Assembly: GCA_905479475.1 (NCBI GenBank)
Contig: CAJQMT010000015.1
Location: 62,001-126,000 of the forward strand
Direction: 5' to 3'
DNA: 64,000 bases
Source: an uncultured Flavobacteriaceae bacterium
GTDB taxonomy: Bacteria; Bacteroidota; Bacteroidia; Flavobacteriales; Flavobacteriaceae
Shown: one piece after another, positions 1 to 64,000 of the stretch
How positions within the stretch are numbered: position 1 is the first letter of the stretch
How the letters are laid out: the number at the start of each line of letters is the position of its first letter
The notes under the pieces: model-generated
Told to the model about the DNA's origin: nothing
Database searches by the model: none
The model's input: only the letters and a program-made list of their open reading frames with translations
Program-made: the position numbers and the translations under genes

Positions 1-907
1 GCTTGTGTAACAATGAGTACTGGTTTTTCAAACGATGTTTGTGCTTTTTTGAATCGTTTTAGCTGTATTTTTGTCAATACTTCTTTCGGGTTTTTTAATA
101 CTCCAGTGGCATTTAAGATATGGTCTTTTGGAGTTGTGATGTTTACCTTAAAGTCTCCAAATTCCAATGCAAACTCACTTCTTCCCCAAAATTGCATGTT
201 TTGCCACCCTTCGACATTGTTATACACAGCAAGGCGCGGATAAAACTGGGCAATCACATACAAATTATTTCCATCTGTTGGAAAATGCTCATAGCCCGAA
301 CGGTCTCTTCGAGGAACATGGTTGTTGATATTGTACCACCATTTGATATTGAATTTGAACTTTTTGCCAGAAGCCAATGGCTTGGGCAAATCGATGCGCA
401 TCATGGTTCGGTTGATATGATAAGACAGCGGATTCCCTTTACTGTTGTTTACATGTACAATATGGAACCCACCTTCAAACGGTTTGTCTATAAAATGGCT
501 TGCAAATTTTTCAGGAGTGTAATAAGTTTCTGCTCCATCCCCTTCGATATCAGGAGTTTTAGAATCCTTGGCTCTTTTGTTTTGATCCAACTGTACCCAT
601 AAGTACTCCAAAGTATCTTCTGAGTTGTTGTGATACGTGATGTTTTCTTCACCGTAAATTTTTTGGTTGGCATCGTCCAAAACAATGTCCATACGATAAT
701 CTACTTTTTGTTGTGTGTAGTTTGCACCCGGTGCTCCAGAGGCAGTATGCTGACTATTCGGTGTATTAAATTCATCCTTTAGTTGTTTGAATTTATTGGT
801 GTTTGTATGTCCTTTTTGGGTGGTTTTATTTTCTTCTACTTGAGCTCTTAAAGCAGAGCTTATCGCAAGGAAAAGGAGCATGGTGGTAAAATAGATTCTT
901 TTCATAC
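1..907 (-). CDS. M1 family metallopeptidase, N-terminal part (runs off the left edge)
   Basis: The frame is open from an ATG at 907 down to base 1, giving the first 302 residues of a longer protein. It starts with a signal peptide (MKRIYFTTMLLFLAISSALRAQ-like, about 22 residues), so the product is exported. The segment around residues 70-100 (VDYRMDIVLDD, KIYGEENITYHNNS, LEYLWVQLDQN) matches the N-terminal beta-sandwich domain of M1 aminopeptidases. The HExxH zinc site would lie beyond the window, so catalytic competence cannot be judged. A DUF6702 gene ends 26 bp upstream on the same strand, a pairing familiar from flavobacterial genomes, so the two are probably co-transcribed. Confidence 0.82.
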
Positions 908-933
908 AAAGTAATTTGTTTGTTAATGAGTTT

Positions 934-1434
934 TTATTTTTTGGTGGATACAAAAGCGTTGGAATTGTTTCTTGTGAGAATAAAACTTTTGTGCTTGTCA
1001 TAGATGGATGTTTTTACAATATTTTCCTGTTCTTGAAATGAATTGTTGAGCACTGTATTTTGAATTCCCAATGATTGTATGGAGTCAATTTCAGCAACTT
1101 CTAAGTAAAAAAATACTTGATCATTTTTGTATTCGTTCCCAATATATTGAAACGGTTTGGGGTGTTTGTCAATATAGAAATGAAGATGGGAGTTCAAATA
1201 GCTTTTATAAATACGATCGATATTCAAAGGCTCTCTTTCGGTTCCCAATTCAATTTTGTCTTGAGATAACGTATTTATTTCGGTTTCTAAATCGTCGATA
1301 AAAACACGCACAATTATTTGTAGTGTTTGTTGTTCTTCCGAATAGTTGATTTGTGTCAAACTCATGAAAAATTTATGAGAAATCATAGCGGTACACAAAC
1401 AAAAAAAAAGAAGAAAAAGAATATTTCGTTTCAT
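934..1434 (-). CDS. DUF6702 family protein
   Basis: A 166-residue protein with an N-terminal hydrophobic segment (MKRNILFLLFFCLCTAMISH) that reads as a signal peptide or membrane anchor. The body (LTQINYSEEQQTLQIIVRVFIDDLETEIN and a Y-x-N-HLHFYID stretch) resembles the DUF6702 family found beside M1 peptidases in Bacteroidota. Its biochemical role is unknown. It lies directly upstream of the M1 peptidase gene with a 26-bp gap on the same strand, so an accessory or processing role in that system is an inference from position only. The family assignment is from recalled similarity. Confidence 0.7.
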   Translation of the reverse strand: MKRNILFLLFFCLCTAMISHKFFMSLTQINYSEEQQTLQIIVRVFIDDLETEINTLSQDKIELGTEREPLNIDRIYKSYLNSHLHFYIDKHPKPFQYIGNEYKNDQVFFYLEVAEIDSIQSLGIQNTVLNNSFQEQENIVKTSIYDKHKSFILTRNNSNAFVSTKK

Positions 1435-1595
1435 GGCCGTTTTTTGGGTGGAATAAAGATGCTTAATTATTTAGAAATTTACAAACCGTACATTTCAAAA
1501 ATACAAGTTTAAATCTTAAAAAGAAGTTAAATACATTGTTAATAATTGCCTACTTTTAAGACGACAAATCTTTGTCAATAGAATAAATTTCAGGT

Positions 1596-2309
1596 ATGAA
1601 TAATATGATATTAGCGAGTTCATCAAGTGTTCATGGAAGTGGATACTTGGTTTACTTACACGAGGCTTTGAAAGAGCTTTTTTCGGGTTCCAAGCAGGTG
1701 CTATTTATCCCTTATGCTAGGCCAGGAGGTGTGTCATATGACACCTACACTTCTAGAGTTGTTAAAGGATTGCAGTTTTTAAATGTAGAGGTAAGAGGTT
1801 TGCATCAATTTTCAAATCCTGTGAAAGCACTGGAAGAGGCGGAGTCTGTTTTTGTGGGAGGAGGAAATACATTTGTGTTGGTGGATGCTTTGCACAAACA
1901 AGGCTTGTTTCCTGTTTTAAAAAGTAAAATAGAGGCAGGGATGCCTTATTTAGGAACGAGCGCAGGGAGCAATATTTGTGGTGTTACGATGCAAACAACG
2001 AATGACATGCCGATTGTAAAGCCACAATCATTTGAAACGCTCCAATGTCTCCCGTTCAATATCAACGCGCATTTTATTCCAACAGATTCTCAGTCGACAC
2101 ATCAAGGAGAAACTCGAGAAACTCGGATTAAAGAATACCATGTTTTTCATGACACGCCAGTTTGTGGACTGCAGGAGGGGAGTTGGTTGCGTCTGAAAAA
2201 TAAAGAAATTGTCTTGAAAGGGGATTTACCAGCTTACGTATTTGAGGCCAAGTCACCGGTATCTCAATGGAAGCCAGAGACAGTATTCCAATCAAATGAA
2301 GGTGTCTAA
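1596..2309 (+). CDS. pepE: Peptidase E (alpha-aspartyl dipeptidase, family S51)
   Basis: The 237-residue product fits PepE, a cytosolic serine peptidase that cleaves dipeptides with an N-terminal aspartate. GGGN at 88-91 and the nucleophile elbow GTSAGSN with Ser122 are clear. Asp137 (TNDMPI) and His159 (NAHF) sit where the other triad residues are expected. Length is as usual for the family. There is no signal peptide. A weak -7 box (AATCTTTG, 1567-1574) lies 22 bp before the start. The gene converges on ribB, with only 16 bp between the two stops and no obvious terminator in that gap. Confidence 0.9.
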   Translation: MNNMILASSSSVHGSGYLVYLHEALKELFSGSKQVLFIPYARPGGVSYDTYTSRVVKGLQFLNVEVRGLHQFSNPVKALEEAESVFVGGGNTFVLVDALHKQGLFPVLKSKIEAGMPYLGTSAGSNICGVTMQTTNDMPIVKPQSFETLQCLPFNINAHFIPTDSQSTHQGETRETRIKEYHVFHDTPVCGLQEGSWLRLKNKEIVLKGDLPAYVFEAKSPVSQWKPETVFQSNEGV

Positions 2310-2325
2310 ATGTTTCTGTGTCTTA

Positions 2326-3465
2326 TTAGTAAGAGATGCGTTCAACAATTTTTAAGCCATAACCAATCATGCCGACACGTTTTTTTAAAACCTCTGAGTT
2401 CGAAATCAATTTTAAATTGTGAATGTCTAAATCGTGTAATATTTGAGCACCAATACCGAAGTCCTTTTCATCCATAGAGTTCGGATTGATAGGAGCACTG
2501 TTTATCTTTAGGTTTTGCAATCGCTGCTTCAAGTTAAAGGATTGTTTTTCTTGATTGATAAAAACAATCGCACCTTTTTCTTCTTGGTTGACAAGGTTGA
2601 AAATTCGGTGCAGTTTGTCGTCAATATTGTGTTGAAGGGTTCCTAGTATATCATTTCCAAATGAGTTGGGAGTTACTTTGACCAATACATTTTCATTTTT
2701 TTTCCAATTTCCTTTGGTCAACGCAATATGAATTTGATCATTGGTTGTTTGGTTGTATGCTCTGAGTCGAAATTCTCCAAATCTAGTTTGAACGTCAAAG
2801 TCTTCAATTTTCTCAATCAATGAATCGTGTTCCATTCTGTAAGACACTAAGTCTTCAATAGAAATGAGTTTTAAATCAAATTTTTTGGCAACACTTTTCA
2901 ATTCTGGCAAGCGAGCCATTGTTCCGTCTTCATTTAAAATTTCAACTAAAATTCCTGAGGGGTCTAGGCCGGCTAATCGTGCAAGATCCACAGCAGCTTC
3001 GGTATGTCCAGTACGTCGTAAAACACCTCCTTTTTTTGCTTTTAGAGGGAAAATATGTCCGGGTCTTCCTAGGTCAATTGGTCGTGTGTCTTTTTTGGTA
3101 AGTGCAGCAATGGTTTTGGATCGATCGTGTGCTGAAATCCCTGTGGTACAGCCGTTCCCAATTAGATCTACAGAAACTGTAAATTGTGTGTTGTGCAACA
3201 CAGTGTTGTCATTTACCATCATATTCAATCCCAATTCTTCACAGCGTTCTTCAATCAATGGAGCACAAATTAAACCACGACCGTGAGTGGCCATAAAATT
3301 GATCATTTCAGGTGTTACCTTTTCGGCAGCAGCAATAAAATCCCCTTCATTTTCTCTGTCTTCGTCATCTACAACAATCACTACTTTTCCTGCTCTGATA
3401 TCAGCGATAGCTTCTTGAATGGTATTCAATTTTAATTCTTCGGTTTGTGTTGCTTTATTTGTCAT
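2326..3465 (-). CDS. ribB: 3,4-dihydroxy-2-butanone-4-phosphate synthase with a degenerate GTP cyclohydrolase II-like domain
   Basis: Residues about 15-210 are a complete DHBP synthase domain, which converts ribulose 5-phosphate to the four-carbon riboflavin precursor: VVDDEDRENEGDF acidic loop, THGRGLICAP, HTEAAVDLARLAG. Residues about 225-379 align in layout with GTP cyclohydrolase II, but the zinc-binding cysteine cluster of that enzyme is absent (VKVTPNSFGNDILGTLQ where the Cys motif should be). The second domain therefore probably lacks cyclohydrolase activity. The start overlaps the lptF/G-like stop by one base (TAATG), so it is translationally coupled as the last gene of the ftsK-lolA-lptF run. 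Confidence 0.88.
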   Translation of the reverse strand: MTNKATQTEELKLNTIQEAIADIRAGKVVIVVDDEDRENEGDFIAAAEKVTPEMINFMATHGRGLICAPLIEERCEELGLNMMVNDNTVLHNTQFTVSVDLIGNGCTTGISAHDRSKTIAALTKKDTRPIDLGRPGHIFPLKAKKGGVLRRTGHTEAAVDLARLAGLDPSGILVEILNEDGTMARLPELKSVAKKFDLKLISIEDLVSYRMEHDSLIEKIEDFDVQTRFGEFRLRAYNQTTNDQIHIALTKGNWKKNENVLVKVTPNSFGNDILGTLQHNIDDKLHRIFNLVNQEEKGAIVFINQEKQSFNLKQRLQNLKINSAPINPNSMDEKDFGIGAQILHDLDIHNLKLISNSEVLKKRVGMIGYGLKIVERISY

Positions 3466-4910
3466 TACCTAGTCGGTTGTTTTTTTTTGAAACGATGTAA
3501 AAAATGTTGGATAGGAAGTGTAAATCGATCAAAATTTACCAAACCTATTCCTTTTGTAGCTCTTTTTGTTAGAAGGAAAGCAAAGGGCAATAATATCATG
3601 CTTGCAAACCATCCACCAAAGGTAGCTGAAATTGAACTTTCTTCTGCGATATTCCTTCCCAATGAATTTACAAAGAAATAGACAACAAAAATAAGGATTG
3701 CTAAAACCATAGGCAAGCCAAATCCTCCTTTTCGGATCAAAGACCCAAGAGGAGCGCCAATAAAAAACAGCAACAAGCAAGAGAGTGAAAAAGCCAAGCG
3801 GTAATGGAATTCAAAATCGTATAAATTCAATATTTTTCGTTTTGTTTTGTAGCTGTCTTTGTAGACTTGAATACTTCTAATTGGTTTTTTAATTTTTGCC
3901 AGCGCTTTTTTTGTAATGCTTATCTGTGATTTGAGATTGAAGTTTTCTAGAATATCTTTCTTTATTTTTGATGGGAGTAGGCTGTCTGGTTTTTTGTACA
4001 ATTCCTTGGCGTTGTTTCTTATGTAAAAGTTGGAAGCTTTGTTTTTGAGATAAGAATCGTAGTTTGCTTTTAAAGTGTCAGATTGATGCGCTAGTTGTTT
4101 TACGCTCAGCATCATATAATGTGTTTTGTACTTTTCAAGATCTAGGTTGTTGTCGTTGAAAGATGAGATATCAATATTTACTTTGTAAGAGTCAAATTTC
4201 GCCGCTGAGGCTGGCATATTTTCTTTTTTATTTCTAGATTTTTGAGACGCTGTATGATCTTCGTAATAATGACCATCTGTTAGATTAAGTGTCATGTATT
4301 TGCTACCTTCTTGCGTGGTAATTTGACCTTTTTTAGCAGTGATACAAATGTCATTTTTTTTTCCGCCTCTCAGGTCGTAAATCTTTACATTTTGTAAAAG
4401 ATTGTTTTTTTCTCCGTATTTTTTATCAAAGTAAATGCTATATCCAGGGATTTCTGTGTTAAAGGTACCTTCAATAAGTGCCAAAGAGGGTTTTTGTTTT
4501 TTCATATTGAACAAAAGATTTCTTTGTTTTAGAGAGGCATAGGGATAAATGTTGTTTAAAAACAAAAAATTGATGGCACTGATGAATAAGGTAAGGAAAA
4601 TTAGTGGACGCATAAACCTTTTCAAAGAAATTCCGGCGGACTTTACAGCGGCCATTTCATATTTTTCGGAAAGGTTTCCGAGTGCCATAATGGAAGATAG
4701 CAAAACACCAATGGGTAATGCTGTAGGAGTGACTTGGAGACAGGTGTATGCTAAAAACTTAAGTATGTAAAAGATATCAATTCCTTTTCCTGCAATGTCA
4801 TCAAACGCAAACCATAAAAACTGCATGACCAATACAAACAGCACAATAAAGAAGGCTGCAAAAAAAGGTGCTAAGAAACTTTTTAAGATGTACTTGTCTA
4901 AAATTCTCAA
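3465..4910 (-). CDS. LptF/LptG (YjgP/YjgQ) family LPS export permease
   Basis: A 481-residue membrane protein. One transmembrane segment at about 12-36 (FLAPFFAAFFIVLFVLVMQF) and two more at about 60-125 precede a long periplasmic region (about 130-370, with SIYFDKKYG typical of the LptF/G jellyroll), followed by three C-terminal helices. The family forms the inner-membrane half of the LPS transporter with LptB and lifts LPS toward the outer membrane. Bacteroidota often carry single unpaired members, so LptF and LptG cannot be told apart here. It lies 11 bp after the lolA-like gene and overlaps ribB by one base, fitting an envelope-biogenesis operon. Confidence 0.88.
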   Translation of the reverse strand: MRILDKYILKSFLAPFFAAFFIVLFVLVMQFLWFAFDDIAGKGIDIFYILKFLAYTCLQVTPTALPIGVLLSSIMALGNLSEKYEMAAVKSAGISLKRFMRPLIFLTLFISAINFLFLNNIYPYASLKQRNLLFNMKKQKPSLALIEGTFNTEIPGYSIYFDKKYGEKNNLLQNVKIYDLRGGKKNDICITAKKGQITTQEGSKYMTLNLTDGHYYEDHTASQKSRNKKENMPASAAKFDSYKVNIDISSFNDNNLDLEKYKTHYMMLSVKQLAHQSDTLKANYDSYLKNKASNFYIRNNAKELYKKPDSLLPSKIKKDILENFNLKSQISITKKALAKIKKPIRSIQVYKDSYKTKRKILNLYDFEFHYRLAFSLSCLLLFFIGAPLGSLIRKGGFGLPMVLAILIFVVYFFVNSLGRNIAEESSISATFGGWFASMILLPFAFLLTKRATKGIGLVNFDRFTLPIQHFLHRFKKKQPTR

Positions 4911-4921
4911 GAGGAATTGAT

Positions 4922-5566
4922 TTACTCGTTAATAGTGTAATTAGTATACTTGCTTTTGTCAAAGGAGAACAAACGATCCGAAAGCTCTAGGTTTGTTTTA
5001 AATTCATTGATAGAAATGATGGTTTCTGTTCCATTATTACCAATATTTGCAATCGAGTGAATGTTTTTAGAATCTAAATCAATACTGAGTAAAAAATATG
5101 CGGACTCTGAATTGCTGTCTATTGGAACAAGTTTTATGTGTTGAAGCTGCTTTCCATTTCTTTTTTCTTTCGCTACAAGTTGATAGCTATAACCTTCCTT
5201 GTAGAAATTGAAAAGATTTGTAGGTGTTAACAAATCTTCCTCTGAACTTCCATTGATGATGTTAACTTCTTCGTCTTCTTCTAAAATAATATAGGTTTTG
5301 GCACCATCATAAATGAAAATATTTCCCATAAAGTTTAGGTTGTATTTTTCTCCATATGTATAAGCAACTCCTTCATCTTCTTGTTTGATGTCAACTTCTT
5401 TATTCTCAAGACTGTACTTGAATTTTATGAACATATTTTGATAGGTAGACATTTTGCTAGAAACCTCGTTCAGTAGCTCTGTGGCTTTTTCTGATTGCTG
5501 TGCGTGCAGGAAACACTGACTGCTAAATAATATCAAAATTAGGGAAGTGAAAATAAGTTTGTTCAT
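4922..5566 (-). CDS. LolA-like outer-membrane lipoprotein carrier protein
   Basis: A 214-residue exported protein. The signal peptide (MNKLIFTSLILILFSSQCFLHA, cut before QQSEK) is clear. The mature part begins with A-x-x-LL-x-x-V-x-x-KM-x-x-Y and continues with strands typical of the LolA/LolB fold (IKFKYSLEN, YNLNFMGNIFIYDG). LolA shuttles lipoproteins across the periplasm; Bacteroidota homologues are distant, so exact function is inferred. It sits between ftsK (44-bp gap) and the lptF/G-like gene (11-bp gap), both on the same strand. Confidence 0.8.
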   Translation of the reverse strand: MNKLIFTSLILILFSSQCFLHAQQSEKATELLNEVSSKMSTYQNMFIKFKYSLENKEVDIKQEDEGVAYTYGEKYNLNFMGNIFIYDGAKTYIILEEDEEVNIINGSSEEDLLTPTNLFNFYKEGYSYQLVAKEKRNGKQLQHIKLVPIDSNSESAYFLLSIDLDSKNIHSIANIGNNGTETIISINEFKTNLELSDRLFSFDKSKYTNYTINE

Positions 5567-5610
5567 GCGTTCTGTTTTTGAAAATTGTGGGTAAATAGAA
5601 AAAGAAAGAA

Positions 5611-8049
5611 TTAGTTGTTTTTTTCGTTTTCTAATAATTGAGTCAAAGCCATGTCGTCTGGCAGGAGTACTTGTCGCGCTTTGCTGCCTTCAAATGGGCC
5701 CACAATTCCAGCAGCTTCTAGCTGATCAATGAGTCTTCCTGCTCGATTGTATCCGAGTTTTAATTTACGTTGCAATAAGGATGCCGAACCTTGTTGTGCA
5801 ATGATAATAACGCGTGCTGCTTCCTCAAAAAGTTTGTCGCGGTCTGAAATATCTATATCCAAATCACTGCCGCCTTCTTCACCCACGTATTCGGGCAATA
5901 GATGGGCTTCTGGATAGGCTCGTTGCGCGCCAATAAAATCAGTAATTTTTTCAATTTCAGGAGTGTCAACAAAGGCACATTGTATTCGAATTACTTCACT
6001 TCCTCCTGAATATAATAAATCTCCTTTTCCAATTAATTGATCGGCTCCTGAAGCGTCTAAAATAGTTCGTGAATCAATTTTTGAAGTAACTCGAAAAGCA
6101 ATTCTAGAAGGGAAGTTTGCTTTTATGATTCCCGTAATTACATTTACTGAAGGTCGTTGTGTGGCTACAATTAGATGAATGCCAATCGCTCTGGCTAACT
6201 GAGCCAAACGTGCAATGGGTGTTTCTACTTCCTTGCCCGCGGTCATGATTAAATCTGCGAATTCATCGATAACCAATACGATATAGGGTAAAAACTTATG
6301 TCCGTTTTCAGGATTTAATTTTCGCGCCTTAAACTTAGCGTTGTATTCTTTGATATTGCGTACCATAGCTGTTTTTAACAAATCGTACCGTTGGTCCATT
6401 TCAATACAAAGCGAATTCAGTGTGTGTACTACTTTGGTCGTATCTGTGATAATAGCATCTTCTGTATCGGGAAGTTTGGCTAAATAATGGCGTTCTATTT
6501 TATTGAACAAAGTCAATTCTACTTTCTTTGGGTCTACCAATACAAATTTGACTTCCGCGGGGTGTTTTTTGTATAGTAAAGAAGTTAATACGGCATTCAA
6601 TCCAACAGATTTACCTTGTCCAGTAGCTCCGGCCATGAGTAGGTGGGGCATTTTGGCAAGGTCTACCACAAAGGTCTCGTTGGAAATGTTTTTACCCAAT
6701 GCAATCGGCAATTCCATTTTTGATTCTTGGAATTTTGTAGAAGCAATTACAGAACGCATCGAAACAATAGATGCCTTGTTGTTCGGAACTTCTATTCCAA
6801 TGGTTCCTTTCCCAGGTATAGGAGCGATGATACGAATTCCCAAAGCAGATAAGGAAAGTGCTATGTCGTCTTCTAAGTTTTTTATTTTTGAAATACGAAC
6901 GCCCGCATCGGGAACAATTTCATATAGGGTAACAGTAGGTCCAACAGTTGCTTTGATTTGTGCAATGCCTATTTTGTAATTTTTTAAGGTATCGACAATT
7001 CGATTTTTGTTTTGTTCTAATTCTTCGCCGTCTACTGCAATACTTTCGTTGTATTCTTTGAGGAGATTCAAGGTTGGGAATTTGTAGTTTCCGAGTTCCA
7101 ATTTGGGGTCAAATTTACCAAATTTCTCGACCAAATTATCGGCTAAATTTTCAACAACTTTTTCTTCATCTCTAGTTTGCTCAATGGCAATTTCTACCTC
7201 TTCGCTTGGTTTTTCTTTTTCTTTGTTCTTTTCTTCAGAGATTTCGAGCGCAACTTCATTTTCTTTGCTCTCTACTTCATTTTTTGGGAGTGCTACATCC
7301 TTTTCTTTTTTCTCAATAGATGAAAAGTTTTTTATAGTAGGTTGTTGGTTTTCAATAGAAAGTTCGAATTCTGATTTTTCTTTAGTAGCTGAAATTAATG
7401 CCCCCTCTTGGGTGTCGTTGTCTAGGTTGACTTCAGATGTTAGTACTCTTTTTTTCCTGTCGGGAAACCAATTTTTAATTTTTTCTGGTGTGATTTTGAA
7501 TCGAATAATTGCATAGGTCAAATATCCGAAAATAAGCACAATCGTAAGGCCCGTTTTTCCAAGGTAAACAGAAAGGAATGTGTTCAGTTCTACTCCAATA
7601 ATACCTGAAAGTAACGCATACTTCTTGTCTAAAAAACCAAAAGTGGTGGCAATCCAAATCATGCCTAATATGCCCCAATTTAAGGATTTAAAAGCTTTTT
7701 TGAGTTTGATGAGTAAAAGCAAATAGATTCCTGTCAACATAAGCAACAATGGAATCATAAAAGAAGCGATTCCAAAACCTTTGTAGATAAAGAAATAACT
7801 TAGAGAAGCACCTGTTTTTCCTAATAGATTTTGAGCTTGTTCTTGTTTGTTGAAAAATTCAGTTAATAGACTTTGATCCTCTTTCCAAGAAAAGAAAAAT
7901 GAAACAAACGAAATGGCGAGAAAAATACCTAATAAAAAGATGAATACACCACTTACGGTTTGTACTTGGCGATTGCTCAAAAAGCTTTTAAACTTCTTGA
8001 AATTTTCCTTTTCTTCTATAGATTCAGATGTTTTTTTTGTCTTTTGCAT
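5611..8049 (-). CDS. ftsK: DNA translocase FtsK/SpoIIIE
   Basis: An 812-residue septal DNA pump that clears and sorts chromosome ends during division. The N-terminus has four hydrophobic helices (about residues 30-185) that anchor it at the septum, followed by a charged E/K-rich linker (about 200-310). The motor has a Walker A GATGQGKS near residue 475 and a Walker B VLVIDEFADLI near residue 595. The C-terminal winged-helix gamma domain (ARVIIIAQQGSASLLQRKL, about 740-805) reads KOPS-type sequences and activates XerCD. xerD lies in this window at 20.6 kb. It is the first gene of the ftsK-lolA-lptF-ribB run. Confidence 0.95.
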   Translation of the reverse strand: MQKTKKTSESIEEKENFKKFKSFLSNRQVQTVSGVFIFLLGIFLAISFVSFFFSWKEDQSLLTEFFNKQEQAQNLLGKTGASLSYFFIYKGFGIASFMIPLLLMLTGIYLLLLIKLKKAFKSLNWGILGMIWIATTFGFLDKKYALLSGIIGVELNTFLSVYLGKTGLTIVLIFGYLTYAIIRFKITPEKIKNWFPDRKKRVLTSEVNLDNDTQEGALISATKEKSEFELSIENQQPTIKNFSSIEKKEKDVALPKNEVESKENEVALEISEEKNKEKEKPSEEVEIAIEQTRDEEKVVENLADNLVEKFGKFDPKLELGNYKFPTLNLLKEYNESIAVDGEELEQNKNRIVDTLKNYKIGIAQIKATVGPTVTLYEIVPDAGVRISKIKNLEDDIALSLSALGIRIIAPIPGKGTIGIEVPNNKASIVSMRSVIASTKFQESKMELPIALGKNISNETFVVDLAKMPHLLMAGATGQGKSVGLNAVLTSLLYKKHPAEVKFVLVDPKKVELTLFNKIERHYLAKLPDTEDAIITDTTKVVHTLNSLCIEMDQRYDLLKTAMVRNIKEYNAKFKARKLNPENGHKFLPYIVLVIDEFADLIMTAGKEVETPIARLAQLARAIGIHLIVATQRPSVNVITGIIKANFPSRIAFRVTSKIDSRTILDASGADQLIGKGDLLYSGGSEVIRIQCAFVDTPEIEKITDFIGAQRAYPEAHLLPEYVGEEGGSDLDIDISDRDKLFEEAARVIIIAQQGSASLLQRKLKLGYNRAGRLIDQLEAAGIVGPFEGSKARQVLLPDDMALTQLLENEKNN

Positions 8050-8217
8050 TCAAAGTGCTGATAAATTAGCAAGGAGTAAATATAGAAAATTCAAATTTGA
8101 ATCATACTATAAATTTGGGGGTTTAGAATAGCCATAGCTTTTTGCATTTGTAGAGCCTGCAGCTATGGTTATATCTTTTATGACTTCTGTTTTTTATCAA
8201 ATGAGCTTCTAGATTTT

Positions 8218-8718
8218 TTATAAGTTCAAAGCGTGTAAAGCTGCCTCGTAATCAGGTTCGTCTACAATTTCAGATACTTGCTCCGTATGACGCACAATGC
8301 CATTCTCATCCAATACGATGACTACTCTTGAGGACAATCCTTCTAGAGGACCATCTGTAATTGTTAACTTGTAATTTTTTGAAAAGGCTCCCGAAATATC
8401 GGAAACAGTGTGCACATTTTCAATTCCTTCAGCAGCACAAAAACGCGCATGTGCGAAAGGCAGATCTTTTGAGATACAAATAACTTTGGTGTTTTCTAAA
8501 TCAGTGACTTTTTTATTAAAAGTTCTTACGGAATTGGCACAGGTTCCGGTGTCAATACTTGGAAAAATATTCAACACTATTTTGGAGCCCTGTAACTCTT
8601 CTAATGTAAGATTGGATAGATCTGTTTTACGCAATGAAAAAGAGATTGCTTTCGATCCAATTTCCGGTAAATTGCCCAATGTGTGGAACGTATTTCCTTT
8701 TAATGTAATTGTCGCCAT
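8218..8718 (-). CDS. tpx: Thiol peroxidase (Tpx, 2-Cys peroxiredoxin)
   Basis: A 166-residue cytosolic peroxidase reducing hydrogen and alkyl peroxides, usually with thioredoxin. The peroxidatic Cys60 lies in FPSIDTGTCANSVRTFN and the resolving Cys94 in AHARFC, spaced as in E. coli Tpx. The C-terminal DYEAALHAL is typical. A -7 box (TATTTTTG, read on the minus strand at 8751-8744) lies 26 bp upstream. The AhpC-type gene upstream is separated by a terminator hairpin, so tpx appears to be its own transcription unit. Confidence 0.95.
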   Translation of the reverse strand: MATITLKGNTFHTLGNLPEIGSKAISFSLRKTDLSNLTLEELQGSKIVLNIFPSIDTGTCANSVRTFNKKVTDLENTKVICISKDLPFAHARFCAAEGIENVHTVSDISGAFSKNYKLTITDGPLEGLSSRVVIVLDENGIVRHTEQVSEIVDEPDYEAALHALNL

Positions 8719-8743
8719 TTTTTTTAGTTTATTGATTATGTTT

Positions 8744-8751
8744 CAAAAATA
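8744..8751 (-). promoter_or_regulatory. -7 promoter box of tpx
   Basis: Minus-strand TATTTTTG matches the Bacteroidota TAnnTTTG box. No good -33 TTG is seen at the expected spacing. Confidence 0.5.
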
Positions 8752-8762
8752 CATTAAAAAGA

Positions 8763-8790
8763 AAAACTCTCGAAATAATTCGAGAGTTTT
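8763..8790 (-). terminator. Intrinsic terminator after the AhpC-type gene
   Basis: A perfect 12-bp stem (AAAACTCTCGAA/TTCGAGAGTTTT) with a 4-nt loop lies between the ahpC and tpx genes. On the minus strand the 3' arm ends in a short T run. Confidence 0.75.
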
Positions 8791-8816
8791 ATCTTAATTT
8801 AAAAATAGAAAATTTC

Positions 8817-9449
8817 CTAGTTTTCCGCCAAGTAACTTGCCACTCCTTCATGTGTCGTTGCAAGACCTTTTTTGTCAGAATTCCAGTTTGCTGGACAAGC
8901 TTCTCCATGCTCTTCGTTGAATTGCAAAGCATCTACCATACGAATAGCTTCGTCTACATTTCTTCCTAATGGCAAGTCATTTACCAATTGATGACGAACG
9001 ATTCCTTCTTTGTCAATCAAAAACAATCCTCTATAAGCAATTAATTCTCCGTCTGCTTGCAACTGATCGTTGTCGTCGTAGAAATAATCTCCTGCCAATA
9101 CGTCGTAATTTTTAGAAATTGTTTTGTTCGTGTCTGCAAGGATAGGGTAAGTAACTCCCTTGATACCTCCGTCAGATTTTTCCATTTGCAACCATCCCCA
9201 GTGAGATTGCTCTGTATCTGTAGAAACTGCAATTACCTGTACGTTTCTTTTTTCAAATGCGTCTAATTTTTCTTGGAAAGCGTGTAATTCTGTTGGACAA
9301 ACAAAAGTGAAATCTTTTGGGTAAAAGAACAAGACAACATATTTGTTTCCTGCAAATTGCTCAAGTGTATAGTTTTCAACAAATTCGTTTCCGTTTACAA
9401 CTGCTTGCACATCAAATCCGGGTGCTTTTTTTCCTACTAATACTGCCAT
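8817..9449 (-). CDS. AhpC/Prx-type 2-Cys peroxiredoxin
   Basis: A 210-residue peroxiredoxin of the AhpC-Prx1 group. Peroxidatic Cys51 is in FTFVCPTEL and the resolving cysteine near residue 185 is in GEACPANW. The region between (YPILADTNKTISKNYDVL, RGLFLIDKEGIVRH) is canonical. Cytosolic; reduces H2O2 and organic peroxides. No ahpF reductase gene is nearby, so thioredoxin or another reductant probably serves it. A perfect -7 box (TATATTTG on the minus strand, 9488-9481) precedes it and a terminator follows it. Confidence 0.93.
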   Translation of the reverse strand: MAVLVGKKAPGFDVQAVVNGNEFVENYTLEQFAGNKYVVLFFYPKDFTFVCPTELHAFQEKLDAFEKRNVQVIAVSTDTEQSHWGWLQMEKSDGGIKGVTYPILADTNKTISKNYDVLAGDYFYDDNDQLQADGELIAYRGLFLIDKEGIVRHQLVNDLPLGRNVDEAIRMVDALQFNEEHGEACPANWNSDKKGLATTHEGVASYLAEN

Positions 9450-9480
9450 TTTTTTAATTTTTTTATAATTATAAGTGCTA

Positions 9481-9488
9481 CAAATATA
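9481..9488 (-). promoter_or_regulatory. -7 promoter box of the AhpC-type gene
   Basis: Minus-strand TATATTTG is a perfect TAnnTTTG match, 31 bp before the ATG. No OxyR-type dyad was recognised by eye. Confidence 0.6.
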
Positions 9489-9684
9489 CTCAATTGTTTG
9501 GGTAATTTTTCGGAACTGAATTTTAATAATCGATTTTTGAATAGATTTTTCCTATGGTATGTTTTTATTCAAAGAACCTTCTTTTCGCCTGATAAATGTC
9601 GGCTATTGGATTGTGTACATTGTCGTAAAGGTGTTTTTAGGTTTTTATTATAATTTGTTGTGCTGTTTTAAAGTGATGAAAAAA

Positions 9685-9713
9685 AAGCACCTTGTTCTCG
9701 AACAAGATGCTTT
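9685..9713 (-). terminator. Intrinsic terminator after the glycogen-binding domain gene
   Basis: Hairpin AAGCACCTTGTT-CTCG-AACAAGATGCTT with a run of eight T on the minus strand immediately after, 23 bp past the stop codon. Confidence 0.85.
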
Positions 9714-9735
9714 GTGTCATTTTTTAACCAAAAGT

Positions 9736-10032
9736 CTATAATTCCAAAACGCTGTTTTCTGCATTTGCATAATCATTCCATTTGAATGCATCTGCGCTGT
9801 CTTCGTTTACATAGTTTCCGTCAATGATGTATTTGAATTCGTAAGTATTTCCTTTTTCAAAAGGAAGCACACCTTTAAATTTTCCGTTTTTTAGTTTTTT
9901 TAATGGAGTCGATTCCCCATTCCATTTGTTAAAATCTCCAACAACAGATACGTTGGTTGCTTCTTTTGCTGCAACTTCAAAAGTTACTTTGCACACTGGT
10001 TTGCTCTTTAAATACTGTTTTTTTATAGCCAT
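9736..10032 (-). CDS. Stand-alone glycogen-binding (isoamylase N-terminal/AMPK beta CBM48-like) domain protein
   Basis: A 98-residue protein made only of an early-set carbohydrate-binding domain: VCKVTFEV, VSVVGDFNKWNG, LKKLKNGKFKGVLPFEKG, YEFKYIIDGN. The aromatic WN of DFNKWNG and the KYIIDG turn are the usual glycogen-contact features. There is no catalytic partner in the window, and no signal peptide. It has its own strong promoter and terminator, so it is a single-gene unit. Function is unknown; binding of glycogen or a regulatory partner is an inference from the fold. Confidence 0.85.
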   Translation of the reverse strand: MAIKKQYLKSKPVCKVTFEVAAKEATNVSVVGDFNKWNGESTPLKKLKNGKFKGVLPFEKGNTYEFKYIIDGNYVNEDSADAFKWNDYANAENSVLEL

Positions 10033-10055
10033 GATTTATTGTATTTGTTCGGTTA

Positions 10056-10085
10056 CAAATTTAACAATGAAATGTGAGCATGCAA
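10056..10085 (-). promoter_or_regulatory. Promoter of the glycogen-binding domain gene
   Basis: On the minus strand TTG (10085-10083), a 19-nt spacer and TAAATTTG (10063-10056) give a perfect match to the Bacteroidota consensus, 24 bp before the ATG. Confidence 0.8.
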
Positions 10086-10285
10086 AATTATTGACAGTCC
10101 TTAAATTATTTATAACATATTGTGAATGAATGCTTAACAATAAGGAGATACTGATTAAAAAACTTCTATTTTTTTATCATATGTACAATATTTACAGCAT
10201 TCTTTTTTCAGTGTCATATTGAATAATTTAAATGACGGTCTAAGAAACTGCGCTTTTATAGTTTCAAAGCTTTGGGAGCACAGGT

Positions 10286-11872
10286 TTATTCAAATTCACT
10301 CGTGAAATGTAACCGAACAGAAGGGTATTTGTCTTGAGTCATTTGTATGGTAAAGGCAGAGTCGGCTAAAAAAACCAATTGTCCCTGTTTGTCTTTTGCT
10401 AAATACCGTTGCTTTACTCTTTTGAACTCTTTGAATTCTTCGTTGTTCTCTGCTGGTTGTACCCAGCAAACTTTGTGCATTGGTAAGTTTTCATACGTAC
10501 ACTTCGCGCCGTATTCATGTTCCAATCTGTATTGAATTACTTCGTATTGCAGTGCTCCTACAGTTCCGATAACTTTTCGTCCATTGAGTTCTAGCGTAAA
10601 AAGTTGTGCAACTCCTTCGTCCATCAATTGGTCCAGACCTTTGTATAGTTGTTTTGATTTCAAAGGGTCGGCGTTGTTCACATAACGGAAATGTTCTGGA
10701 GAAAAACTAGGAACTCCTTTGAAATTGAGTTTTTCCCCCTCTGTAAGCGTATCACCGATTTTAAAATTCCCTGTGTCATGCAAACCCACAATATCCCCAG
10801 GAAATGATTCGTCTACAATTTCTTTTTTTTCTGCAAAAAAGGCATTCGGGCTAGAAAACTTTACTTTCTTATTGTTTCTAACATGTAAATAAGGAACATT
10901 TCTTTTAAAAGTGCCCGATACAATTTTTACAAAAGCCAAGCGGTCTCTATGTTTTGGATCCATGTTAGCGTGTATTTTAAATACAAAACCGGTAAGTTTG
11001 TCCTCTTTTGAGTCAATAAGTCTTGTATCGCTCATTTTTGGTTGTGGAGTAGGGGCTATTTCGACAAAACAATCTAGCAATTCTTTGACGCCAAAATTGT
11101 TCAAGGCAGATCCAAAAAAAACGGGCTGCAGGTCTCCATTCAAATATTCATCTTTATTGAAAGTAGGGTATATTCCTTCTACCATTTCCAATTCCTCTCG
11201 AAGTGTTTCGGCTGCAGTTTCTCCAATTTTTTCATCCAATTCAGGGGTATTGATGTCACTAAATTCGATTCCATCAGAGACGGTTTGTTTATTCTCTCCC
11301 GAGAAAAGGTTGATCTTTTTTTCCCACAAGTTGTAGATTCCTTGAAAATCGTATCCCATTCCAATAGGAAAGCTCATAGGAGTTACTCTCAGGCCTAATT
11401 TTTGTTCCACTTCGTCAAGTAAATCAAAGGCGTCTTTTCCTTCACGATCTAACTTGTTGATAAAAACAATCATTGGAATTTTGCGCATTCGACAGACTTG
11501 TACAAGTTTTTCCGTTTGTTCCTCTACACCTTTTGCAACGTCAATAACGACAATAACGCTGTCTACAGCTGTTAGTGTTCTAAACGTGTCTTCTGCAAAA
11601 TCTTTGTGTCCGGGAGTATCAAGTATGTTTATTTTTTTATTTTCGTAAAGAAAGGCCAATACAGAAGTGGCTACAGAAATTCCACGTTGGCGCTCAATTT
11701 CCATGAAATCAGAAGTTGCTCCTTTTTTTATTTTGTTGTTTTTTACAGCACCTGCTTCTTGAATGGCTCCACCAAAAAGCAAAAGTTTTTCGGTGAGTGT
11801 CGTTTTTCCTGCATCAGGGTGTGAGATAATACCAAAAGTACGTCTGCGTTCAATTTCTTCTAAAAATGCCAT
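10286..11872 (-). CDS. prfC: Peptide chain release factor 3 (RF3)
   Basis: A 528-residue translational GTPase that recycles RF1/RF2 from the ribosome. G1 SHPDAGKTT, G2 region RQRGISVATSV, G3 DTPGHKDF, G4 NKLDRE are all present near the N-terminus, and the C-terminus has YRLEHEYGAKCTYE typical of RF3 rather than EF-G. The ATG at 11872 (MAFLEEIERRRTFG) is chosen over an upstream ATG at 11953 because a TATCTTTG -7 box lies at 11947-11940, between the two, so the longer form would not be transcribed. That leaves a leader of about 60 nt. Confidence 0.95.
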   Translation of the reverse strand: MAFLEEIERRRTFGIISHPDAGKTTLTEKLLLFGGAIQEAGAVKNNKIKKGATSDFMEIERQRGISVATSVLAFLYENKKINILDTPGHKDFAEDTFRTLTAVDSVIVVIDVAKGVEEQTEKLVQVCRMRKIPMIVFINKLDREGKDAFDLLDEVEQKLGLRVTPMSFPIGMGYDFQGIYNLWEKKINLFSGENKQTVSDGIEFSDINTPELDEKIGETAAETLREELEMVEGIYPTFNKDEYLNGDLQPVFFGSALNNFGVKELLDCFVEIAPTPQPKMSDTRLIDSKEDKLTGFVFKIHANMDPKHRDRLAFVKIVSGTFKRNVPYLHVRNNKKVKFSSPNAFFAEKKEIVDESFPGDIVGLHDTGNFKIGDTLTEGEKLNFKGVPSFSPEHFRYVNNADPLKSKQLYKGLDQLMDEGVAQLFTLELNGRKVIGTVGALQYEVIQYRLEHEYGAKCTYENLPMHKVCWVQPAENNEEFKEFKRVKQRYLAKDKQGQLVFLADSAFTIQMTQDKYPSVRLHFTSEFE

Positions 11873-11939
11873 CTTTCTGAGTTCTGCTGTTTGCCATTCA
11901 GCGTTTTTGCTGAAAGCACTAATTCCTTTTTTAAGATTG

Positions 11940-11971
11940 CAAAGATACAGCATCCATTCGCATACTTACAA
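11940..11971 (-). promoter_or_regulatory. Promoter of prfC
   Basis: Minus strand: TTG (11971-11969), 21-nt spacer, TATCTTTG (11947-11940). Its position excludes the more upstream ATG. Confidence 0.7.
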
Positions 11972-12088
11972 ATCTCTGTAAATAAAATCTTCTAGGATAG
12001 GGTTTGTATAAAAGCAAATAAAATTCTTGTTAGAGCATGCTTTAAAAATTCCATGTAGCAATTCATTCCTATTTTTGCTAGGCACCTG

Positions 12089-12781
12089 TTAAGCTATTAA
12101 TGCGATTCCAATACCAATCAAAATCGAGATAAATTTGGAGTAGTTGAATTTATGATTTTCAGTGCTTTCAAAAAGAATGATAGTAGAAACATGTAACAAA
12201 ACCCCGATAGTGATGGCTGTAATTTCTTTATGGTAATCGATAAAAAACGTCAATTTTTGAGACAGCAAAGCACCAAAAGGACTCATGAGTGCAAAAAGAA
12301 TCACAAATAAATAGCCGTTTCTTTTCTTTAAATTTGAATTTAACAAAAAAGTAGCCAGAACAATTCCAATAGGAACCTTATGGATGCAAATGGCCCATAA
12401 CAAATTAGATTCTTGTTCATAACTCAGAGGAATTCCTTCTGAAAATGCATGAATGCTCAAGCTAACAAACAGTAGCCAGGGAAAATCCTCAGAATGAGAA
12501 TGCAGATGGATGTGTCCATGCTCGGCTCCTTTCGAAAAAGATTCTAAAATAGATTGAAGGAGGATTCCAGCCAAAATAAAGGCTCCAATGTATTGTCCGT
12601 CAGAGTTTAGAGAACAGCTTTGGTAGACTTCCGGTAGCAAGTGGGTTATGGTGGTTGCTAGCAGATAAGCACCACTAAAAGACAATAACAACCGAACCAT
12701 TTGTTTCTTGGGTTGAAAGAAAGAAACAATTAAAGTCCCTAAAAGAACAGAAGCAATGAGTAATAAATAAGAAATCATCAT
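12089..12781 (-). CDS. ZIP family divalent metal transporter
   Basis: A 230-residue inner-membrane protein with about eight hydrophobic segments. A histidine-rich loop (HGHIHLHSHSED, about residues 92-103) and the TM4/TM5 metal-site motifs HAFSEGIPL and HKVPIGIVL are the hallmarks of ZIP carriers, which move zinc or iron into the cytosol. Substrate cannot be fixed from sequence. Its ATG overlaps the stop of the upstream methyltransferase gene (ATGA, 12781-12778), so the two are translationally coupled. Confidence 0.88.
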   Translation of the reverse strand: MMISYLLLIASVLLGTLIVSFFQPKKQMVRLLLSFSGAYLLATTITHLLPEVYQSCSLNSDGQYIGAFILAGILLQSILESFSKGAEHGHIHLHSHSEDFPWLLFVSLSIHAFSEGIPLSYEQESNLLWAICIHKVPIGIVLATFLLNSNLKKRNGYLFVILFALMSPFGALLSQKLTFFIDYHKEITAITIGVLLHVSTIILFESTENHKFNYSKFISILIGIGIALIA

Positions 12782-13509
12782 TCAAAAATAAGTATTAATC
12801 GATTCGATTTTTCTTCGTCGAAAGGATGTAAGTTGTAATCCCCAAAACAATGTTTGAGATGCAATCCTACTTTTAGTAAATAACTTTTAAAGCATTCTAA
12901 GTCCAAACATTTTACACGTTCAAAATAATTGTGGTACGATCCATCTTCTGCTCTGAATTCAATTTTCTTGATTATAAAACCATTTTTAATTTCTCTTGTG
13001 ATATGAAATTCAATCCCGTCCAAGATAACCGTTTCGCTGGGGATCAAACTTGCAATAGTTTTGTTTACGTTGAGGTAGTCGATCACGCCAACCCCATTTG
13101 TATTCAAGCAATTTTTGATATTCTCTAAGACTCGGATATCGTCTGCATCCTCTGCAAAATATCCAAAGCTCGTGAACAGATTGAATACTGCGTCTTTTTG
13201 AAAAGAAAATGGCAGGCGCATGTCTTGCACTATGAAATCGAGCGTTTCGTTTTTTGACAAACTCGCCTCCTTGATACTGTTTATTGATAAATCGGCTCCA
13301 GTTACTTCATATCCTAATTTGTTGAGGTACATAGAATGACGTCCTTTTCCACAAGCCAAGTCCAGAATATCACTTCCTTTGGGAATATTTAGAAACGAAG
13401 TTAGATTTTTCATAAAAACTTGCGCTTCATGTTCATCTCTGTGTTGGTATAGTATGTGGTAATATTTGGTGTTGAACCAATCGGTAAACCAATCTTTTTT
13501 TGAGGACAT
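12778..13509 (-). CDS. Class I SAM-dependent methyltransferase
   Basis: A 243-residue protein with a Rossmann methyltransferase core. Motif I is ILDLACGKGRHSMYL at about residues 44-58, followed by VTGADLS (motif II region) and FIVQDMRLPF (motif III region). Such proteins methylate small molecules, proteins or RNA; the substrate is unknown. It is the first gene of a two-gene unit with the ZIP transporter, overlapping by four bases. A TATTTTTG -7 box (minus strand 13534-13527) is 17 bp upstream of the start. Confidence 0.85.
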   Translation of the reverse strand: MSSKKDWFTDWFNTKYYHILYQHRDEHEAQVFMKNLTSFLNIPKGSDILDLACGKGRHSMYLNKLGYEVTGADLSINSIKEASLSKNETLDFIVQDMRLPFSFQKDAVFNLFTSFGYFAEDADDIRVLENIKNCLNTNGVGVIDYLNVNKTIASLIPSETVILDGIEFHITREIKNGFIIKKIEFRAEDGSYHNYFERVKCLDLECFKSYLLKVGLHLKHCFGDYNLHPFDEEKSNRLILIFE

Positions 13510-13526
13510 TTTGTGTGTTTGAACGG

Positions 13527-13534
13527 CAAAAATA
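13527..13534 (-). promoter_or_regulatory. -7 box of the methyltransferase-ZIP unit
   Basis: Minus-strand TATTTTTG, 17 bp before the ATG at 13509. No convincing -33 element. Confidence 0.5.
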
Positions 13535-13587
13535 GGGATTTAAATAGGAATATGAAATAGATATATTTATCACAATAGAAACAAGAT

Positions 13588-13595
13588 TAAATTTG
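13588..13595 (+). promoter_or_regulatory. -7 box of the giant secreted protein gene
   Basis: TAAATTTG is a perfect TAnnTTTG match 38 bp before the ATG at 13634. The -33 position carries TTT rather than TTG. Confidence 0.5.
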
Positions 13596-13633
13596 TAAAT
13601 TGCAGATGCTAAGACATAAAATTTACCCCACAA

Positions 13634-16600
13634 ATGAAAAGATTTTTTCCGTTTTTATTCATGCTTTTTTTTGCAAAATGGTACGCTTTTTCGCAATACA
13701 TAGTGACGTCGGAAGGACTGGAACCACAAGAATTGATAGAGCGTAATTTTATAAACGGTTGTGCAGAAGTTTCAAATGCTAGTTCTCTAGTAAATGGCGA
13801 AATTTTGGGGATTGCTAGTTTTGGGAGTTTCCAAAAAGGAACCTCTAATTTTCCATTGGAAAGCGGAATTGTGCTTTCTACGGGAAGTGCGAGCGATTCG
13901 GGGAATACGGTTGTTTCATCTGTCTTAGGAAAAGGAGATGCTTTTTGGGGTAGTGATTTGGATTTGGAAACGTCATTAGGGGCAGGCGGTTTTTTGAATG
14001 CAACTTCCATGGAATTTGATTTTGTTGCAGCGACGAATACAATCTCTTTTCGCTATGTTTTTGCATCTGAAGAATACCAAGATGAAAACGCATGTAATTC
14101 CAGTTTTGACAGCTTTGTTATTTTGATAAAAGAACTGGGAACGAGTGAGCCTTATCGCAATATTGCTTTGGTGTCAAACTCAAATGATTTTGTAGGTACA
14201 GGAAATATAAGACCAGAATCACCAGGACTTTGTCCCTCTCAAAACGGATCTTATTTTGAGGGTTTTGATGATGGAGCAACAAATTTTTATGGGAGAACAA
14301 AGACACTCACGGCTACTACTGCGATTGTTCCCAATCAATCCTATCACATAAAGCTTGTGATTGCCGATCAAGGAGATCAATTTTATGATTCAGCGGTGTT
14401 CATTGAAGGAAATACTTTTGACATAGCTGTAGATCTTGGAGCTGATGTTGAAAGTTGTTCGAATGAGGTACTACTTTCTGCAAGTTTAGAAAATCCTTCA
14501 GCTACTTTTGGATGGTTTTACAATGGTGCTAAAATCGATGAAATCAATACCAATCAATATTTAGCTAAAGATACCGGCACTTATACGGTTAGAAGTGAAA
14601 TCCCTGTTGGTGATGAAATTTGTGTTATGGAAGACACAATTGATGTGCTTTTAAACAAAGAACAGGCAATAGAAAATATTTTAGATTTTACACTTTGTGA
14701 TACGAACAATTCAGGAGACCGAGTGGAAGTGTTTGATTTGACTTTGAAAAATACAGAAATTTCAGACAAGCTCTCCAGCTCAAATTATACAATAAGTTAC
14801 TATTTTTCAGAAGAGGATTCAAAATCCAAATTCAATCAGATCACAGCACCTTTCGAGAACACTTCAACACGCGAGAAAATATTTGTTCGAGCGGAGAATG
14901 CTTCGAACGGCTGTTTAGCCTTTGGTTCTTTTTTTATTCAAGTAAACGATGTTGTTTTCTTTATGGCGCCTGAACCTTTAGAGGTTTGTTCTTCTGGAAA
15001 TAATTCATTTAGTAGTTTGGTAAATTTTAACCAGTCGACAGAAACTGTTCAAAATGGAAATACCGAGCTTAGTGTTACGTATTATGAAAGTCGTTCAAAT
15101 GCTTTGTCAGGAACAAATTCTTTATCCTTGCCATACGAAGTGACGGGCCCTTTCCAAAGGATTTATTTCAGAGTAGAAAATTCTTTGACGGGTTGTTTTG
15201 CAGTTTCGAGTGTGGATGTTGCTGTTTTGAGCAAGCCAAATATTGTTTCGGGAGATTATTTTATTGACGGTTGCGAATTGACGAACGACGGAAGTGAGGT
15301 GTTTGATGTCACAGTTCATGAAAATGAAATACTCGGAGGTCTTAACAATGTGACCACTAGTTATCACAATACCCTGCAGGACGCAATTTCTATGGATAAT
15401 ACAATCGTAAACACTGAAAACTATCCTGTAGATAATTATGAAGAAACTGTTTTTATTCGAGTAGAGGATAACAGTTCGGGGTGCTTTAGCATTGAAGAAA
15501 TTGAACTGAATACCGATGCGCTTCTCACACGGACAAATATTGGTGATGTTTCTGTATGCGATGATTCAAGTAATGATGGTATACAAACGTTTGATTTGGA
15601 TGTTATTGAAACGTCATTTCTAAACAACTTCGGGAACGCTTCGGTTGATTTTTTTGAAAATGAAGCACAACGGGATGCCAATACTGGAGCATTGGACAAA
15701 ACAATTCCATATGTAAATACGAATCCAGGGATACAACCATTGTATATTCGAATCAATTCTGCAACTTGTGATGAGGTAGCAGAATTTAACCTTGTGGTAG
15801 CTCCTTACTTTGAATTAGAACCTTTAGAGGTTCAAGAAGTTTGCGACGAGGATGAAGACTTGCAAATGGTTTTAGATTTGGGTGCTTACGATGATTATGT
15901 GTCTAATGGTATTTCGGGAACAACAGTGAATTATTACTTGAATGAATACACAGCCAGCAACGAATTAGGAAATCCTATTTCAAAAAGTTACAGGAATACA
16001 ACAAATCCTCAAGTGGTGTATGCCAGAGTAGAGAATCAAAATGGTTGCGTTGCCGTAAATCGTTTGGAAATAAAAATTTTACCTGGTCCCATAGTAGGAG
16101 TGCCTTCTGATATTTACATCTGTGATGACGATGAAGATAGCCAAGATGGATTTTACCGTGCAGGTTTGGATTTGGAGTATAGGATTCAAGAGATAACAGC
16201 AGCAAACACGCAAGAAGTTTCAGTTGTTTTTTATACCAGTCAGCTTGAGGCTGAAACAGAGACCAATCCAATTTTAGATCCTGGTAATTTTGAAACAAGT
16301 TCCCGTGATATTTATGCCAGAATAACAAATACTATTTCAAATTGTTTTGAAATTACATCTTTCAAGATCATTATTTCTAGTTTACCCATTACACAAGATA
16401 TAGAACCCTATCAGATTTGTGCAAACGAGGGAGTCGTGGATCAATTCTTATTAGCATCCAAAGACAATGAAATTCTTTTAGGGCAAACAGGAAAAGAAGT
16501 TTTGTATTTTGAATCTGAAGAAAATGCAGACACGAGAAGTAATCCGATTGATAAGCAGCTTTTTTATTCGAATATTTCGAATCCACAGAGGATATATGTA

Positions 16601-19306
16601 CGAATTGAGAATACAAATAATACATCTTGTTATACTTTGAACTCTTTTGAAGTCGAAGTAAAACCGGCGCCAATTTTCAATTTGCCAATCGATGAGAATT
16701 TATGTAGCAGTGCATTTGAAAACAATGAGTTTACCATTGATTTTACAAAGAAAATAAATGAAATAACCGCTGAATCTTCTCAAAACTTAGAGCTGACGTT
16801 TTACAATAGCCAAACGGACGCAAACAACAAAAGGAGTGCTTTGCCTCTGGAGTATACAAGTACCAAATCGCAAACAATTTATGTGCGCATAGAAACGGAG
16901 CGAAATTGTTCTGAAATTGTAGATTTTAGAATCAATGTATTCGTAGCACCTCTGATCGGAGAAGAAGCAACATATGCGATCTGTGATGAAGATTATGACA
17001 GTAAAACTTCTGTTGACTTGACAGGATTAGACTTGCCAATTTTAGATCCAAGGGTGTCTAATTATACCACACAATTTTTTGCAACAGAAAGTGATTTGCT
17101 AAACAACGTTTCGATATCCGATTCTTCCAATTACCCAGTGGATACTAGTGCACGGATTTATGTGAAAGTTACCAATAATATTACTGGATGTTCTTCTGAG
17201 ATACCATTGGATGTCACTATAGAAACACCTCCTGTTTACACACCTGTTTCGAGCTATGAATTCTGTGAGACGCCTGACAATTTTGTAGATTTGAGTGAAA
17301 TCACTCCCTTGTTTGAGCTTCCGGCATCCGCAACAGTGGTTTATTATAAGAGCAGAATAGATGCAGAATTGCAAAGAAATGGAACGGTCAATCGTTACCA
17401 GTACCTGTCAACAAATGAAACGATTTTTGTTCGATTTGAAGGAGCGAATGGCTGTTCTTACATCGATTCTCTCGATGTACAGATCAATCCGAACCCTGTA
17501 TTTGTTACTCCACAAGATTTAGAAGCCTGTGATGATAATGGAAACGCTTCCGCGTTGTATAATTTCTCAGCAATACAGGATACGACCATTTTGAATGGCG
17601 CCGATGCAGCTGATTTTACAATTACCTATCACAAATCTGAGCAGAATGCTTCCAATGGAACAGAAGTGCTTTCTGAAAATTACCGCGCGTTTGATGGCGA
17701 ACAGATATGGTTTCGTGTAGAAAACAACCAAACCAATTGTTGGAGTGTGGGCAGTTTTAGTACCGTTGTCAATTCTTTGCCAGAAGTAAGCTTCCCATCC
17801 CTTGAAACTCCGGGAGAATACAAGGTTTGTGACAAAGATTATGATGGAAAGACTTTTGTTGACTTGACAGCATTGGACGTGCAAGTCTTAGACTCCTCAA
17901 ATCATACCACACAATTTTTTGCAACAGAAAGTGATTTGCTAAACAACGTTTCGATATCCGATTCTTCCAATTACCCAGTGGATACTAGTGCACGGATTTA
18001 TGTGAAAGTTACCAATAATATTACTGGATGTTCTTCTGAGATACCATTGGATGTCACTATAGAAACACCTCCTGTTTACACACCTGTTTCGAGCTATGAA
18101 TTCTGTGAGACGCCTGACAATTTTGTAGATTTGAGTGAAATCACTCCCTTGTTTGAGCTTCCGGCATCCGCAACAGTGGTTTATTATAAGAGCAGAATAG
18201 ATGCAGAATTGCAAAGAAATGGAACGGTCAATCGTTACCAGTACCTGTCAACAAATGAAACGATTTTTGTTCGATTTGAAGGAGCGAATGGCTGTTCTTA
18301 CATCGATTCTCTCGATGTACAGATCAATCCGAACCCTGTATTTGTTACTCCACAAGATTTAGAAGCCTGTGATGATAATGGAAACGCTTCCGCGTTGTAT
18401 AATTTCTCAGCAATACAGGATACGACCATTTTGAATGGCGCCGATGCAGCTGATTTTACAATTACCTATCACAAATCTGAGCAGAATGCTTCCAATGGAA
18501 CAGAAGTGCTTTCTGAAAATTACCGCGCGTTTGATGGCGAACAGATATGGTTTCGTGTAGAAAACAACCAAACCAATTGTTGGAGTGTGGGCAGTTTTAG
18601 TACCGTTGTCAATCCCTCGCCCGTAATTGATGTCATTGACAATCCTACTTTGTGTTTGGATGGAAATCCTCTTGTTTTAATGGCAAATAATAGTCCAACA
18701 GATACATATGAGTGGTCTACAGGTGAAAGTTCTCAAAGTATTGAAATTACCGAAGCAGGGCTATATTTTGTCAAAGTAACAAATGAGTACGGTTGTGATT
18801 TGTTGAAAGAATTTACAGTCAATGCAGCAGTGCTTTTGGGAATAGGTGTTTTCCATTTCCAACAGCCCTCCAAAGTGAGTGTTGAAATTTCAGGCGAGGG
18901 TATCTATGAATATCAATTGGATGATGGTTTCACACAAACTTCCAACGTTTTTGACGATGTTTCTGTAGGTGAGCATCGTGTTACAATATACGACACCAAT
19001 GGCTGTGGCCCTGTTAGTCGAAATATTTTTGTCTTGAACCATCCATTGTACTTTACCCCAGAAGGGACATTGCCTTATTGGCAAATACTAGGGATCGAAA
19101 ACATTACTGGAATGACAGCGACAAAAGTGCTTATTTATGATAGGAATGGTAGACTCGTTGGAATCTTAAGTGAAAATTCTCAAGGTTGGGATGGAAGAGA
19201 TTTGAATGGAACTCCACTGCCAGCGACAGATTATTGGTTTAGTGCCGATGTAATGGTCGACGGAAATCACATTATTGCTACAGGTAATTTTAGTTTGTTA
19301 CGTTAG
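13634..19306 (+). CDS. Giant secreted repeat protein: choice-of-anchor L domain, tandem ~93-residue modules, T9SS type B sorting domain
   Basis: An 1890-residue cell-surface protein. A signal peptide (about residues 1-21, ending YAFSQ) is followed by a choice-of-anchor L domain (about 25-270; FVFASEEYQDE-like, VIADQGDQFYDSAVFIEG). An Ig-like stretch comes next, then about a dozen tandem modules of roughly 93 residues. Each follows the plan C-D ... FDL ... V-x-YY/F ... Y ... IYVRxE ... C, with paired cysteines. Another Ig-like region (WSTGESSQSIEI) and a type B C-terminal signal (YFTPEGTLPYW, VLIYDRNGRLV, GWDGRDLNGTPLPATDYWF) end the protein. Secretion through the outer membrane by the type IX system and surface attachment are inferred from that signal. 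Bases 17064-17773 and 17904-18613 are identical. Adhesin or scaffold roles are likely but unproven. Confidence 0.92.
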   Translation: MKRFFPFLFMLFFAKWYAFSQYIVTSEGLEPQELIERNFINGCAEVSNASSLVNGEILGIASFGSFQKGTSNFPLESGIVLSTGSASDSGNTVVSSVLGKGDAFWGSDLDLETSLGAGGFLNATSMEFDFVAATNTISFRYVFASEEYQDENACNSSFDSFVILIKELGTSEPYRNIALVSNSNDFVGTGNIRPESPGLCPSQNGSYFEGFDDGATNFYGRTKTLTATTAIVPNQSYHIKLVIADQGDQFYDSAVFIEGNTFDIAVDLGADVESCSNEVLLSASLENPSATFGWFYNGAKIDEINTNQYLAKDTGTYTVRSEIPVGDEICVMEDTIDVLLNKEQAIENILDFTLCDTNNSGDRVEVFDLTLKNTEISDKLSSSNYTISYYFSEEDSKSKFNQITAPFENTSTREKIFVRAENASNGCLAFGSFFIQVNDVVFFMAPEPLEVCSSGNNSFSSLVNFNQSTETVQNGNTELSVTYYESRSNALSGTNSLSLPYEVTGPFQRIYFRVENSLTGCFAVSSVDVAVLSKPNIVSGDYFIDGCELTNDGSEVFDVTVHENEILGGLNNVTTSYHNTLQDAISMDNTIVNTENYPVDNYEETVFIRVEDNSSGCFSIEEIELNTDALLTRTNIGDVSVCDDSSNDGIQTFDLDVIETSFLNNFGNASVDFFENEAQRDANTGALDKTIPYVNTNPGIQPLYIRINSATCDEVAEFNLVVAPYFELEPLEVQEVCDEDEDLQMVLDLGAYDDYVSNGISGTTVNYYLNEYTASNELGNPISKSYRNTTNPQVVYARVENQNGCVAVNRLEIKILPGPIVGVPSDIYICDDDEDSQDGFYRAGLDLEYRIQEITAANTQEVSVVFYTSQLEAETETNPILDPGNFETSSRDIYARITNTISNCFEITSFKIIISSLPITQDIEPYQICANEGVVDQFLLASKDNEILLGQTGKEVLYFESEENADTRSNPIDKQLFYSNISNPQRIYVRIENTNNTSCYTLNSFEVEVKPAPIFNLPIDENLCSSAFENNEFTIDFTKKINEITAESSQNLELTFYNSQTDANNKRSALPLEYTSTKSQTIYVRIETERNCSEIVDFRINVFVAPLIGEEATYAICDEDYDSKTSVDLTGLDLPILDPRVSNYTTQFFATESDLLNNVSISDSSNYPVDTSARIYVKVTNNITGCSSEIPLDVTIETPPVYTPVSSYEFCETPDNFVDLSEITPLFELPASATVVYYKSRIDAELQRNGTVNRYQYLSTNETIFVRFEGANGCSYIDSLDVQINPNPVFVTPQDLEACDDNGNASALYNFSAIQDTTILNGADAADFTITYHKSEQNASNGTEVLSENYRAFDGEQIWFRVENNQTNCWSVGSFSTVVNSLPEVSFPSLETPGEYKVCDKDYDGKTFVDLTALDVQVLDSSNHTTQFFATESDLLNNVSISDSSNYPVDTSARIYVKVTNNITGCSSEIPLDVTIETPPVYTPVSSYEFCETPDNFVDLSEITPLFELPASATVVYYKSRIDAELQRNGTVNRYQYLSTNETIFVRFEGANGCSYIDSLDVQINPNPVFVTPQDLEACDDNGNASALYNFSAIQDTTILNGADAADFTITYHKSEQNASNGTEVLSENYRAFDGEQIWFRVENNQTNCWSVGSFSTVVNPSPVIDVIDNPTLCLDGNPLVLMANNSPTDTYEWSTGESSQSIEITEAGLYFVKVTNEYGCDLLKEFTVNAAVLLGIGVFHFQQPSKVSVEISGEGIYEYQLDDGFTQTSNVFDDVSVGEHRVTIYDTNGCGPVSRNIFVLNHPLYFTPEGTLPYWQILGIENITGMTATKVLIYDRNGRLVGILSENSQGWDGRDLNGTPLPATDYWFSADVMVDGNHIIATGNFSLLR
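17064..17773 (+). repeat. Exact 710-bp direct repeat, copy 1
   Basis: Identical base for base to 17904-18613, with an offset of 840 bp (280 codons, three protein modules). The 130 bp before each copy are homologous but clearly diverged, and the 3' flanks differ too. It lies within the giant secreted protein gene. Confidence 0.97.
17904..18613 (+). repeat. Exact 710-bp direct repeat, copy 2
   Basis: Second copy of the in-frame repeat, ending where the protein passes into its C-terminal Ig-like region. Reading frame is preserved across both copies. Confidence 0.97.
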
Positions 19307-19308
19307 TC

Positions 19309-19336
19309 TTGCAAAGCGTTTAATTCCGTATTTTTG
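19309..19336 (+). promoter_or_regulatory. Promoter of the THUMP RNA methyltransferase gene
   Basis: TTG (19309-19311), 17-nt spacer and TATTTTTG (19329-19336), starting only 3 bp after the stop of the giant gene. The -7 box covers a possible TTG start at 19334, so translation must begin at 19355. Confidence 0.65.
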
Positions 19337-19354
19337 CCACCTCAAAGAAAATAT

Positions 19355-20536
19355 ATGGAACAGAATTTTAAAATGGTTGCCACCACTTTGTTTGGTTTGG
19401 AAGAAGTTCTTGCAAAGGAATTAAGAGATTTGGGTGCCCAAGAGGTAGTGGTTGGAGTTCGAAGCGTTTCTTTTAAAGGAGACAAAGGCTTTCTTTACAA
19501 GACAAATATTTCTTTAAGAACGGCAGTTCGAATTTTAAAACCGATCCGAAAATTCAAAGTGAGATCGGAAAAAGATTTATATGAAAGTTTGCAAAAGATT
19601 CGATGGGAACAGTTTCTCGCAGTTGACGGAACTTTCGCCATTGGTGCGGTTGTCAATTCTTCTTTTTTTACGACCAATTCTCATTACATCTCATTGAAAT
19701 CCAAGGATGCTATAGCAGATTATTACCGTCATAAATACAGTAAGCGTCCGAATGTTGACTTGAAATATCCAGACTTGAAAATCCACGTGCATATCAAAGA
19801 TGATTTTTGCACCGTATCCTTAGATAGTTCCGGAGATTCCCTCCATAAGAGGGGATATAGAAGTTCGACCAATATAGCACCTATAAACGAAGTACTCGCA
19901 GCAGGTTTGGTGTTGCTTTCCGGTTATACGGGAGAAGGAAATTTCATTGACCCCATGTGTGGTTCTGGAACAATTTTGATTGAAGCAGCAATGATTGCTT
20001 GTAGAATACCAGCAAACATAAACAGGAAACATTTTGCTTTCGAAAATTGGCCAGACTATGACGAAGATTTGTATTTCTTAATTCAAGATTCTTTGTTGAA
20101 TAAAATCAGCAGTCCACATTATAAAATTATGGGCTTTGATAAGGCGCCTTCTGCAGTTCAAAAAGCCAAAGAAAATATTGAGAATGCCAATTTGTCAGAT
20201 TTTATTGGGGTACATCATGTGAATTTTTTCAATTCTCGGAAAGAAGTGTTTGGAGATACAACAATACTTTTCAATCCACCGTACGGAGAACGCTTGGAAT
20301 TAGCAGATTTAGAGGGTTTTTATAAAAACATTGGGGATACCCTAAAAAGTGGTTATCCCGATTCCACCGTATGGTTTATAACTTCTGACTTGCAGGCTTT
20401 GAAGCATGTTGGATTGCGAACTTCCAAAAGAATTCCTTTGAGAAATGGAGATTTGGAATGTCGTTTTGTGCGCTATGACATGTATGAGGGGTCTCGAAAG
20501 CAAAAAAAAACAGCTTGGGGAACAACCGAAGAATAG
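19355..20536 (+). CDS. THUMP-domain class I RNA methyltransferase (RlmL N-terminal-like)
   Basis: A 393-residue enzyme with an N-terminal ferredoxin-like/THUMP RNA-binding region (about 1-155) and a C-terminal Rossmann methyltransferase. The SAM motif is FIDPMCGSGTILIEAA and the catalytic motif is NPPYGERL, the N-P-P-Y form used for exocyclic-amine methylation of guanine in RNA. E. coli RlmL modifies G2445 of 23S rRNA; the exact site here is inferred. The ATG at 19355 (MEQNFKMVATTLFG) is preferred over a TTG at 19334 because of the promoter position. Confidence 0.9.
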   Translation: MEQNFKMVATTLFGLEEVLAKELRDLGAQEVVVGVRSVSFKGDKGFLYKTNISLRTAVRILKPIRKFKVRSEKDLYESLQKIRWEQFLAVDGTFAIGAVVNSSFFTTNSHYISLKSKDAIADYYRHKYSKRPNVDLKYPDLKIHVHIKDDFCTVSLDSSGDSLHKRGYRSSTNIAPINEVLAAGLVLLSGYTGEGNFIDPMCGSGTILIEAAMIACRIPANINRKHFAFENWPDYDEDLYFLIQDSLLNKISSPHYKIMGFDKAPSAVQKAKENIENANLSDFIGVHHVNFFNSRKEVFGDTTILFNPPYGERLELADLEGFYKNIGDTLKSGYPDSTVWFITSDLQALKHVGLRTSKRIPLRNGDLECRFVRYDMYEGSRKQKKTAWGTTEE

Positions 20537-20566
20537 GAAGCGTTTTTCGAATACTGTAACGACAGC

Positions 20567-21466
20567 TTATTTCGATCGAGGATGAAATTTTTCAACGACG
20601 CCTTTTAAATGTGTGGTATCTAAATGCATATAAATTTCAGTAGTTGTAATGCTTTCATGTCCCAACATTTGTTGAATAGCTCTCAAATCAGCACCCCGTT
20701 CCAATAAATGTGTAGCAAAGGAGTGCCGGAAGGTGTGAGGACTGATTTTTTTGCCAATATTTGCTTCGGCTGCTAGTTTCTTGAGGATACTAAAAATCAT
20801 GACACGTGATAGTTTTTTACCTCTTCTGTTTAAAAATAAAATATCTTGGTGTCCTTCTTGAATTGGGTCATGGCAGCGTATGTATTGGATATAGTGCTGC
20901 ATGAGTTTTTGTGTATCGTAACTGATGGGCACAAAACGATGTTTGTCGCCTTTTCCTAAAACGCGAACAAATCCTTCGTCAAAAAATAAATCTGAAAGTT
21001 GCAAGGAAACGAGCTCGCTTACACGGAGTCCACAGCTATACAAAGTTTCTAAAATAGTTCTATTTCTTTCTCCTTGTGGATGACTGAGGTCTATCGTAGA
21101 AATAAGAAAATCGATTTCTTCTAAAGAGAGGGTGTCTGGAAGCTTTCTTCCAATCTTGGGAGTTTCTATGGTGTCTGTGGGATTGTCATTTCTGTATTTT
21201 TCAAAAACGAGGTAGTCAAAAAAACTACGCAAGCCTGAAATAAGCCGGGCTTGTGATTTGGCTTTGTTTTTTTTGGACGTTTCATATATAAAAGTCAATA
21301 AGATGTTTTTATCAATCTCAATTGGGGAAATAACAATTTTTTTTTCTTCTAAGAAAGAGATTAATTTTTTTACATCTCGGTTGTAATTTTCTACAGTGTT
21401 TTTAGAAAAACCTCTTTCGATGTTGAGGTAATGTTTGTAGTCGTTTGATGCCTCACTCCATTTCAT
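20567..21466 (-). CDS. xerD: Tyrosine recombinase XerD
   Basis: A 299-residue site-specific recombinase that resolves chromosome dimers at dif with XerC and FtsK. The N-terminal SAM-like core-binding domain spans about 1-95. Catalytic residues are all visible: Arg148 (SCGLRVSEL), Lys172 (GKGDKHR), His244 and Arg247 (HTFRHSF), His270 (GHESI) and nucleophile Tyr279 (EIYMHLD). Length and motifs fit housekeeping Xer proteins rather than an integrase, and no attachment sites or cargo surround it. The gene is divergent from aroQ. Confidence 0.93.
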   Translation of the reverse strand: MKWSEASNDYKHYLNIERGFSKNTVENYNRDVKKLISFLEEKKIVISPIEIDKNILLTFIYETSKKNKAKSQARLISGLRSFFDYLVFEKYRNDNPTDTIETPKIGRKLPDTLSLEEIDFLISTIDLSHPQGERNRTILETLYSCGLRVSELVSLQLSDLFFDEGFVRVLGKGDKHRFVPISYDTQKLMQHYIQYIRCHDPIQEGHQDILFLNRRGKKLSRVMIFSILKKLAAEANIGKKISPHTFRHSFATHLLERGADLRAIQQMLGHESITTTEIYMHLDTTHLKGVVEKFHPRSK

Positions 21467-21545
21467 GGTATAAAGATATGTAAAATATAAAACCTCTGGT
21501 GATTTTCAAAAAAGAAGAGAATAAAAAAACCTTAAAAAACGAAGA

Positions 21546-21579
21546 TTGCTTTTTTATTTAAAGAACATTCTTATTTTTG
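21546..21579 (+). promoter_or_regulatory. Promoter of aroQ
   Basis: TTG (21546-21548), 23-nt spacer and TATTTTTG (21572-21579), 22 bp before the aroQ ATG. Confidence 0.55.
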
Positions 21580-21601
21580 TAGGGCAACCAAAATAAAAAG
21601 T

Positions 21602-22018
21602 ATGAAATTATTGATTATCAATGGCCCTAATTTGAATTTGATAGGAAAAAGAGAGCCTTCAATATACGGAAATGCAACCTTTGAAGATTATTACAAAGAG
21701 TTGGTTTCAAAACACGATCGTGTTTCTTTGGAATATTTTCAATCGAATCATGAGGGAGAATTGGTGGACAAATTGCACGAAGTAGGTTTTTCTTACGACG
21801 GTATTATTATCAACGCAGGAGCTTATACTCATACTTCAGTTGCCCTTGCAGATGCAATCAAAGGAATTGAATCGCCTGTGATAGAAGTACATATATCAAA
21901 CGTACACGCCCGAGAAGATTTTCGACACAAATCCTATCTGTCGCCGGTTTGTAAAGGCGTTGTTTTAGGTTTTGGTCTTCAGAGTTATGAATTGGCCATT
22001 CAAAGTTTTGTGTCCTAA
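21602..22018 (+). CDS. aroQ: Type II 3-dehydroquinate dehydratase
   Basis: A 138-residue dodecamer-type enzyme that converts 3-dehydroquinate to 3-dehydroshikimate in aromatic amino acid synthesis. INGPNLNLIGKREPSIYG includes catalytic Tyr22; NAGAYTHTS (71-79), His97 in EVHISN and the FRHKS segment complete the active site. The length is standard. It leads a same-strand group with the acyltransferase (52-bp gap) and the symporter genes. Confidence 0.95.
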   Translation: MKLLIINGPNLNLIGKREPSIYGNATFEDYYKELVSKHDRVSLEYFQSNHEGELVDKLHEVGFSYDGIIINAGAYTHTSVALADAIKGIESPVIEVHISNVHAREDFRHKSYLSPVCKGVVLGFGLQSYELAIQSFVS

Positions 22019-22070
22019 CGATGAGGAAATTTGAAGATATTTATAAATTAGTAAATACAAATATGAAAGC

Positions 22071-22613
22071 ATGGTGAAACTTATTTCTAGTTGGATTTAT
22101 CACACGCTTTTGGGTTGGAAAATCAAAGGTGCGTTTCCAGAGGAAATAAGAAAATATGTAATCATTGTTTACCCGCATACGAGTTGGCGCGATTTTACAA
22201 TGGGTTTGTTGATCAAATACATGACGGGAATTCAAGCTTTTTATATTGGTAAAAAGAGTTTGTTTAAAGGAGGTTTTGGATGGTTCTTTAAATATTTTGG
22301 AGGAATTCCGGTAGATAGATCCAAGAATGATAAAGTTGTGGGACAAATCGTTTCCAAATTCAATTCAAAAGAAGATTTTATTTTTGCCTTGTCGCCAGAA
22401 GGGACCCGTAAAAAAGTAAAAAATTGGAAAACGGGTTTTTACTATATTGCTAAAGAAGCGAACGTTCCCATTGTAAGAGTCGCTTTGGATTATGGAGTGA
22501 AAGAAGTTAGGATTTCAACTCCTTATTTCACCAATGGTTCTTTTGAAGACGATATGGAGAATTTACAAGCAAATTTCAAAGGAGCGAAAGGCTATCATCC
22601 TGATTGTAGCTAG
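22071..22613 (+). CDS. PlsC-like 1-acylglycerol-3-phosphate acyltransferase family protein
   Basis: A 180-residue acyltransferase. The catalytic H-x4-D motif is HTSWRDF at about residues 38-44, the substrate motif is LSPEGTRKK at about 106-114, and GGIPVDRS matches the third conserved block. It is shorter than classical PlsC and resembles the small acyltransferases of Bacteroidota, which add an acyl chain to lysophospholipids or related glycerolipids. The exact acceptor is not determined. An N-terminal amphipathic stretch suggests membrane association. Confidence 0.85.
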   Translation: MVKLISSWIYHTLLGWKIKGAFPEEIRKYVIIVYPHTSWRDFTMGLLIKYMTGIQAFYIGKKSLFKGGFGWFFKYFGGIPVDRSKNDKVVGQIVSKFNSKEDFIFALSPEGTRKKVKNWKTGFYYIAKEANVPIVRVALDYGVKEVRISTPYFTNGSFEDDMENLQANFKGAKGYHPDCS

Positions 22614-22670
22614 AAATTTTGTTGGGAATCAACGTTGTGTTTTCAACGAAATGAATAAATCTTACGGTAT

Positions 22671-23996
22671 ATGAAGAAATTAGCCCTGCATTCAAAAATT
22701 TTAATTGGAATGCTCTTTGGAGTGTTGCTCGGTTTTTTAATGCTCCAGTTCTCATGGGGAAAACCATTTGTTCAAGATTGGATAGAGCCTATTGGTGCAA
22801 TTTTTGTACGGATGTTAAAATTGATAGCAGTGCCTTTGATCATTGCATCTCTCGTCAAAGGAATCTCAGACTTGAAAGATATTTCTAAATTCAAATCCAT
22901 GGGATTGAAGACAATTTTGTTGTACATCACAACAACTGTTTTTGCCATTAGCATTGGTCTTACCGCAGTGAATGTTTTCAAACCTGGTGAAGGAATTTCT
23001 ACAGAAACGGTGGTGCATCTAAAAAAAACGTATGCTTCAAATGACCAAATAAAAGCGCGCATTGAAGAGGCCAACAAGCAAAAAGAAACCAAGCCTTTGC
23101 AATTTGTTGTAGACATGGTCCCTGAGAATGCTTTCAAAGCAATGAGCAATAATAAATTGATGTTGCAAGTTATCTTCTTTACCATATTTTTGGGTATCAG
23201 TCTTTTGTTAGTCCCGGAAAAGCAAGCGAAGCCATTGAAAATTTTTTTCGACTCCCTAAATGCAGTCGTTTTAAAAATGGTAGACTTGATCATGTTGATG
23301 GCACCTATCGCCGTTTTGTCACTGCTCGCGACTGTAATCGTAACTACCAATGATATAAATATATTGCTTGCCTTGTTGCGTTATGCTGCTGTGGTCGTGT
23401 TTGGTTTGCTATTAATCGTGGGTGTTTATTTGATCCTAATATCTGTATATACAAAGAAATCACCTATTTGGTTTTTGAAACAAATCGCACCGGCTCAATT
23501 GTTGGCTTTTTCTACCAGTTCAAGTGCTGCAACCTTACCTGTTACCATGGAGCGAGTAGAAGAACATTTAGGGGTGGATAAAGAAGTTTCTAGTTTCGTA
23601 TTGCCAGTGGGGGCTACGATAAATATGGATGGTACAAGCTTGTATCAAGCTGTTGCATCTGTATTTATCATGCAAGTTCTATGGCCTGAAGGGTTGGTTT
23701 TTAGCAATCAATTGGTCATTGTGCTGACTGCATTGATGGCTTCTATTGGCTCTGCAGCGGTACCCGGAGCAGGAATGGTGATGTTGGTGATTGTCTTAGA
23801 TGCAATCGGTTTTCCAAAAGAATTGTTACCGATAGGATTGGCGCTCATCTTTGCGGTAGACAGGCCTTTGGACATGTTGCGAACGACAATCAATGTGACA
23901 GGAGATGCGACTGTTTCCATGCTGATAGCGAAGTCAGAAGGGAAGTTAGGGGAGCCCCATGTGCAAAATTGGGACGACGACTATCCTAAGAAATAA
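22671..23996 (+). CDS. Dicarboxylate/amino acid:cation symporter (DAACS family)
   Basis: A 441-residue secondary transporter with about eight transmembrane helices and two re-entrant loops. The serine-rich loop FSTSSSAATLPVT and the cation/substrate motif GATINMDGTSLYQAVA are diagnostic of the GltP/DctA/EAAT family, as is the later PGAGMVML segment. It imports glutamate, aspartate or C4-dicarboxylates with sodium or protons; substrate is not resolvable here. A 65-residue loop between TM3 and TM4 (about 105-155) is somewhat long. Its stop overlaps the convergent DCC gene by 11 bp. Confidence 0.9.
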   Translation: MKKLALHSKILIGMLFGVLLGFLMLQFSWGKPFVQDWIEPIGAIFVRMLKLIAVPLIIASLVKGISDLKDISKFKSMGLKTILLYITTTVFAISIGLTAVNVFKPGEGISTETVVHLKKTYASNDQIKARIEEANKQKETKPLQFVVDMVPENAFKAMSNNKLMLQVIFFTIFLGISLLLVPEKQAKPLKIFFDSLNAVVLKMVDLIMLMAPIAVLSLLATVIVTTNDINILLALLRYAAVVVFGLLLIVGVYLILISVYTKKSPIWFLKQIAPAQLLAFSTSSSAATLPVTMERVEEHLGVDKEVSSFVLPVGATINMDGTSLYQAVASVFIMQVLWPEGLVFSNQLVIVLTALMASIGSAAVPGAGMVMLVIVLDAIGFPKELLPIGLALIFAVDRPLDMLRTTINVTGDATVSMLIAKSEGKLGEPHVQNWDDDYPKK

Positions 23997-24462
23997 AAAG
24001 TTCTTTCTCATTCTCTGAAGGAGTTCTACAAAAGGTTTGTTTTCCAAACCACTTGTATCGATTGCGAGCAATCCGATGGTACAAGAAATCTCGGAAAGAA
24101 ACAGGGAAAATAATAAATACATACAATAACGGCCATAGTCCGTCTAATTCTCTTACTATTTTTAGAGCGGCAGTTGACTTCACACATACACTTGCTTGTG
24201 TAACCAATACCACACTATCTGTTTGGGAAAGATCACAATCTTTTAAAAAAACAGAAGCCAGTTCTGACTGTAGAGGACAAAAAAGGAATTTAGAATGTCG
24301 ATCTCTATTCATGATAAAGGTAACAGTAGCATTGCACAAATTACATACCCCATCAAACAAAATAATTTTTTTGAATTGTCTCAGGTTCTGTATGTTTTTA
24401 TTGGACTTCAATTGTGAAAAATAAATAAATTTTTGTTTTTCGGCTTCTTCTAATATTCGCAA
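23986..24462 (-). CDS. Thiol-disulfide oxidoreductase DCC family protein (DUF393)
   Basis: A small protein with ILFDGVCNLCNATVTF, carrying the D-x-x-CxxC thioredoxin-like motif that names the DCC family, then FLFCPLQSE and a C-terminal YRWFGK. Its reaction is unknown; a redox role is inferred from CxxC. The frame opens at a TTG at 24462 and no ATG occurs before the conserved core, so the start is uncertain. A TTG at 24411 (LKSNKNIQN) would give a length closer to the family norm. It is divergent from pcm and overlaps the symporter gene by 11 bp at its 3' end. Confidence 0.82.
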   Translation of the reverse strand: MRILEEAEKQKFIYFSQLKSNKNIQNLRQFKKIILFDGVCNLCNATVTFIMNRDRHSKFLFCPLQSELASVFLKDCDLSQTDSVVLVTQASVCVKSTAALKIVRELDGLWPLLYVFIIFPVSFRDFLYHRIARNRYKWFGKQTFCRTPSENEKELFIS

Positions 24463-24489
24463 ATGAATTTCCCCTGAATAACTTGCTCC

Positions 24490-24527
24490 TAGTATATCTA
24501 TATTTTATTGTTAGTATATCTGTATTT
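24490..24527. repeat. Two 16-bp direct repeats, 22 bp apart, in a divergent intergenic region
   Basis: TAGTATATCTATATTT (24490-24505) and TAGTATATCTGTATTT (24512-24527) differ at one base. They lie between the divergent DCC and pcm genes, where a repressor or activator site would be plausible. Confidence 0.7.
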
Positions 24528-24652
24528 AGCTTCTAGTGGAGTATTCGAATTGTGAAAGAGAATGCAATGTTTTTAATCGGATAACTTTTCAGTAAAAATA
24601 GAGATCTTTGCCGATTAATTCCTAATTTTAGCCAAGCAAATTCAATTCGTTC

Positions 24653-25294
24653 GTGAAAGACACATTCAAGCATCAAGGCCTCAGGAATCAGTTAGCAACT
24701 CTACTTTCTGAAAAAGGGATTACCAATAAAGTAGTATTAACAGCCATTGCTAAAATTCCGAGACACTTATTTTTAGATTCAAGTTTTGAGGATTTTGCAT
24801 ACAAAGATCAAGCATTTCCTATAGTTGCAGAACAAACGATATCACAGCCTTATACCGTAGCTTTTCAGACAGAGTTGTTGGATATTCAGCCGAACGAGAA
24901 AGTTTTGGAAATAGGAACAGGATCTGGATACCAAACAGCAATGCTTCTCGAATTGAGAGCAGAAGTCTATACGATTGAACGTCAAAACGAACTCTTCAAG
25001 AAAACCAAACTTTTTTTACCTAAATTAGGTTATCGCCCTAAATTGATGTTATTTGGTGACGGGTACAAAGGTTTGAAGGAGCATGCGCCCTATGACAAAA
25101 TACTAGTTACGGCGGGTGCGCCATTTGTTCCCAAAGCGCTATTGGGACAATTGAAAATAGGAGGAAAGCTCGTGATACCAGTTGGCGAAGAAACGCAATT
25201 TATGCATGTGTATATTCGTACTGATGTAAAAAAATTTCAAAAACAAGAATTGGGTGAATGTAAATTTGTTCCGATGTTAAAAAAGAAAAATTAA
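24653..25294 (+). CDS. pcm: Protein-L-isoaspartate O-methyltransferase
   Basis: A 213-residue repair enzyme that methylates isoaspartyl residues in aged proteins using SAM. Characteristic blocks are IPRHLFLD, QTISQPYTVAFQTELL, VLEIGTGSGYQTAML (SAM site, about residues 82-96) and DKILVTAGAPFVPKALLGQLKIGG. Translation begins at a GTG at 24653; no in-frame ATG precedes the conserved core. It is followed immediately by the CPBP protease gene (stop at 25294, ATG at 25295), so the two are probably one transcript. Confidence 0.93.
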   Translation: MKDTFKHQGLRNQLATLLSEKGITNKVVLTAIAKIPRHLFLDSSFEDFAYKDQAFPIVAEQTISQPYTVAFQTELLDIQPNEKVLEIGTGSGYQTAMLLELRAEVYTIERQNELFKKTKLFLPKLGYRPKLMLFGDGYKGLKEHAPYDKILVTAGAPFVPKALLGQLKIGGKLVIPVGEETQFMHVYIRTDVKKFQKQELGECKFVPMLKKKN

Positions 25295-26248
25295 ATGTCG
25301 TATTTAAAAAATAGTTTCAAAGGAAAAACAGATTGGTGGAGGTATCCTACTACCATTGTATTTGTGTTGATTGGCACGTTTTTATTTTCACTGCCACTTT
25401 CTTTTGCAATTGGAGCTAAGGTAAAGTCAGGAGAAGCAGATCCATTAAAAATAAAAGATGTCGAATATGTGTTGACAATCTTTGAGTCAAACACAAGTCT
25501 TGTCTTAATGTTGTTGCCTTTTCTTGGAGCGTTTATTGCTCTCTTGGTTTGTGTTAAAGAATTCCATTCTCAAAAGTTGAAAGACTTTGTCACTAGCCGT
25601 GTTGCCATAGATTGGAGTCGGTTTTTATTTGCATTTTGTGTATGGGGAGGATTGGTGGTGGTTGCTGTTGGTGTTCAATATATTTTCAATCCAGATTTGT
25701 TAGTTTTCAATTTTAGACCAATTCCCTTTTTAGGGATGCTCATTTTAGGATTGATTTTCATCCCGCTTCAAACAAGTGCGGAAGAATTCTTATTTCGAGG
25801 CTATTTGCTACAGGGTTTGTCTGTTTTATTTCGTAATAAATGGTTGCCACTTCTTTTAACGTCATTCTTTTTTGGAATGATGCATTACGACAATCCAGAA
25901 ATTGACAAACTGGGAAAAATATTGTTGGTTTATTATTGTATGACCGGTTTGTTTTTAGGAGTAATTGTATTGATGGATGATGGTCTAGAGTTGAGCTTGG
26001 GGTTTCATGCAGCAAACAATTTGGTAACCGCAATTTTGGTGACCGCAGATTGGACTGCCTTTCAAACCAATTCCATATTTATAGACATATCAGAACCCAC
26101 TTTGTTATCGGCATTTTTACCTCCATTACTACTTTACCCGTTGCTGTTGGTTATCTTTTCGAAAAAATACCAATGGCATCATTGGAGAAAAAAATTGTTA
26201 GGAAATATTTCGTTTTCCACTGAATCAAATTCTCATGAAATTTCATAA
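25295..26248 (+). CDS. CPBP family intramembrane metalloprotease (Abi/Rce1-like)
   Basis: A 317-residue polytopic membrane protein. The three conserved motifs of the CPBP family are present: EEFLFRG (about residues 164-170), FFFGMMHYDN (about 192-201) and HAANNL (about 235-240), supplying the glutamates and histidines of the active site. Substrates in Bacteroidota are unknown. It starts directly after pcm and its end overlaps menE by 14 bp, so it is translationally linked with the menaquinone gene. Confidence 0.9.
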   Translation: MSYLKNSFKGKTDWWRYPTTIVFVLIGTFLFSLPLSFAIGAKVKSGEADPLKIKDVEYVLTIFESNTSLVLMLLPFLGAFIALLVCVKEFHSQKLKDFVTSRVAIDWSRFLFAFCVWGGLVVVAVGVQYIFNPDLLVFNFRPIPFLGMLILGLIFIPLQTSAEEFLFRGYLLQGLSVLFRNKWLPLLLTSFFFGMMHYDNPEIDKLGKILLVYYCMTGLFLGVIVLMDDGLELSLGFHAANNLVTAILVTADWTAFQTNSIFIDISEPTLLSAFLPPLLLYPLLLVIFSKKYQWHHWRKKLLGNISFSTESNSHEIS

Positions 26249-27287
26249 AGCTTTTCAATTAAATGGTCAACTCTTTCGGAATTCGGAAGAATTGCTTGCG
26301 TATTCTTGTCAAGGGTCAGAAGAGTTGCATTCCTTTCTTCAACAATGGCTTAATGATAGCATTGAATTGAAGGTAATGACTTCAGGTTCCACAGGAGTGC
26401 CCAAAGAAATTAGTTTGCGAAAGGAGCACATGAAAAATTCTGCAAAAGCCACCGGAGTTTTTTTAAAATTAGGAGTAAAAACGAAGGCACTATTGTGCTT
26501 ATCACCCAACTATATTGCAGGTAAAATGATGTTGGTAAGGGCTTTGGAACTGGGATGGGATTTAGATGTCGTCAAAGAATCCAGTTCACCTCTTGAGCAA
26601 TTGGATAAAGTTTATGATTTTGTTGCGATGGTGCCTTTGCAATTGTCAAATTCATTGCAATTTTTACATCGTGTAAAAACTTTGATTGTTGGAGGTGCTT
26701 CAGTGTCTCCAAGATTATGTCAATCTCTGCAAGGTGCATCTTGTGTGGTTTACGCAACTTATGGAATGACAGAGACAACAAGTCATATTGCTCTTAAAAG
26801 ACTGAACCATGGTCAAAGTGAAAAAGAATCACAAATCTATCGTGTTTTACCAGAAGTAAGTATTTCTGTGGATCATAGAGGTTGTTTGGTGATTGATGCA
26901 AATAAGGTTTCCTCTGAAAGAATTACTACCAATGATTTGGTGAAGATTGTTGGGAAGGATGCATTTCACTGGTTGGGACGCCATGATACAGTTGTCAACA
27001 GTGGCGGTATTAAATTGATTCCTGAACAGATTGAAATCAAACTTGTAGAAATCATTTCACAGCGGTTCTTTTTAGCAGGTTTGCCAGATGAGACATTGGG
27101 AGAAAAACTGGTATTGCTTATCGAGGATAGTAGGAAATCAGTATTGAATGGAAAAGAAGTGAAGAACTTTTTGAAAAAAGCAAATTTGTCGAAATTTGAA
27201 TATCCTAAAGAAATTCATTTTGTGAAGAAGTTTGAAGAGACGCAAACAAAGAAAATAAAGCGTAAGTCTACGTTAGAGATGATTTAA
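26235..27287 (+). CDS. menE: o-Succinylbenzoate-CoA ligase-like AMP-binding protein
   Basis: A 350-residue acyl-adenylate enzyme, much shorter than the 450-500 residues of E. coli or Bacillus MenE because the N-terminal part is trimmed. The P-loop is MTSGSTGVPKEI (about 47-58), the A5 motif is YGMTETTSHIA (about 175-185), the hinge region is WLGRHDTVVNSGGIK, and a lysine-rich C-terminus (TKKIKRKS) supplies the catalytic lysine. Activation of o-succinylbenzoate in menaquinone synthesis is the best fit; menC lies 17 kb away. The ATG overlaps the CPBP gene by 14 bp. Confidence 0.85.
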   Translation: MKFHKAFQLNGQLFRNSEELLAYSCQGSEELHSFLQQWLNDSIELKVMTSGSTGVPKEISLRKEHMKNSAKATGVFLKLGVKTKALLCLSPNYIAGKMMLVRALELGWDLDVVKESSSPLEQLDKVYDFVAMVPLQLSNSLQFLHRVKTLIVGGASVSPRLCQSLQGASCVVYATYGMTETTSHIALKRLNHGQSEKESQIYRVLPEVSISVDHRGCLVIDANKVSSERITTNDLVKIVGKDAFHWLGRHDTVVNSGGIKLIPEQIEIKLVEIISQRFFLAGLPDETLGEKLVLLIEDSRKSVLNGKEVKNFLKKANLSKFEYPKEIHFVKKFEETQTKKIKRKSTLEMI

Positions 27288-27366
27288 TGTTTCGAATCCA
27301 GTATTGATGAAATCCATTTTAAAAATCGTAGTGCAGTTTATTAGGAGGTCAATAAGGTACAAAAAA

Positions 27367-27392
27367 AAAGCTTGTTAAAAATAACAAGCTTT
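27367..27392 (-). terminator. Intrinsic terminator after the cold-shock gene
   Basis: An 11-bp stem (AAAGCTTGTTA/TAACAAGCTTT) with a 4-nt loop, followed on the minus strand by about nine T. It also lies downstream of menE and may act weakly in that direction. Confidence 0.85.
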
Positions 27393-27418
27393 AAGATCTT
27401 AAAAATATCGTTGTAGAA

Positions 27419-27610
27419 TTAAATTACTTTAACGTCTACTGCATTCATACCTTTTCTACCTTCTTTCAAGTCAAACTCTACTGAGTCACCTTCTCTGATT
27501 TCATCTACTATTCCAGAGATGTGTACGAAGAATTCTTCGTTTGTTTCTGATTCGATAATAAATCCAAAACCTTTAGATTCATTAAAGAACTTTACTGTAC
27601 CATTTTTCAT
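27419..27610 (-). CDS. Cold-shock domain protein (CspA family)
   Basis: A 63-residue single cold-shock domain that binds single-stranded RNA or DNA. RNP1 is KGFGFI and RNP2 is FFVHIS, with KFFNESKGFG at the N-terminus. The start is the ATG at 27610 (MKNGTVKFFN). A longer ATG at 27634 is rejected because the -7 box TACATTTG (27639-27632) overlaps it. It has its own terminator, so it is a monocistronic unit. The leader of about 15 nt is short for a classic cold-shock mRNA with a thermosensing 5' region. Confidence 0.95.
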   Translation of the reverse strand: MKNGTVKFFNESKGFGFIIESETNEEFFVHISGIVDEIREGDSVEFDLKEGRKGMNAVDVKVI

Positions 27611-27631
27611 TATAATATATGTTTTAAAATG

Positions 27632-27639
27632 CAAATGTA
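27632..27639 (-). promoter_or_regulatory. -7 box of the cold-shock gene
   Basis: Minus-strand TACATTTG, a perfect TAnnTTTG match, overlapping the upstream alternative ATG at 27634 and so defining the 63-residue form. Confidence 0.6.
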
Positions 27640-27728
27640 GTGTTAATAAATAAGATACTGTGCTTTTCTGAGAAAAAAATAATAAATAAGAGTATTTTAA
27701 AAAAATTCTGGGAGGAATGGGTTTCTTC

Positions 27729-28913
27729 TTAGCTTTCTTTTAGTTCAGAAATTGTTTGGAGTAAAATGGCACATCCTTCTTTTATTTCATCGTCCGTGAT
27801 AGTTAATGGAGGAGTGATTCGGATTGCTTTTTCTTCAAAAAGTAGCCAGAATAAAATCAACCCTTTTTCCAAACATTTTAAAATAATTTTCGAGGCAGTA
27901 GCTGGACTTTTTACAAGGATGGCAAGCATCAATCCAATACCTCGAATTTCCTTAATTTCGGGATGCGTTAGTAAGGATCGAATTAGTTTTTCTTTGCGCA
28001 AAGCTTCGGGCATCAAGTTTCCTTCTGTAATTTCTTGTAAGGTAGCCAATGCGGCAGCTGCTATCACAGGATGTCCACCAAAAGTAGTGATATGACCTAG
28101 TGTTGGCGCCTCTTTTAGTACCGCCATTTTTTCTTTGGAACTGATAAAGGCACCAATAGGCATTCCGCCTCCGAGCCCCTTTCCAGTAATAAGCACATCA
28201 GGAGTGCAACGGTAATTTTCGAAACCAAATAATTTTCCGGTACGACCGAAACCTGTTTGTATTTCATCTAAAATGAACAAGGCCCCCACTTCGTCACAAC
28301 GTTTGCGAACTTTGACAAGGTAATCGTTTTGAGGGGCAATAAAACCAGCGCCACCTTGAATGGTTTCTAGGACGATGGCGGCTGTTTTTTCTGTAATTTT
28401 TTGCAGGTCATTTTCGTTATTGAACTCAATAAATCGAATGCCAGGTATGAGCGGGCGAAAGGCTCTATTTTGCTGTTCTGCTCCGCTAACACTCATAGCA
28501 CCTTGGGTATTACCATGATACCCATTTTTACAAGCGATCAATTCGCTTCGACCTGTCCATTTTTTGGCAAGTTTCATAGCTCCTTCAGTGGCTTCGGTAC
28601 CAGAATTGGTCAGGTAAGTAGTAGAAAGTGATTCAGGGAGGTGCTTTGCGAGTAACTTGCAAAGTTCGAGCGACGGTTTTTGAATGAATTCACCGTACAC
28701 CATGACATGCATGTATTTGGTAAGTTGGTTTTGAATGGCTTGGATGACTCTAGGGGGATTGTGTCCGAGGCTATTGGCAGAAACTCCGGCCACAAAGTCT
28801 AGGTATTTTTTTTCATGACTATCATAAATATAGACTCCTTCAGCACGAGAAATTTCTATGGCTAGCGGGTGAGGAGTGGTTTGTGCTTGAAAATTATAAA
28901 AATCTTCTTTCAT
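27729..28913 (-). CDS. Class III PLP-dependent aminotransferase (acetylornithine/ornithine aminotransferase-like)
   Basis: A 394-residue fold-type I aminotransferase. The pocket motifs are TNSGTEATEGAMKLAKK (phosphate binding), FILDEIQTGFGRTGKLF (Asp that pairs with the PLP ring) and ITGKGLGGGMPIGA with the Schiff-base lysine. Substrate is uncertain: the fold covers acetylornithine, ornithine, GABA and 4-aminobutyrate-like amines, and no arginine genes are near. It follows the OstA-like gene by 24 bp on the same strand and is probably co-transcribed with it. Confidence 0.88.
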   Translation of the reverse strand: MKEDFYNFQAQTTPHPLAIEISRAEGVYIYDSHEKKYLDFVAGVSANSLGHNPPRVIQAIQNQLTKYMHVMVYGEFIQKPSLELCKLLAKHLPESLSTTYLTNSGTEATEGAMKLAKKWTGRSELIACKNGYHGNTQGAMSVSGAEQQNRAFRPLIPGIRFIEFNNENDLQKITEKTAAIVLETIQGGAGFIAPQNDYLVKVRKRCDEVGALFILDEIQTGFGRTGKLFGFENYRCTPDVLITGKGLGGGMPIGAFISSKEKMAVLKEAPTLGHITTFGGHPVIAAAALATLQEITEGNLMPEALRKEKLIRSLLTHPEIKEIRGIGLMLAILVKSPATASKIILKCLEKGLILFWLLFEEKAIRITPPLTITDDEIKEGCAILLQTISELKES

Positions 28914-28937
28914 GATAATTCGTTCTTCTATAAAATA

Positions 28938-30470
28938 CTACGGGTTTTTAATTTCCGTATTCAAATCGTCTTTGTTTTCATTTTTGATGAAAATATCTTC
29001 TTTGGTTATTGGTTTTTCGTTCTCGCGCCATACAAAACCTTTTAATTTATTTTCGGTCTCAGGAAATTGAGAAGGAGGATATGTTTTGCCATCCGGTGTT
29101 TTTAAAAACTTGATACGTTGCACTGAATTGTTTTCGAGTTCAAATATGATATTACTACAACTCATTTTCATCACAGCAATTAATTTTTTTCCTTCATCAC
29201 GTGCATAATTGATTACCTCGCCATTTCCCTTAGATAATAAGGATTGTAATTTATTTCCCTTAAATTTACCAAACATATTTTTCCCTTTAATTTGGTTGAA
29301 ACCGATAGAGTCTTTTTGATTGATAAAGGCATTTTTTTTGATAAACAATGAGTCTAATTTGTTTGTTTTTGTGTTGGATAGAAGTTCGATGGTGTCTCCC
29401 GTAATTTGATTGCCACCTGACCAAATAATAGGCTTTTTGAACATTTTTGTCAAACCAATTTTTTGAGAGGTATGAAGCGAATCGCATTTCCCGCTCAGAT
29501 CAGTTTTGAAAAATTTGACATGATGAAAAGCACGTATGATTCTGTTATCAGGCGCACCGGTAATTAAGAGTGTATCTCCATGAATAAAAAGAGAATCTTT
29601 CTCTGCTATGGAAATGGCAAGGGCTTTTTTGATGACAAATACGGAGTCTTGCATTCGATGAAATTCTGCATAACCGCCTTTGACAATCATGTTGTTCAAT
29701 GTATCTGTAATCACAGTATTTCCTGTAGAAGATGCAAATCCTCTTTCTTTATGGTTGTAGATGCTATCTCCTTCGATAACTCGGTTGTCGTATTTAATCT
29801 TCGAATGATGTACTAAATTGGAGATGCCCAAACGCGTGTCGTAAAAGCCTTTTTCAGCATAGGCAATGCTTTCTTTGGTATTGATAGTAGTAGGACCATA
29901 AAAATAAACATGCCCATTATCAGTGTAATAATTTAAATGATTTGATTTTAGCGTGTTGTCAGGGTTTTGGACGATGACGTTAGTCGTAGCTTTGAATTTT
30001 TTTTGTTCTAAATAGTAGGTGCCGTTTTTGCTTATCAGTCTACTTTCACCGTTTGTAATTGTGCCATGGCAATTGTAGTATAATTCTTGTTTTTTTCTGT
30101 CGAAATGTAAAGTGTCTGTTGTCAACTCCATATTAGGGTCATTTAGTTGGACATTTCCCCAAGAAACAGATTTTTTTAAAGCCCCATTATAACTGGTGTA
30201 CTCTGATTTTTGATATAAAGTGTCCCCTTGATTGATACGCACGTCTCCGTAGGCATGCAATAAGTTTTGAGATGAATAGAGGAGGGCTTTGTTACAGGTT
30301 AGAATAGCCCCATCATGACTTACTTTTACACGACCATTCAAAACAACGGCACCTGGATATTTTGCTTCGTTTTTATAGGTCTGCTCGGAATTTAAAATTT
30401 TGATTTTCTTGTTTTGAGTATTCCCCAAAAAAGAAATTGCAAAGACAAGTAAATAGAGTAATCGTTTCAA
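28938..30470 (-). CDS. OstA/LptA-like organic solvent tolerance protein
   Basis: A 510-residue exported protein rich in beta strands with OstA-type repeats (GAVVLNGRVKVSHDGAILTC, AYGDVRINQGDTLY, WGNVQLNDPNMELTTD). These resemble LptA/LptD N-terminal jellyrolls that carry LPS across the periplasm. I place the start at a TTG at 30470 (LKRLLYLLVFAISFLGNTQ, a good signal peptide). An ATG at 30542 would lie upstream of the -7 box at 30496-30489 and could not be on the transcript from that promoter. It may form a unit with the following aminotransferase gene. Confidence 0.85.
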   Translation of the reverse strand: MKRLLYLLVFAISFLGNTQNKKIKILNSEQTYKNEAKYPGAVVLNGRVKVSHDGAILTCNKALLYSSQNLLHAYGDVRINQGDTLYQKSEYTSYNGALKKSVSWGNVQLNDPNMELTTDTLHFDRKKQELYYNCHGTITNGESRLISKNGTYYLEQKKFKATTNVIVQNPDNTLKSNHLNYYTDNGHVYFYGPTTINTKESIAYAEKGFYDTRLGISNLVHHSKIKYDNRVIEGDSIYNHKERGFASSTGNTVITDTLNNMIVKGGYAEFHRMQDSVFVIKKALAISIAEKDSLFIHGDTLLITGAPDNRIIRAFHHVKFFKTDLSGKCDSLHTSQKIGLTKMFKKPIIWSGGNQITGDTIELLSNTKTNKLDSLFIKKNAFINQKDSIGFNQIKGKNMFGKFKGNKLQSLLSKGNGEVINYARDEGKKLIAVMKMSCSNIIFELENNSVQRIKFLKTPDGKTYPPSQFPETENKLKGFVWRENEKPITKEDIFIKNENKDDLNTEIKNP

Positions 30471-30488
30471 TGTGTTTTCTTTGAGATG

Positions 30489-30496
30489 CAAAAATA
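30489..30496 (-). promoter_or_regulatory. -7 box of the OstA-like gene
   Basis: Minus-strand TATTTTTG, 18 bp before the proposed TTG start at 30470. The -33 element is not obvious. Confidence 0.5.
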
Positions 30497-30577
30497 AGCA
30501 AAAAGAGGGGAGAATAATTTTGAAAAGGTTAAAATATAGCATAATGGTTGGAATCCTGTCTGCTAAAATTTCAAAAA

Positions 30578-30604
30578 AAACGAACGCCTACTGGACGTTC
30601 GTTT
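30578..30604 (-). terminator. Intrinsic terminator after purA
   Basis: Hairpin AAACGAACG ... CGTTCGTTT with a 9-nt loop and a run of T on the minus strand, 24 bp past the purA stop. The flanking A and T runs make it potentially bidirectional. Confidence 0.85.
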
Positions 30605-30627
30605 TTTTGTGGATTTCTTTATTGTGA

Positions 30628-31899
30628 TTATCTCACAATGGTTTGTTTTCTATCCGGTCCTACAGAAACGATAGAAATACGAATACCGGTTTCTTTTTCT
30701 ATAAAATCGATATATGTTGAAAGCTCTTTTGGAAATTCAGCTTCTGAAGTAATTTCAGTGATGTCTTCACTCCATCCTTTGAATTCTGTATAGATAGGTT
30801 TTACATTTTCAGGTTCTATGTTGTAAGGGAAATGTTCAATGGTTTCTCCTTTGTATTCGTAAGCAGTACATACTTTTAAAGTTTCAAATCCAGAAAGCAC
30901 ATCTCCTTTCATCATGTTTAATTGCGTCACTCCATTTACTTGGCAAGCATATTTTAATGCTACAAGATCTAGCCAGCCGCATCTTCTTGCACGTCCTGTA
31001 GTCGCTCCGAATTCATGACCAACTTTTGCCATTCTAGCTCCGTCTTCGTCAAACAATTCTGTAGGGAAGGGGCCCGAACCGACACGTGTTGTATAGGCTT
31101 TGAAAATACCATAAACTTCTCCAATGGTATTGGGTGCTATTCCCAAACCTGTACAAGCTCCTGCTGCGGTTGTGTTTGAAGAAGTAACAAAAGGATAGGT
31201 TCCAAAGTCTACATCTAACAAAGAACCTTGTGCTCCTTCCGCTAAAATAGTTTTGTTCGCTTTGATAGCTTGGTGCAAATATTCTTCACTATCAATAAAT
31301 GTCATTTCTTTCAATCGAGCTACCGCTGCAAAGAATTCTTCTTTGAGTGCTTCAAGATTGTACTCCAATTCAAGGTCAAAGAAACTTAACATTTTTAAAT
31401 GCTTGTCTGTCAGCGTTTGAAAAATTTCTTTCCAGTTGTCCATTTCCAAATCTCCAACACGCATTCCATTACGTCCAGTTTTGTCCATATATGTTGGTCC
31501 AATACCTTTCAGAGTAGAACCAATTTTTGCCTTTCCCTTAGAAATTTCAGATGCCTGATCTAACAAGCGGTGCGTTGGTAAAATCAAATGTGCTTTTCTG
31601 GAAAGCAATATTTTGGCATTCAAGTCCAAATTGAATTTTCCTAAGTTTTCCAATTCTTTTTTAAAGATGACAGGATCTATGACTACTCCATTTCCAACGA
31701 CATTCAAGGCTTCATCGTGAAATATTCCAGAAGGAATCGTATGTAATACGTGTTTGTGTCCATCAAAAATTAAAGTGTGTCCAGCGTTAGGTCCACCTTG
31801 GAAACGAGAAATTAAGTTGTAATTTTTTGTAAGTACATCTACAATTTTACCTTTTCCTTCGTCTCCCCATTGCAAGCCTAGTAATAAATCTACAGCCAT
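30628..31899 (-). CDS. purA: Adenylosuccinate synthetase
   Basis: A 423-residue enzyme that joins IMP and aspartate with GTP in AMP synthesis. The N-terminal GLQWGDEGKGK phosphate loop, GPNAGHTL, the KGIGPTYMDKTGRNG IMP-binding region, EGAQGSLLDVDFGTYPFVT and RARRCGWLD are all intact. Length is usual. It follows the Fur-family gene by 12 bp on the same strand, so purine synthesis may share a transcript with this regulator. A strong terminator follows. Confidence 0.97.
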   Translation of the reverse strand: MAVDLLLGLQWGDEGKGKIVDVLTKNYNLISRFQGGPNAGHTLIFDGHKHVLHTIPSGIFHDEALNVVGNGVVIDPVIFKKELENLGKFNLDLNAKILLSRKAHLILPTHRLLDQASEISKGKAKIGSTLKGIGPTYMDKTGRNGMRVGDLEMDNWKEIFQTLTDKHLKMLSFFDLELEYNLEALKEEFFAAVARLKEMTFIDSEEYLHQAIKANKTILAEGAQGSLLDVDFGTYPFVTSSNTTAAGACTGLGIAPNTIGEVYGIFKAYTTRVGSGPFPTELFDEDGARMAKVGHEFGATTGRARRCGWLDLVALKYACQVNGVTQLNMMKGDVLSGFETLKVCTAYEYKGETIEHFPYNIEPENVKPIYTEFKGWSEDITEITSEAEFPKELSTYIDFIEKETGIRISIVSVGPDRKQTIVR

Positions 31900-31911
31900 T
31901 GTATTAAAAAA

Positions 31912-32364
31912 TTATTTAGTGTTGTTTTTGTTTTTCTTTTTTCCGTAAAAGTAAAGTGAATGGTTTTCGATTTCAATATCAAAAAATTCTTCAATAGATT
32001 TTTTGATGTTTTGAATCCTTGGATCGCAAAACTCAATAACCTCCCCGTCATCTAAAATGACATGGTCGTGTTGTTTGTTGAAGAAACTCTTTTCGTAATG
32101 TGCCTGGTTTTGACCAAATTGGTGTTTTCTGACCAAGCCGCTATCTAGAAGTAATTCAATGGTATTGTAGAGTGTTGCTCTACTGACCCTGTAATTTTTG
32201 TTTTTCATACTGATATAAAGAGACTCTATATCAAAATGTTCTTCTAAGTCATATATTTCTTGAAGAATAGCAAAGCGCTCAGGAGTTTTTCGGTGACTGT
32301 TTTTTTCTAAAAACTTCACAAAAACACCTTTCGCAGTTTCTTGATGATTAATTTTATTTTCCAT
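31912..32364 (-). CDS. Fur-family transcriptional regulator
   Basis: A 150-residue protein with an N-terminal winged helix ([32 protein letters not shown]) and a Fur-type dimerisation domain ([24 protein letters not shown]). The HDH metal site is kept, but the two CxxC pairs of the structural zinc site are missing; only one cysteine (FCDP) remains. It could be Fur, PerR, Zur or a divergent member; the sequence does not decide. It starts the fur-purA unit, with a perfect -7 box TAAATTTG (32400-32393) 29 bp upstream. Confidence 0.9.
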
Positions 32365-32392
32365 TCGATGCTAATATTAAAATAGCAAAACG

Positions 32393-32400
32393 CAAATTTA
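32393..32400 (-). promoter_or_regulatory. -7 box of the Fur-family gene and purA
   Basis: Minus-strand TAAATTTG, a perfect TAnnTTTG match 29 bp before the ATG at 32364. Confidence 0.55.
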
Positions 32401-32551
32401 GTGTTATTTTTGATTTTGTAAGGAGGTTTTGAGATTTTTATTTGAAAGTATTTATTCCCCTTTCTAAAATATTTTATGTTTAAAAAATAGCTTATTTTAG
32501 TGAGAATCACGAACATAAAAAGAATGTAGCTAAAAATTTAGAAGAGGAGAT

Positions 32552-33508
32552 ATGAAAATAGTCGTATTAGATGGCCATACATTGAACCCTGGAGATTTGA
32601 CTTGGAATGGAATAGGTGCTCTTGGCGAGCTAGTTGTGTATGATAGAACTCAGAACACTACAGAATCGATAGTACAGGCTATTGATGATGCGGCTGTAGT
32701 TTTTACAAATAAGACGCCTTTGTCCGCTGAAGTTCTCAGAAAAACGCTTGCGTTAAAATATATTGGTGTTTTAGCAACCGGTTACAACGTAGTGGATTTG
32801 TCTTCTGCAAGAGAACAAGGAATTGTGGTGACCAATATACCCAGTTATGGTACTGCTGCTGTAGCTCAGTTTACGATGGGCATGATACTTCAGCTTTGTC
32901 ATCGGATAGGAGAGCATTCTTCAGCGGTTCATTTAGGTGCATGGAGTCTTTGTCCCGATTTTTGTTTTTGGGATTTTCCGCTCATAGAATTGGCAGGAAA
33001 GACCATAGGTCTTGTTGGTTATGGAAAAATAGGAAGAAAAATGGCGCAAATATCGAAAGCCTTTGGATTGAATGTCTTGGTACATAGTAGAACAAAACCC
33101 AGTAAACAAGATCTTGGGAAGTATGTTTCGTTTGAAAAGCTCTTGCAAAAATCGGATATCATTAGTCTTCACTGTCCATTGACGAACGAAACAAAGGATT
33201 TGATCAATAAAGAGACAATTCAAAAAATGAAAACAGGAGTTTTGCTTGTAAATACGGCAAGAGGCGCTTTGGTGGTAGAAGAAGACCTGAAGGAAGCCTT
33301 ACTCAGTGGCAAAATTGCCGCTGCAGCTTTGGATGTTGTTTCCGTAGAACCCATGCAAAAAGACAATCCTCTGTTGGGTGTTGCGAACTGTATTATCACA
33401 CCCCATATTGCTTGGGCGACCAAAGAGGCTCGCATGCGTCTAATGGCTACAGCAACAGAAAATTTAAAAGCCTTTTTAAATGGGAAACCGGTAAATGTAG
33501 TTGCCTAA
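32552..33508 (+). CDS. D-2-hydroxyacid dehydrogenase (NAD-binding)
   Basis: A 318-residue two-domain dehydrogenase reducing 2-keto acids, related to glycerate or hydroxypyruvate reductases. The Rossmann loop is GLVGYGKIGRKMA (about 148-160). Catalytic Arg is in NTARGALVV, Glu in VSVEPM and His in ITPHIAW. A cytosolic, single-gene unit; an AGGAG-like stretch (32545-32549) sits only two bases from the ATG, too close for a normal Shine-Dalgarno site. It is divergent from the fur unit and convergent with the RelA/SpoT gene. Confidence 0.9.
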   Translation: MKIVVLDGHTLNPGDLTWNGIGALGELVVYDRTQNTTESIVQAIDDAAVVFTNKTPLSAEVLRKTLALKYIGVLATGYNVVDLSSAREQGIVVTNIPSYGTAAVAQFTMGMILQLCHRIGEHSSAVHLGAWSLCPDFCFWDFPLIELAGKTIGLVGYGKIGRKMAQISKAFGLNVLVHSRTKPSKQDLGKYVSFEKLLQKSDIISLHCPLTNETKDLINKETIQKMKTGVLLVNTARGALVVEEDLKEALLSGKIAAAALDVVSVEPMQKDNPLLGVANCIITPHIAWATKEARMRLMATATENLKAFLNGKPVNVVA

Positions 33509-33514
33509 AAAAAC

Positions 33515-35728
33515 TTAGTCCACACGACTGACTTTGTTTACGCCGTCTACTTTTAAAATATTTTCAATCAACTTTTTCAATTGGGTTTTATTTTTTACAT
33601 CCAGTGTAATGCTACCATTGAATATAGAACCTCGGGTATTCGAGTTGATGTTGTAAATATTCATATTGCTATTGCCCGCAATAATTTGTGTTATTTTATG
33701 TAAGATACCGTGTTTGTCTTCTCCACTAATTTTCAATGTGACTTTGTAATTTTGTTTTGAAGAGTCAATCCATTTGGCAAGCATGATACGGTATGCATAA
33801 TTTGATTGCATACTAATCGCGTTGGGACAGTTTTTTTTATGAACTTTGATACCGTCTTTGATTGTTAAAAAACCAAATACAGGATCACCTGGTATAGGAT
33901 TACAACATTTGGATAGCTTGTATTCTAATTTTTCTTCATCTTTTCCAAACACGAGAAGGTCGAAATTACTACTCAATTCTTCAATGTCTTCCTTGGAATT
34001 GATAGAAGTTTTTCGTTGAATCTTTTTCTTGAAATAATTATAAAGGGCATTGCTTCGCTGATTGGCAAAACTTTTCAACTCTGAATTTTCAATGGTGGAA
34101 GCTCCTACTCGGTAAAACAAATCAAAACTTGTTCTAAGCTTAAAATAATTTACCAACTCATTGGTGACTTTTTCGTCTAAGATGATTTTTAGTTGTTTTA
34201 ATTTCCGAGCAAGTAAAACTTTTCCATCCTCAGCAATCAGTTTCTCTTCTTCCTTGAGAGCTGTTCTTATTCTAGCCTTTGCTCTGGCTGTAACCACAAA
34301 CTCTAACCATCTTGGATTTGGCTTTTGCAATCTTGTAGTCAGTACTTCTACTTGGTCTCCACTGGCTAAAATGGTGTCCAATGGTGTAAGTTTCCCGTTT
34401 ACTTTGGCTCCGCGACATTTCAATCCAATATCAGTATGAATAGCGAAAGCAAAATCAAGTGCTGAGGATCCTCTTGGAAGAGACTTTAGGTCTCCATTCG
34501 GTGTGAAAACAAAAATTTCTTCTGCGTACAAGTTCAATTTAAAATCTTCTACAAAGTCAACAGCATTTAGATTTCCATTTTCCAAGGTGTCTTTCAACCG
34601 GTTTAACCAAACTTCTAATCCGCTTTCATTGACAGTACCTTGTTTGTATTTAAAATGCGCTGCATACCCTTTTTCCGCAATTTCATCCATTCGTTTGGAT
34701 CGAATCTGAACTTCCACCCAATTTCCTTCAGGCCCCATAACAGTGATATGTAAAGATTCATAGCCTGTGGTTTTTGGATTCGTAATCCAATCCCGAAGTC
34801 TTATAGGATTTGGGTTGTAGTGATCGGTAACAATGGAATAAATTTTCCACGCATCAAATTTTTCGTTTTTATCATTAGAGTCATAAATAATTCGAATCGC
34901 AAATTTGTCGTAAATTTCTTCAAAACTCACATTTTGCACTTGCATTTTTCTACGAATAGAATAAATGGATTTCGTACGCCCTTTGATTTCGTAGGAGAAC
35001 TTCTCTTTGGAAAGGGTTTTTTCCAATTTGTCTGAAAAGCGCTTGATGTAAAAGTCTTGTTCTTCTTTACTTGCTTTAATTTTACTCAAAATATCTTGAA
35101 ATACCTCTGGCTCGGTATATTTTAAACCGAGGTCCTCTAATTCTGTTTTGATGTTGTATAAACCCAATCGATGTGCAAGTGGGGCATAAATATAAAGCGT
35201 TTCAGAAGCAATTTTAACTTGCTTGTAATTCGGCATGGAATCCATGGTTTGCATGTTGTGCAAACGGTCTGCAATTTTTATTAGAATTACCCGAACATCG
35301 TCGTTCAAGGTGAGCAGCATTTTTCGAAAATTCTCTGCTTGAATCGAAACATCGTGTTCTTTGTTGAGTCGCGAAATCTTTGTGAGACCATTGACTACTT
35401 TGGCAATGCTTTCTCCAAAAAGCTGTTCGATATCAGTAATGGTGTATGGGGTGTCTTCTACGACATCATGCAACAGTGCAGCAGCAATTGAAGCCGCACC
35501 AAGACCAATTTCATAAGCGACTGTTTTGGCAACAGCAATTGGGTGAAATATATAAGGCTCTCCTGTTTTTCTTCTTTGTTCACTATGGGCGTCCAAAGCC
35601 AAGTCAAAAGCCTTTCGAATTAGTTTTTTATCAGCCGCGGAAAGTACCTGATACGTCCCTTTCAAGAGGTCTTTATATCGATTTGCAATTTCCTTATTTT
35701 CTTCTTCTATCGTCGCTGAATAATTCAT
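33515..35728 (-). CDS. Bifunctional (p)ppGpp synthetase/hydrolase (RelA/SpoT family)
   Basis: A 737-residue stringent-response enzyme. The N-terminal HD hydrolase region has HPIAVAKTV and LLHDVVEDTPY with the expected His-Asp pair. The synthetase region (KGRTKSIYSIRRKM, TGYESLHITVMGPEGNWVEVQIR) has the GTP-binding motifs. The TGS domain (IFVFTPNGDLKSLPRGSSALDFAFAIH) and a C-terminal ACT domain complete the long form. Both activities appear intact. It lies 37 bp after the M48 protease gene on the same strand. Confidence 0.95.
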   Translation of the reverse strand: MNYSATIEEENKEIANRYKDLLKGTYQVLSAADKKLIRKAFDLALDAHSEQRRKTGEPYIFHPIAVAKTVAYEIGLGAASIAAALLHDVVEDTPYTITDIEQLFGESIAKVVNGLTKISRLNKEHDVSIQAENFRKMLLTLNDDVRVILIKIADRLHNMQTMDSMPNYKQVKIASETLYIYAPLAHRLGLYNIKTELEDLGLKYTEPEVFQDILSKIKASKEEQDFYIKRFSDKLEKTLSKEKFSYEIKGRTKSIYSIRRKMQVQNVSFEEIYDKFAIRIIYDSNDKNEKFDAWKIYSIVTDHYNPNPIRLRDWITNPKTTGYESLHITVMGPEGNWVEVQIRSKRMDEIAEKGYAAHFKYKQGTVNESGLEVWLNRLKDTLENGNLNAVDFVEDFKLNLYAEEIFVFTPNGDLKSLPRGSSALDFAFAIHTDIGLKCRGAKVNGKLTPLDTILASGDQVEVLTTRLQKPNPRWLEFVVTARAKARIRTALKEEEKLIAEDGKVLLARKLKQLKIILDEKVTNELVNYFKLRTSFDLFYRVGASTIENSELKSFANQRSNALYNYFKKKIQRKTSINSKEDIEELSSNFDLLVFGKDEEKLEYKLSKCCNPIPGDPVFGFLTIKDGIKVHKKNCPNAISMQSNYAYRIMLAKWIDSSKQNYKVTLKISGEDKHGILHKITQIIAGNSNMNIYNINSNTRGSIFNGSITLDVKNKTQLKKLIENILKVDGVNKVSRVD

Positions 35729-35765
35729 GATGGGAATATATTATTTTTTTGATGGAATCTCTGAA

Positions 35766-37016
35766 TTATTTATTCAAATTTTGAATGCGTTGCAATAGGG
35801 TAGGATGAGAATAATAGAGATAGACCAAAGATTTATGGGGGGTCAAGTTGCTCAAACTATTTTTGGATAGCTTTTTAAGAGCTTGGATCAAATCGTTGGC
35901 ATTTGAATTTTCTTTTGCGTAGTTGTCCGCCTGGTATTCAAAAATCCTTGAAACAATGTTCAGGAGCATACCTGTGAACTCTGAAAGGGGAGTGTATAGT
36001 ATGCTGAAAACAACGATGCCTACGTGGAAACTTGGAAATGAAATTCCTAAAGAATCTGCTAACAAAGGATTGTCTATCAATAGGGATAGGATGAAAAGTG
36101 TAAGCCCTGTTATTAGGGTTGACAGTACTATATTGTAAAAAACATGTTTTCTTTTGCTGTGCCCAATTTCATGTGCAAAAACGGCCACAATTTCATCTGT
36201 GCTCAAGTCATGTATCAAAGTGTCGTATAAAACAATCCTTTTTTTAGAACCAAATCCTGAAAAGTAAGCATTCGCTTTCGAGGAGCGTTTGGATCCGTCA
36301 ATCACAAAAATTTTGTCGAGTTGGAACCCTACTTTGAGAGCAAAATTTTCCAACTTGGTTTTTAGTATTCCTTCTTCCAAAGGACTTTGCTTATTGAACA
36401 AAGGCACTAATAGGGAAGAATAGAACAAATTCATGAAAAGTGAAAACAAAGACACCACGATCCAAGTATAAACCCAAAATAGGTTTCCTGTTTTTAAATA
36501 AAGCCAAGTGATGAAAGATATCAAGAGACCACCTAAAAAAAGCATGAGCAACCAGCTTTTGATTTTGTCAATAAAAAATAATTTTTTGGTGGTTTTGTTA
36601 AATCCAAACTTTTCTTCAATTACAAATGTCTTGTAATAAGAAAATGGAGTGTAAATGAGATCATTCACAAAAAAGAGCCCCCCTAAAAAGTACAAGGTTA
36701 TCAAAATTTCATTTGAGGTCAAATATCGAGCAATTGAATCCACATATAAAAATCCGTCTGCCCCAAAAAAAGCGAGTGTTATTGTCAAAGAAAAACCATT
36801 TCTAAAAAGTGAAAAAAGATGATTCTTTTTTTTGTATTCTTGTGATTTTTCATAGGCCTTTGAGTCATAGACGTCCGCAATCTCTTCTGACAACTTGTCC
36901 TTAAAATGTCGCGCATTTAATAGCGATAAGACAGTTTCTTTTGTGAAATTAAAAATAAGAATACCAATGAGAATATAAAAAAGAACTTCTGGATTCATAA
37001 AGTTACGTTGAGTCAA
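35766..37016 (-). CDS. M48 family metallopeptidase (Ste24/CAAX protease-like)
   Basis: A 416-residue polytopic membrane protease. HEIGH (VFAHEIGHSKRKH, about residues 279-291) is the zinc site, and the third ligand glutamate lies in FEYQADNYA. Several hydrophobic helices precede and follow it, matching the Ste24p architecture rather than the shorter HtpX. Probably acts on inner-membrane or lipoprotein substrates, but substrates are unknown. It sits between rlmB-like (78-bp gap) and the RelA/SpoT gene (37-bp gap). Confidence 0.9.
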   Translation of the reverse strand: MTQRNFMNPEVLFYILIGILIFNFTKETVLSLLNARHFKDKLSEEIADVYDSKAYEKSQEYKKKNHLFSLFRNGFSLTITLAFFGADGFLYVDSIARYLTSNEILITLYFLGGLFFVNDLIYTPFSYYKTFVIEEKFGFNKTTKKLFFIDKIKSWLLMLFLGGLLISFITWLYLKTGNLFWVYTWIVVSLFSLFMNLFYSSLLVPLFNKQSPLEEGILKTKLENFALKVGFQLDKIFVIDGSKRSSKANAYFSGFGSKKRIVLYDTLIHDLSTDEIVAVFAHEIGHSKRKHVFYNIVLSTLITGLTLFILSLLIDNPLLADSLGISFPSFHVGIVVFSILYTPLSEFTGMLLNIVSRIFEYQADNYAKENSNANDLIQALKKLSKNSLSNLTPHKSLVYLYYSHPTLLQRIQNLNK

Positions 37017-37094
37017 TTAAAAAAATAAAGATACAAAGTACTCAAAAGCAAGCCAAGTAAAGAAGGCGTAAATCCTTTTGTTTTTAAAATAATA

Positions 37095-37910
37095 TCAAAC
37101 TTGATTTTGTGTTTGAAAGTCCCGCTGTCTTGTTGCTTCAAAAAGCAAAATAGAAGCTGCAACAGATACATTCATAGAGTCTATTTTTCCTCTCATCGGA
37201 ATGATGATTTTTTGCCGCGCATTTTCTAACCAATTATTTGTCAATCCTGTGGCTTCCGTTCCAACTGCGATGGCTGTAGGTTTTGTGAAATCTTGTTTGT
37301 AATAGGGAGTGGCATTTTTATGCAGTGCAGCTGCGTAAATAGAAATGTTGTTCTTTTTCAAATAGGCCAATATTTCTTCAGTGCTACCGGTGCCAATTTG
37401 GGTAGTAAATACACAGCCTACACTACTTCGGATGGTGTTAGGGTTGTACAAATCAGATTTAGGGTTGGCGATCAAAATAGCATCTACGTTGGCTGCATCG
37501 GCAGTTCTTAATAAAGCACCAATATTTCCTGGTTTTTCAGGAGATTCAGCAACTAATAACAAGGGGGTGCTTCTTTTGAGAACAAGAGAGTCTAGAGTGT
37601 GTGTTTTTGACTGGACGACAGCAATGATACCTTCGGTTGTCTCACGGTAAGCTAATTTTTTATAAACCTCTGTAGAAACCGCTAAAATTTGATGTGGAGT
37701 CTCTTGTATTTCCTGCAATGCCTCGAGGCTACAAATATCTTTACAGATGACAAGCTGTTCAATAACATAATCACCTTTAATAGCCAATTGAATTTCACGA
37801 ACTCCTTCTAGCAAAAAAACACCTTTTTTTCTTCGGTTTCGAGATTTTTCTTTCAAAAGCACCAATTCTTTCACCAATGGGTTTTGCAAACTTGAGATGT
37901 ATTTTTGCAT
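37095..37910 (-). CDS. SpoU/TrmH-family RNA 2'-O-methyltransferase
   Basis: A 271-residue RNA methyltransferase with an N-terminal L30e-like substrate domain and a C-terminal SPOUT knot. Conserved blocks are ESPEKPGNIGALLRTADAA (motif 1), VGTEATGLTNNWL (motif 2) and IPMRGKIDSMNVSVAASILLFE (motif 3). It is related to RlmB and TrmH; the target nucleotide is not determined. A -7 box TATTTTTG (37930-37923) is 13 bp upstream of the ATG, so the leader is very short. It is first in a run with the M48 and RelA/SpoT genes and is divergent from dnaK. Confidence 0.92.
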   Translation of the reverse strand: MQKYISSLQNPLVKELVLLKEKSRNRRKKGVFLLEGVREIQLAIKGDYVIEQLVICKDICSLEALQEIQETPHQILAVSTEVYKKLAYRETTEGIIAVVQSKTHTLDSLVLKRSTPLLLVAESPEKPGNIGALLRTADAANVDAILIANPKSDLYNPNTIRSSVGCVFTTQIGTGSTEEILAYLKKNNISIYAAALHKNATPYYKQDFTKPTAIAVGTEATGLTNNWLENARQKIIIPMRGKIDSMNVSVAASILLFEATRQRDFQTQNQV

Positions 37911-37922
37911 GTTGTTTTTTTA

Positions 37923-37930
37923 CAAAAATA
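37923..37930 (-). promoter_or_regulatory. -7 box of the SpoU methyltransferase gene
   Basis: Minus-strand TATTTTTG, 13 bp before the ATG at 37910. Confidence 0.5.
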
Positions 37931-38006
37931 GTTTTTTTCCTTCAAGGATTTTTTTTTAATTCATTGTAAATGACGAACTGTTCCTTTTTCAAGAAGAATT
38001 CCTCTG

Positions 38007-38044
38007 TTAAGAAACGATTGGCCTGTATTTTACAGGTCTCTTAA
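38007..38044. repeat. Nested inverted repeat far upstream of dnaK
   Basis: Outer arms TTAAGA (38007-38012) and TCTTAA (38039-38044) enclose a perfect inner hairpin CCTGTA-ttt-TACAGG (38022-38036). No T run follows, so a terminator is unlikely. Confidence 0.6.
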
Positions 38045-38111
38045 TAGCATTGTTTTGGGAGTGTTATAGGGTGACAAATGTTGTAAAATAGCAGTGTGAA
38101 AAAGACCAAAT

Positions 38112-38126
38112 ATGACAGTCTGTCAT
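38112..38126. promoter_or_regulatory. Palindrome ATGACA-gtc-TGTCAT upstream of dnaK (possible activator site)
   Basis: A perfect 6-bp inverted repeat with a 3-nt spacer, centred about 75 bp before the predicted sigma-54 start site. A protein-binding role is inferred. Confidence 0.5.
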
Positions 38127-38168
38127 TTTAAAATTAAGAAAACTGCCAATAATAGGGGCTCCTTTTCT

Positions 38169-38183
38169 TGGCACAAAGATTGC
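38169..38183 (+). promoter_or_regulatory. Sigma-54-type -24/-12 promoter of dnaK
   Basis: TGGCAC (38169-38174), then AAAGA, then TTGC (38180-38183). GG and GC are exactly 10 nt apart, the defining spacing of RpoN promoters. It lies 48 bp upstream of the dnaK ATG. Confidence 0.6.
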
Positions 38184-38230
38184 CTAATGTTTTTTGTAAA
38201 AATGAAATAACAATATTAAATATAAATATT

Positions 38231-40123
38231 ATGAGTAAGATTATTGGAATTGATTTAGGAACAACGAACTCGTGTGTTTCTGTAATGGAAGGAAATGAGC
38301 CTGTTGTAATCCCGAATGCAGAAGGAAAAAGAACAACACCATCTATAGTTGCTTTCGTAGAAGAGGGAGAAAGAAAAGTAGGAGATCCTGCAAAACGTCA
38401 AGCCGTGACAAACCCAACAAAAACAATTGCTTCGGTAAAACGTTTTATGGGAAATAAATTTTCAGAATGTTCTGAGGAGGTAGGACGAGTTCCTTACAAA
38501 GTATTGAAAGGAGACAACGATACACCTCGAGTAGACATTGATGGACGTTTGTATACGCCACAAGAGATTTCTGCAATGACGCTTCAAAAAATGAAGAAAA
38601 CAGCAGAAGATTATTTAGGACAAGACGTTTCTGAAGCGGTAATTACAGTGCCTGCTTATTTTAACGATGCACAACGTCAGGCGACGAAAGAAGCTGGAGA
38701 AATTGCAGGTTTAAAAGTGCAACGTATCATCAACGAGCCTACTGCAGCTGCATTGGCATACGGAATTGATAAAAAAGGAACAGATCAAAAAATTGCCGTT
38801 TATGATTTGGGAGGTGGAACATTTGATATTTCTATTTTGGAAATAGGAGAAGGTGTTTTTGAAGTATTGTCTACCAACGGAGATACACATTTAGGAGGAG
38901 ATGACTTTGATGAAGTGATTATTGATTGGTTAGCAGATGGATTCAACAAGGAAGAACAAGTTGATTTGCGTTTGGACCCAATGGCCTTGCAACGTTTGAA
39001 AGAAGCAGCAGAAAAAGCCAAAGTAGAATTGTCATCTTCAGCACAAACAGAAATCAATTTACCATATGTAACAGCAACAGCTTCAGGACCAAAACACCTT
39101 GTGAAAACTTTGACGAGAGCGAAGTTTGAGCAGTTGGCTGCTGAATTGGTAGTTCGTTCAATGGAACCTGTGAAAAAAGCATTGCAAGATGCAGACTTAT
39201 CTACATCTGAGATTGACGAAGTAATTTTAGTAGGAGGATCTACACGTATTCCTGTGATTCAAGAACAAGTAAAGAAATTTTTCGGGAAAGAGCCTAACAA
39301 AGGAGTGAACCCTGATGAAGTTGTGGCGATTGGAGCTGCTATCCAAGGAGGAGTATTGGCAGGTGATGTAAAAGACGTATTGTTGTTAGACGTGACACCA
39401 TTGTCTTTAGGAATTGAAACAATGGGGAATGTATTTACAAAATTGATCGAAGCGAATACAACGATTCCTACAAAGAAGTCTCAAGTATTTTCTACCGCAG
39501 TAGACAATCAGCCTTCAGTAGATATTCATGTATTGCAAGGAGAAAGAGCCATGGCTGCAGACAACAAAACAATTGGTCGTTTTCAGTTGACAGACATTCC
39601 ACCTGCACAGAGAGGAACGCCGCAAATTGAAGTGACTTTTGACATTGATGCCAATGGAATTATCAAGGTCTCTGCGGTAGACAAAGCAACGAACAAATCT
39701 CAAGAAATTAAGATTGAGGCTTCCTCTGGTTTGTCTGAAGAAGAAATTGCAAAAATGAAAGCAGATGCAGAAGCAAATGCAGAAGCAGATGCTACCGCCA
39801 AAGAAACTGCTGAGAAGTTGAATACTGCAGATCAAATGATTTTTCAAACAGAAAAACAGTTGAAAGAAGTAGAAGGAAAACTTCCAGAAGATAAAAAAGC
39901 ACCGATAGATGCTGCACTAGCTGAATTGAAAAAAGCACATGAATCGAAAGATATTGCTGCGATTGATACAGCTACGGAAGCTTTGAATACTGCTTTGCAA
40001 GGAGCTGCTGCTGAATTTCAAGCTGCTGCGCAACAGCAAGCACAAGGAGGTGCAGAGGCACAACCAGAAGCAGAGGCGCAAGAAGATAGCGTAGAAGACG
40101 TAGACTTCGAAGAAGTAAAGTAG
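38231..40123 (+). CDS. dnaK: Molecular chaperone DnaK (Hsp70)
   Basis: A 630-residue chaperone. The ATPase domain begins [17 protein letters not shown] and contains [23 protein letters not shown] and [12 protein letters not shown]. The substrate domain and a helical lid follow, ending in an acidic tail ([13 protein letters not shown]). The ATG at 38231 is chosen over a TTG at 38168 because of homology and because the sigma-54-like element covers the longer start. No dnaJ or grpE lies within the window. A GNRA-loop terminator follows 64 bp after the stop. Confidence 0.97.
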
Positions 40124-40187
40124 TCTTTTGATAAAAAGTATCGCATTTGAGAAGCAAAAAATACTTTTCAATGTTTTACAACCAGAA

Positions 40188-40219
40188 AAGCCATTTTGGG
40201 AAACCAAAGTGGCTTTTTT
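40188..40219 (+). terminator. Intrinsic terminator after dnaK
   Basis: A 12-bp stem (AAGCCATTTTGG/CCAAAGTGGCTT, one G-T wobble) capped by a GAAA tetraloop and followed by six T. Confidence 0.88.
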
Positions 40220-40302
40220 ATGAGTGAATGGATGCAGTGCTCTGTTTGCTTTTTGAGGTAACAAGAGCAAGTTTCACTATAGAGAAAACGAATTTATCGT
40301 GG

Positions 40303-40965
40303 TTAACTCGAAGTATTTTTTTTTACGTAGGCTGTCAGGACTGTTTTTCTACCGATTGTTTTCGTTATGGTGTCTTTGTCTAAATTCCAACCACGTGCAG
40401 GAGAGTATTCTCTTCCGTAAAATATAATTTGCAAGTGCAACTTGTTCCAAGTTTCTTTTGGAAACAAACGTTTCGCATCTCTTTCTGTTTGGACCACACT
40501 TTTTCCATTTGTCAACCCCCATCGGTACATCAAACGATGAATGTGCGTGTCTACTGCAAATGCAGGAATATCAAAAGCTTGGCTCATGACAACACTCGCG
40601 GTTTTGTGCCCAACAGCTGGTAGCGCTTCTAAATCTTCAAAGCTAGCAGGAACTTTGCCATCGTGTTTCTCAATCAATATTTTTGACAAACCATGAATTC
40701 CTTTTGATTTCATAGGAGAGAGGCCTACAGGTTTGATAATCTCACGAATTTCTTCCACGGATAATTTTACCATTTCATAAGGGTTGTCCGCTCTTTTAAA
40801 GAGTAAAGGAGTAATCGTGTTCACCCGAGCATCCGTACTTTGTGCTGACATCAAAACAGCAATGAGTAAGGTGTAAGGATCTTTGTGATCTAAAGGAATT
40901 GGAGTTTCAGGATATAGTTTTTCAAGTGTGTCAAGTACAAATTGAACTTTTTCTTGTTTGTTCAT
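40303..40965 (-). CDS. nth: Endonuclease III family DNA glycosylase, lacking the Fe-S cluster
   Basis: A 220-residue bifunctional glycosylase for oxidised pyrimidines. The helix-hairpin-helix LPAVGHKTASVVM carries catalytic Lys121, and Asp139 is in AVDTHIHRL; both match E. coli Lys120 and Asp138. The C-terminal C-x6-C-x2-C-x5-C iron-sulfur ligand set is absent; the whole protein has no cysteine at all. The usual loop is replaced by FYGREYSPARGWNLDKD. The ATG at 40965 is chosen over 41001 because the extension is not conserved in the family. Confidence 0.9.
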   Translation of the reverse strand: MNKQEKVQFVLDTLEKLYPETPIPLDHKDPYTLLIAVLMSAQSTDARVNTITPLLFKRADNPYEMVKLSVEEIREIIKPVGLSPMKSKGIHGLSKILIEKHDGKVPASFEDLEALPAVGHKTASVVMSQAFDIPAFAVDTHIHRLMYRWGLTNGKSVVQTERDAKRLFPKETWNKLHLQIIFYGREYSPARGWNLDKDTITKTIGRKTVLTAYVKKNTSS

Positions 40966-41032
40966 GCGAAAAGTGGAAAAATTTAAAAAATAAAAGTACA
41001 AAGTTTTTTCACATTAAAGCGTGAAAAAATTT

Positions 41033-41040
41033 TACATTTG
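41033..41040 (+). promoter_or_regulatory. -7 box of bcp
   Basis: TACATTTG, a perfect TAnnTTTG match. It covers an in-frame TTG at 41038, so the functional start is the ATG at 41089. Confidence 0.55.
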
Positions 41041-41088
41041 AGAGAAACCTTGTTAACTTTCAACTTTCAAATCGTAGCACATCAAATT

Positions 41089-41544
41089 ATGACAACATTA
41101 CAAAAAGGAGACAATGCTCCTCAATTTTCAGCATTGGACGAAAAAGGAAATATCATTCAATTGAAAGATTATAGTGGAAAAAAATTGGTATTGTTCTTTT
41201 ACCCAAAGGCAAGTACACCCGGTTGTACAGTGGAAGCTTGCGATCTCAGAGACAATTACAATTTATTCTTAGAAAAAGGATATGACGTGTTGGGAGTGAG
41301 TGCGGACTCTGCAAAACGCCAACAAAATTTTATCACAAAAAACAGCCTGCCTTTTCCGTTACTCGCCGATGAAGACAAATCCGTTATTGAGGCTTTTGGT
41401 GTTTGGGGACCAAAAAAGTTTATGGGTAGAGAATACGAAGGGATTCACAGAACTACTTTTGTCATTGATGAAAATGGGCTTATCGAAGAAGTCATTCAAA
41501 AAGTGAAGACCAAAGAACACAGCGCGCAGATAATAGAACTCTAA
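41089..41544 (+). CDS. bcp: Thioredoxin-dependent thiol peroxidase (BCP/PrxQ type)
   Basis: A 151-residue atypical peroxiredoxin. Peroxidatic Cys46 and the nearby resolving Cys51 are in STPGCTVEACDLRD, the BCP/PrxQ arrangement. The later WGPKKFMGREYEGIHRTTFVID segment is typical. Cytosolic; reduces organic hydroperoxides with thioredoxin. Translation starts at the ATG at 41089 (MTTLQKGDNAPQF), downstream of the -7 box. priA follows on the same strand after about 180 bp. Confidence 0.95.
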   Translation: MTTLQKGDNAPQFSALDEKGNIIQLKDYSGKKLVLFFYPKASTPGCTVEACDLRDNYNLFLEKGYDVLGVSADSAKRQQNFITKNSLPFPLLADEDKSVIEAFGVWGPKKFMGREYEGIHRTTFVIDENGLIEEVIQKVKTKEHSAQIIEL

Positions 41545-41721
41545 TTTTAAAGATGTTTCTGCTTTAGGTCTTTGTTTCAATCTTCATAGAGTGCTTGTAG
41601 ACTCTATAAATGGAGTAAAGAATCTTTATTGCTGTCTAAAAACACTCTTCAAATCCTTAACATTGCTGTATTATTGAATTTTAATCAAATATTTTTAGAA
41701 AAATTGTTACCGACTACCGAT

Positions 41722-44166
41722 GTGTATTTTATAGATGTCATTTTACCTCTTCCTTTACAGAGGTTGTTTACCTATCGTATCACGGAGGCGGAGGCTGTAT
41801 TTTTAAAACCAGGAGTACGCGTGGCAGTTCCGTTTGGAAAATCAAAAATTTATACAGGGCTGGTTGCTGAGGTACACCAAAACGCTCCTGAAGCCTATGA
41901 AGCCAAAGCCATACACCAAATTTTAGATCAAAACCCCATTGTAAATGAGCTGCAATTGAAACTTTGGAATTGGATTTCTAGTTATTACATGTGCTCTTTA
42001 GGTGATGTTTATAGGGCTGCATTCCCTTCCGCTTTTTTATTAGAAAGTGAAACCGTAGTTCTCAGAAACAACTCCTTTACAGATCAAACACAGCTGACGG
42101 ATGTTGAATTTTTAATTTTTGAAGCCTTGCAGCAACAGACGCAATTGTCTGCCATCGAAATAAGTGGAATCGTGAATAAAAAAAACGTCCTTCCTTTTTT
42201 AAAATCGATGTTAGAAAAAGGAGCAATTGTAGTGCGAGAAGAAATTTATGAGCAATACAAACCCAAATTGGTCAATTACATACGCTTGACTGAAAAATAC
42301 AAGGGCCAAGATGCCTTGCAGGAAACATTGCAACTTGTTTCGAGAGCAAAAAAACAGTACCAAGCTTTGATGACTTATTTTTCTTTGGAAGGGGAAACTA
42401 GGAAGCCTATCAAAGTGAAAGAATTGCAAGAAAAAGCAGCGGTTTCATCGGCCGTTGTGAAAAGTTTGGTCGATAAAAAGGTGTTTGAGGTGTATCAGAT
42501 ACAAGTCGATCGGATACATTTTCGAGAAGCTGAAAGCAGTTTGAAAGAGCTGAGTAAGCACCAACAAAAAGCTTTTGAAGAGATTAAAAATAGTTTTGAA
42601 ACAAAAGCTGTGACTTTGTTGCATGGTGTGACTAGTAGCGGAAAAACAGAGGTATATTCAAAGCTCATTCAAGAAGTCCTGGATGAAGGAAAGCAAGTGT
42701 TATTTTTATTACCAGAAATTGCACTGACGACCCAGTTGATCAATCGTTTGAAAAAAATATTTGGAGGTAAAATTTCAGTGTATCATTCGAAATATTCGAT
42801 GAATGAAAGAGTAGAGGTTTGGAACAATGTCTTACAGTCCAAGTCAAAAGCTCAAATTGTGCTTGGAGCCCGTTCTTCTTTGTTTCTGCCCTTTGACAAT
42901 TTGGGATTGATCATCGTAGATGAAGAACACGAGGTGTCTTACAAACAGTTTGATCCTGCGCCGAGGTATCATGCGAGAGATACAGCGATTTTATTAGGAC
43001 ATCTCCATGGAGCAAAAACCTTATTGGGTTCTGCAACGCCGAGTATAGAGAGTTTTTTCAATGGAAATAAAGAAAAGTACGGTTTGGTGCATTTGAAAAA
43101 ACGTTATGGAGACGTGCAAATGCCAGAAGTTCAGTTGGTAGATATCAAAGAAAAGCATCGAAAGAAAAGAATGTCCGGGCATTTTTCGGATGTGTTGCTG
43201 CAACAGATTCAAGAAGCTTTGGATGCCAAAGAACAAGTTATTTTATTTCAAAACAGACGAGGTTTTTCTCCAGTGATGGAATGTGAAACATGTGCTGTTT
43301 CTCCGCAATGTCCCAACTGTGATGTCAGTTTGACCTATCATAAATTCAGAAAAGAATTGCGATGTCATTATTGCAATTACAGACAAGCTGTTCCTATGGC
43401 TTGTGGTGCTTGTGGCTCAGAAAAGTTGACAACCTTAGGTTTTGGAACGGAGCAAATAGAATTGGAACTCAAAGAGTTGTTACCTGCTTACAACATAGGG
43501 AGAATGGACTTGGATACGACACGTGGAAAATACGGATATCAAAAAATTATTGGTGCATTTCAGGCACAAGAAATCGATATTTTGGTCGGAACTCAAATGC
43601 TGTCAAAAGGTCTTGATTTTGGAAATGTAAGTTTGGTTGGAGTATTGAACGCGGATAACTTACTCAATTTTCCGGATTTTAGAGCGCATGAGCGTACTTT
43701 TCAAATGTTAGTACAAGTGGCTGGTAGATCTGGACGTTCCTCTAAAAGAGGGAGAGTGTTGATACAGACCTTCAATCCGTACCATCAAATCTTACAACAA
43801 GTATCCTCAAATTCCTATGAGGAAATGTATCAAGAGCAATTGCAAGACCGTTGGCAATTTCATTATCCACCTTATTATCGTGTCATGCGAATTACGTTGA
43901 AACACAGAGATTTGATTCGAGTAGACGAAGCTTCGGAGTGGCTGGGGAAGTCGCTACAAAACGCTTTCCGCGAAAATGTTTTGGGGCCCACGGCACCTGC
44001 TGTTTCAAGAGTTCGAAATTTATATATCAAACATATCGTAGTTAAAATTCCGCCTAAGCAGTCTCTCAAAGGAACGAAAGATCATATTGAGAAGATAAAA
44101 AAAACCTTTCAAGCGATCCCTAATTTTCGTGCGATTCGCCTAGGTATCGATGTAGATAGTTATTGA
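41722..44166 (+). CDS. priA: Primosomal replication protein N' (PriA helicase)
   Basis: An 814-residue helicase that reloads the replisome at stalled forks. The N-terminal DNA-binding domain begins VYFIDVILPLPLQRLFTY; the ATPase has Walker A GVTSSGKTE and DEEHEVSYKQ; eight cysteines (CETCAVSPQCPNCD ... CHYCNY ... CGACGS) form two zinc sites. I place the start at a GTG at 41722, where family homology begins. The open frame continues to a TTG at 41629 and a TTG at 41704 is also possible; no ATG is available. Confidence 0.93.
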   Translation: MYFIDVILPLPLQRLFTYRITEAEAVFLKPGVRVAVPFGKSKIYTGLVAEVHQNAPEAYEAKAIHQILDQNPIVNELQLKLWNWISSYYMCSLGDVYRAAFPSAFLLESETVVLRNNSFTDQTQLTDVEFLIFEALQQQTQLSAIEISGIVNKKNVLPFLKSMLEKGAIVVREEIYEQYKPKLVNYIRLTEKYKGQDALQETLQLVSRAKKQYQALMTYFSLEGETRKPIKVKELQEKAAVSSAVVKSLVDKKVFEVYQIQVDRIHFREAESSLKELSKHQQKAFEEIKNSFETKAVTLLHGVTSSGKTEVYSKLIQEVLDEGKQVLFLLPEIALTTQLINRLKKIFGGKISVYHSKYSMNERVEVWNNVLQSKSKAQIVLGARSSLFLPFDNLGLIIVDEEHEVSYKQFDPAPRYHARDTAILLGHLHGAKTLLGSATPSIESFFNGNKEKYGLVHLKKRYGDVQMPEVQLVDIKEKHRKKRMSGHFSDVLLQQIQEALDAKEQVILFQNRRGFSPVMECETCAVSPQCPNCDVSLTYHKFRKELRCHYCNYRQAVPMACGACGSEKLTTLGFGTEQIELELKELLPAYNIGRMDLDTTRGKYGYQKIIGAFQAQEIDILVGTQMLSKGLDFGNVSLVGVLNADNLLNFPDFRAHERTFQMLVQVAGRSGRSSKRGRVLIQTFNPYHQILQQVSSNSYEEMYQEQLQDRWQFHYPPYYRVMRITLKHRDLIRVDEASEWLGKSLQNAFRENVLGPTAPAVSRVRNLYIKHIVVKIPPKQSLKGTKDHIEKIKKTFQAIPNFRAIRLGIDVDSY

Positions 44167-44276
44167 GGATTTTTTATGGTATTGAATTTAGAAATATTTT
44201 TTTCGTGGGGCGAGTCATGATTGTGAAAGACGAAAGAGGTTCTTGATCTATTATATGGAAGTACGGAACTTTTAAG

Positions 44277-45314
44277 TTACCATTCGAAATTCCATTTTTT
44301 GTTAGAACAATACCAAAGGAATCCTTTTTCCACATGAAGAGGGCTGTCAAAATTATTAGTAAAGAGACTTCCCGTTCCCAATCCTTGCGGAATGCTTGTT
44401 TTTAAATGTGCGGTCCACTGGGCAATGGCATTCAAACCAATGTTTGACTCTAGGGCAGAGGTAATCCACCATCCAATGTCTTGTTTTTTAGCAATGTTTA
44501 TCCAGTCCATACTTCCTTGCATGCCTCCTACCAGACTTGGTTTCAAAATAATGTATTGCGGCTGAATGGTAGCAATAAGTTCTTCTTTTTTATCGATGTC
44601 TGTGATACCAATCAGTTCTTCATCCAGGGCGATGGGTAGTGGTGTTCTACTGCACAAATTTGCCATATCTTGGATTTGTCCCTGTCGTATGGGTTGTTCG
44701 ATAGAATGCAGCTCAAACTCAGACAAGCGTTTTAATTTTTCCAAGGCATTTTCAGGTGTAAAAGCACCGTTGGCATCGACACGAAGTTCTATTTTTTCAG
44801 CAGAAAATCGCTTCCGGATTACTTGTAATAACTCGCATTCCTTTTCAAAATCGATGGCGCCAATTTTTAATTTGATGGTGCTAAAACCGGCGGCTAGTTT
44901 GTCTTCGATTTGTTTTTGCATAAAATCTGGTTTGCCCATCCAAATAAGTCCATTGATCGATATCGGCTGTTTTTTCGTTACAAAATCGGAGGGAAATAAT
45001 TCAAAAGGGTGATGACTTTGGAAGGATAAAAACGCCTGTTCAAGACCAAATTGAATAGAGGGAAATGCTTTTAATTCCGAGATTAAAAAGTCTTTTCCGT
45101 GTCCAATATGATCACAAGCCCATTGTAATTTTTCTTCGTAATCAGGTCTGTCATCGACACTCAGACCTCTAAAAAGACCACATTCTCCATAACCTTGCTT
45201 GTTACTATCAAATATTTTAAGAAGATAAGTTTCTTTTGTTTTTAAAACTCCACGTGAAGTGCCGCTGGCCTGTTTGAAATGAAGAAGGTGTTTTTTATAA
45301 GTAGCTTGAAGCAT
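44277..45314 (-). CDS. menC: o-Succinylbenzoate synthase (enolase superfamily)
   Basis: A 345-residue enzyme of menaquinone synthesis that dehydrates SHCHC to o-succinylbenzoate. Enolase-superfamily residues are visible: the Lys pair in STIKLKIG, Asp in LRVDANGAF, Glu in SIEQPI, Asp in ALDEEL and the last Lys in IILKPSLVGG. The N-terminal capping domain is intact. It follows the UvrD-type helicase gene by 43 bp on the same strand. Its partner menE is 17 kb away, so the men genes are scattered here. Muconate-lactonising or dipeptide epimerase activity is a less likely alternative. Confidence 0.88.
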   Translation of the reverse strand: MLQATYKKHLLHFKQASGTSRGVLKTKETYLLKIFDSNKQGYGECGLFRGLSVDDRPDYEEKLQWACDHIGHGKDFLISELKAFPSIQFGLEQAFLSFQSHHPFELFPSDFVTKKQPISINGLIWMGKPDFMQKQIEDKLAAGFSTIKLKIGAIDFEKECELLQVIRKRFSAEKIELRVDANGAFTPENALEKLKRLSEFELHSIEQPIRQGQIQDMANLCSRTPLPIALDEELIGITDIDKKEELIATIQPQYIILKPSLVGGMQGSMDWINIAKKQDIGWWITSALESNIGLNAIAQWTAHLKTSIPQGLGTGSLFTNNFDSPLHVEKGFLWYCSNKKWNFEW

Positions 45315-45357
45315 TTGAAATTACAATGAAGGGTTGAAAAATTGTTTTCTTACGAAT

Positions 45358-47700
45358 TTATCCGATGATTTTTAGTTTGGAGAATTTTAAAATGAGTTTC
45401 TTGACTCCCTGTTTTTCAAATCGAATTTCAGCCTTGACATCACCTCCCGTACCTTCCATTTTTAAAACTTCTCCTTTTCCAAAGCGTTGGTGTTCTACAA
45501 AGTTACCGACCGTAATTTTGGAGTCGAACAAATTACCTGATGTATTTGTTTCACTTACTTTCTTAAAATTACTTGGTGGTTTGATCAATGATTTTTTGAC
45601 GGTTTCTGAAGGTTGTTTGCGGACACTAGTTTTTGATCTCGATACTGGCTTTCTGTAACGAATGCGATCTTTTGGGATGTCGTCTTCAAACAAATTGCTG
45701 TCAACAAAATTGTTGGTCCTCGGTGCCAATCTTTTGGGTGTTAGGTATTCCAAATAACTCGCATCAATTTCTTCTAAAAAGCGACTGGGTTCTGCGTCTG
45801 TTAATTTTCCCCACCGATATCTTGTATTTGCATAACTGAGATATGCCTGTTGTTCAGCTCTTGTAAGTGCTACATAAAACAAACGACGTTCCTCTTCCAA
45901 TTCACTTCGCGTATTCATGCTCATTGCGGAAGGGAATAAGGATTCTTCCATACCCACAATATAGACATAGGGATATTCCAGTCCTTTTGCCAAATGAATC
46001 GTCATTAAAGAAACCACAGGTTCGTCATCAGGTTTGTCGCTATCTAGATCGGTTTTTAGGGCAACATCTTCTAAAAATACCGCCAACGAATCTTCTTGTC
46101 CCTTTTCTTTGGTATCGTCGATAAAATATTTGATTCCGTTCAAAAGTTCCTGCACATTTTCCACTTTGCTGATCCCCTCCGGAGTGCCATCTGCTTCTAA
46201 ATCTTTTACAATTTTTACACGTTTTACAATGCTGTCAGCAATTTCAAAGGCATTCATTTTAAGCGATTCTATACCAAAAGCCTTGATCATTTCAGAAAAA
46301 TCGCGGAGCTTATTTTTCGTCCCAGTATTTATTTTTAAATCAACTTTGTCAATATTGTTTACAATATCAATCATTGGACGTTTGTAGTGATTGGCAGCCA
46401 GTATCAATTTGTCAACCGTAGTTTGGCCAATGCCTCGGGCTGGATAATTGATAATGCGTTTCAAAGCTTCTTCGTCATTTGGATTGATCAAAATACGCAA
46501 ATAGGAGAGGATGTCCTTGATTTCTTTCCGTTGATAAAAAGAAGTCCCACCATAAATTTTATAGGCAATCCTCTTTTTTCTCAAAGCATCTTCCATAGCT
46601 CTGGACTGTGCATTGGTTCTGTAAAGAATGCAAAACTTATCATTGGTGAGTTGGTGGTTCATTTTATTTTCAAAAATAGAATTTGCCACCCAACGACCTT
46701 CTTCTCCGTCAGAAAGGGTTCGCATGATTTTTACTTTTTCACCTTCATTGTTAGCAGTCCATATTTCTTTGTCCAGTTTGGTTTTGTTGTTTTCAATCAG
46801 ACTGTTTGCAGCTTCGACGATGTTTTTTGAAGAGCGATAATTTTGTTCGAGTTTGAATGTTTTAACGTCTTCATAGTGTTTTTGAAAATTTAAAATGTTG
46901 TTGATATTCGCTCCTCGGAAAGCATAAATACTTTGAGAGTCGTCTCCGACAACGCAAATGTTTTGAAAACGATCTGCCAACGCACGAACAATCAAATACT
47001 GAGAATGATTGGTGTCTTGGTACTCATCTACCATCACATAGCGAAAACGGTCTTGGTATTTTGCCAAGACATCTGGAAAACGCGCGAGCAATTCATTGGT
47101 TCGAAGCAATAAGTCATCAAAATCCATAGCTCCTGATTTAAAGCAACGGTCGACGTATTCTTTGTAAATAGTCCCCATTTTTGGGCGGCTTGCCATGGTA
47201 TCTGCCTCTTGTAATTCTGAATTATTTTGGTAGGCTTTTACCGTAATAAGGCTGTTTTTGAATTGAGAAATTCGACTGAGAACTTGTTTGGCCTTGTATC
47301 TCTCTTTGTCCAAGCCTTGTTCTTTGATGATGGATCCGATTAGCTTTACAGAATCTTGTGTGTCGTAGATGGTAAAATTTGATGGAAAACCTAGTTTGTC
47401 TGCCTCGGAACGAAGAATTCTTGCAAAAACAGAATGGAAGGTTCCCATCCATAAATTTTTTGCCTCGCTCGCACCGACAACAGATGCAATACGCTCTTTC
47501 ATTTCGCGAGCGGCTTTGTTGGTAAACGTTAGGATCAAAATATTAAAAGCATCGACGCCCTGTTGCATCAAGTGCGCAATGCGATAGGTGAGTACCCTCG
47601 TTTTTCCCGAACCAGCTCCTGCAATGATAATCATCGGACCTTCTTTCTGGAGTACTGCTTCTTTTTGTGAGGGATTCAATTGATCTAAATAATTTGCCAA
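45358..47700 (-). CDS. UvrD/PcrA-type DNA helicase
   Basis: A 780-residue SF1A 3'-5' helicase for repair and replication-transcription conflicts. Walker A is IIAGAGSGKT near residue 26; Walker B is VMVDEYQDTN; motif III is VGDDSQSIYAFRGA; motif V/VI include MTIHLAKGLEYPYV and YVALTRAEQ. The C-terminus ends in a PcrA-like tudor domain (VGNFVEHQRFGKGEVLKMEG). It resembles PcrA/UvrD rather than Rep. menC lies 43 bp downstream. Confidence 0.95.
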   Translation of the reverse strand: MANYLDQLNPSQKEAVLQKEGPMIIIAGAGSGKTRVLTYRIAHLMQQGVDAFNILILTFTNKAAREMKERIASVVGASEAKNLWMGTFHSVFARILRSEADKLGFPSNFTIYDTQDSVKLIGSIIKEQGLDKERYKAKQVLSRISQFKNSLITVKAYQNNSELQEADTMASRPKMGTIYKEYVDRCFKSGAMDFDDLLLRTNELLARFPDVLAKYQDRFRYVMVDEYQDTNHSQYLIVRALADRFQNICVVGDDSQSIYAFRGANINNILNFQKHYEDVKTFKLEQNYRSSKNIVEAANSLIENNKTKLDKEIWTANNEGEKVKIMRTLSDGEEGRWVANSIFENKMNHQLTNDKFCILYRTNAQSRAMEDALRKKRIAYKIYGGTSFYQRKEIKDILSYLRILINPNDEEALKRIINYPARGIGQTTVDKLILAANHYKRPMIDIVNNIDKVDLKINTGTKNKLRDFSEMIKAFGIESLKMNAFEIADSIVKRVKIVKDLEADGTPEGISKVENVQELLNGIKYFIDDTKEKGQEDSLAVFLEDVALKTDLDSDKPDDEPVVSLMTIHLAKGLEYPYVYIVGMEESLFPSAMSMNTRSELEEERRLFYVALTRAEQQAYLSYANTRYRWGKLTDAEPSRFLEEIDASYLEYLTPKRLAPRTNNFVDSNLFEDDIPKDRIRYRKPVSRSKTSVRKQPSETVKKSLIKPPSNFKKVSETNTSGNLFDSKITVGNFVEHQRFGKGEVLKMEGTGGDVKAEIRFEKQGVKKLILKFSKLKIIG

Positions 47701-47772
47701 AATAATTTTTGTTTTTCAAATGAGTATTCGCAGGTCCTTTTCCTGAAAAAAACTTGTTCTGCTTATCTTTTC

Positions 47773-47803
47773 CAAAAATAAGTTTTCGTATGCTTTTCTA
47801 CAA
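47773..47803 (-). promoter_or_regulatory. Promoter of the UvrD-type helicase gene
   Basis: Minus strand: TTG (47803-47801), 20-nt spacer, TATTTTTG (47780-47773), about 70 bp before the ATG. Confidence 0.6.
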
Positions 47804-47884
47804 TAAAAGTTATCGACATGTTTTTGAAATGTCTATGTTGTTTTGGGAGATATAATTTATAGAATGGTGGATAGAAAGAGACAA

Positions 47885-47915
47885 AAAACTCCCAATCTTT
47901 GCGAAAGGGAGTTTT
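47885..47915 (-). terminator. Intrinsic terminator after the TonB-dependent receptor gene
   Basis: A 9-bp stem (AAAACTCCC/GGGAGTTTT) with a 13-nt loop and a T run on the minus strand, 46 bp past the stop. Confidence 0.8.
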
Positions 47916-47960
47916 AGGAAGAATATCGAAAATGATACCTTTTTAACAGTTTTTTGAGAC

Positions 47961-49889
47961 TTAAAAATTTAATCTTAGCCCTAGGTTGTAATTTCTACCC
48001 AAAGTTGTAAATCCAATTATTTCCTCAAATTCTGTGTCAAAAATGTTTGTTACTGAAGCAAATAATTTTAAATTTTCGTTTAGTTGGTGATTTGACGAAA
48101 AGTCAATTATTGAAAAGGCATTTAACGTAACATTTTCTGTTGAAAAGTCAGGCTTGAAATAAGTATCTCCTCTGCTGTCGTTAAAACGATAGCTTACCAA
48201 AAAGTTTGTTTTTTCTTTCAAGCGGTAAGTGAAATTCGCATTAACTTTATTTTTAGGAATGCGAATAGCGTTGTTGTTGTGGTCTGTATATGTATAGTTT
48301 GCATCAAATGAAAAGTTGTTTTGGAAATTGTATTTTACACCAATTTCCACACCGTTAATTTTAGCTTTTCCCTGGTTGATAATTTTGGATAGGGTAGTGC
48401 TGTATCCAATGATATTTTCCACTTCTCTTTTAAAATAGGTAAAATTGAATAAAAATTCATTTATTTTAGATTCAATACCCGCTTCGTATGTCAAGCTTTC
48501 TTGAGGTTCCAAGTCAACATTCCCCCAGCTGGCATAAAGGTCTTGTAGGGAAGGTGCTACAAAAGCAGTGCTGTAAGAGGTAAATATTTTTGAATAATTT
48601 GTTTCCTTGTGTTTGAATGTAAAAGAAGGATTGATATTGTAAACGAAATGATTTCCGTATTTGTTGTGCGAATTTAAACGTCCTCCTGTGTTGATATTTA
48701 GTCCATATGAAGAGATATAAACAATATTTACATAGGGGTCTGAAATAGTTGTTTTGGCTTCTTCCGTATAGATGTTTTTTTGAAGCATTGAAGATCCCCA
48801 TGGTGTACTATAAGTTTCAATGGTATTGTTTTGGTAGTTGTAACCGAGTATCGCAAATAATTCTGGGGAGAATTTATGCTTTACAAAGGCGTCAATCACA
48901 CGGCTTTTCCCTTCGTTTTTTGTTGGGGATGTTGTTTTCTCTCCATTTGAATTATACTGGTTGTAACTTGCATTTATTTGGATGATTCCTTTTTCGTACG
49001 TGTAAGTAGGACTAAGTCCAATTCTATAATTTTCATTGACTGCCTCGTTTGAAGCGTCTATAAACGAACCTCCATCGTAATTATAGGTAAAGGTATTGTA
49101 GTTTGAAAAAGCGGATAAGTTAAAAGATTCGAACACTTTATAATTCATGTTTAGTCCTAGGTTGAGCCTCGAAAAAGGGTCTTCTTTAAATTCTGACATA
49201 TCACTAGTGGCTGGCTTTGCTGCTGATACTCCTTTTGATTCTTGATTTCCAATAACTAGAGAATAGTCGAATTTATTTAGGCTTCCACTTAGGTTCGCAT
49301 TACTGGTAGAAATAAAACCGCTATTTGAAATATTTTGCGTTTTTCGAGTCCCAAGGGTGGTATTTATGACTGTATGAACTTTTTCTTTGCTTGGTCTTTT
49401 GAGTTGGATATTTATTACTGCCGTAGCTGCACCTGATCCGTATAATGTACTTGCTGCACCTTTGATGATTTCTATCGATTCCACCATATCTAAGTTTAGT
49501 AGACGTAAATCGTAATTGTTTTGAAGTGGGTCTACAACTTGCATACCATCAATCAATATCGCTACTTCATTACTTCGTCCCCCTCGGATATAGTAGCCAA
49601 GGTTTTGACCCGCATTTCCTCTACTTCCACCAATTTCAATACCTGCAACGGAGTTTAGTAAATCAACGATGCTTTTGCCTTGATTTTGTTCAATTTGTTC
49701 CACTGTAATTTGATGAACTACCTTTCCAGAATTTTCTTTTTTGATTTCGAAGCGAGAGTCGGTGATTACGACTTCTTCCAATACTTCTACTTCTTGTTTT
49801 TTTTCTGTTTCTTTTTTTTCTTGAGCAGAAACGGAGCTAATAGCACATAATAATGCCAAGGCACTTAAATGAAATACTTGTTTTTTCAT
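47961..49889 (-). CDS. btuB: TonB-dependent outer-membrane receptor, probable vitamin B12 receptor (BtuB-like)
   Basis: A 642-residue outer-membrane barrel. A signal peptide (residues 1-22) is followed by a TonB-box region (EVLEEVVITDS), a plug (about 45-160; IRGGRSNEVAILIDGMQV) and a 22-strand barrel ending in an aromatic residue (LGLRLNF). It imports a bulky ligand using TonB energy. The cobalamin riboswitch directly upstream (about 95 bp before the ATG) makes B12 or a related corrinoid the likely substrate. The gene is alone in its transcript, with a terminator downstream. Confidence 0.92.
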   Translation of the reverse strand: MKKQVFHLSALALLCAISSVSAQEKKETEKKQEVEVLEEVVITDSRFEIKKENSGKVVHQITVEQIEQNQGKSIVDLLNSVAGIEIGGSRGNAGQNLGYYIRGGRSNEVAILIDGMQVVDPLQNNYDLRLLNLDMVESIEIIKGAASTLYGSGAATAVINIQLKRPSKEKVHTVINTTLGTRKTQNISNSGFISTSNANLSGSLNKFDYSLVIGNQESKGVSAAKPATSDMSEFKEDPFSRLNLGLNMNYKVFESFNLSAFSNYNTFTYNYDGGSFIDASNEAVNENYRIGLSPTYTYEKGIIQINASYNQYNSNGEKTTSPTKNEGKSRVIDAFVKHKFSPELFAILGYNYQNNTIETYSTPWGSSMLQKNIYTEEAKTTISDPYVNIVYISSYGLNINTGGRLNSHNKYGNHFVYNINPSFTFKHKETNYSKIFTSYSTAFVAPSLQDLYASWGNVDLEPQESLTYEAGIESKINEFLFNFTYFKREVENIIGYSTTLSKIINQGKAKINGVEIGVKYNFQNNFSFDANYTYTDHNNNAIRIPKNKVNANFTYRLKEKTNFLVSYRFNDSRGDTYFKPDFSTENVTLNAFSIIDFSSNHQLNENLKLFASVTNIFDTEFEEIIGFTTLGRNYNLGLRLNF

Positions 49890-49986
49890 TTTTAAATGAT
49901 TTTTTGATTAAAAAATAATCAGGAAAATTATAAGCATAGAAAATCTATACTCAAACTTTTCTCCCGAAAGTTTGAACTTTGTTGAA

Positions 49987-50162
49987 AAAGGCAGGTCTCC
50001 TGGCTTGCGTCTTGTTGCTACCTTCCCATGAGAATCACAGTGGTGTAAAGAGTACAACAAGCATCAAAATAATTTTGACTAAGCTTACAGTTGCGGGGAC
50101 AGCTCTCGTTTTGAACGAGATTCCCTTTTAATCTCATTTCGATAACCTGAAATGAGAACCAA
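49987..50162 (-). promoter_or_regulatory. Cobalamin (B12) riboswitch controlling the TonB receptor
   Basis: Read on the minus strand, the leader holds the conserved elements in order: a P2-type hairpin TCTCATTTC/GAAATGAGA, AAAAGGGAATC, CTGTCCCCGCAACTGTAAGC, CACCACTGTG, TGGGAAGG and the B12 box AGCCAGGAGACCTGCC. It lies between the receptor gene and the upstream binding-protein gene, starting right after a promoter, so it regulates only the receptor. Confidence 0.95.
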
Positions 50163-50170
50163 ATTCGATG

Positions 50171-50200
50171 CGAAATTAGGAACTATATTTGGACTGACAA
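50171..50200 (-). promoter_or_regulatory. Promoter of the B12 riboswitch and TonB receptor
   Basis: Minus strand: TTG (50200-50198), 19-nt spacer, TAATTTCG (50178-50171), one mismatch from TAnnTTTG. The start site falls at the riboswitch 5' end, only a few bases past the stop of the upstream gene. Confidence 0.6.
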
Positions 50201-50205
50201 TTTTT

Positions 50206-51126
50206 TTAAGTGAAAAATGGAACAAATTTTGATTTCAATCTATTTGAAACGTTGCAAATGGTTGGATGAAAAAGATGTGCCAACACTTCAATTCCATCGA
50301 CTAGTGTGCTTGCCGAGGATTGCGTGAAGAGATCAAAGTCAGCGATAAAAATCTGTTTGTTTTGAACTGCTCGCAACGAAGCCCATTCTTTTTTTTCTTG
50401 CAAGAATTTCATGTCCTTTAATGTGCGTTTGATGGAGTATCCGCAAGGAGCAATGACTAAAACTTCGGGGTCGTATTTTACAATTTTTGCCCAATCAATC
50501 ACAATGCTGTCGCCAGAAGGGTGTGACAATAAATCAATGCCACCAGCATAGCCTATTTGGTGAGGAATCCAGTGACCGCAGTTGAACAACGGGTCAATCC
50601 ACTCTAGCAATAGTACGCTCTTCGCTTGTACTTGAGCGGCACGTTGCTTGTCTATGATCGCTGTAATTCGCGCATGCAAATTGTCGATATAGCTTTTTCC
50701 AATACTTTCTTTTTTCAAAGCTTTGGCAATGGTCATGGCATTGTCAAAAACGTCCGCCAAGGAATTGGGTGTAATGGAAATCAATTCGGGTGTTTTTTCT
50801 AGTCTGTGTAAAGAAGCCTCCACACAATGGGTATCGATTTGACAAACATCACACACATCTTGTGTGAAAATAATATCTGGCGCAATGCTCTCTAAAACAG
50901 GTTCATTTACAAAATACAAGCTTTCTCCCGTGGCTTTGCTTTGAGAAAAAATTCGGTTGATTTCATCGCTTGTATAGTCTTTGTCTTCCAATACACAGTT
51001 TACGGCTACTTGCTTTTCTTTCAAGGCAATTTGTGGACATTCGAAAGTAATGCCGTCCAAATATTTTTGAAGATTCATGTCGTAAATCATTTGCGTAACC
51101 GCAGGCATAAAGGAAGAGACTTTCAT
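50206..51126 (-). CDS. BtuF-like cobalamin/periplasmic-binding-protein fold protein without a signal peptide
   Basis: A 306-residue two-lobed binding protein of the BtuF/FhuD type (PAVTQMIYDMNLQKYLDG, LIAPDIIF-like, GHWIPHQIGYAGGIDLL, PEVLVIAPCGY). It starts directly with the domain, with no signal peptide or lipobox, so it is predicted cytosolic. A cysteine cluster (Cys92, Cys95, Cys101 in QDVCDVCQIDTHC) is conserved in a known subgroup of such proteins. Ligand unknown; cobalamin or a metal complex is inferred from its neighbours. It is divergent from the lipoprotein binding protein and has a TATTTTTG -7 box at 51158-51151. Confidence 0.85.
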   Translation of the reverse strand: MKVSSFMPAVTQMIYDMNLQKYLDGITFECPQIALKEKQVAVNCVLEDKDYTSDEINRIFSQSKATGESLYFVNEPVLESIAPDIIFTQDVCDVCQIDTHCVEASLHRLEKTPELISITPNSLADVFDNAMTIAKALKKESIGKSYIDNLHARITAIIDKQRAAQVQAKSVLLLEWIDPLFNCGHWIPHQIGYAGGIDLLSHPSGDSIVIDWAKIVKYDPEVLVIAPCGYSIKRTLKDMKFLQEKKEWASLRAVQNKQIFIADFDLFTQSSASTLVDGIEVLAHLFHPTICNVSNRLKSKFVPFFT

Positions 51127-51150
51127 TGCATAAGGAATTAAATGTTATGT

Positions 51151-51158
51151 CAAAAATA
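51151..51158 (-). promoter_or_regulatory. -7 box of the BtuF-like gene
   Basis: Minus-strand TATTTTTG, 24 bp before the ATG at 51126, in the 133-bp divergent gap. Confidence 0.5.
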
Positions 51159-51259
51159 AGAGGAATTGAAAGATATTGCTTTCTTTTTTTAGAAAATTAA
51201 AAAAATGGTTCAATCTTTGCACAACTGTGATATTTTGTAATTTTCTTAAATCTTGAAAG

Positions 51260-52366
51260 ATGAAAAAATTAATGGCACTTCTTTTGTTGACTTTTCTTCT
51301 GGCATGTGTGCCAACACAAGAAAAAAAAATCCAAATTTCGGGCAATACCTATGCAAGAGGTTTTTCGATTACAATGCATCAAGGTTATAAAAAAATAGTT
51401 ATTTACAATACATTCACAGCAAAAGGACAGGAGTTTTTATTGGTTCCTAAGACAGAAATAAAAAAAATTGATACAGATTTGACGATTTTGCGAACACCGC
51501 TGGAGAGCATCGTCCTGACTTCTTCCTCTCATGTTCCTTATTTAGAATTGTTGGATGAAGAAAGCGCTTTGGTGGGCTTTCCGAATACAGATTTCATATC
51601 CTCTCCCAAAACAAGAAAGTTGATTGATTCAAATAAAATACGAGATTTGGGAACTTCTGAGAATTTGAATACTGAAATTTTGTTGTCTTTGAAACCAGAT
51701 TTGTTGATGGGGTTTGCTGTTGGTAAAATTAGTAAATCTCTTGAATTAGTGGGAAAAAATGGAATTCCCGTACTTGTGAACAACGATTGGCAAGAAGAAA
51801 CTCCTTTGGGAAGAGTGGAGTGGCTGCGTTTGTTCGGGGCTTTGTTTGCAAAAGAAGCAATTGCGAATCGTATTTTCAAAGAAATTGAAAATGAATATTT
51901 GAGTGCTCAAGCCATTGCTAAAAAGGCAGCTAAAAGACCAACTGTATTATCGGGTTCTATTTTCCAAGATGTTTGGTATTTGCCGGCGGGACAAAGTTTT
52001 ATGGCAACTTATTTCAAAGATGCAAACACAGATTATATGTGGGCAGATTCGAAAGGAACTGGTAGTTTGTCCTTGAATTTTGAAAATGTATTGGAGAAAG
52101 CACAGCACGCAGAATTGTGGATTGGTTGCAGTTTGCACGAGCACAAAGGGCAGCTGCTCGAAGAAAACGAACATTATCAAAAATTCAGGCCTTATCAACA
52201 AAGTTCAATTTACACCTATGGCAAATTGAGAGGTGAGAAAGGAGGATTGTTCTTTTTTGAATTGGGACCTATTCAGCCACATGTCGTTTTAAAAGATATT
52301 ATCAAAATTGCGCATCCTGAACTATTGCCAAATTATAGCCCTTATTTTTTTAAAGAATTGGATTAA
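51260..52366 (+). CDS. ABC transporter substrate-binding lipoprotein (BtuF/FhuD-like)
   Basis: A 368-residue exported binding protein. The lipobox LLLTFLLAC places the lipidated cysteine at residue 16. The body has the two-lobed cobalamin/siderophore-binding fold (VPYLELLDEESALVGFP, ILLSLKPDLLMGFAVG, VLVNNDWQEETPLGRVEW, MATYFKDANTDYMWAD). It captures a corrinoid or iron-siderophore complex. No permease or ATPase gene is adjacent, so the transporter core must be elsewhere. It is divergent from the soluble BtuF-like gene. Confidence 0.88.
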   Translation: MKKLMALLLLTFLLACVPTQEKKIQISGNTYARGFSITMHQGYKKIVIYNTFTAKGQEFLLVPKTEIKKIDTDLTILRTPLESIVLTSSSHVPYLELLDEESALVGFPNTDFISSPKTRKLIDSNKIRDLGTSENLNTEILLSLKPDLLMGFAVGKISKSLELVGKNGIPVLVNNDWQEETPLGRVEWLRLFGALFAKEAIANRIFKEIENEYLSAQAIAKKAAKRPTVLSGSIFQDVWYLPAGQSFMATYFKDANTDYMWADSKGTGSLSLNFENVLEKAQHAELWIGCSLHEHKGQLLEENEHYQKFRPYQQSSIYTYGKLRGEKGGLFFFELGPIQPHVVLKDIIKIAHPELLPNYSPYFFKELD

Positions 52367-52434
52367 GTATTCTGGATTTGTTCTTGTGAGTTGATTTGGT
52401 CATTTCAAAAGGTTGTTTCTATAAAAACATGTAT

Positions 52435-52464
52435 TTGCACATCCTTAGAATATGACTATCTTTG
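52435..52464 (+). promoter_or_regulatory. Promoter of the cyclophilin-FKBP gene
   Basis: TTG (52435-52437), 19-nt spacer, TATCTTTG (52457-52464). It covers the upstream in-frame ATG at 52452 and so places the start at 52485. Confidence 0.75.
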
Positions 52465-52484
52465 CGGCTCTAAAAACAACAAAA

Positions 52485-53417
52485 ATGAACAACGGATTAT
52501 ACGCTAAGTTTCATACTAGCAAAGGGTCTATTTTGGTAGACTTGACTTTTGAAAAAACACCAGGAACAGTAGGGAACTTTGTTGCCTTGGCAGAAGGAAA
52601 TATGGAAAATGAGGTCAAGCCTCAAGGAAAGCCCTATTACGACGGGTTGAAATTTCATAGAGTAATTGCAGATTTTATGATTCAAGGAGGATGTCCTCAA
52701 GGAACAGGAACTGGAAATCCGGGGTATAGTTTTGACGATGAGTTTCATCCTGAATTAAAACACGACAAACCAGGCGTATTGTCTATGGCAAACTCTGGTC
52801 CTGCAACAAATGGAAGCCAGTTCTTTATCACACATGTTGCAACACCGTGGTTGGACAATAAACATACAGTGTTTGGTTTTGTGGTGGACGGCCAAGAAAT
52901 CGTGGATGCGATTGCGCAAGACGATTTGATTGAGCGTCTTGAAATTGTAAGAATAGGAGAGGCAGCAGAGGCTTTCAATGCTATCGAAGCATTTCGTGTG
53001 TTTGAAGGATCGAGAGAAAAAAGAGTTGCAGAAGCAAAAGCAGCTCAAAAAGCAAAATTGGACGAAGTAGCTGCAGGTTACGATGAAACTCCAAGTGGAT
53101 TGCGTTATAAGATTTTACAAAAAGGAGACGGTCAGCAAGCGACAAAAGGTGCGGGTGTGTCTGTGCATTACAAAGGGCAGTTGCTCGATGGAACGGTGTT
53201 TGACTCTTCTTACAAAAGAAAACAACCGATAGACTTCAATGTTGGGGTTGGACAAGTAATCAAAGGTTGGGACGAAGGAATTCAATTGCTCAAAGTAGGC
53301 GATAAGGCTCGTATGGTCATTCCTTCTGATTTGGCTTACGGCTCGGCAGGCGCTGGTGGCGTTATTCCCCCGGATGCTACTTTGATTTTCGATGTAGAAT
53401 TGGTGTCTGTAAACTAA
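52485..53417 (+). CDS. Peptidyl-prolyl isomerase fusion: cyclophilin plus FKBP
   Basis: A 310-residue folding enzyme with two unrelated prolyl isomerases joined. Residues about 5-160 are cyclophilin (FHRVIADFMIQGG, GSQFFITHVATPWLDNKHTVFG). After a lysine/alanine-rich linker, residues about 205-310 are FKBP (VSVHYKGQLLDGTVFDSSY, VIKGWDEGIQLLKVGDKARMVIPSDLAYG, FDVELVSV). No signal peptide, so cytosolic. The ATG at 52485 (MNNGLYAKF) is chosen because the promoter overlaps the ATG at 52452. A terminator lies about 140 bp downstream. Confidence 0.92.
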   Translation: MNNGLYAKFHTSKGSILVDLTFEKTPGTVGNFVALAEGNMENEVKPQGKPYYDGLKFHRVIADFMIQGGCPQGTGTGNPGYSFDDEFHPELKHDKPGVLSMANSGPATNGSQFFITHVATPWLDNKHTVFGFVVDGQEIVDAIAQDDLIERLEIVRIGEAAEAFNAIEAFRVFEGSREKRVAEAKAAQKAKLDEVAAGYDETPSGLRYKILQKGDGQQATKGAGVSVHYKGQLLDGTVFDSSYKRKQPIDFNVGVGQVIKGWDEGIQLLKVGDKARMVIPSDLAYGSAGAGGVIPPDATLIFDVELVSVN

Positions 53418-53553
53418 ATTTTAATAAAGAGTGGTTTTAGATTTATGAGAGTTCACTCTTTGAAATTTAAAACTTTTGACGGTGATGGTATCCAAGGATT
53501 TTTATTTTTTAAAAAAAGTGATTTCAACTTTTTCGGAACCAAATACTTACAGA

Positions 53554-53590
53554 AAAGAAGGTGTGTTCTTTCAAAAAACACCTTCTTTTT
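53554..53590 (+). terminator. Intrinsic terminator after the cyclophilin-FKBP gene
   Basis: An 11-bp stem (AAAGAAGGTGT/ACACCTTCTTT) with a 13-nt loop, then a T run. It lies just before the tRNA-Gly promoter. Confidence 0.75.
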
Positions 53591-53591
53591 C

Positions 53592-53621
53592 TTGTAAGAA
53601 CAAAGAAAGAAAGTATCTTTG
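53592..53621 (+). promoter_or_regulatory. Promoter of tRNA-Gly
   Basis: TTG (53592-53594), 19-nt spacer, TATCTTTG (53614-53621), 15 bp before the tRNA. Confidence 0.75.
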
Positions 53622-53636
53622 TAGTGCAATACCAAT

Positions 53637-53709
53637 GCGAAAGTAGCTCAGTTGGTAGAGCGTCAGCCTTCCAAGCTGAATGTCGCCGGTTCGAACCCGG
53701 TCTTTCGCT
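53637..53709 (+). tRNA. tRNA-Gly (anticodon TCC)
   Basis: 73-nt cloverleaf. Acceptor GCGAAAG/CTTTCGC pairs perfectly; the anticodon loop CTTCCAA gives TCC; the T arm is CCGGTTCGAACCCGG. Discriminator T; CCA is not encoded. Confidence 0.97.
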
Positions 53710-53714
53710 CTAAA

Positions 53715-53746
53715 ACTCCTTACAGAATTGTGTAAGGAGTTTTTTT
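53715..53746 (+). terminator. Intrinsic terminator after tRNA-Gly
   Basis: A perfect 10-bp stem ACTCCTTACA/TGTAAGGAGT with a 6-nt loop and at least six T, 5 bp past the tRNA. Confidence 0.9.
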
Positions 53747-53877
53747 ATATCCTTACGATACGTTGCCTGTTTTTGCAGTTTCATTTTTAATGAATTTTAA
53801 TTGATACTTTGTTAAAAATGAACTCGGTTTATTTTTCAGGTTGACATAGAAGAGATATCTAGATAGTAGGTATAAAA

Positions 53878-53897
53878 AAAGCCTTCTTAAGAAGGCT
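53878..53897 (-). terminator. Intrinsic terminator of the Lys-Tyr-Lys tRNA operon
   Basis: Palindrome AAAGCCTTC-TTAA-GAAGGCTTT with a run of seven T on the minus strand, immediately after the last tRNA. Confidence 0.88.
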
Positions 53898-53900
53898 TTT

Positions 53901-53976
53901 TGGTGACCGGGCTGGGGCTCGAACCCAGGACCCTCTCCTTAAAAGGGAGATGCTCTACCAACTGAGCTACCAGGTC
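53901..53976 (-). tRNA. tRNA-Lys (anticodon TTT), copy with encoded CCA
   Basis: 76 nt including CCA. Anticodon loop CTTTTAA gives TTT; T arm CTGGGTTCGAGCCCCAG. The acceptor GACCTGG/CCCGGTC has a single U5-C68 mismatch, shared with the other copy. Last gene of the tRNA operon. Confidence 0.95.
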
Positions 53977-54001
53977 GTTTGCAAAAAAAAAAGGAAATTT
54001 G

Positions 54002-54082
<81 letters not shown>

Positions 54083-54120
54083 AAAATTTCAATAAAAGGA
54101 CGTTTTGTTTTAAAAACTTG

Positions 54121-54193
54121 TGACCGGGCTGGGGCTCGAACCCAGGACCCTCTCCTTAAAAGGGAGATGCTCTACCAACTGAGCTACCAGGTC
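54121..54193 (-). tRNA. tRNA-Lys (anticodon TTT), copy without encoded CCA
   Basis: 73 nt, identical in the tRNA body to the copy at 53901-53976, but the 3' CCA is not encoded. First gene of the tRNA operon. Confidence 0.95.
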
Positions 54194-54219
54194 GTTTATT
54201 TCCTCCTTTTTTGCGGGTG

Positions 54220-54249
54220 CAAATATAGGGGGATATATGAATAAAACAA
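54220..54249 (-). promoter_or_regulatory. Promoter of the Lys-Tyr-Lys tRNA operon
   Basis: Minus strand: TTG (54249-54247), 19-nt spacer, TATATTTG (54227-54220), a perfect consensus, starting 7 bp after the stop of the ATP-binding protein gene. Confidence 0.8.
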
Positions 54250-54255
54250 ACAATT

Positions 54256-55026
54256 TTAGGAATTACTTTCGTTTAAATAAGACTGCCGAACTTTCTTGAA
54301 CAAGTTGGAACTATAAACGAAATTTACAACAGATTCATTATCAGTTTTAAAGATCTCTTTGTGACTTCCTTCCCATGCTTTTAAACCGTCTTGTAAGAAG
54401 ATTATTTTTTCTCCGATTTCCATTACCGAATTCATGTCATGTGTGTTGATAACGGTTGTTATCTGGTATTCACTGGTAATTTCTTGAATCAAATTATCGA
54501 TGACAATCGCGGTTTTTGGATCGAGTCCTGAATTTGGTTCGTCACAGAATAAATATTTTGGATTCATAACAATAGCTCTAGCGATTGCAACGCGTTTTTG
54601 CATCCCTCCAGAAAGTTCTGCGGGGAACTTTTGATGTGCATCGGGGAGGTTGACTCTTTTTAAGACTGTATGTACCCGATCTCTCATTTCTGAGGCTGGT
54701 TGATTGGTAAACATTTTTACAGGAAACATGATGTTTTCTTCCACAGTGAGCGAATCAAACAAAGCACTTCCTTGAAATACCATCCCAATTTCTTGTCTCA
54801 ATTGTCTTTTTTGGTCAACATTCATCTCTTTGCTGATGTTACCATCGAATGAAATAATCCCTTGTTCGGGAGAATGTAGCCCTAAAAGGCTTTTTAAGAA
54901 AACTGTTTTACCAGAACCACTTTGACCAATGATGAGACTTGTTTTTCCTCTTTCAAATGTGGCATCAATTCCTTTTAATATATGAGCATCTCCAAAGCTT
55001 TTGTGTAAATCTTTTACTTGTATCAT
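54256..55026 (-). CDS. ABC transporter ATP-binding protein (MlaF-like)
   Basis: A 256-residue ATPase. Walker A is GQSGSGKT (about 34-41), the signature is LSGGMQKRVAIARAI and Walker B is LFCDEPNSGLDP; the M in SGGMQ is typical of the MlaF group. With the adjacent MlaE-type permease it would move phospholipids between inner membrane and outer membrane to keep lipid asymmetry. No MlaD/B/C genes follow here. The start abuts the permease stop with no gap (55026/55027). Confidence 0.92.
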   Translation of the reverse strand: MIQVKDLHKSFGDAHILKGIDATFERGKTSLIIGQSGSGKTVFLKSLLGLHSPEQGIISFDGNISKEMNVDQKRQLRQEIGMVFQGSALFDSLTVEENIMFPVKMFTNQPASEMRDRVHTVLKRVNLPDAHQKFPAELSGGMQKRVAIARAIVMNPKYLFCDEPNSGLDPKTAIVIDNLIQEITSEYQITTVINTHDMNSVMEIGEKIIFLQDGLKAWEGSHKEIFKTDNESVVNFVYSSNLFKKVRQSYLNESNS

Positions 55027-55767
55027 TTATCCGAGCAGCATTTGAGTTAAAAAGTAATTCAATAAGATAATCACGACACTGGTCCATACCACGGCTTGAG
55101 TACTTGCTCTACCGACTTCCAATGAACCTCCTTTGACATAATATCCATGGTAAGATGGAATGGTAGCAATGACAAATGCAAATACAATTGCTTTGATCGT
55201 GGCATATTGAAGCAGGAAAGGGTCAAAATCTAGTTGAATGCCATCGATATAATCGACAGAATGGAAAAGGCCGGTCAAAAGACCCGCAAGCCATCCTCCA
55301 AAAATGCCCAAAAACATAGCCAAAATGACCAATAGAGGGTAAAAGAAAACAGCGGCTATAATTTTAGGAAAGACCAAATAATTCAAAGAATTGATTCCCA
55401 TGACTTCCAATGCATCTATTTGTTCAGTAACACGCATGGTGCCAATACTTGAAGTGATAAAAGATCCTACTTTCCCCGCAAGAATAATAGAAGCAAAGGT
55501 TGGTGCGAATTCTAAAATCATGGCTCGTTTTGTCGCAAAACCAATGAGGTATTTTGGAATGATAGGACTTTCAAGGTTCAAAGCTGTTTGGATAGCAATT
55601 ACTCCGCCGACGAAAAAGGCAATAAAAGCAACAATTCCCAATGATTTTAAGCCCAAGTCTTCAATTTCTCGAAACAAAGCATCTTTGAAAACACTCAATT
55701 TTTGAGGACGTTTAAAAACCTGTCCGAGCATTAAAAAATATTTTCCAACATGTTCGATGTAATTCAT
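55027..55767 (-). CDS. MlaE family ABC transporter permease
   Basis: A 246-residue inner-membrane permease with about five helices. Segments such as ALFREIEDLGLKSLGIVAFIAFFVGGV, LAPTF-like EFAPTFASIILAGKVGSFITSSIGTMRVTEQIDALEVMG and a conserved E-Q-I-D-A-L-E are diagnostic of the MlaE family of lipid transporters. It forms a two-gene unit with the ATPase. The substrate-binding MlaD protein is not found within the window. Confidence 0.92.
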   Translation of the reverse strand: MNYIEHVGKYFLMLGQVFKRPQKLSVFKDALFREIEDLGLKSLGIVAFIAFFVGGVIAIQTALNLESPIIPKYLIGFATKRAMILEFAPTFASIILAGKVGSFITSSIGTMRVTEQIDALEVMGINSLNYLVFPKIIAAVFFYPLLVILAMFLGIFGGWLAGLLTGLFHSVDYIDGIQLDFDPFLLQYATIKAIVFAFVIATIPSYHGYYVKGGSLEVGRASTQAVVWTSVVIILLNYFLTQMLLG

Positions 55768-55857
55768 GTAATCTTTTTTGCTAAAATATTAAATTTATTT
55801 TTAGGTCTTTTCTTAAACTTGAAGCGCTAGGATGTGAACTCTCTTGAAGGATTGAGA

Positions 55858-56385
55858 TCAATCGTATTTTGCGTAAAATTTCCCCTTCCAGTTGCCTTGA
55901 ACGCGCATTATTTGCTCAATTACATCACGAACACAGCCTTCGCCTCCTTTTTTTGGTGAAATGTATTTGGAAATTTCTTTTATCTCTGGAGCTGCATCTT
56001 GAGGAGCGCAGGGAAAGCCCACAAGTTCCATGACAGGGTAGTCAGGAACGTCGTCTCCCATGTATAAAATGTTTTCTGGAAGTAAATTGTATTTGTCAAC
56101 CAATTGATAGTACTGTTTTATTTTGTCATGAGCTCCTAAGTAGATTTCTGTAATTCCCAAACCTTGCAACCTTTTTCGAACAGCTTCATTGCTTCCGCCG
56201 GAGATGATGCAAATTCTATAACCAGCATCAATTGCCGTTTTTAATGCATAGCCGTCTTTGATATTCATTTGACGGACCAGTTCGCCGTTCGGAAAAACAG
56301 CAACCATTCCGTTGGTCAGAACACCATCTACATCTAGAATAAAAGTGGTTATATGAGGCATTAATTGTTTGTAACTAATTTCCAT
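55858..56385 (-). CDS. HAD family phosphatase, KdsC-like (3-deoxy-D-manno-octulosonate 8-phosphate phosphatase)
   Basis: A 175-residue HAD hydrolase without a cap domain. The nucleophile motif is LDVDGVLTNG (Asp at about residue 18), motif II is CIISGGSNEAV, and the acidic motif is MGDDVPDYPVM. This fits KdsC, which makes KDO for LPS; other small HAD phosphatases are possible but less likely. Its start overlaps the upstream DUF2520 gene by 11 bp, so they are translationally coupled. Confidence 0.88.
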   Translation of the reverse strand: MEISYKQLMPHITTFILDVDGVLTNGMVAVFPNGELVRQMNIKDGYALKTAIDAGYRICIISGGSNEAVRKRLQGLGITEIYLGAHDKIKQYYQLVDKYNLLPENILYMGDDVPDYPVMELVGFPCAPQDAAPEIKEISKYISPKKGGEGCVRDVIEQIMRVQGNWKGKFYAKYD

Positions 56386-57136
56386 GTGATTTTGATTTTA
56401 TAATGGCGTCGGTCAATACCGTATAAATTGTTTCGATTTCCTCTGAGCACTCAGATTTGTGAATTTCAATTGTCTTATAATCTTTTCTTCTAGCGGGGCC
56501 TGTTTGCGCCTCGAAAGGCGCTAATGTATTCATTTTTTTGGCTGTTTCTTCTATCAAAGGCTGTAATATTTCAAAAGGAATGTTGTTTGTGTCACAAATA
56601 TCTTTTCCAATGGAGTAGAGGTGATTCACAAAATTATTGACAAATACTGCCGCTAGATGTATTTTTTTTCTTTGAAGAGAATTGATGTTGTACACTTTTT
56701 TGGAGAGAAGTGTTGCTAATGAATGTAAGATTTCAAGGTCTTTGGGTCGCGCTGCTTCGATACAAATAGGAATATTGTCGAACGAAAGGTTTTTCTCTTT
56801 TGAAAAAGTTTGTAAGGGGTAAAAAACCCCTTTTCTGAGGTTGTTTTGCAAGACCTCCATTGCGAGTGCTCCAGAGGTGTGAACGATCAATCCTTCTTTG
56901 TGTGCAATTTTTGCCGAAACTTCTTTAATAGCAATGTCCTTTATGCACAGGATGTAGATATCGGTATCTCTTAAATCGTCGAGATTATTGGTGATTTTTG
57001 TCTGCTTCTCGAAATGTCGAATTTTTTCGATGCTACGATTGTAAATTTGCGAAAGGTCACAGCCATTTGAATTCAGCAAAACATTCGTCAAATGATTTGC
57101 CAAATTCCCCCCACCAAGCAAAGTAATTGTCATCAT
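56375..57136 (-). CDS. Rossmann-like and DUF2520 domain-containing protein
   Basis: A 253-residue cytosolic protein. The N-terminal NAD(P)-type loop is LLGGGNLANHLTNVL, and the C-terminal DUF2520 helices (RKKIHLAAVFVNNFVNHLYSIG, TGPARRKDYKTI) resemble pyrroline-carboxylate reductase-like folds. Function unknown. The ATG at 57136 is preferred to 57151 because the core begins there (MMTITLLGG). It overlaps the kdsC-like gene by 11 bp and is divergent from the glutathione peroxidase gene. Confidence 0.85.
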   Translation of the reverse strand: MMTITLLGGGNLANHLTNVLLNSNGCDLSQIYNRSIEKIRHFEKQTKITNNLDDLRDTDIYILCIKDIAIKEVSAKIAHKEGLIVHTSGALAMEVLQNNLRKGVFYPLQTFSKEKNLSFDNIPICIEAARPKDLEILHSLATLLSKKVYNINSLQRKKIHLAAVFVNNFVNHLYSIGKDICDTNNIPFEILQPLIEETAKKMNTLAPFEAQTGPARRKDYKTIEIHKSECSEEIETIYTVLTDAIIKSKSHGN

Positions 57137-57191
57137 AAGGCGAAGATACAAACTATCTTATTTTAGAGGAGTCTTTTTAAAAGAGAATTTG

Positions 57192-57199
57192 TAATTTTG
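57192..57199 (+). promoter_or_regulatory. -7 box of the glutathione peroxidase gene
   Basis: TAATTTTG, a perfect TAnnTTTG match, 2 bp before the upstream ATG at 57202. It points to translation from the ATG at 57223. No -33 TTG is seen. Confidence 0.45.
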
Positions 57200-57222
57200 A
57201 GATGAACAAAAAAACGGTATAT

Positions 57223-57789
57223 ATGAGAATTGTCATTTTTAGTCTAATAACACTTTTATTGGGAAGTTTTCATTTTTTGAAGGAAGCGCCAAAAGAAGTT
57301 GCTCAGGAAGAACTGGAGATTTATGATTTCAAAGTAACAGATTTGAAAGGAGAGATTTTTGATTTTGCTACGCTTAAAGGGAAAAAAATAATGATTGTAA
57401 ATACAGCCTCAAAATGTGGGTTGACTCCACAGTACAAAGGGTTGCAAACATTGTATGAAACGTATCAAAACAATGATTTTGTAATTGTGGGGTTTCCTTC
57501 CAATGATTTTTTATTTCAAGAACCAGGAACGTCACAAGAAATAGCTTCTTTTTGCAAAACAAATTATGGGGTATCTTTTCCAATGATGGAAAAAATAAAA
57601 GTGAGAGGAAGAAAAAAACATCCCGTATATAAGTACTTGACAGAGGAAGAAAAAAATGGATGGAAGAGTTCAAAGGTAAAATGGAATTTTCAAAAATATT
57701 TGATCAGTACAACGGGTAAATTGGAAAAAATATGTTCGCCTTCCACAAAACCCAACAGTCCAGAAATTATTGCTTGGATAGAAGAATAG
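57223..57789 (+). CDS. Glutathione peroxidase-like thiol peroxidase with an N-terminal membrane anchor or signal
   Basis: A 188-residue peroxidase. An N-terminal hydrophobic segment (MRIVIFSLITLLLGSF) suggests export or membrane anchoring. The peroxidatic Cys65 is in NTASKCGLTPQY; GFPSNDF and the WNFQKYLI region are canonical GPx motifs. Bacterial forms usually use thioredoxin, not glutathione. The start is taken at 57223 because the -7 box at 57192-57199 would leave the ATG at 57202 off the transcript; 57202 would give 195 residues. It precedes bshB1 by 31 bp. Confidence 0.9.
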   Translation: MRIVIFSLITLLLGSFHFLKEAPKEVAQEELEIYDFKVTDLKGEIFDFATLKGKKIMIVNTASKCGLTPQYKGLQTLYETYQNNDFVIVGFPSNDFLFQEPGTSQEIASFCKTNYGVSFPMMEKIKVRGRKKHPVYKYLTEEEKNGWKSSKVKWNFQKYLISTTGKLEKICSPSTKPNSPEIIAWIEE

Positions 57790-57820
57790 AGAAAGATTCA
57801 ATTTATTAGCACGATACGAA

Positions 57821-58537
57821 ATGAAGTTAGATATATTGGCCATAGGTGCACACCCAGATGATGTAGAGTTGGGTTGTGGAGCAACACTGGCAAAAGAAAT
57901 TGCCTCAGGAAAGAAAGTAGGGATATTGGATTTGACCAGGGGTGAGTTGGGAACAAGGGGTTCTGCAGAGATAAGAGACAAAGAAGCTCTGAAGGCGTCT
58001 GAAATACTAGGCGCTGTTTTTCGAGAAAATTTGGCATTTTCAGACGGTTTTTTTTCGAATGATAAAAGGCATCAGTTAGAAGTGGTGAAAATTCTGCGGA
58101 AATACCAGCCTGAAATAGTTTTGTGCAATGCCGTAGAGGATCGACATATGGACCATCCGAAAGGAAGTAAATTGGTTTCCGATGCTTGCTTTTTATCAGG
58201 TTTGAGAAAAGTAGAAACGGAGTATGAGGGCAATCCACAAAAATCTTGGAGGCCGAAACAGGTATACCATTACATTCAGTGGAAATCTATAGAACCAGAT
58301 TTTGTTGTGGATGTTACAGGTTTTATGGAAACAAAAGTAGCAGCTGTTAAAGCGTATAGTTCTCAATTTTATGATCCAAACAGCAAAGAACCGATTTCAC
58401 CTATAACTAGTAAAAATTTCCTTGACAGTGTACAATATCGTGCACGAGATTTGGGAAGACTAATAGGCGCGGAGTGCGCAGAAGGCTTTACTTCAGAGCG
58501 TTATATAGCAGTCGAAAAATTAGACGATTTAATTTAG
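57821..58537 (+). CDS. bshB1: Bacillithiol biosynthesis deacetylase BshB1
   Basis: A 238-residue zinc deacetylase of the PIG-L family that removes acetate from GlcNAc-malate to form GlcN-malate, the second step of bacillithiol synthesis. The zinc motif is GAHPDDVELGCG (about 8-19) and the second motif is EDRHMDHPKGSKL (about 106-118). LTRGELGTRGSAEIRDKEA is characteristic of BshB1. Bacillithiol is a cytosolic thiol used in Bacteroidota in place of glutathione. It follows the glutathione peroxidase gene by 31 bp, linking thiol synthesis with peroxide defence. Confidence 0.93.
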   Translation: MKLDILAIGAHPDDVELGCGATLAKEIASGKKVGILDLTRGELGTRGSAEIRDKEALKASEILGAVFRENLAFSDGFFSNDKRHQLEVVKILRKYQPEIVLCNAVEDRHMDHPKGSKLVSDACFLSGLRKVETEYEGNPQKSWRPKQVYHYIQWKSIEPDFVVDVTGFMETKVAAVKAYSSQFYDPNSKEPISPITSKNFLDSVQYRARDLGRLIGAECAEGFTSERYIAVEKLDDLI

Positions 58538-58543
58538 AAAAAG

Positions 58544-58574
58544 TTTGCAAGTTTGTTGAAATAATGTAAATTTG
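58544..58574 (+). promoter_or_regulatory. Promoter of tRNA-His
   Basis: TTTG (58544-58547), 19-nt spacer, TAAATTTG (58567-58574), 14 bp before the tRNA. Confidence 0.75.
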
Positions 58575-58588
58575 CACCCGTTAAATAT

Positions 58589-58666
58589 GGTGGTTGTAGC
58601 TCAGTTGGTTAGAGTATCGGTTTGTGGTACCGAGTGTCGCGGGTTCGAGTCCCGTCTTCCACCCCA
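58589..58666 (+). tRNA. tRNA-His (anticodon GTG), with G-1 and encoded CCA
   Basis: 78 nt counting the extra 5' G and 3' CCA. The anticodon loop TTGTGGT gives GTG; discriminator C73 pairs with G-1, the His identity element. The acceptor GTGGTTG/CTTCCAC has two consecutive U-U mismatches (5-68, 6-67). Confidence 0.95.
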
Positions 58667-58671
58667 TTTTC

Positions 58672-58705
58672 AAAGAGATTGTCGAAAGATAATCTCTTTT
58701 TTTTT
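58672..58705 (+). terminator. Intrinsic terminator after tRNA-His
   Basis: A 9-bp stem AAAGAGATT/AATCTCTTT with a 10-nt loop and about nine T. Confidence 0.88.
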
Positions 58706-58746
58706 GCATGTTATTTTGATATAGAAAAAATAGTTATATTTCAAGT

Positions 58747-58926
58747 ATGTCCAAGAAAGGAAAAGAAAAGAATACAAAAAACAAGGCCAAGCATAGCAAA
58801 CTTATGGCTCGTAAGTTGAATAAAAAACGTGCTGAAAAAACAGCACATGCTGCACGTATTAAAGCGCTCTTGAAAAAGCACCACGCCCAACAAAAACCGC
58901 TGGAAGAAAATAATGAGGAAGATTAA
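58747..58926 (+). CDS. Small basic protein overlapping the YchJ-family gene
   Basis: A 59-residue open frame with an ATG at 58747 and a stop at 58926. It is very rich in lysine and arginine (MSKKGKEKNTKNKAK, KLMARKLNKKRAEKTA) with an acidic tail (PLEENNEED), suggesting nucleic-acid or ribosome binding. I do not recognise the family. Its last 14 bases overlap the ATG of the YchJ-family gene (58913), a typical sign of translational coupling and support for its reality. It follows a tRNA terminator, so it would need its own promoter. Confidence 0.72.
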   Translation: MSKKGKEKNTKNKAKHSKLMARKLNKKRAEKTAHAARIKALLKKHHAQQKPLEENNEED

Positions 58927-59320
58927 AAATTGTTTCTGTGGTCGATTAAAACCTTTTGAGGAGTGTTGTGGTCTTATTTTGAAGGGGGACAAAGAAGCAA
59001 GCACAGCCGAAGAATTGATGCGTTCAAGATACAGCGCTTTTGTAAAGGCAGATGTGGACTATTTGATGAAGAGTTACCACAGTACAACGCGTCCTTTGTC
59101 TGAAAAAAAAGAAATCAAAGTTTGGGTGGATTCAGTGATTTGGCTGCATTTGCAAATTTTAAGCACTAACAAAGGTGGGGTTTCTGATATTGAGGGAACA
59201 GTAGTCTTCAAAGCTTCTTTCTTAGAGGAAGGTGATGTAAAAGTAATTTCTGAAAACTCTATTTTTGAGAAAGAAAAAGGAAAATGGAGGTATTTGAAAG
59301 AATATGAACCAAACGAGTAA
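58913..59320 (+). CDS. YchJ family protein with N-terminal SEC-C-like metal motif
   Basis: A 135-residue protein. The N-terminal cysteine pattern C-x-C-x8-C-C (Cys7, Cys9, Cys18, Cys19 in CFCGRLKPFEECCG) is the SEC-C-like zinc site, and ELMRSRYSAFVKADVDYLMKSYH is the YchJ core. E. coli YchJ is poorly characterised; a metal-binding or ribosome-related role is suggested only by the motif. It overlaps the small basic gene by 14 bp. Confidence 0.88.
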   Translation: MRKIKNCFCGRLKPFEECCGLILKGDKEASTAEELMRSRYSAFVKADVDYLMKSYHSTTRPLSEKKEIKVWVDSVIWLHLQILSTNKGGVSDIEGTVVFKASFLEEGDVKVISENSIFEKEKGKWRYLKEYEPNE

Positions 59321-59363
59321 GAAAATTATGTACACTTTTCGAAAATTCTAATGAATTAAACTT

Positions 59364-59371
59364 TATATTTG
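59364..59371 (+). promoter_or_regulatory. -7 box of the cold-shock-domain fusion gene
   Basis: TATATTTG, a perfect TAnnTTTG match, 32 bp before the ATG. No -33 TTG at the expected distance. Confidence 0.5.
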
Positions 59372-59403
59372 TGGTTCTAATTAAAAGAAAGCAATTCCAC
59401 TAA

Positions 59404-59850
59404 ATGGCAAGATCAGAACAAAGTTTTAGCAAAAAAGAAAAAGAAAAAAAACGTTTGAAAAAACGTGAATTGAAAATGAAGAAGAAGGAGGAGCGCAAAG
59501 CAAATTCTAAAGGAGGAGGCTTGGAAAATATGATTGCCTACGTGGATGCTTATGGGAATTTAACAGATACGCCGCCAGATCCGGCTGAAAGAGAAGTTAT
59601 TGATGCGGACAGTATCGAAATTGGAATTCCTAAAAAAGTAGAAGAAGAATACGACCCAGTACACAATGGAACTGTCGCTTTTTTCAATTCTTCAAAAGGT
59701 TTTGGTTTTATCAACGATTCGAACTCAAGTGAAAAGTATTTTGTGCACACCAGCGGTTTGATTGATTCGATTGCAGAAAATGACAAAGTGAGTTTTGAAT
59801 TAGAAAAAGGAATGAAAGGGATGAATGCAGTGAAGGTTAAAAAAATCTAA
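59404..59850 (+). CDS. Cold-shock domain protein with a lysine-rich N-terminal extension
   Basis: A 148-residue protein. The first about 40 residues are almost all lysine, glutamate and arginine (SKKEKEKKRLKKRELKMKKKEE), likely coiled or RNA-binding. A middle linker follows (about 45-84). The C-terminal cold-shock domain (about 85-148) has RNP1 KGFGFI and RNP2 YFVHTS. Its domain resembles the 63-residue cold-shock protein at 27.4 kb. Role in RNA handling is inferred. A strong terminator follows. Confidence 0.92.
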   Translation: MARSEQSFSKKEKEKKRLKKRELKMKKKEERKANSKGGGLENMIAYVDAYGNLTDTPPDPAEREVIDADSIEIGIPKKVEEEYDPVHNGTVAFFNSSKGFGFINDSNSSEKYFVHTSGLIDSIAENDKVSFELEKGMKGMNAVKVKKI

Positions 59851-59871
59851 TACAGGCATTTTTTAGATACA

Positions 59872-59903
59872 AAAGCTTCCTTTTTTTTGGAAGCTTTTTT
59901 TAT
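59872..59903 (+). terminator. Intrinsic terminator after the cold-shock fusion gene
   Basis: A 9-bp stem AAAGCTTCC/GGAAGCTTT with an all-T 8-nt loop and a downstream T run. Confidence 0.88.
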
Positions 59904-59955
59904 GCAATCTATTCAAAAGACATTCACAATGGACTTCGAAACCAATCCTTTTTTG

Positions 59956-59963
59956 TAATTTTG
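59956..59963 (+). promoter_or_regulatory. -7 box of pyrD
   Basis: TAATTTTG, a perfect TAnnTTTG match, 27 bp before the ATG. The -33 position carries TTC rather than TTG. Confidence 0.5.
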
Positions 59964-59990
59964 CGATAGCTTACAAACCAAGATATTTAC

Positions 59991-61022
59991 ATGTATAAAT
60001 CAATCATACGCTCCATACTTTTTCAATTCGATCCAGAAAAAGTACATTATTTCACTTTCTCGGCGATTAAATTAATTTCTAAAATACCAGGATTTCCTGT
60101 ATTGATTCGTTTTATTTTTCAAGTAAATAGTCCTAAACTAGAAAGGGAGCTTTTTGGCTTGAAATTTAAGAATCCCGTAGGATTGGCAGCAGGTTTTGAT
60201 AAAAACGCGGTGCTTTACAACGAACTTGCCGATTTTGGTTTTGGTTTTATTGAAATTGGAACCGTAACTCCGAAAGGGCAGGCTGGAAACCCTAAAAAAC
60301 GTTTGTTTCGGTTGAAAGACGATCAAGGAATCATCAACCGCATGGGTTTCAACAACGATGGGGTTTCAGCTGTTATAGAAAATTTAAAAAAGAACCAAGG
60401 TAAAATAATTATTGGCGGAAATATAGGAAAGAATACAGCTACTACTCCTGAACAATATACAGAGGATTATTGTGATGTATTCAAAGAATTGTACCCTTAT
60501 GTTGACTATTTCGTTTTGAATGTCAGTTGTCCGAATGTCGGAAGTCATGCAAAACTGCAAGACAAGGACTATTTGTTAGAGTTGATTGCTGCGGTACAAA
60601 AACTCAACAATCAGGAAAGTGTGCAAAAACCAATACTACTAAAAATTGCTCCAGATTTAAATGCACAACAATTGGATGAAATTGTAGCCTTGGTTGCCGA
60701 AACAACTATAGACGGAGTAATTGCGTCCAATACTTCGGTTGATAGAAAAGGACTTAGAGCCTCAGAAGTGCAATTAGAACAAATTGGAAACGGAGGCTTG
60801 AGTGGAAGACCAATTCGTAAAAAAAGTACCGCTACGATCAAATATTTAGCAGAGAAATCGAACAAATCTTTTCCTATTATTGGTGTGGGAGGAATTCATT
60901 CGGCAGCCGATGCATTGGAAAAAATTGCTGCGGGAGCTGACTTGGTGCAGATTTATACAGGCTTTGTCTATGAAGGACCTTCTTTAATTAAAAAAATCAA
61001 CAAGGCACTTTTAAAGAAATAG
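59991..61022 (+). CDS. pyrD: Quinone-dependent dihydroorotate dehydrogenase (class 2)
   Basis: A 343-residue FMN enzyme that oxidises dihydroorotate to orotate in pyrimidine synthesis and passes electrons to the membrane quinone. An N-terminal helical extension (about 1-45) for membrane docking, [35 protein letters not shown], catalytic Ser in [10 protein letters not shown], and [28 protein letters not shown] mark class 2. Menaquinone, made with the menC and menE products, is the likely acceptor. mvaB follows after 73 bp. Confidence 0.95.
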
Positions 61023-61095
61023 TATCTTAGCATTGAGTCCTAGCAATTGTTGTTTGTTTTAATGATTGTGAATCCTAGCTAAATCTTTAAAATCA

Positions 61096-61959
61096 ATGAA
61101 ATCAGCAGTTAAAATCATTGAATGTCCTCGAGATGCTTTGCAAGGCATCAAAACTTTTGTGCCTACAGAGGCAAAAGCATCTTATATAAATGCCTTGTTA
61201 AGAGTTGGATTTGACACGATTGACTTCGGTAGTTTTGTAGCGCCCAAAGCGATTCCACAAATGAGAGATACAGCAGCGGTGTTGTCCTTATTGGACTTGT
61301 CTGAAACAAATAGCAAATTGTTAGCGATTGTAGCCAATGAACGAGGAGCGAGAGAGGCGTGTGAATTTGAAGAAATCAATTGTCTGGGTTTTCCTTTTTC
61401 TATTTCTGAAAATTTTCAAATGCGAAACACTCATAAAACCATTGCACAATCTGTAAAAGTGCTCGATGCAATTCTAAATATGGGGGTTCAAAAGAATAAA
61501 GAAGTAGTCACCTATATGTCTATGGGCTTTGGAAATCCTTACGGAAACCCGTGGAATGTTGATATTGTGGGGGAGTGGACCGAACGACTTTCTAAAATGG
61601 GTGTAAAAACACTTTCTTTGTCGGATACCATAGGTTGTGCTACTCCAGAATCCATTCAATTCCTGTTTTCAAATTTAATTCCTCAATATTCACACATTGA
61701 ATTTGGTGCTCATTTACACACAACGTATGCTACGGCAATTTCAAAAATTGAGGCAGCATTCATTGCGGGTTGTAGACGTTTTGATGGCGCTATCAAAGGA
61801 TTTGGTGGCTGTCCAATGGCTAAAGATGAATTGACAGGAAACATGCCTACCGAAAAATTACTGTCGTATTTTACGACAAAACGTATTCAAAACAACACAA
61901 AAGCAATGTCTTTTGAGAGTGCTTACAATTCTGCTCTTCAGGTGTTTGACGCCTTGTAA
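61096..61959 (+). CDS. Hydroxymethylglutaryl-CoA lyase
   Basis: A 287-residue enzyme that splits HMG-CoA to acetyl-CoA and acetoacetate, the last step of leucine breakdown. The substrate-site motif ECPRDALQG is at about 7-15, metal ligands are in HLHTTYATA, and the catalytic cysteine loop FGGCPMAKDELTGN matches the family signature. Length is normal. It is 73 bp after pyrD on the same strand, possibly co-transcribed, but no other leucine-degradation genes are nearby. Confidence 0.9.
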   Translation: MKSAVKIIECPRDALQGIKTFVPTEAKASYINALLRVGFDTIDFGSFVAPKAIPQMRDTAAVLSLLDLSETNSKLLAIVANERGAREACEFEEINCLGFPFSISENFQMRNTHKTIAQSVKVLDAILNMGVQKNKEVVTYMSMGFGNPYGNPWNVDIVGEWTERLSKMGVKTLSLSDTIGCATPESIQFLFSNLIPQYSHIEFGAHLHTTYATAISKIEAAFIAGCRRFDGAIKGFGGCPMAKDELTGNMPTEKLLSYFTTKRIQNNTKAMSFESAYNSALQVFDAL

Positions 61960-62000
61960 TAAAGACACACCTCTTTTATTTAAAATTATTCTAAATAAGT

Positions 62001-62030
62001 TTGTTCAAGTTAATATGTTGCGTATCTTTG
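62001..62030 (+). promoter_or_regulatory. Promoter of the DUF4856 gene
   Basis: TTG (62001-62003), 19-nt spacer, TATCTTTG (62023-62030): a perfect Bacteroidota consensus, 50 bp before the ATG. Confidence 0.8.
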
Positions 62031-62080
62031 CAGCGTAAAATTAAGTTATTTTTAAACAATCTAAATAAGAATAAAATATT

Positions 62081-63310
62081 ATGAAAAGAAATGTGAGAAA
62101 CACCAGTTTGTTATTTGCTATAGTAACAACCCTTTTGTCTTGTAGTGAGGATGACAAAATAACGAATGCTTTTGTGGATTCTGTAAACGATATAGATGTT
62201 GCGTTTCAAGTGCCTTCTACTTACGTATATGAGAGAAACGATGTGTCTACAGTAAGTTATGCACGTCAAACAACACGTCTTTCAATGGCCAAAGAAATTT
62301 TAGGATTCCTTTCCGTAGATTCAGATAAATCTGTCGAGGAAATAGAGGCTGCTTTTGCTCATGTGGCAGGAGCCGATGATTTTTCTACCAATGAGCTCAA
62401 TGAGTCCTCTAAAAGTGTGAAAAGTAAAGTGGCAGCTTCGGATGATTTGTTTGGGAGCGATGCGCTCGCAAAGGAAGCAAAACAAAAAGAGCTGTCTGAT
62501 TTTTTGAAAAAGCAGGTGACAGAAGTCGTTCCAAATGGTGAAATAGAAGCAGCGGCTGGAGTTGCAGGTTTTATAGGTTCAAGGTATGTAAGTGCAAAGG
62601 GATTAGAATACAATCAGGCTTTCAATAAGGGGTTGATAGGTGCGCTGATTGTAGATCAAGTATTGAATAACTATTTAGGGAATAACAGGATTTCAAACGA
62701 AGCTTATATTGCAGACAATACATCGGAGACATTGGTTTCTGGAAAATCATACACAACCTACGAACATCATTTTGACGAAGCCTACGGTTATGTGTATGGA
62801 GATGCAAGCGTGAATGGAGAAAGTCCAGTTACAACAGAAGAGGATAAGTTTTTGTTCAAATACATTGCTAAAGTGAATGGAGATTCTGATTTTTCAGGAA
62901 TTCAAGATCAAATTTTTAAAGCGTTTAAACTCGGTCGAGCGGCCGTAGTTGCCAAAGAGTACGATGTTTTGAGTGATGCTATTGAAGTTTTGCAATATCA
63001 AATTTCCAAAGTTATCGGCGTTCGAGCAGTCCACTACCTTCAAGCAGGGAAAAGAGATTTAGCGGGAGAAGCATACGCATCTGGATTCCACGGATTGTCA
63101 GAAGGTTATGGGTTTATCTACAGTTTACAATTTACTCGAAATCCAGAGACAGATGCGCCGTATTTTACGTTTTCAGAAGTAAATGCAATGATTGCCAAAT
63201 TAGAGAATGGAGATGGATTTTGGGGTCTTACAGACGGAGTGGTATTAGACGAAATTTCGGATGAGATTTCTGCTAAATTTGATTTCACAACAGCGCAAGC
63301 AGCGGAATAA
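62081..63310 (+). CDS. DUF4856 family lipoprotein
   Basis: A 409-residue exported protein with a lipobox (TTLLSC, lipidated Cys21). The body fits DUF4856 (STYVYERNDVSTVSYARQTTRLSMAKEI, YEHHFDEAYGYVYGD, LSEGYGFIYSLQFTRNPETD, WGLTDGVV), a helical Bacteroidota family repeatedly seen beside imelysins and thought to take part in iron acquisition; its activity is unknown. It is followed after 86 bp by an imelysin gene on the same strand. A hairpin lies between them. Confidence 0.88.
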   Translation: MKRNVRNTSLLFAIVTTLLSCSEDDKITNAFVDSVNDIDVAFQVPSTYVYERNDVSTVSYARQTTRLSMAKEILGFLSVDSDKSVEEIEAAFAHVAGADDFSTNELNESSKSVKSKVAASDDLFGSDALAKEAKQKELSDFLKKQVTEVVPNGEIEAAAGVAGFIGSRYVSAKGLEYNQAFNKGLIGALIVDQVLNNYLGNNRISNEAYIADNTSETLVSGKSYTTYEHHFDEAYGYVYGDASVNGESPVTTEEDKFLFKYIAKVNGDSDFSGIQDQIFKAFKLGRAAVVAKEYDVLSDAIEVLQYQISKVIGVRAVHYLQAGKRDLAGEAYASGFHGLSEGYGFIYSLQFTRNPETDAPYFTFSEVNAMIAKLENGDGFWGLTDGVVLDEISDEISAKFDFTTAQAAE

Positions 63311-63321
63311 AAAATAAACAT

Positions 63322-63361
63322 AAAAGTATTTGAGTAGATTGAATTTTACTCAGATACTTTT
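63322..63361 (+). terminator. Hairpin between DUF4856 and imelysin genes (possible attenuator or terminator)
   Basis: A 15-bp stem (arms 63322-63336 and 63347-63361, one G-T wobble) with a 10-nt loop. Its T tail is short (TTTTGATT), so termination may be partial. Confidence 0.6.
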
Positions 63362-63364
63362 GAT

Positions 63365-63372
63365 TAATTTTG
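63365..63372 (+). promoter_or_regulatory. -7 box of the imelysin gene
   Basis: TAATTTTG, a perfect TAnnTTTG match, 24 bp before the ATG and right after the hairpin. TTG at 63339-63341 gives a 23-nt spacer. Confidence 0.5.
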
Positions 63373-63396
63373 CCAACTATTATAATACATATCATC

Positions 63397-64000
63397 ATGA
63401 TAAAAAACAGCTTTTTGATCTTCTTATTTTCTTTGTGGTTCGCTTCTTGTGCTACTGATACTGAAGATCAGTGTACAACAGATGATTTTGACAGAGGTGC
63501 TATGTTAACCAATTGGGCGGAGAATATTATTATTCCTGCTTATGAGAATTATGTGGACAAATTGGAAGATTTAAAATCGGATCTTACTGCATTTTCAGAC
63601 GCTCCAAATCAAACAAATTTAAACCAGGCCAGAACTTCATGGCTGGGTGCTTACGTTGCATGGCAAAAAGTAGCACTTTTTCAAATAGGAAAGGCGGAAA
63701 CTGAAAGATTGAGAGATTACTCCAATACCTATCCTTTGGACGCAGTGGGATTGGAAAATAATATAGAGACTGGTTCCTATGATTTGTCATTGTCTACACA
63801 ACTAGACAAGCAAGGATTTCCTGCATTGGACTATTTGTTAAATGGGGTAGAAAATACAGACCTTGAAATTTTGAATGTTTACAACAGTACTACCTCTTAT
63901 ACGAATTATTTACTTGCTGTAAGTACTAGACTTGAGGAGATGGCTTTGTCCGTTTTACAAGATTGGAACACTTCCTACAAATCGACATTTATAGCCGATG
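63397..64000 (+). CDS. Imelysin family lipoprotein, N-terminal part (runs off the right edge)
   Basis: The first 201 residues of a longer protein. A lipobox (SLWFASC, Cys18) places it at an outer or inner membrane surface. The segment MLTNWAENIIIPAYENYV, TSWLGAYVAWQKVALFQIG and the QGFPALDYLLNG block (the GxHxxE-like position of the family) match imelysin/IrpA-like peptidase M75 proteins, associated with iron uptake. The C-terminal half lies beyond the window. It pairs with the DUF4856 gene. Confidence 0.9.
   Translation, partial: MIKNSFLIFLFSLWFASCATDTEDQCTTDDFDRGAMLTNWAENIIIPAYENYVDKLEDLKSDLTAFSDAPNQTNLNQARTSWLGAYVAWQKVALFQIGKAETERLRDYSNTYPLDAVGLENNIETGSYDLSLSTQLDKQGFPALDYLLNGVENTDLEILNVYNSTTSYTNYLLAVSTRLEEMALSVLQDWNTSYKSTFIAD

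Follow-up and report, generated by a model that had tools for sequence, protein, structure and literature searches.

Probable recent homogenisation of two old three-domain units within one gene for a predicted T9SS surface protein

A single gene of an uncultured Flavobacteriaceae bacterium contains two copies of a 710-bp tract that are identical at every position and lie within repeat units that have otherwise diverged. The best explanation, held here at a probability of roughly 0.7, is that two old copies of a three-module unit, the triad T1-T2-T3, were recently homogenised by recombination inside the gene. This reading is carried by the identity of the tract, its old flanks, the triad as the unit of repetition and mosaic triads in related genes. 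The gene lies in a stretch of 64,000 nucleotides (hereafter, the window) that forms part of contig 15 of a 1.84-Mb draft genome in 54 contigs. The event is reconstructed from this one draft assembly, on which the exact identity and copy number of the tract also rest.

Both copies of the tract fall within one open reading frame (ORF) of 1890 aa (Table 1), originally predicted to encode a T9SS surface protein. That description holds: the sorting-domain model TIGR04131 scores 58.3 bits by hmmscan and 63.7 bits in a genome search, over a cut-off of 35, and by virtue of this domain the product is a predicted T9SS type B surface protein. Pfam CHU_C reaches 24.1 bits on the same protein, below its cut-off of 27, and a hydrophobic N-terminus is visible in the protein sequence. 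Position-specific HMMs label the interior as M1 to M8, T1-T2-T3 twice, and P. The Ig_7 model scores 35.5 bits over the whole protein (cut-off 27.3), no single stretch passing alone, and its best stretch is T2 of triad 1. The genome holds one other T9SS type B match (C20), in which 5.5 kb contain no exact direct repeat of at least 25 bp, and a search of this genome for another triad-bearing gene found none.

Table 1. Features of the gene and of its internal repeat, in window coordinates.
Feature	Position	Strand	Basis
Gene for a predicted 1890-aa T9SS type B surface protein (anchor-L, M1-M8, two triads, P, sorting domain)	13634..19306	+	ORF, HMMs
Choice-of-anchor L domain, residues 40-262	13751..14419	+	NF038133, 140.1 bits (cut-off 27)
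Position-specific modules M1-M8, ~93 aa each	14675..16963	+	Position HMMs
Triad 1 (T1 16964-17245, T2 17246-17509, T3 17510-17794)	16964..17794	+	Position HMMs
Triad 2 (T1 17810-18085, T2 18086-18349, T3 18350-18634)	17810..18634	+	Position HMMs
P-type domain after the last triad	18638..19042	+	Position HMMs
T9SS type B sorting domain (Bac_Flav_CTERM)	19037..19303	+	TIGR04131
Diverged 5' flank of copy 1 (start of first T1, with Arg)	16934..17063	+	Flank comparison
Identical tract read as homogenised, copy 1	17064..17773	+	0 differences to copy 2
Diverged 130-bp spacer (linker and start of second T1, without Arg)	17774..17903	+	Flank comparison
Identical tract read as homogenised, copy 2	17904..18613	+	Exact identity to copy 1

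An exact-match comparison within the window gave 0 mismatches over exactly 710 bp at an offset of 840 bp, and the identity stops sharply at both ends. In 200 codon-shuffled versions of the gene, the longest exact repeat did not exceed 16 bp. A search of the 64-kb window for direct repeats (seed 20, length at least 60) returned, besides the tract, only a 78-bp pair covering two tRNA-Lys(TTT) genes, which flank a tRNA-Tyr gene at 53903-54197. Across the genome draft, the tract matches two places only, both within the one gene, and the spacer matches only itself and the flank of copy 1; an outside source for the tract was sought in the same draft and none was found.

The flanks of the two copies differ in kind. 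The 5' flanks are diverged homologues, 80% identical over 65 nt at an offset of 846, and the 3' flanks have no clear homology past the first bases. At its 3' boundary the tract stops where the triads cease to be homologous, and only the 5' boundary falls inside homologous sequence. On that side, the triad starts differ at 29 nucleotides over 32 aligned codons, with a dS of 1.11 and a dN of 0.27 (NG86; rough values that rest on 32 codons), so that 710 identical bp directly adjoin older homologous sequence at a dS of ~1.1. It follows that the triads are old and that the 710 bp were probably overwritten later. The original prediction had reported the identical copies at this offset, equated 840 bp with three modules, and described diverged homology on the 5' side and differing sequence on the 3' side. 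Each of these points is confirmed, the period being one T1-T2-T3 triad as labelled by the position HMMs. Its proposal of gene conversion between older 280-residue units is likewise supported by the difference between a dS of ~1.1 at the triad starts and 0 differences in the tract.

The copies stand head to tail with a period of exactly three modules, as would be produced by a fresh tandem duplication of an 840-bp unit through a single unequal crossover. Such a duplication predicts 840 matching bp; 710 are seen, and the other 130 bp are diverged, with gaps, at a dS of ~1.1. The second T1 also lacks the Arg of the first T1, like the remaining 22 later T1 modules (23 in all) in the sample described below. 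A fresh duplication is therefore excluded, with very little probability left to it, and the earlier claim that one unequal crossover does not suffice was correct. Strong constraint holding the two tracts identical was also rejected, its probability being close to nil. Silent sites are identical across all 710 bp as well, most of the stretch has only 33-56% protein identity (25-codon blocks) to its counterpart in the congeneric genome G003, and in 15 of the 17 multi-triad genes 33-40% of aligned sites vary between the triads of the gene. No evidence in support of constraint was found.

The presence or absence of Arg at the start of T1 provides a further mark. In the window's gene, residue 1140 (codon 17051-17053) of the first T1 is Arg. 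In multi-triad genes, all 17 first T1 modules have Arg at this position, as against 0 of 23 later T1 modules; among single-triad genes, 82 of 99 have it. These counts cover 143 of 159 triads after removal of identical ones, leave four truncated single-triad ORFs (all with Arg) outside the 82 of 99, and are not independent owing to common descent. Since the second T1 of the window's gene lacks the Arg, it does not appear to begin with a fresh copy of the first T1 start. Scored with HMMs built on this start region, the window's first T1 is of the first type (32.6 against 24.1 bits), and its second T1 comes close to a tie (32.4 against 31.2 bits).

The original prediction had asked for module counts to be compared among related strains. 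The comparison was made across genomes of different species, one genome per species, in 40 fetched loci and 76 named loci. The latter are the best 76 of at least 571 relatives returned by an alignment-based genome scan; a genome scan with the single window protein as query gave no matches. As the ORFs were retrieved by similarity to the window's two-triad protein, long arrays are probably over-represented, and the species are not independent. Training of the position HMMs used 38 single-triad ORFs, of which 10 share their locus with another array gene, and ORFs with identical last 700 residues were removed as duplicates. In a separate survey of 397 genomes of the family, the matches listed included long ORFs near 1606-1664, 1897-1926 and 2167-2189 aa, along with shorter or truncated ones.

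The comparison yielded 122 distinct array-like ORFs. Those that reach P number 115, and every one of these follows the layout M1-M8, (T1-T2-T3)n, P, an array being called complete when it runs from M1 to P. By strict labels, 113 of the 115 are regular; L155_+1959 and L163 each contain one module for which the HMM of another position scored best, which was allowed. The number of triads, counted only in ORFs holding a whole T1-T2-T3 (a condition dropped for the layout count), is one in 99 ORFs, two in 11, three in four and four in one. None of the 115 has gained or lost one or two modules. The remaining seven ORFs are truncated where a contig or stretch ends, or are interrupted in some other way; in one of them, L158, only seven M labels precede T1, and an M module may be missing or below threshold. 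As judged from these labels, the complete arrays examined differ in length only by whole triads, and the claim that the 280-residue unit is old is upheld by a layout common to all P-reaching ORFs of the relatives. Between congeners, G002 (L115) has the layout of the window's gene with two diverged triads, and G003 has one triad. Two or three triads also occur in cultivated species such as Psychroserpens burtonensis and Winogradskyella pacifica. Triads within one gene are 60-67% identical in DNA in 15 of the 17 multi-triad genes, 64-77% in the three-triad gene G149, and 96% in the window's gene. The family would fit an old duplication of three modules, since which only modules of equal type would have been similar enough in DNA to recombine.

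Some loci carry more than one array gene. L116 (uncultured Psychroserpens 14-3Z) has three consecutive array genes, which contain four complete triads, two, and at least one, respectively, the four-triad ORF extending to the edge of the retrieved stretch; several array genes per locus are also found in L080, L088, L089, L092, L094 and L101. Separately, L118:1650, L121:1609, L123:1685 and others have a neighbouring protein of ~1100 aa in which the best-scoring labels of the modules come in a different order, the last being M8-like and P-like.

Traces of recombination between triads are also visible in the relatives. In G149 (L099:6459-8975), the second triad agrees with the third at 81-89% of bases in blocks 1-5, to about codon 125, and with the first at 83-100% in blocks 6-11, with a single switch point; the first and third are 39-63% alike in full blocks. 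The second triad is thus a likely product of unequal crossover inside a triad, that is, of expansion. In two Winogradskyella genes with two triads, L155 and L117, comparison with the successive triads of L170 (Winogradskyella) and G184 (L101), which have three each, reveals a first triad that is t1-like and then t2-like after about codon 100, and a second triad that follows t3. In a tree of the tract region, the second triads of L170 and G184 and the first triads of L155 and L117 form one group (100/100). The mosaic probably reflects contraction. Exact repeats of at least 30 bp, sought in one set of other ORFs, occur only in G149, the longest being 86 bp. A search of a second set for repeats of at least 40 bp gave none besides those in L154 and L160, which at offsets of 1-4 were taken as one-letter runs (probably N) and disregarded without inspection. 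As exact repeats as long as the tract occur only in the window's gene, its case would be the most recent in the sample.

The same mosaics, both expansion-like and contraction-like, lend some weight to a route through two crossovers, in which an unequal crossover would yield three triads (the first, a hybrid and the old second) and another crossover near the end of T3 would then remove the old second. Arrays of three and four triads do exist. This route needs two events close in time, and no trace of a third triad is present in the window; it is considered unlikely. Its end product is the same as that of one conversion, and one genome therefore does not separate the two.

The donor triad was sought with HMMs and with tree tests. 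HMMs of first and last triads classify the tract region correctly in 28 of 31 cases when one protein at a time is left out, the three misses including both triads of the congeneric G002. The window's tract is tied between the two, at 203.9 bits on the first-triad HMM and 205.0 on the last-triad HMM. AU tests of four placements of the tract rejected none (p 0.24-0.42). The tract-region tree, which includes 44 of the 143 triads, places the window's tract beside the only triad of G003 (97/86) and weakly unites both triads of G002 (93/54). In the window's lineage, the duplication may accordingly have taken place after the genus arose, or homogenisation may have affected the arrays repeatedly.

The draft state of the genome must also be weighed, as the assembly, if made from short reads, may have collapsed two near-identical tracts, or arrived at the wrong copy number where a repeat loop was walked once. 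The genome is in 54 contigs and gave no match for 16S in a search that was positive in only 9 of 14 control genomes; a 16S gene is commonly absent from short-read metagenome bins. Repeats longer than the reads cannot be fully resolved with short reads, according to the part of the source consulted (PMC6868369). The window itself is free of N, extends 17 kb to the left and 45 kb to the right of the repeat, and belongs to a contig that begins 62 kb before it. Moreover, the two copies are joined to different sequence at their 5' ends and again at their 3' ends, which a collapse of strongly diverged triads would not give, and these different entries and exits argue that the homogenisation is real. 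An assembly effect could mask an additional copy or a small number of differences, but would not be expected to create the homogenisation, and as an explanation of the repeat it is improbable.

At the level of structure, the modules are predicted to fold as Ig-like β-sandwiches, as indicated jointly by Ig_7, AlphaFold and Foldseek. When M8-T1-T2-T3 was aligned across 64 sequences, namely the window and 63 of 85 candidate relatives, two cysteines per module proved invariant, and these pairs would be expected to form disulphides. The AlphaFold model of this segment (window 16685-17794) is strand-rich, with a pLDDT of 92.9 and a pTM of 0.71. Its best solved match by Foldseek is GhpA, the Aureispira grappling hook protein (PDB 9fly, 9fls and others; E 1.1e-13), at a TM-score of only 0.36 by query length and an rmsd of 11; Ig and cadherin chains are also among the best matches, at low whole-chain TM-scores. 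GhpA is a many-domain bacterial protein. Searches of PDB sequences found nothing credible and no match to GhpA, and the model therefore suggests a like fold without sequence similarity.

Taken as a mechanism, homogenisation would start from two old copies of T1-T2-T3, ~840 bp each, within one gene. A recent homologous recombination would then have replaced at least 710 bp of one triad with the sequence of the other, in its simplest form as a single gene-conversion event between misaligned triad copies, presumably carried out by RecA-type machinery. The tract begins ~100 bp inside T1 and ends at the T3 linker, where homology between the triads ends; the reading frame was kept and, if the event was a plain conversion, protein length about kept as well. 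In relatives, crossovers by which whole triads are gained or lost seem to rest on the same triad homology, and the number of triads would affect how far the N-terminal domain extends from the cell. A bolder proposal, offered only tentatively, regards the family as a length ladder with fixed ends, non-exchangeable modules M1-M8, whole-triad cassettes and a first-T1 junction, marked by the Arg, that recombination tracts must spare. Selection on that junction, by limiting where tracts may end, would account for where the window's tract has its 5' border.

The mechanism itself is ordinary, intragenic recombination in repetitive surface proteins being already well known, and the new part is the three-domain step of length change. 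A search of the open-access literature found no description of such a step or of a marked first T1, and the name “choice-of-anchor L” appears in no paper of the open-access literature searched; the portion of PMC4647330 consulted contains nothing bearing on module recombination. The family nonetheless provides a clean natural record, with the triad as the length step in 115 P-reaching ORFs and, among them and the window's gene, an apparent recent homogenisation, a mosaic consistent with expansion and another consistent with contraction. It makes testable whether domain interfaces restrict where recombination tracts survive.

Among described systems, Periscope proteins and BadA are the nearest cases found, as far as the consulted parts of their sources extend. 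Periscope proteins, such as Sgo_0707, are surface proteins with tandem arrays of folded domains whose repeat number varies, for which intragenic recombination has been proposed, and they are recognised by highly identical repeats together with length variation among strains (PMC8201768, in part). The predicted surface location, tandem array of folded domains and variable repeat number are shared by the present family, its variation being seen between genomes of different species. Here, however, the unit consists of three different domains. High identity is found in the window's gene alone (96%), the copies in 15 of 17 genes being 60-67% identical and those of G149 at most 77%; the family thus works like Periscope proteins and is not filed among them. 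In the BadA island of Bartonella henselae, a repetitive surface adhesin has been reshaped by domain duplications, acquisitions and deletions through recombination (PMC8859334, in part), and this remodelling of the domains of a repetitive surface protein is the point of likeness. BadA is a trimeric autotransporter flanked by badA pseudogenes, whereas the protein described here is of T9SS type and its genome yielded no second triad-bearing gene. Finally, non-reciprocal conversion tracts homogenise the duplicate tuf genes of Salmonella, each of 1185 nt (PMC5485169, in part), which makes the size of a 710-bp tract unremarkable. Both cases concern the homogenisation of duplicates in a bacterium over a comparable size range, but the tuf pair consists of two separate genes with 12 nucleotide differences under laboratory selection, whereas the copies considered here are two parts of one gene, in a natural genome.
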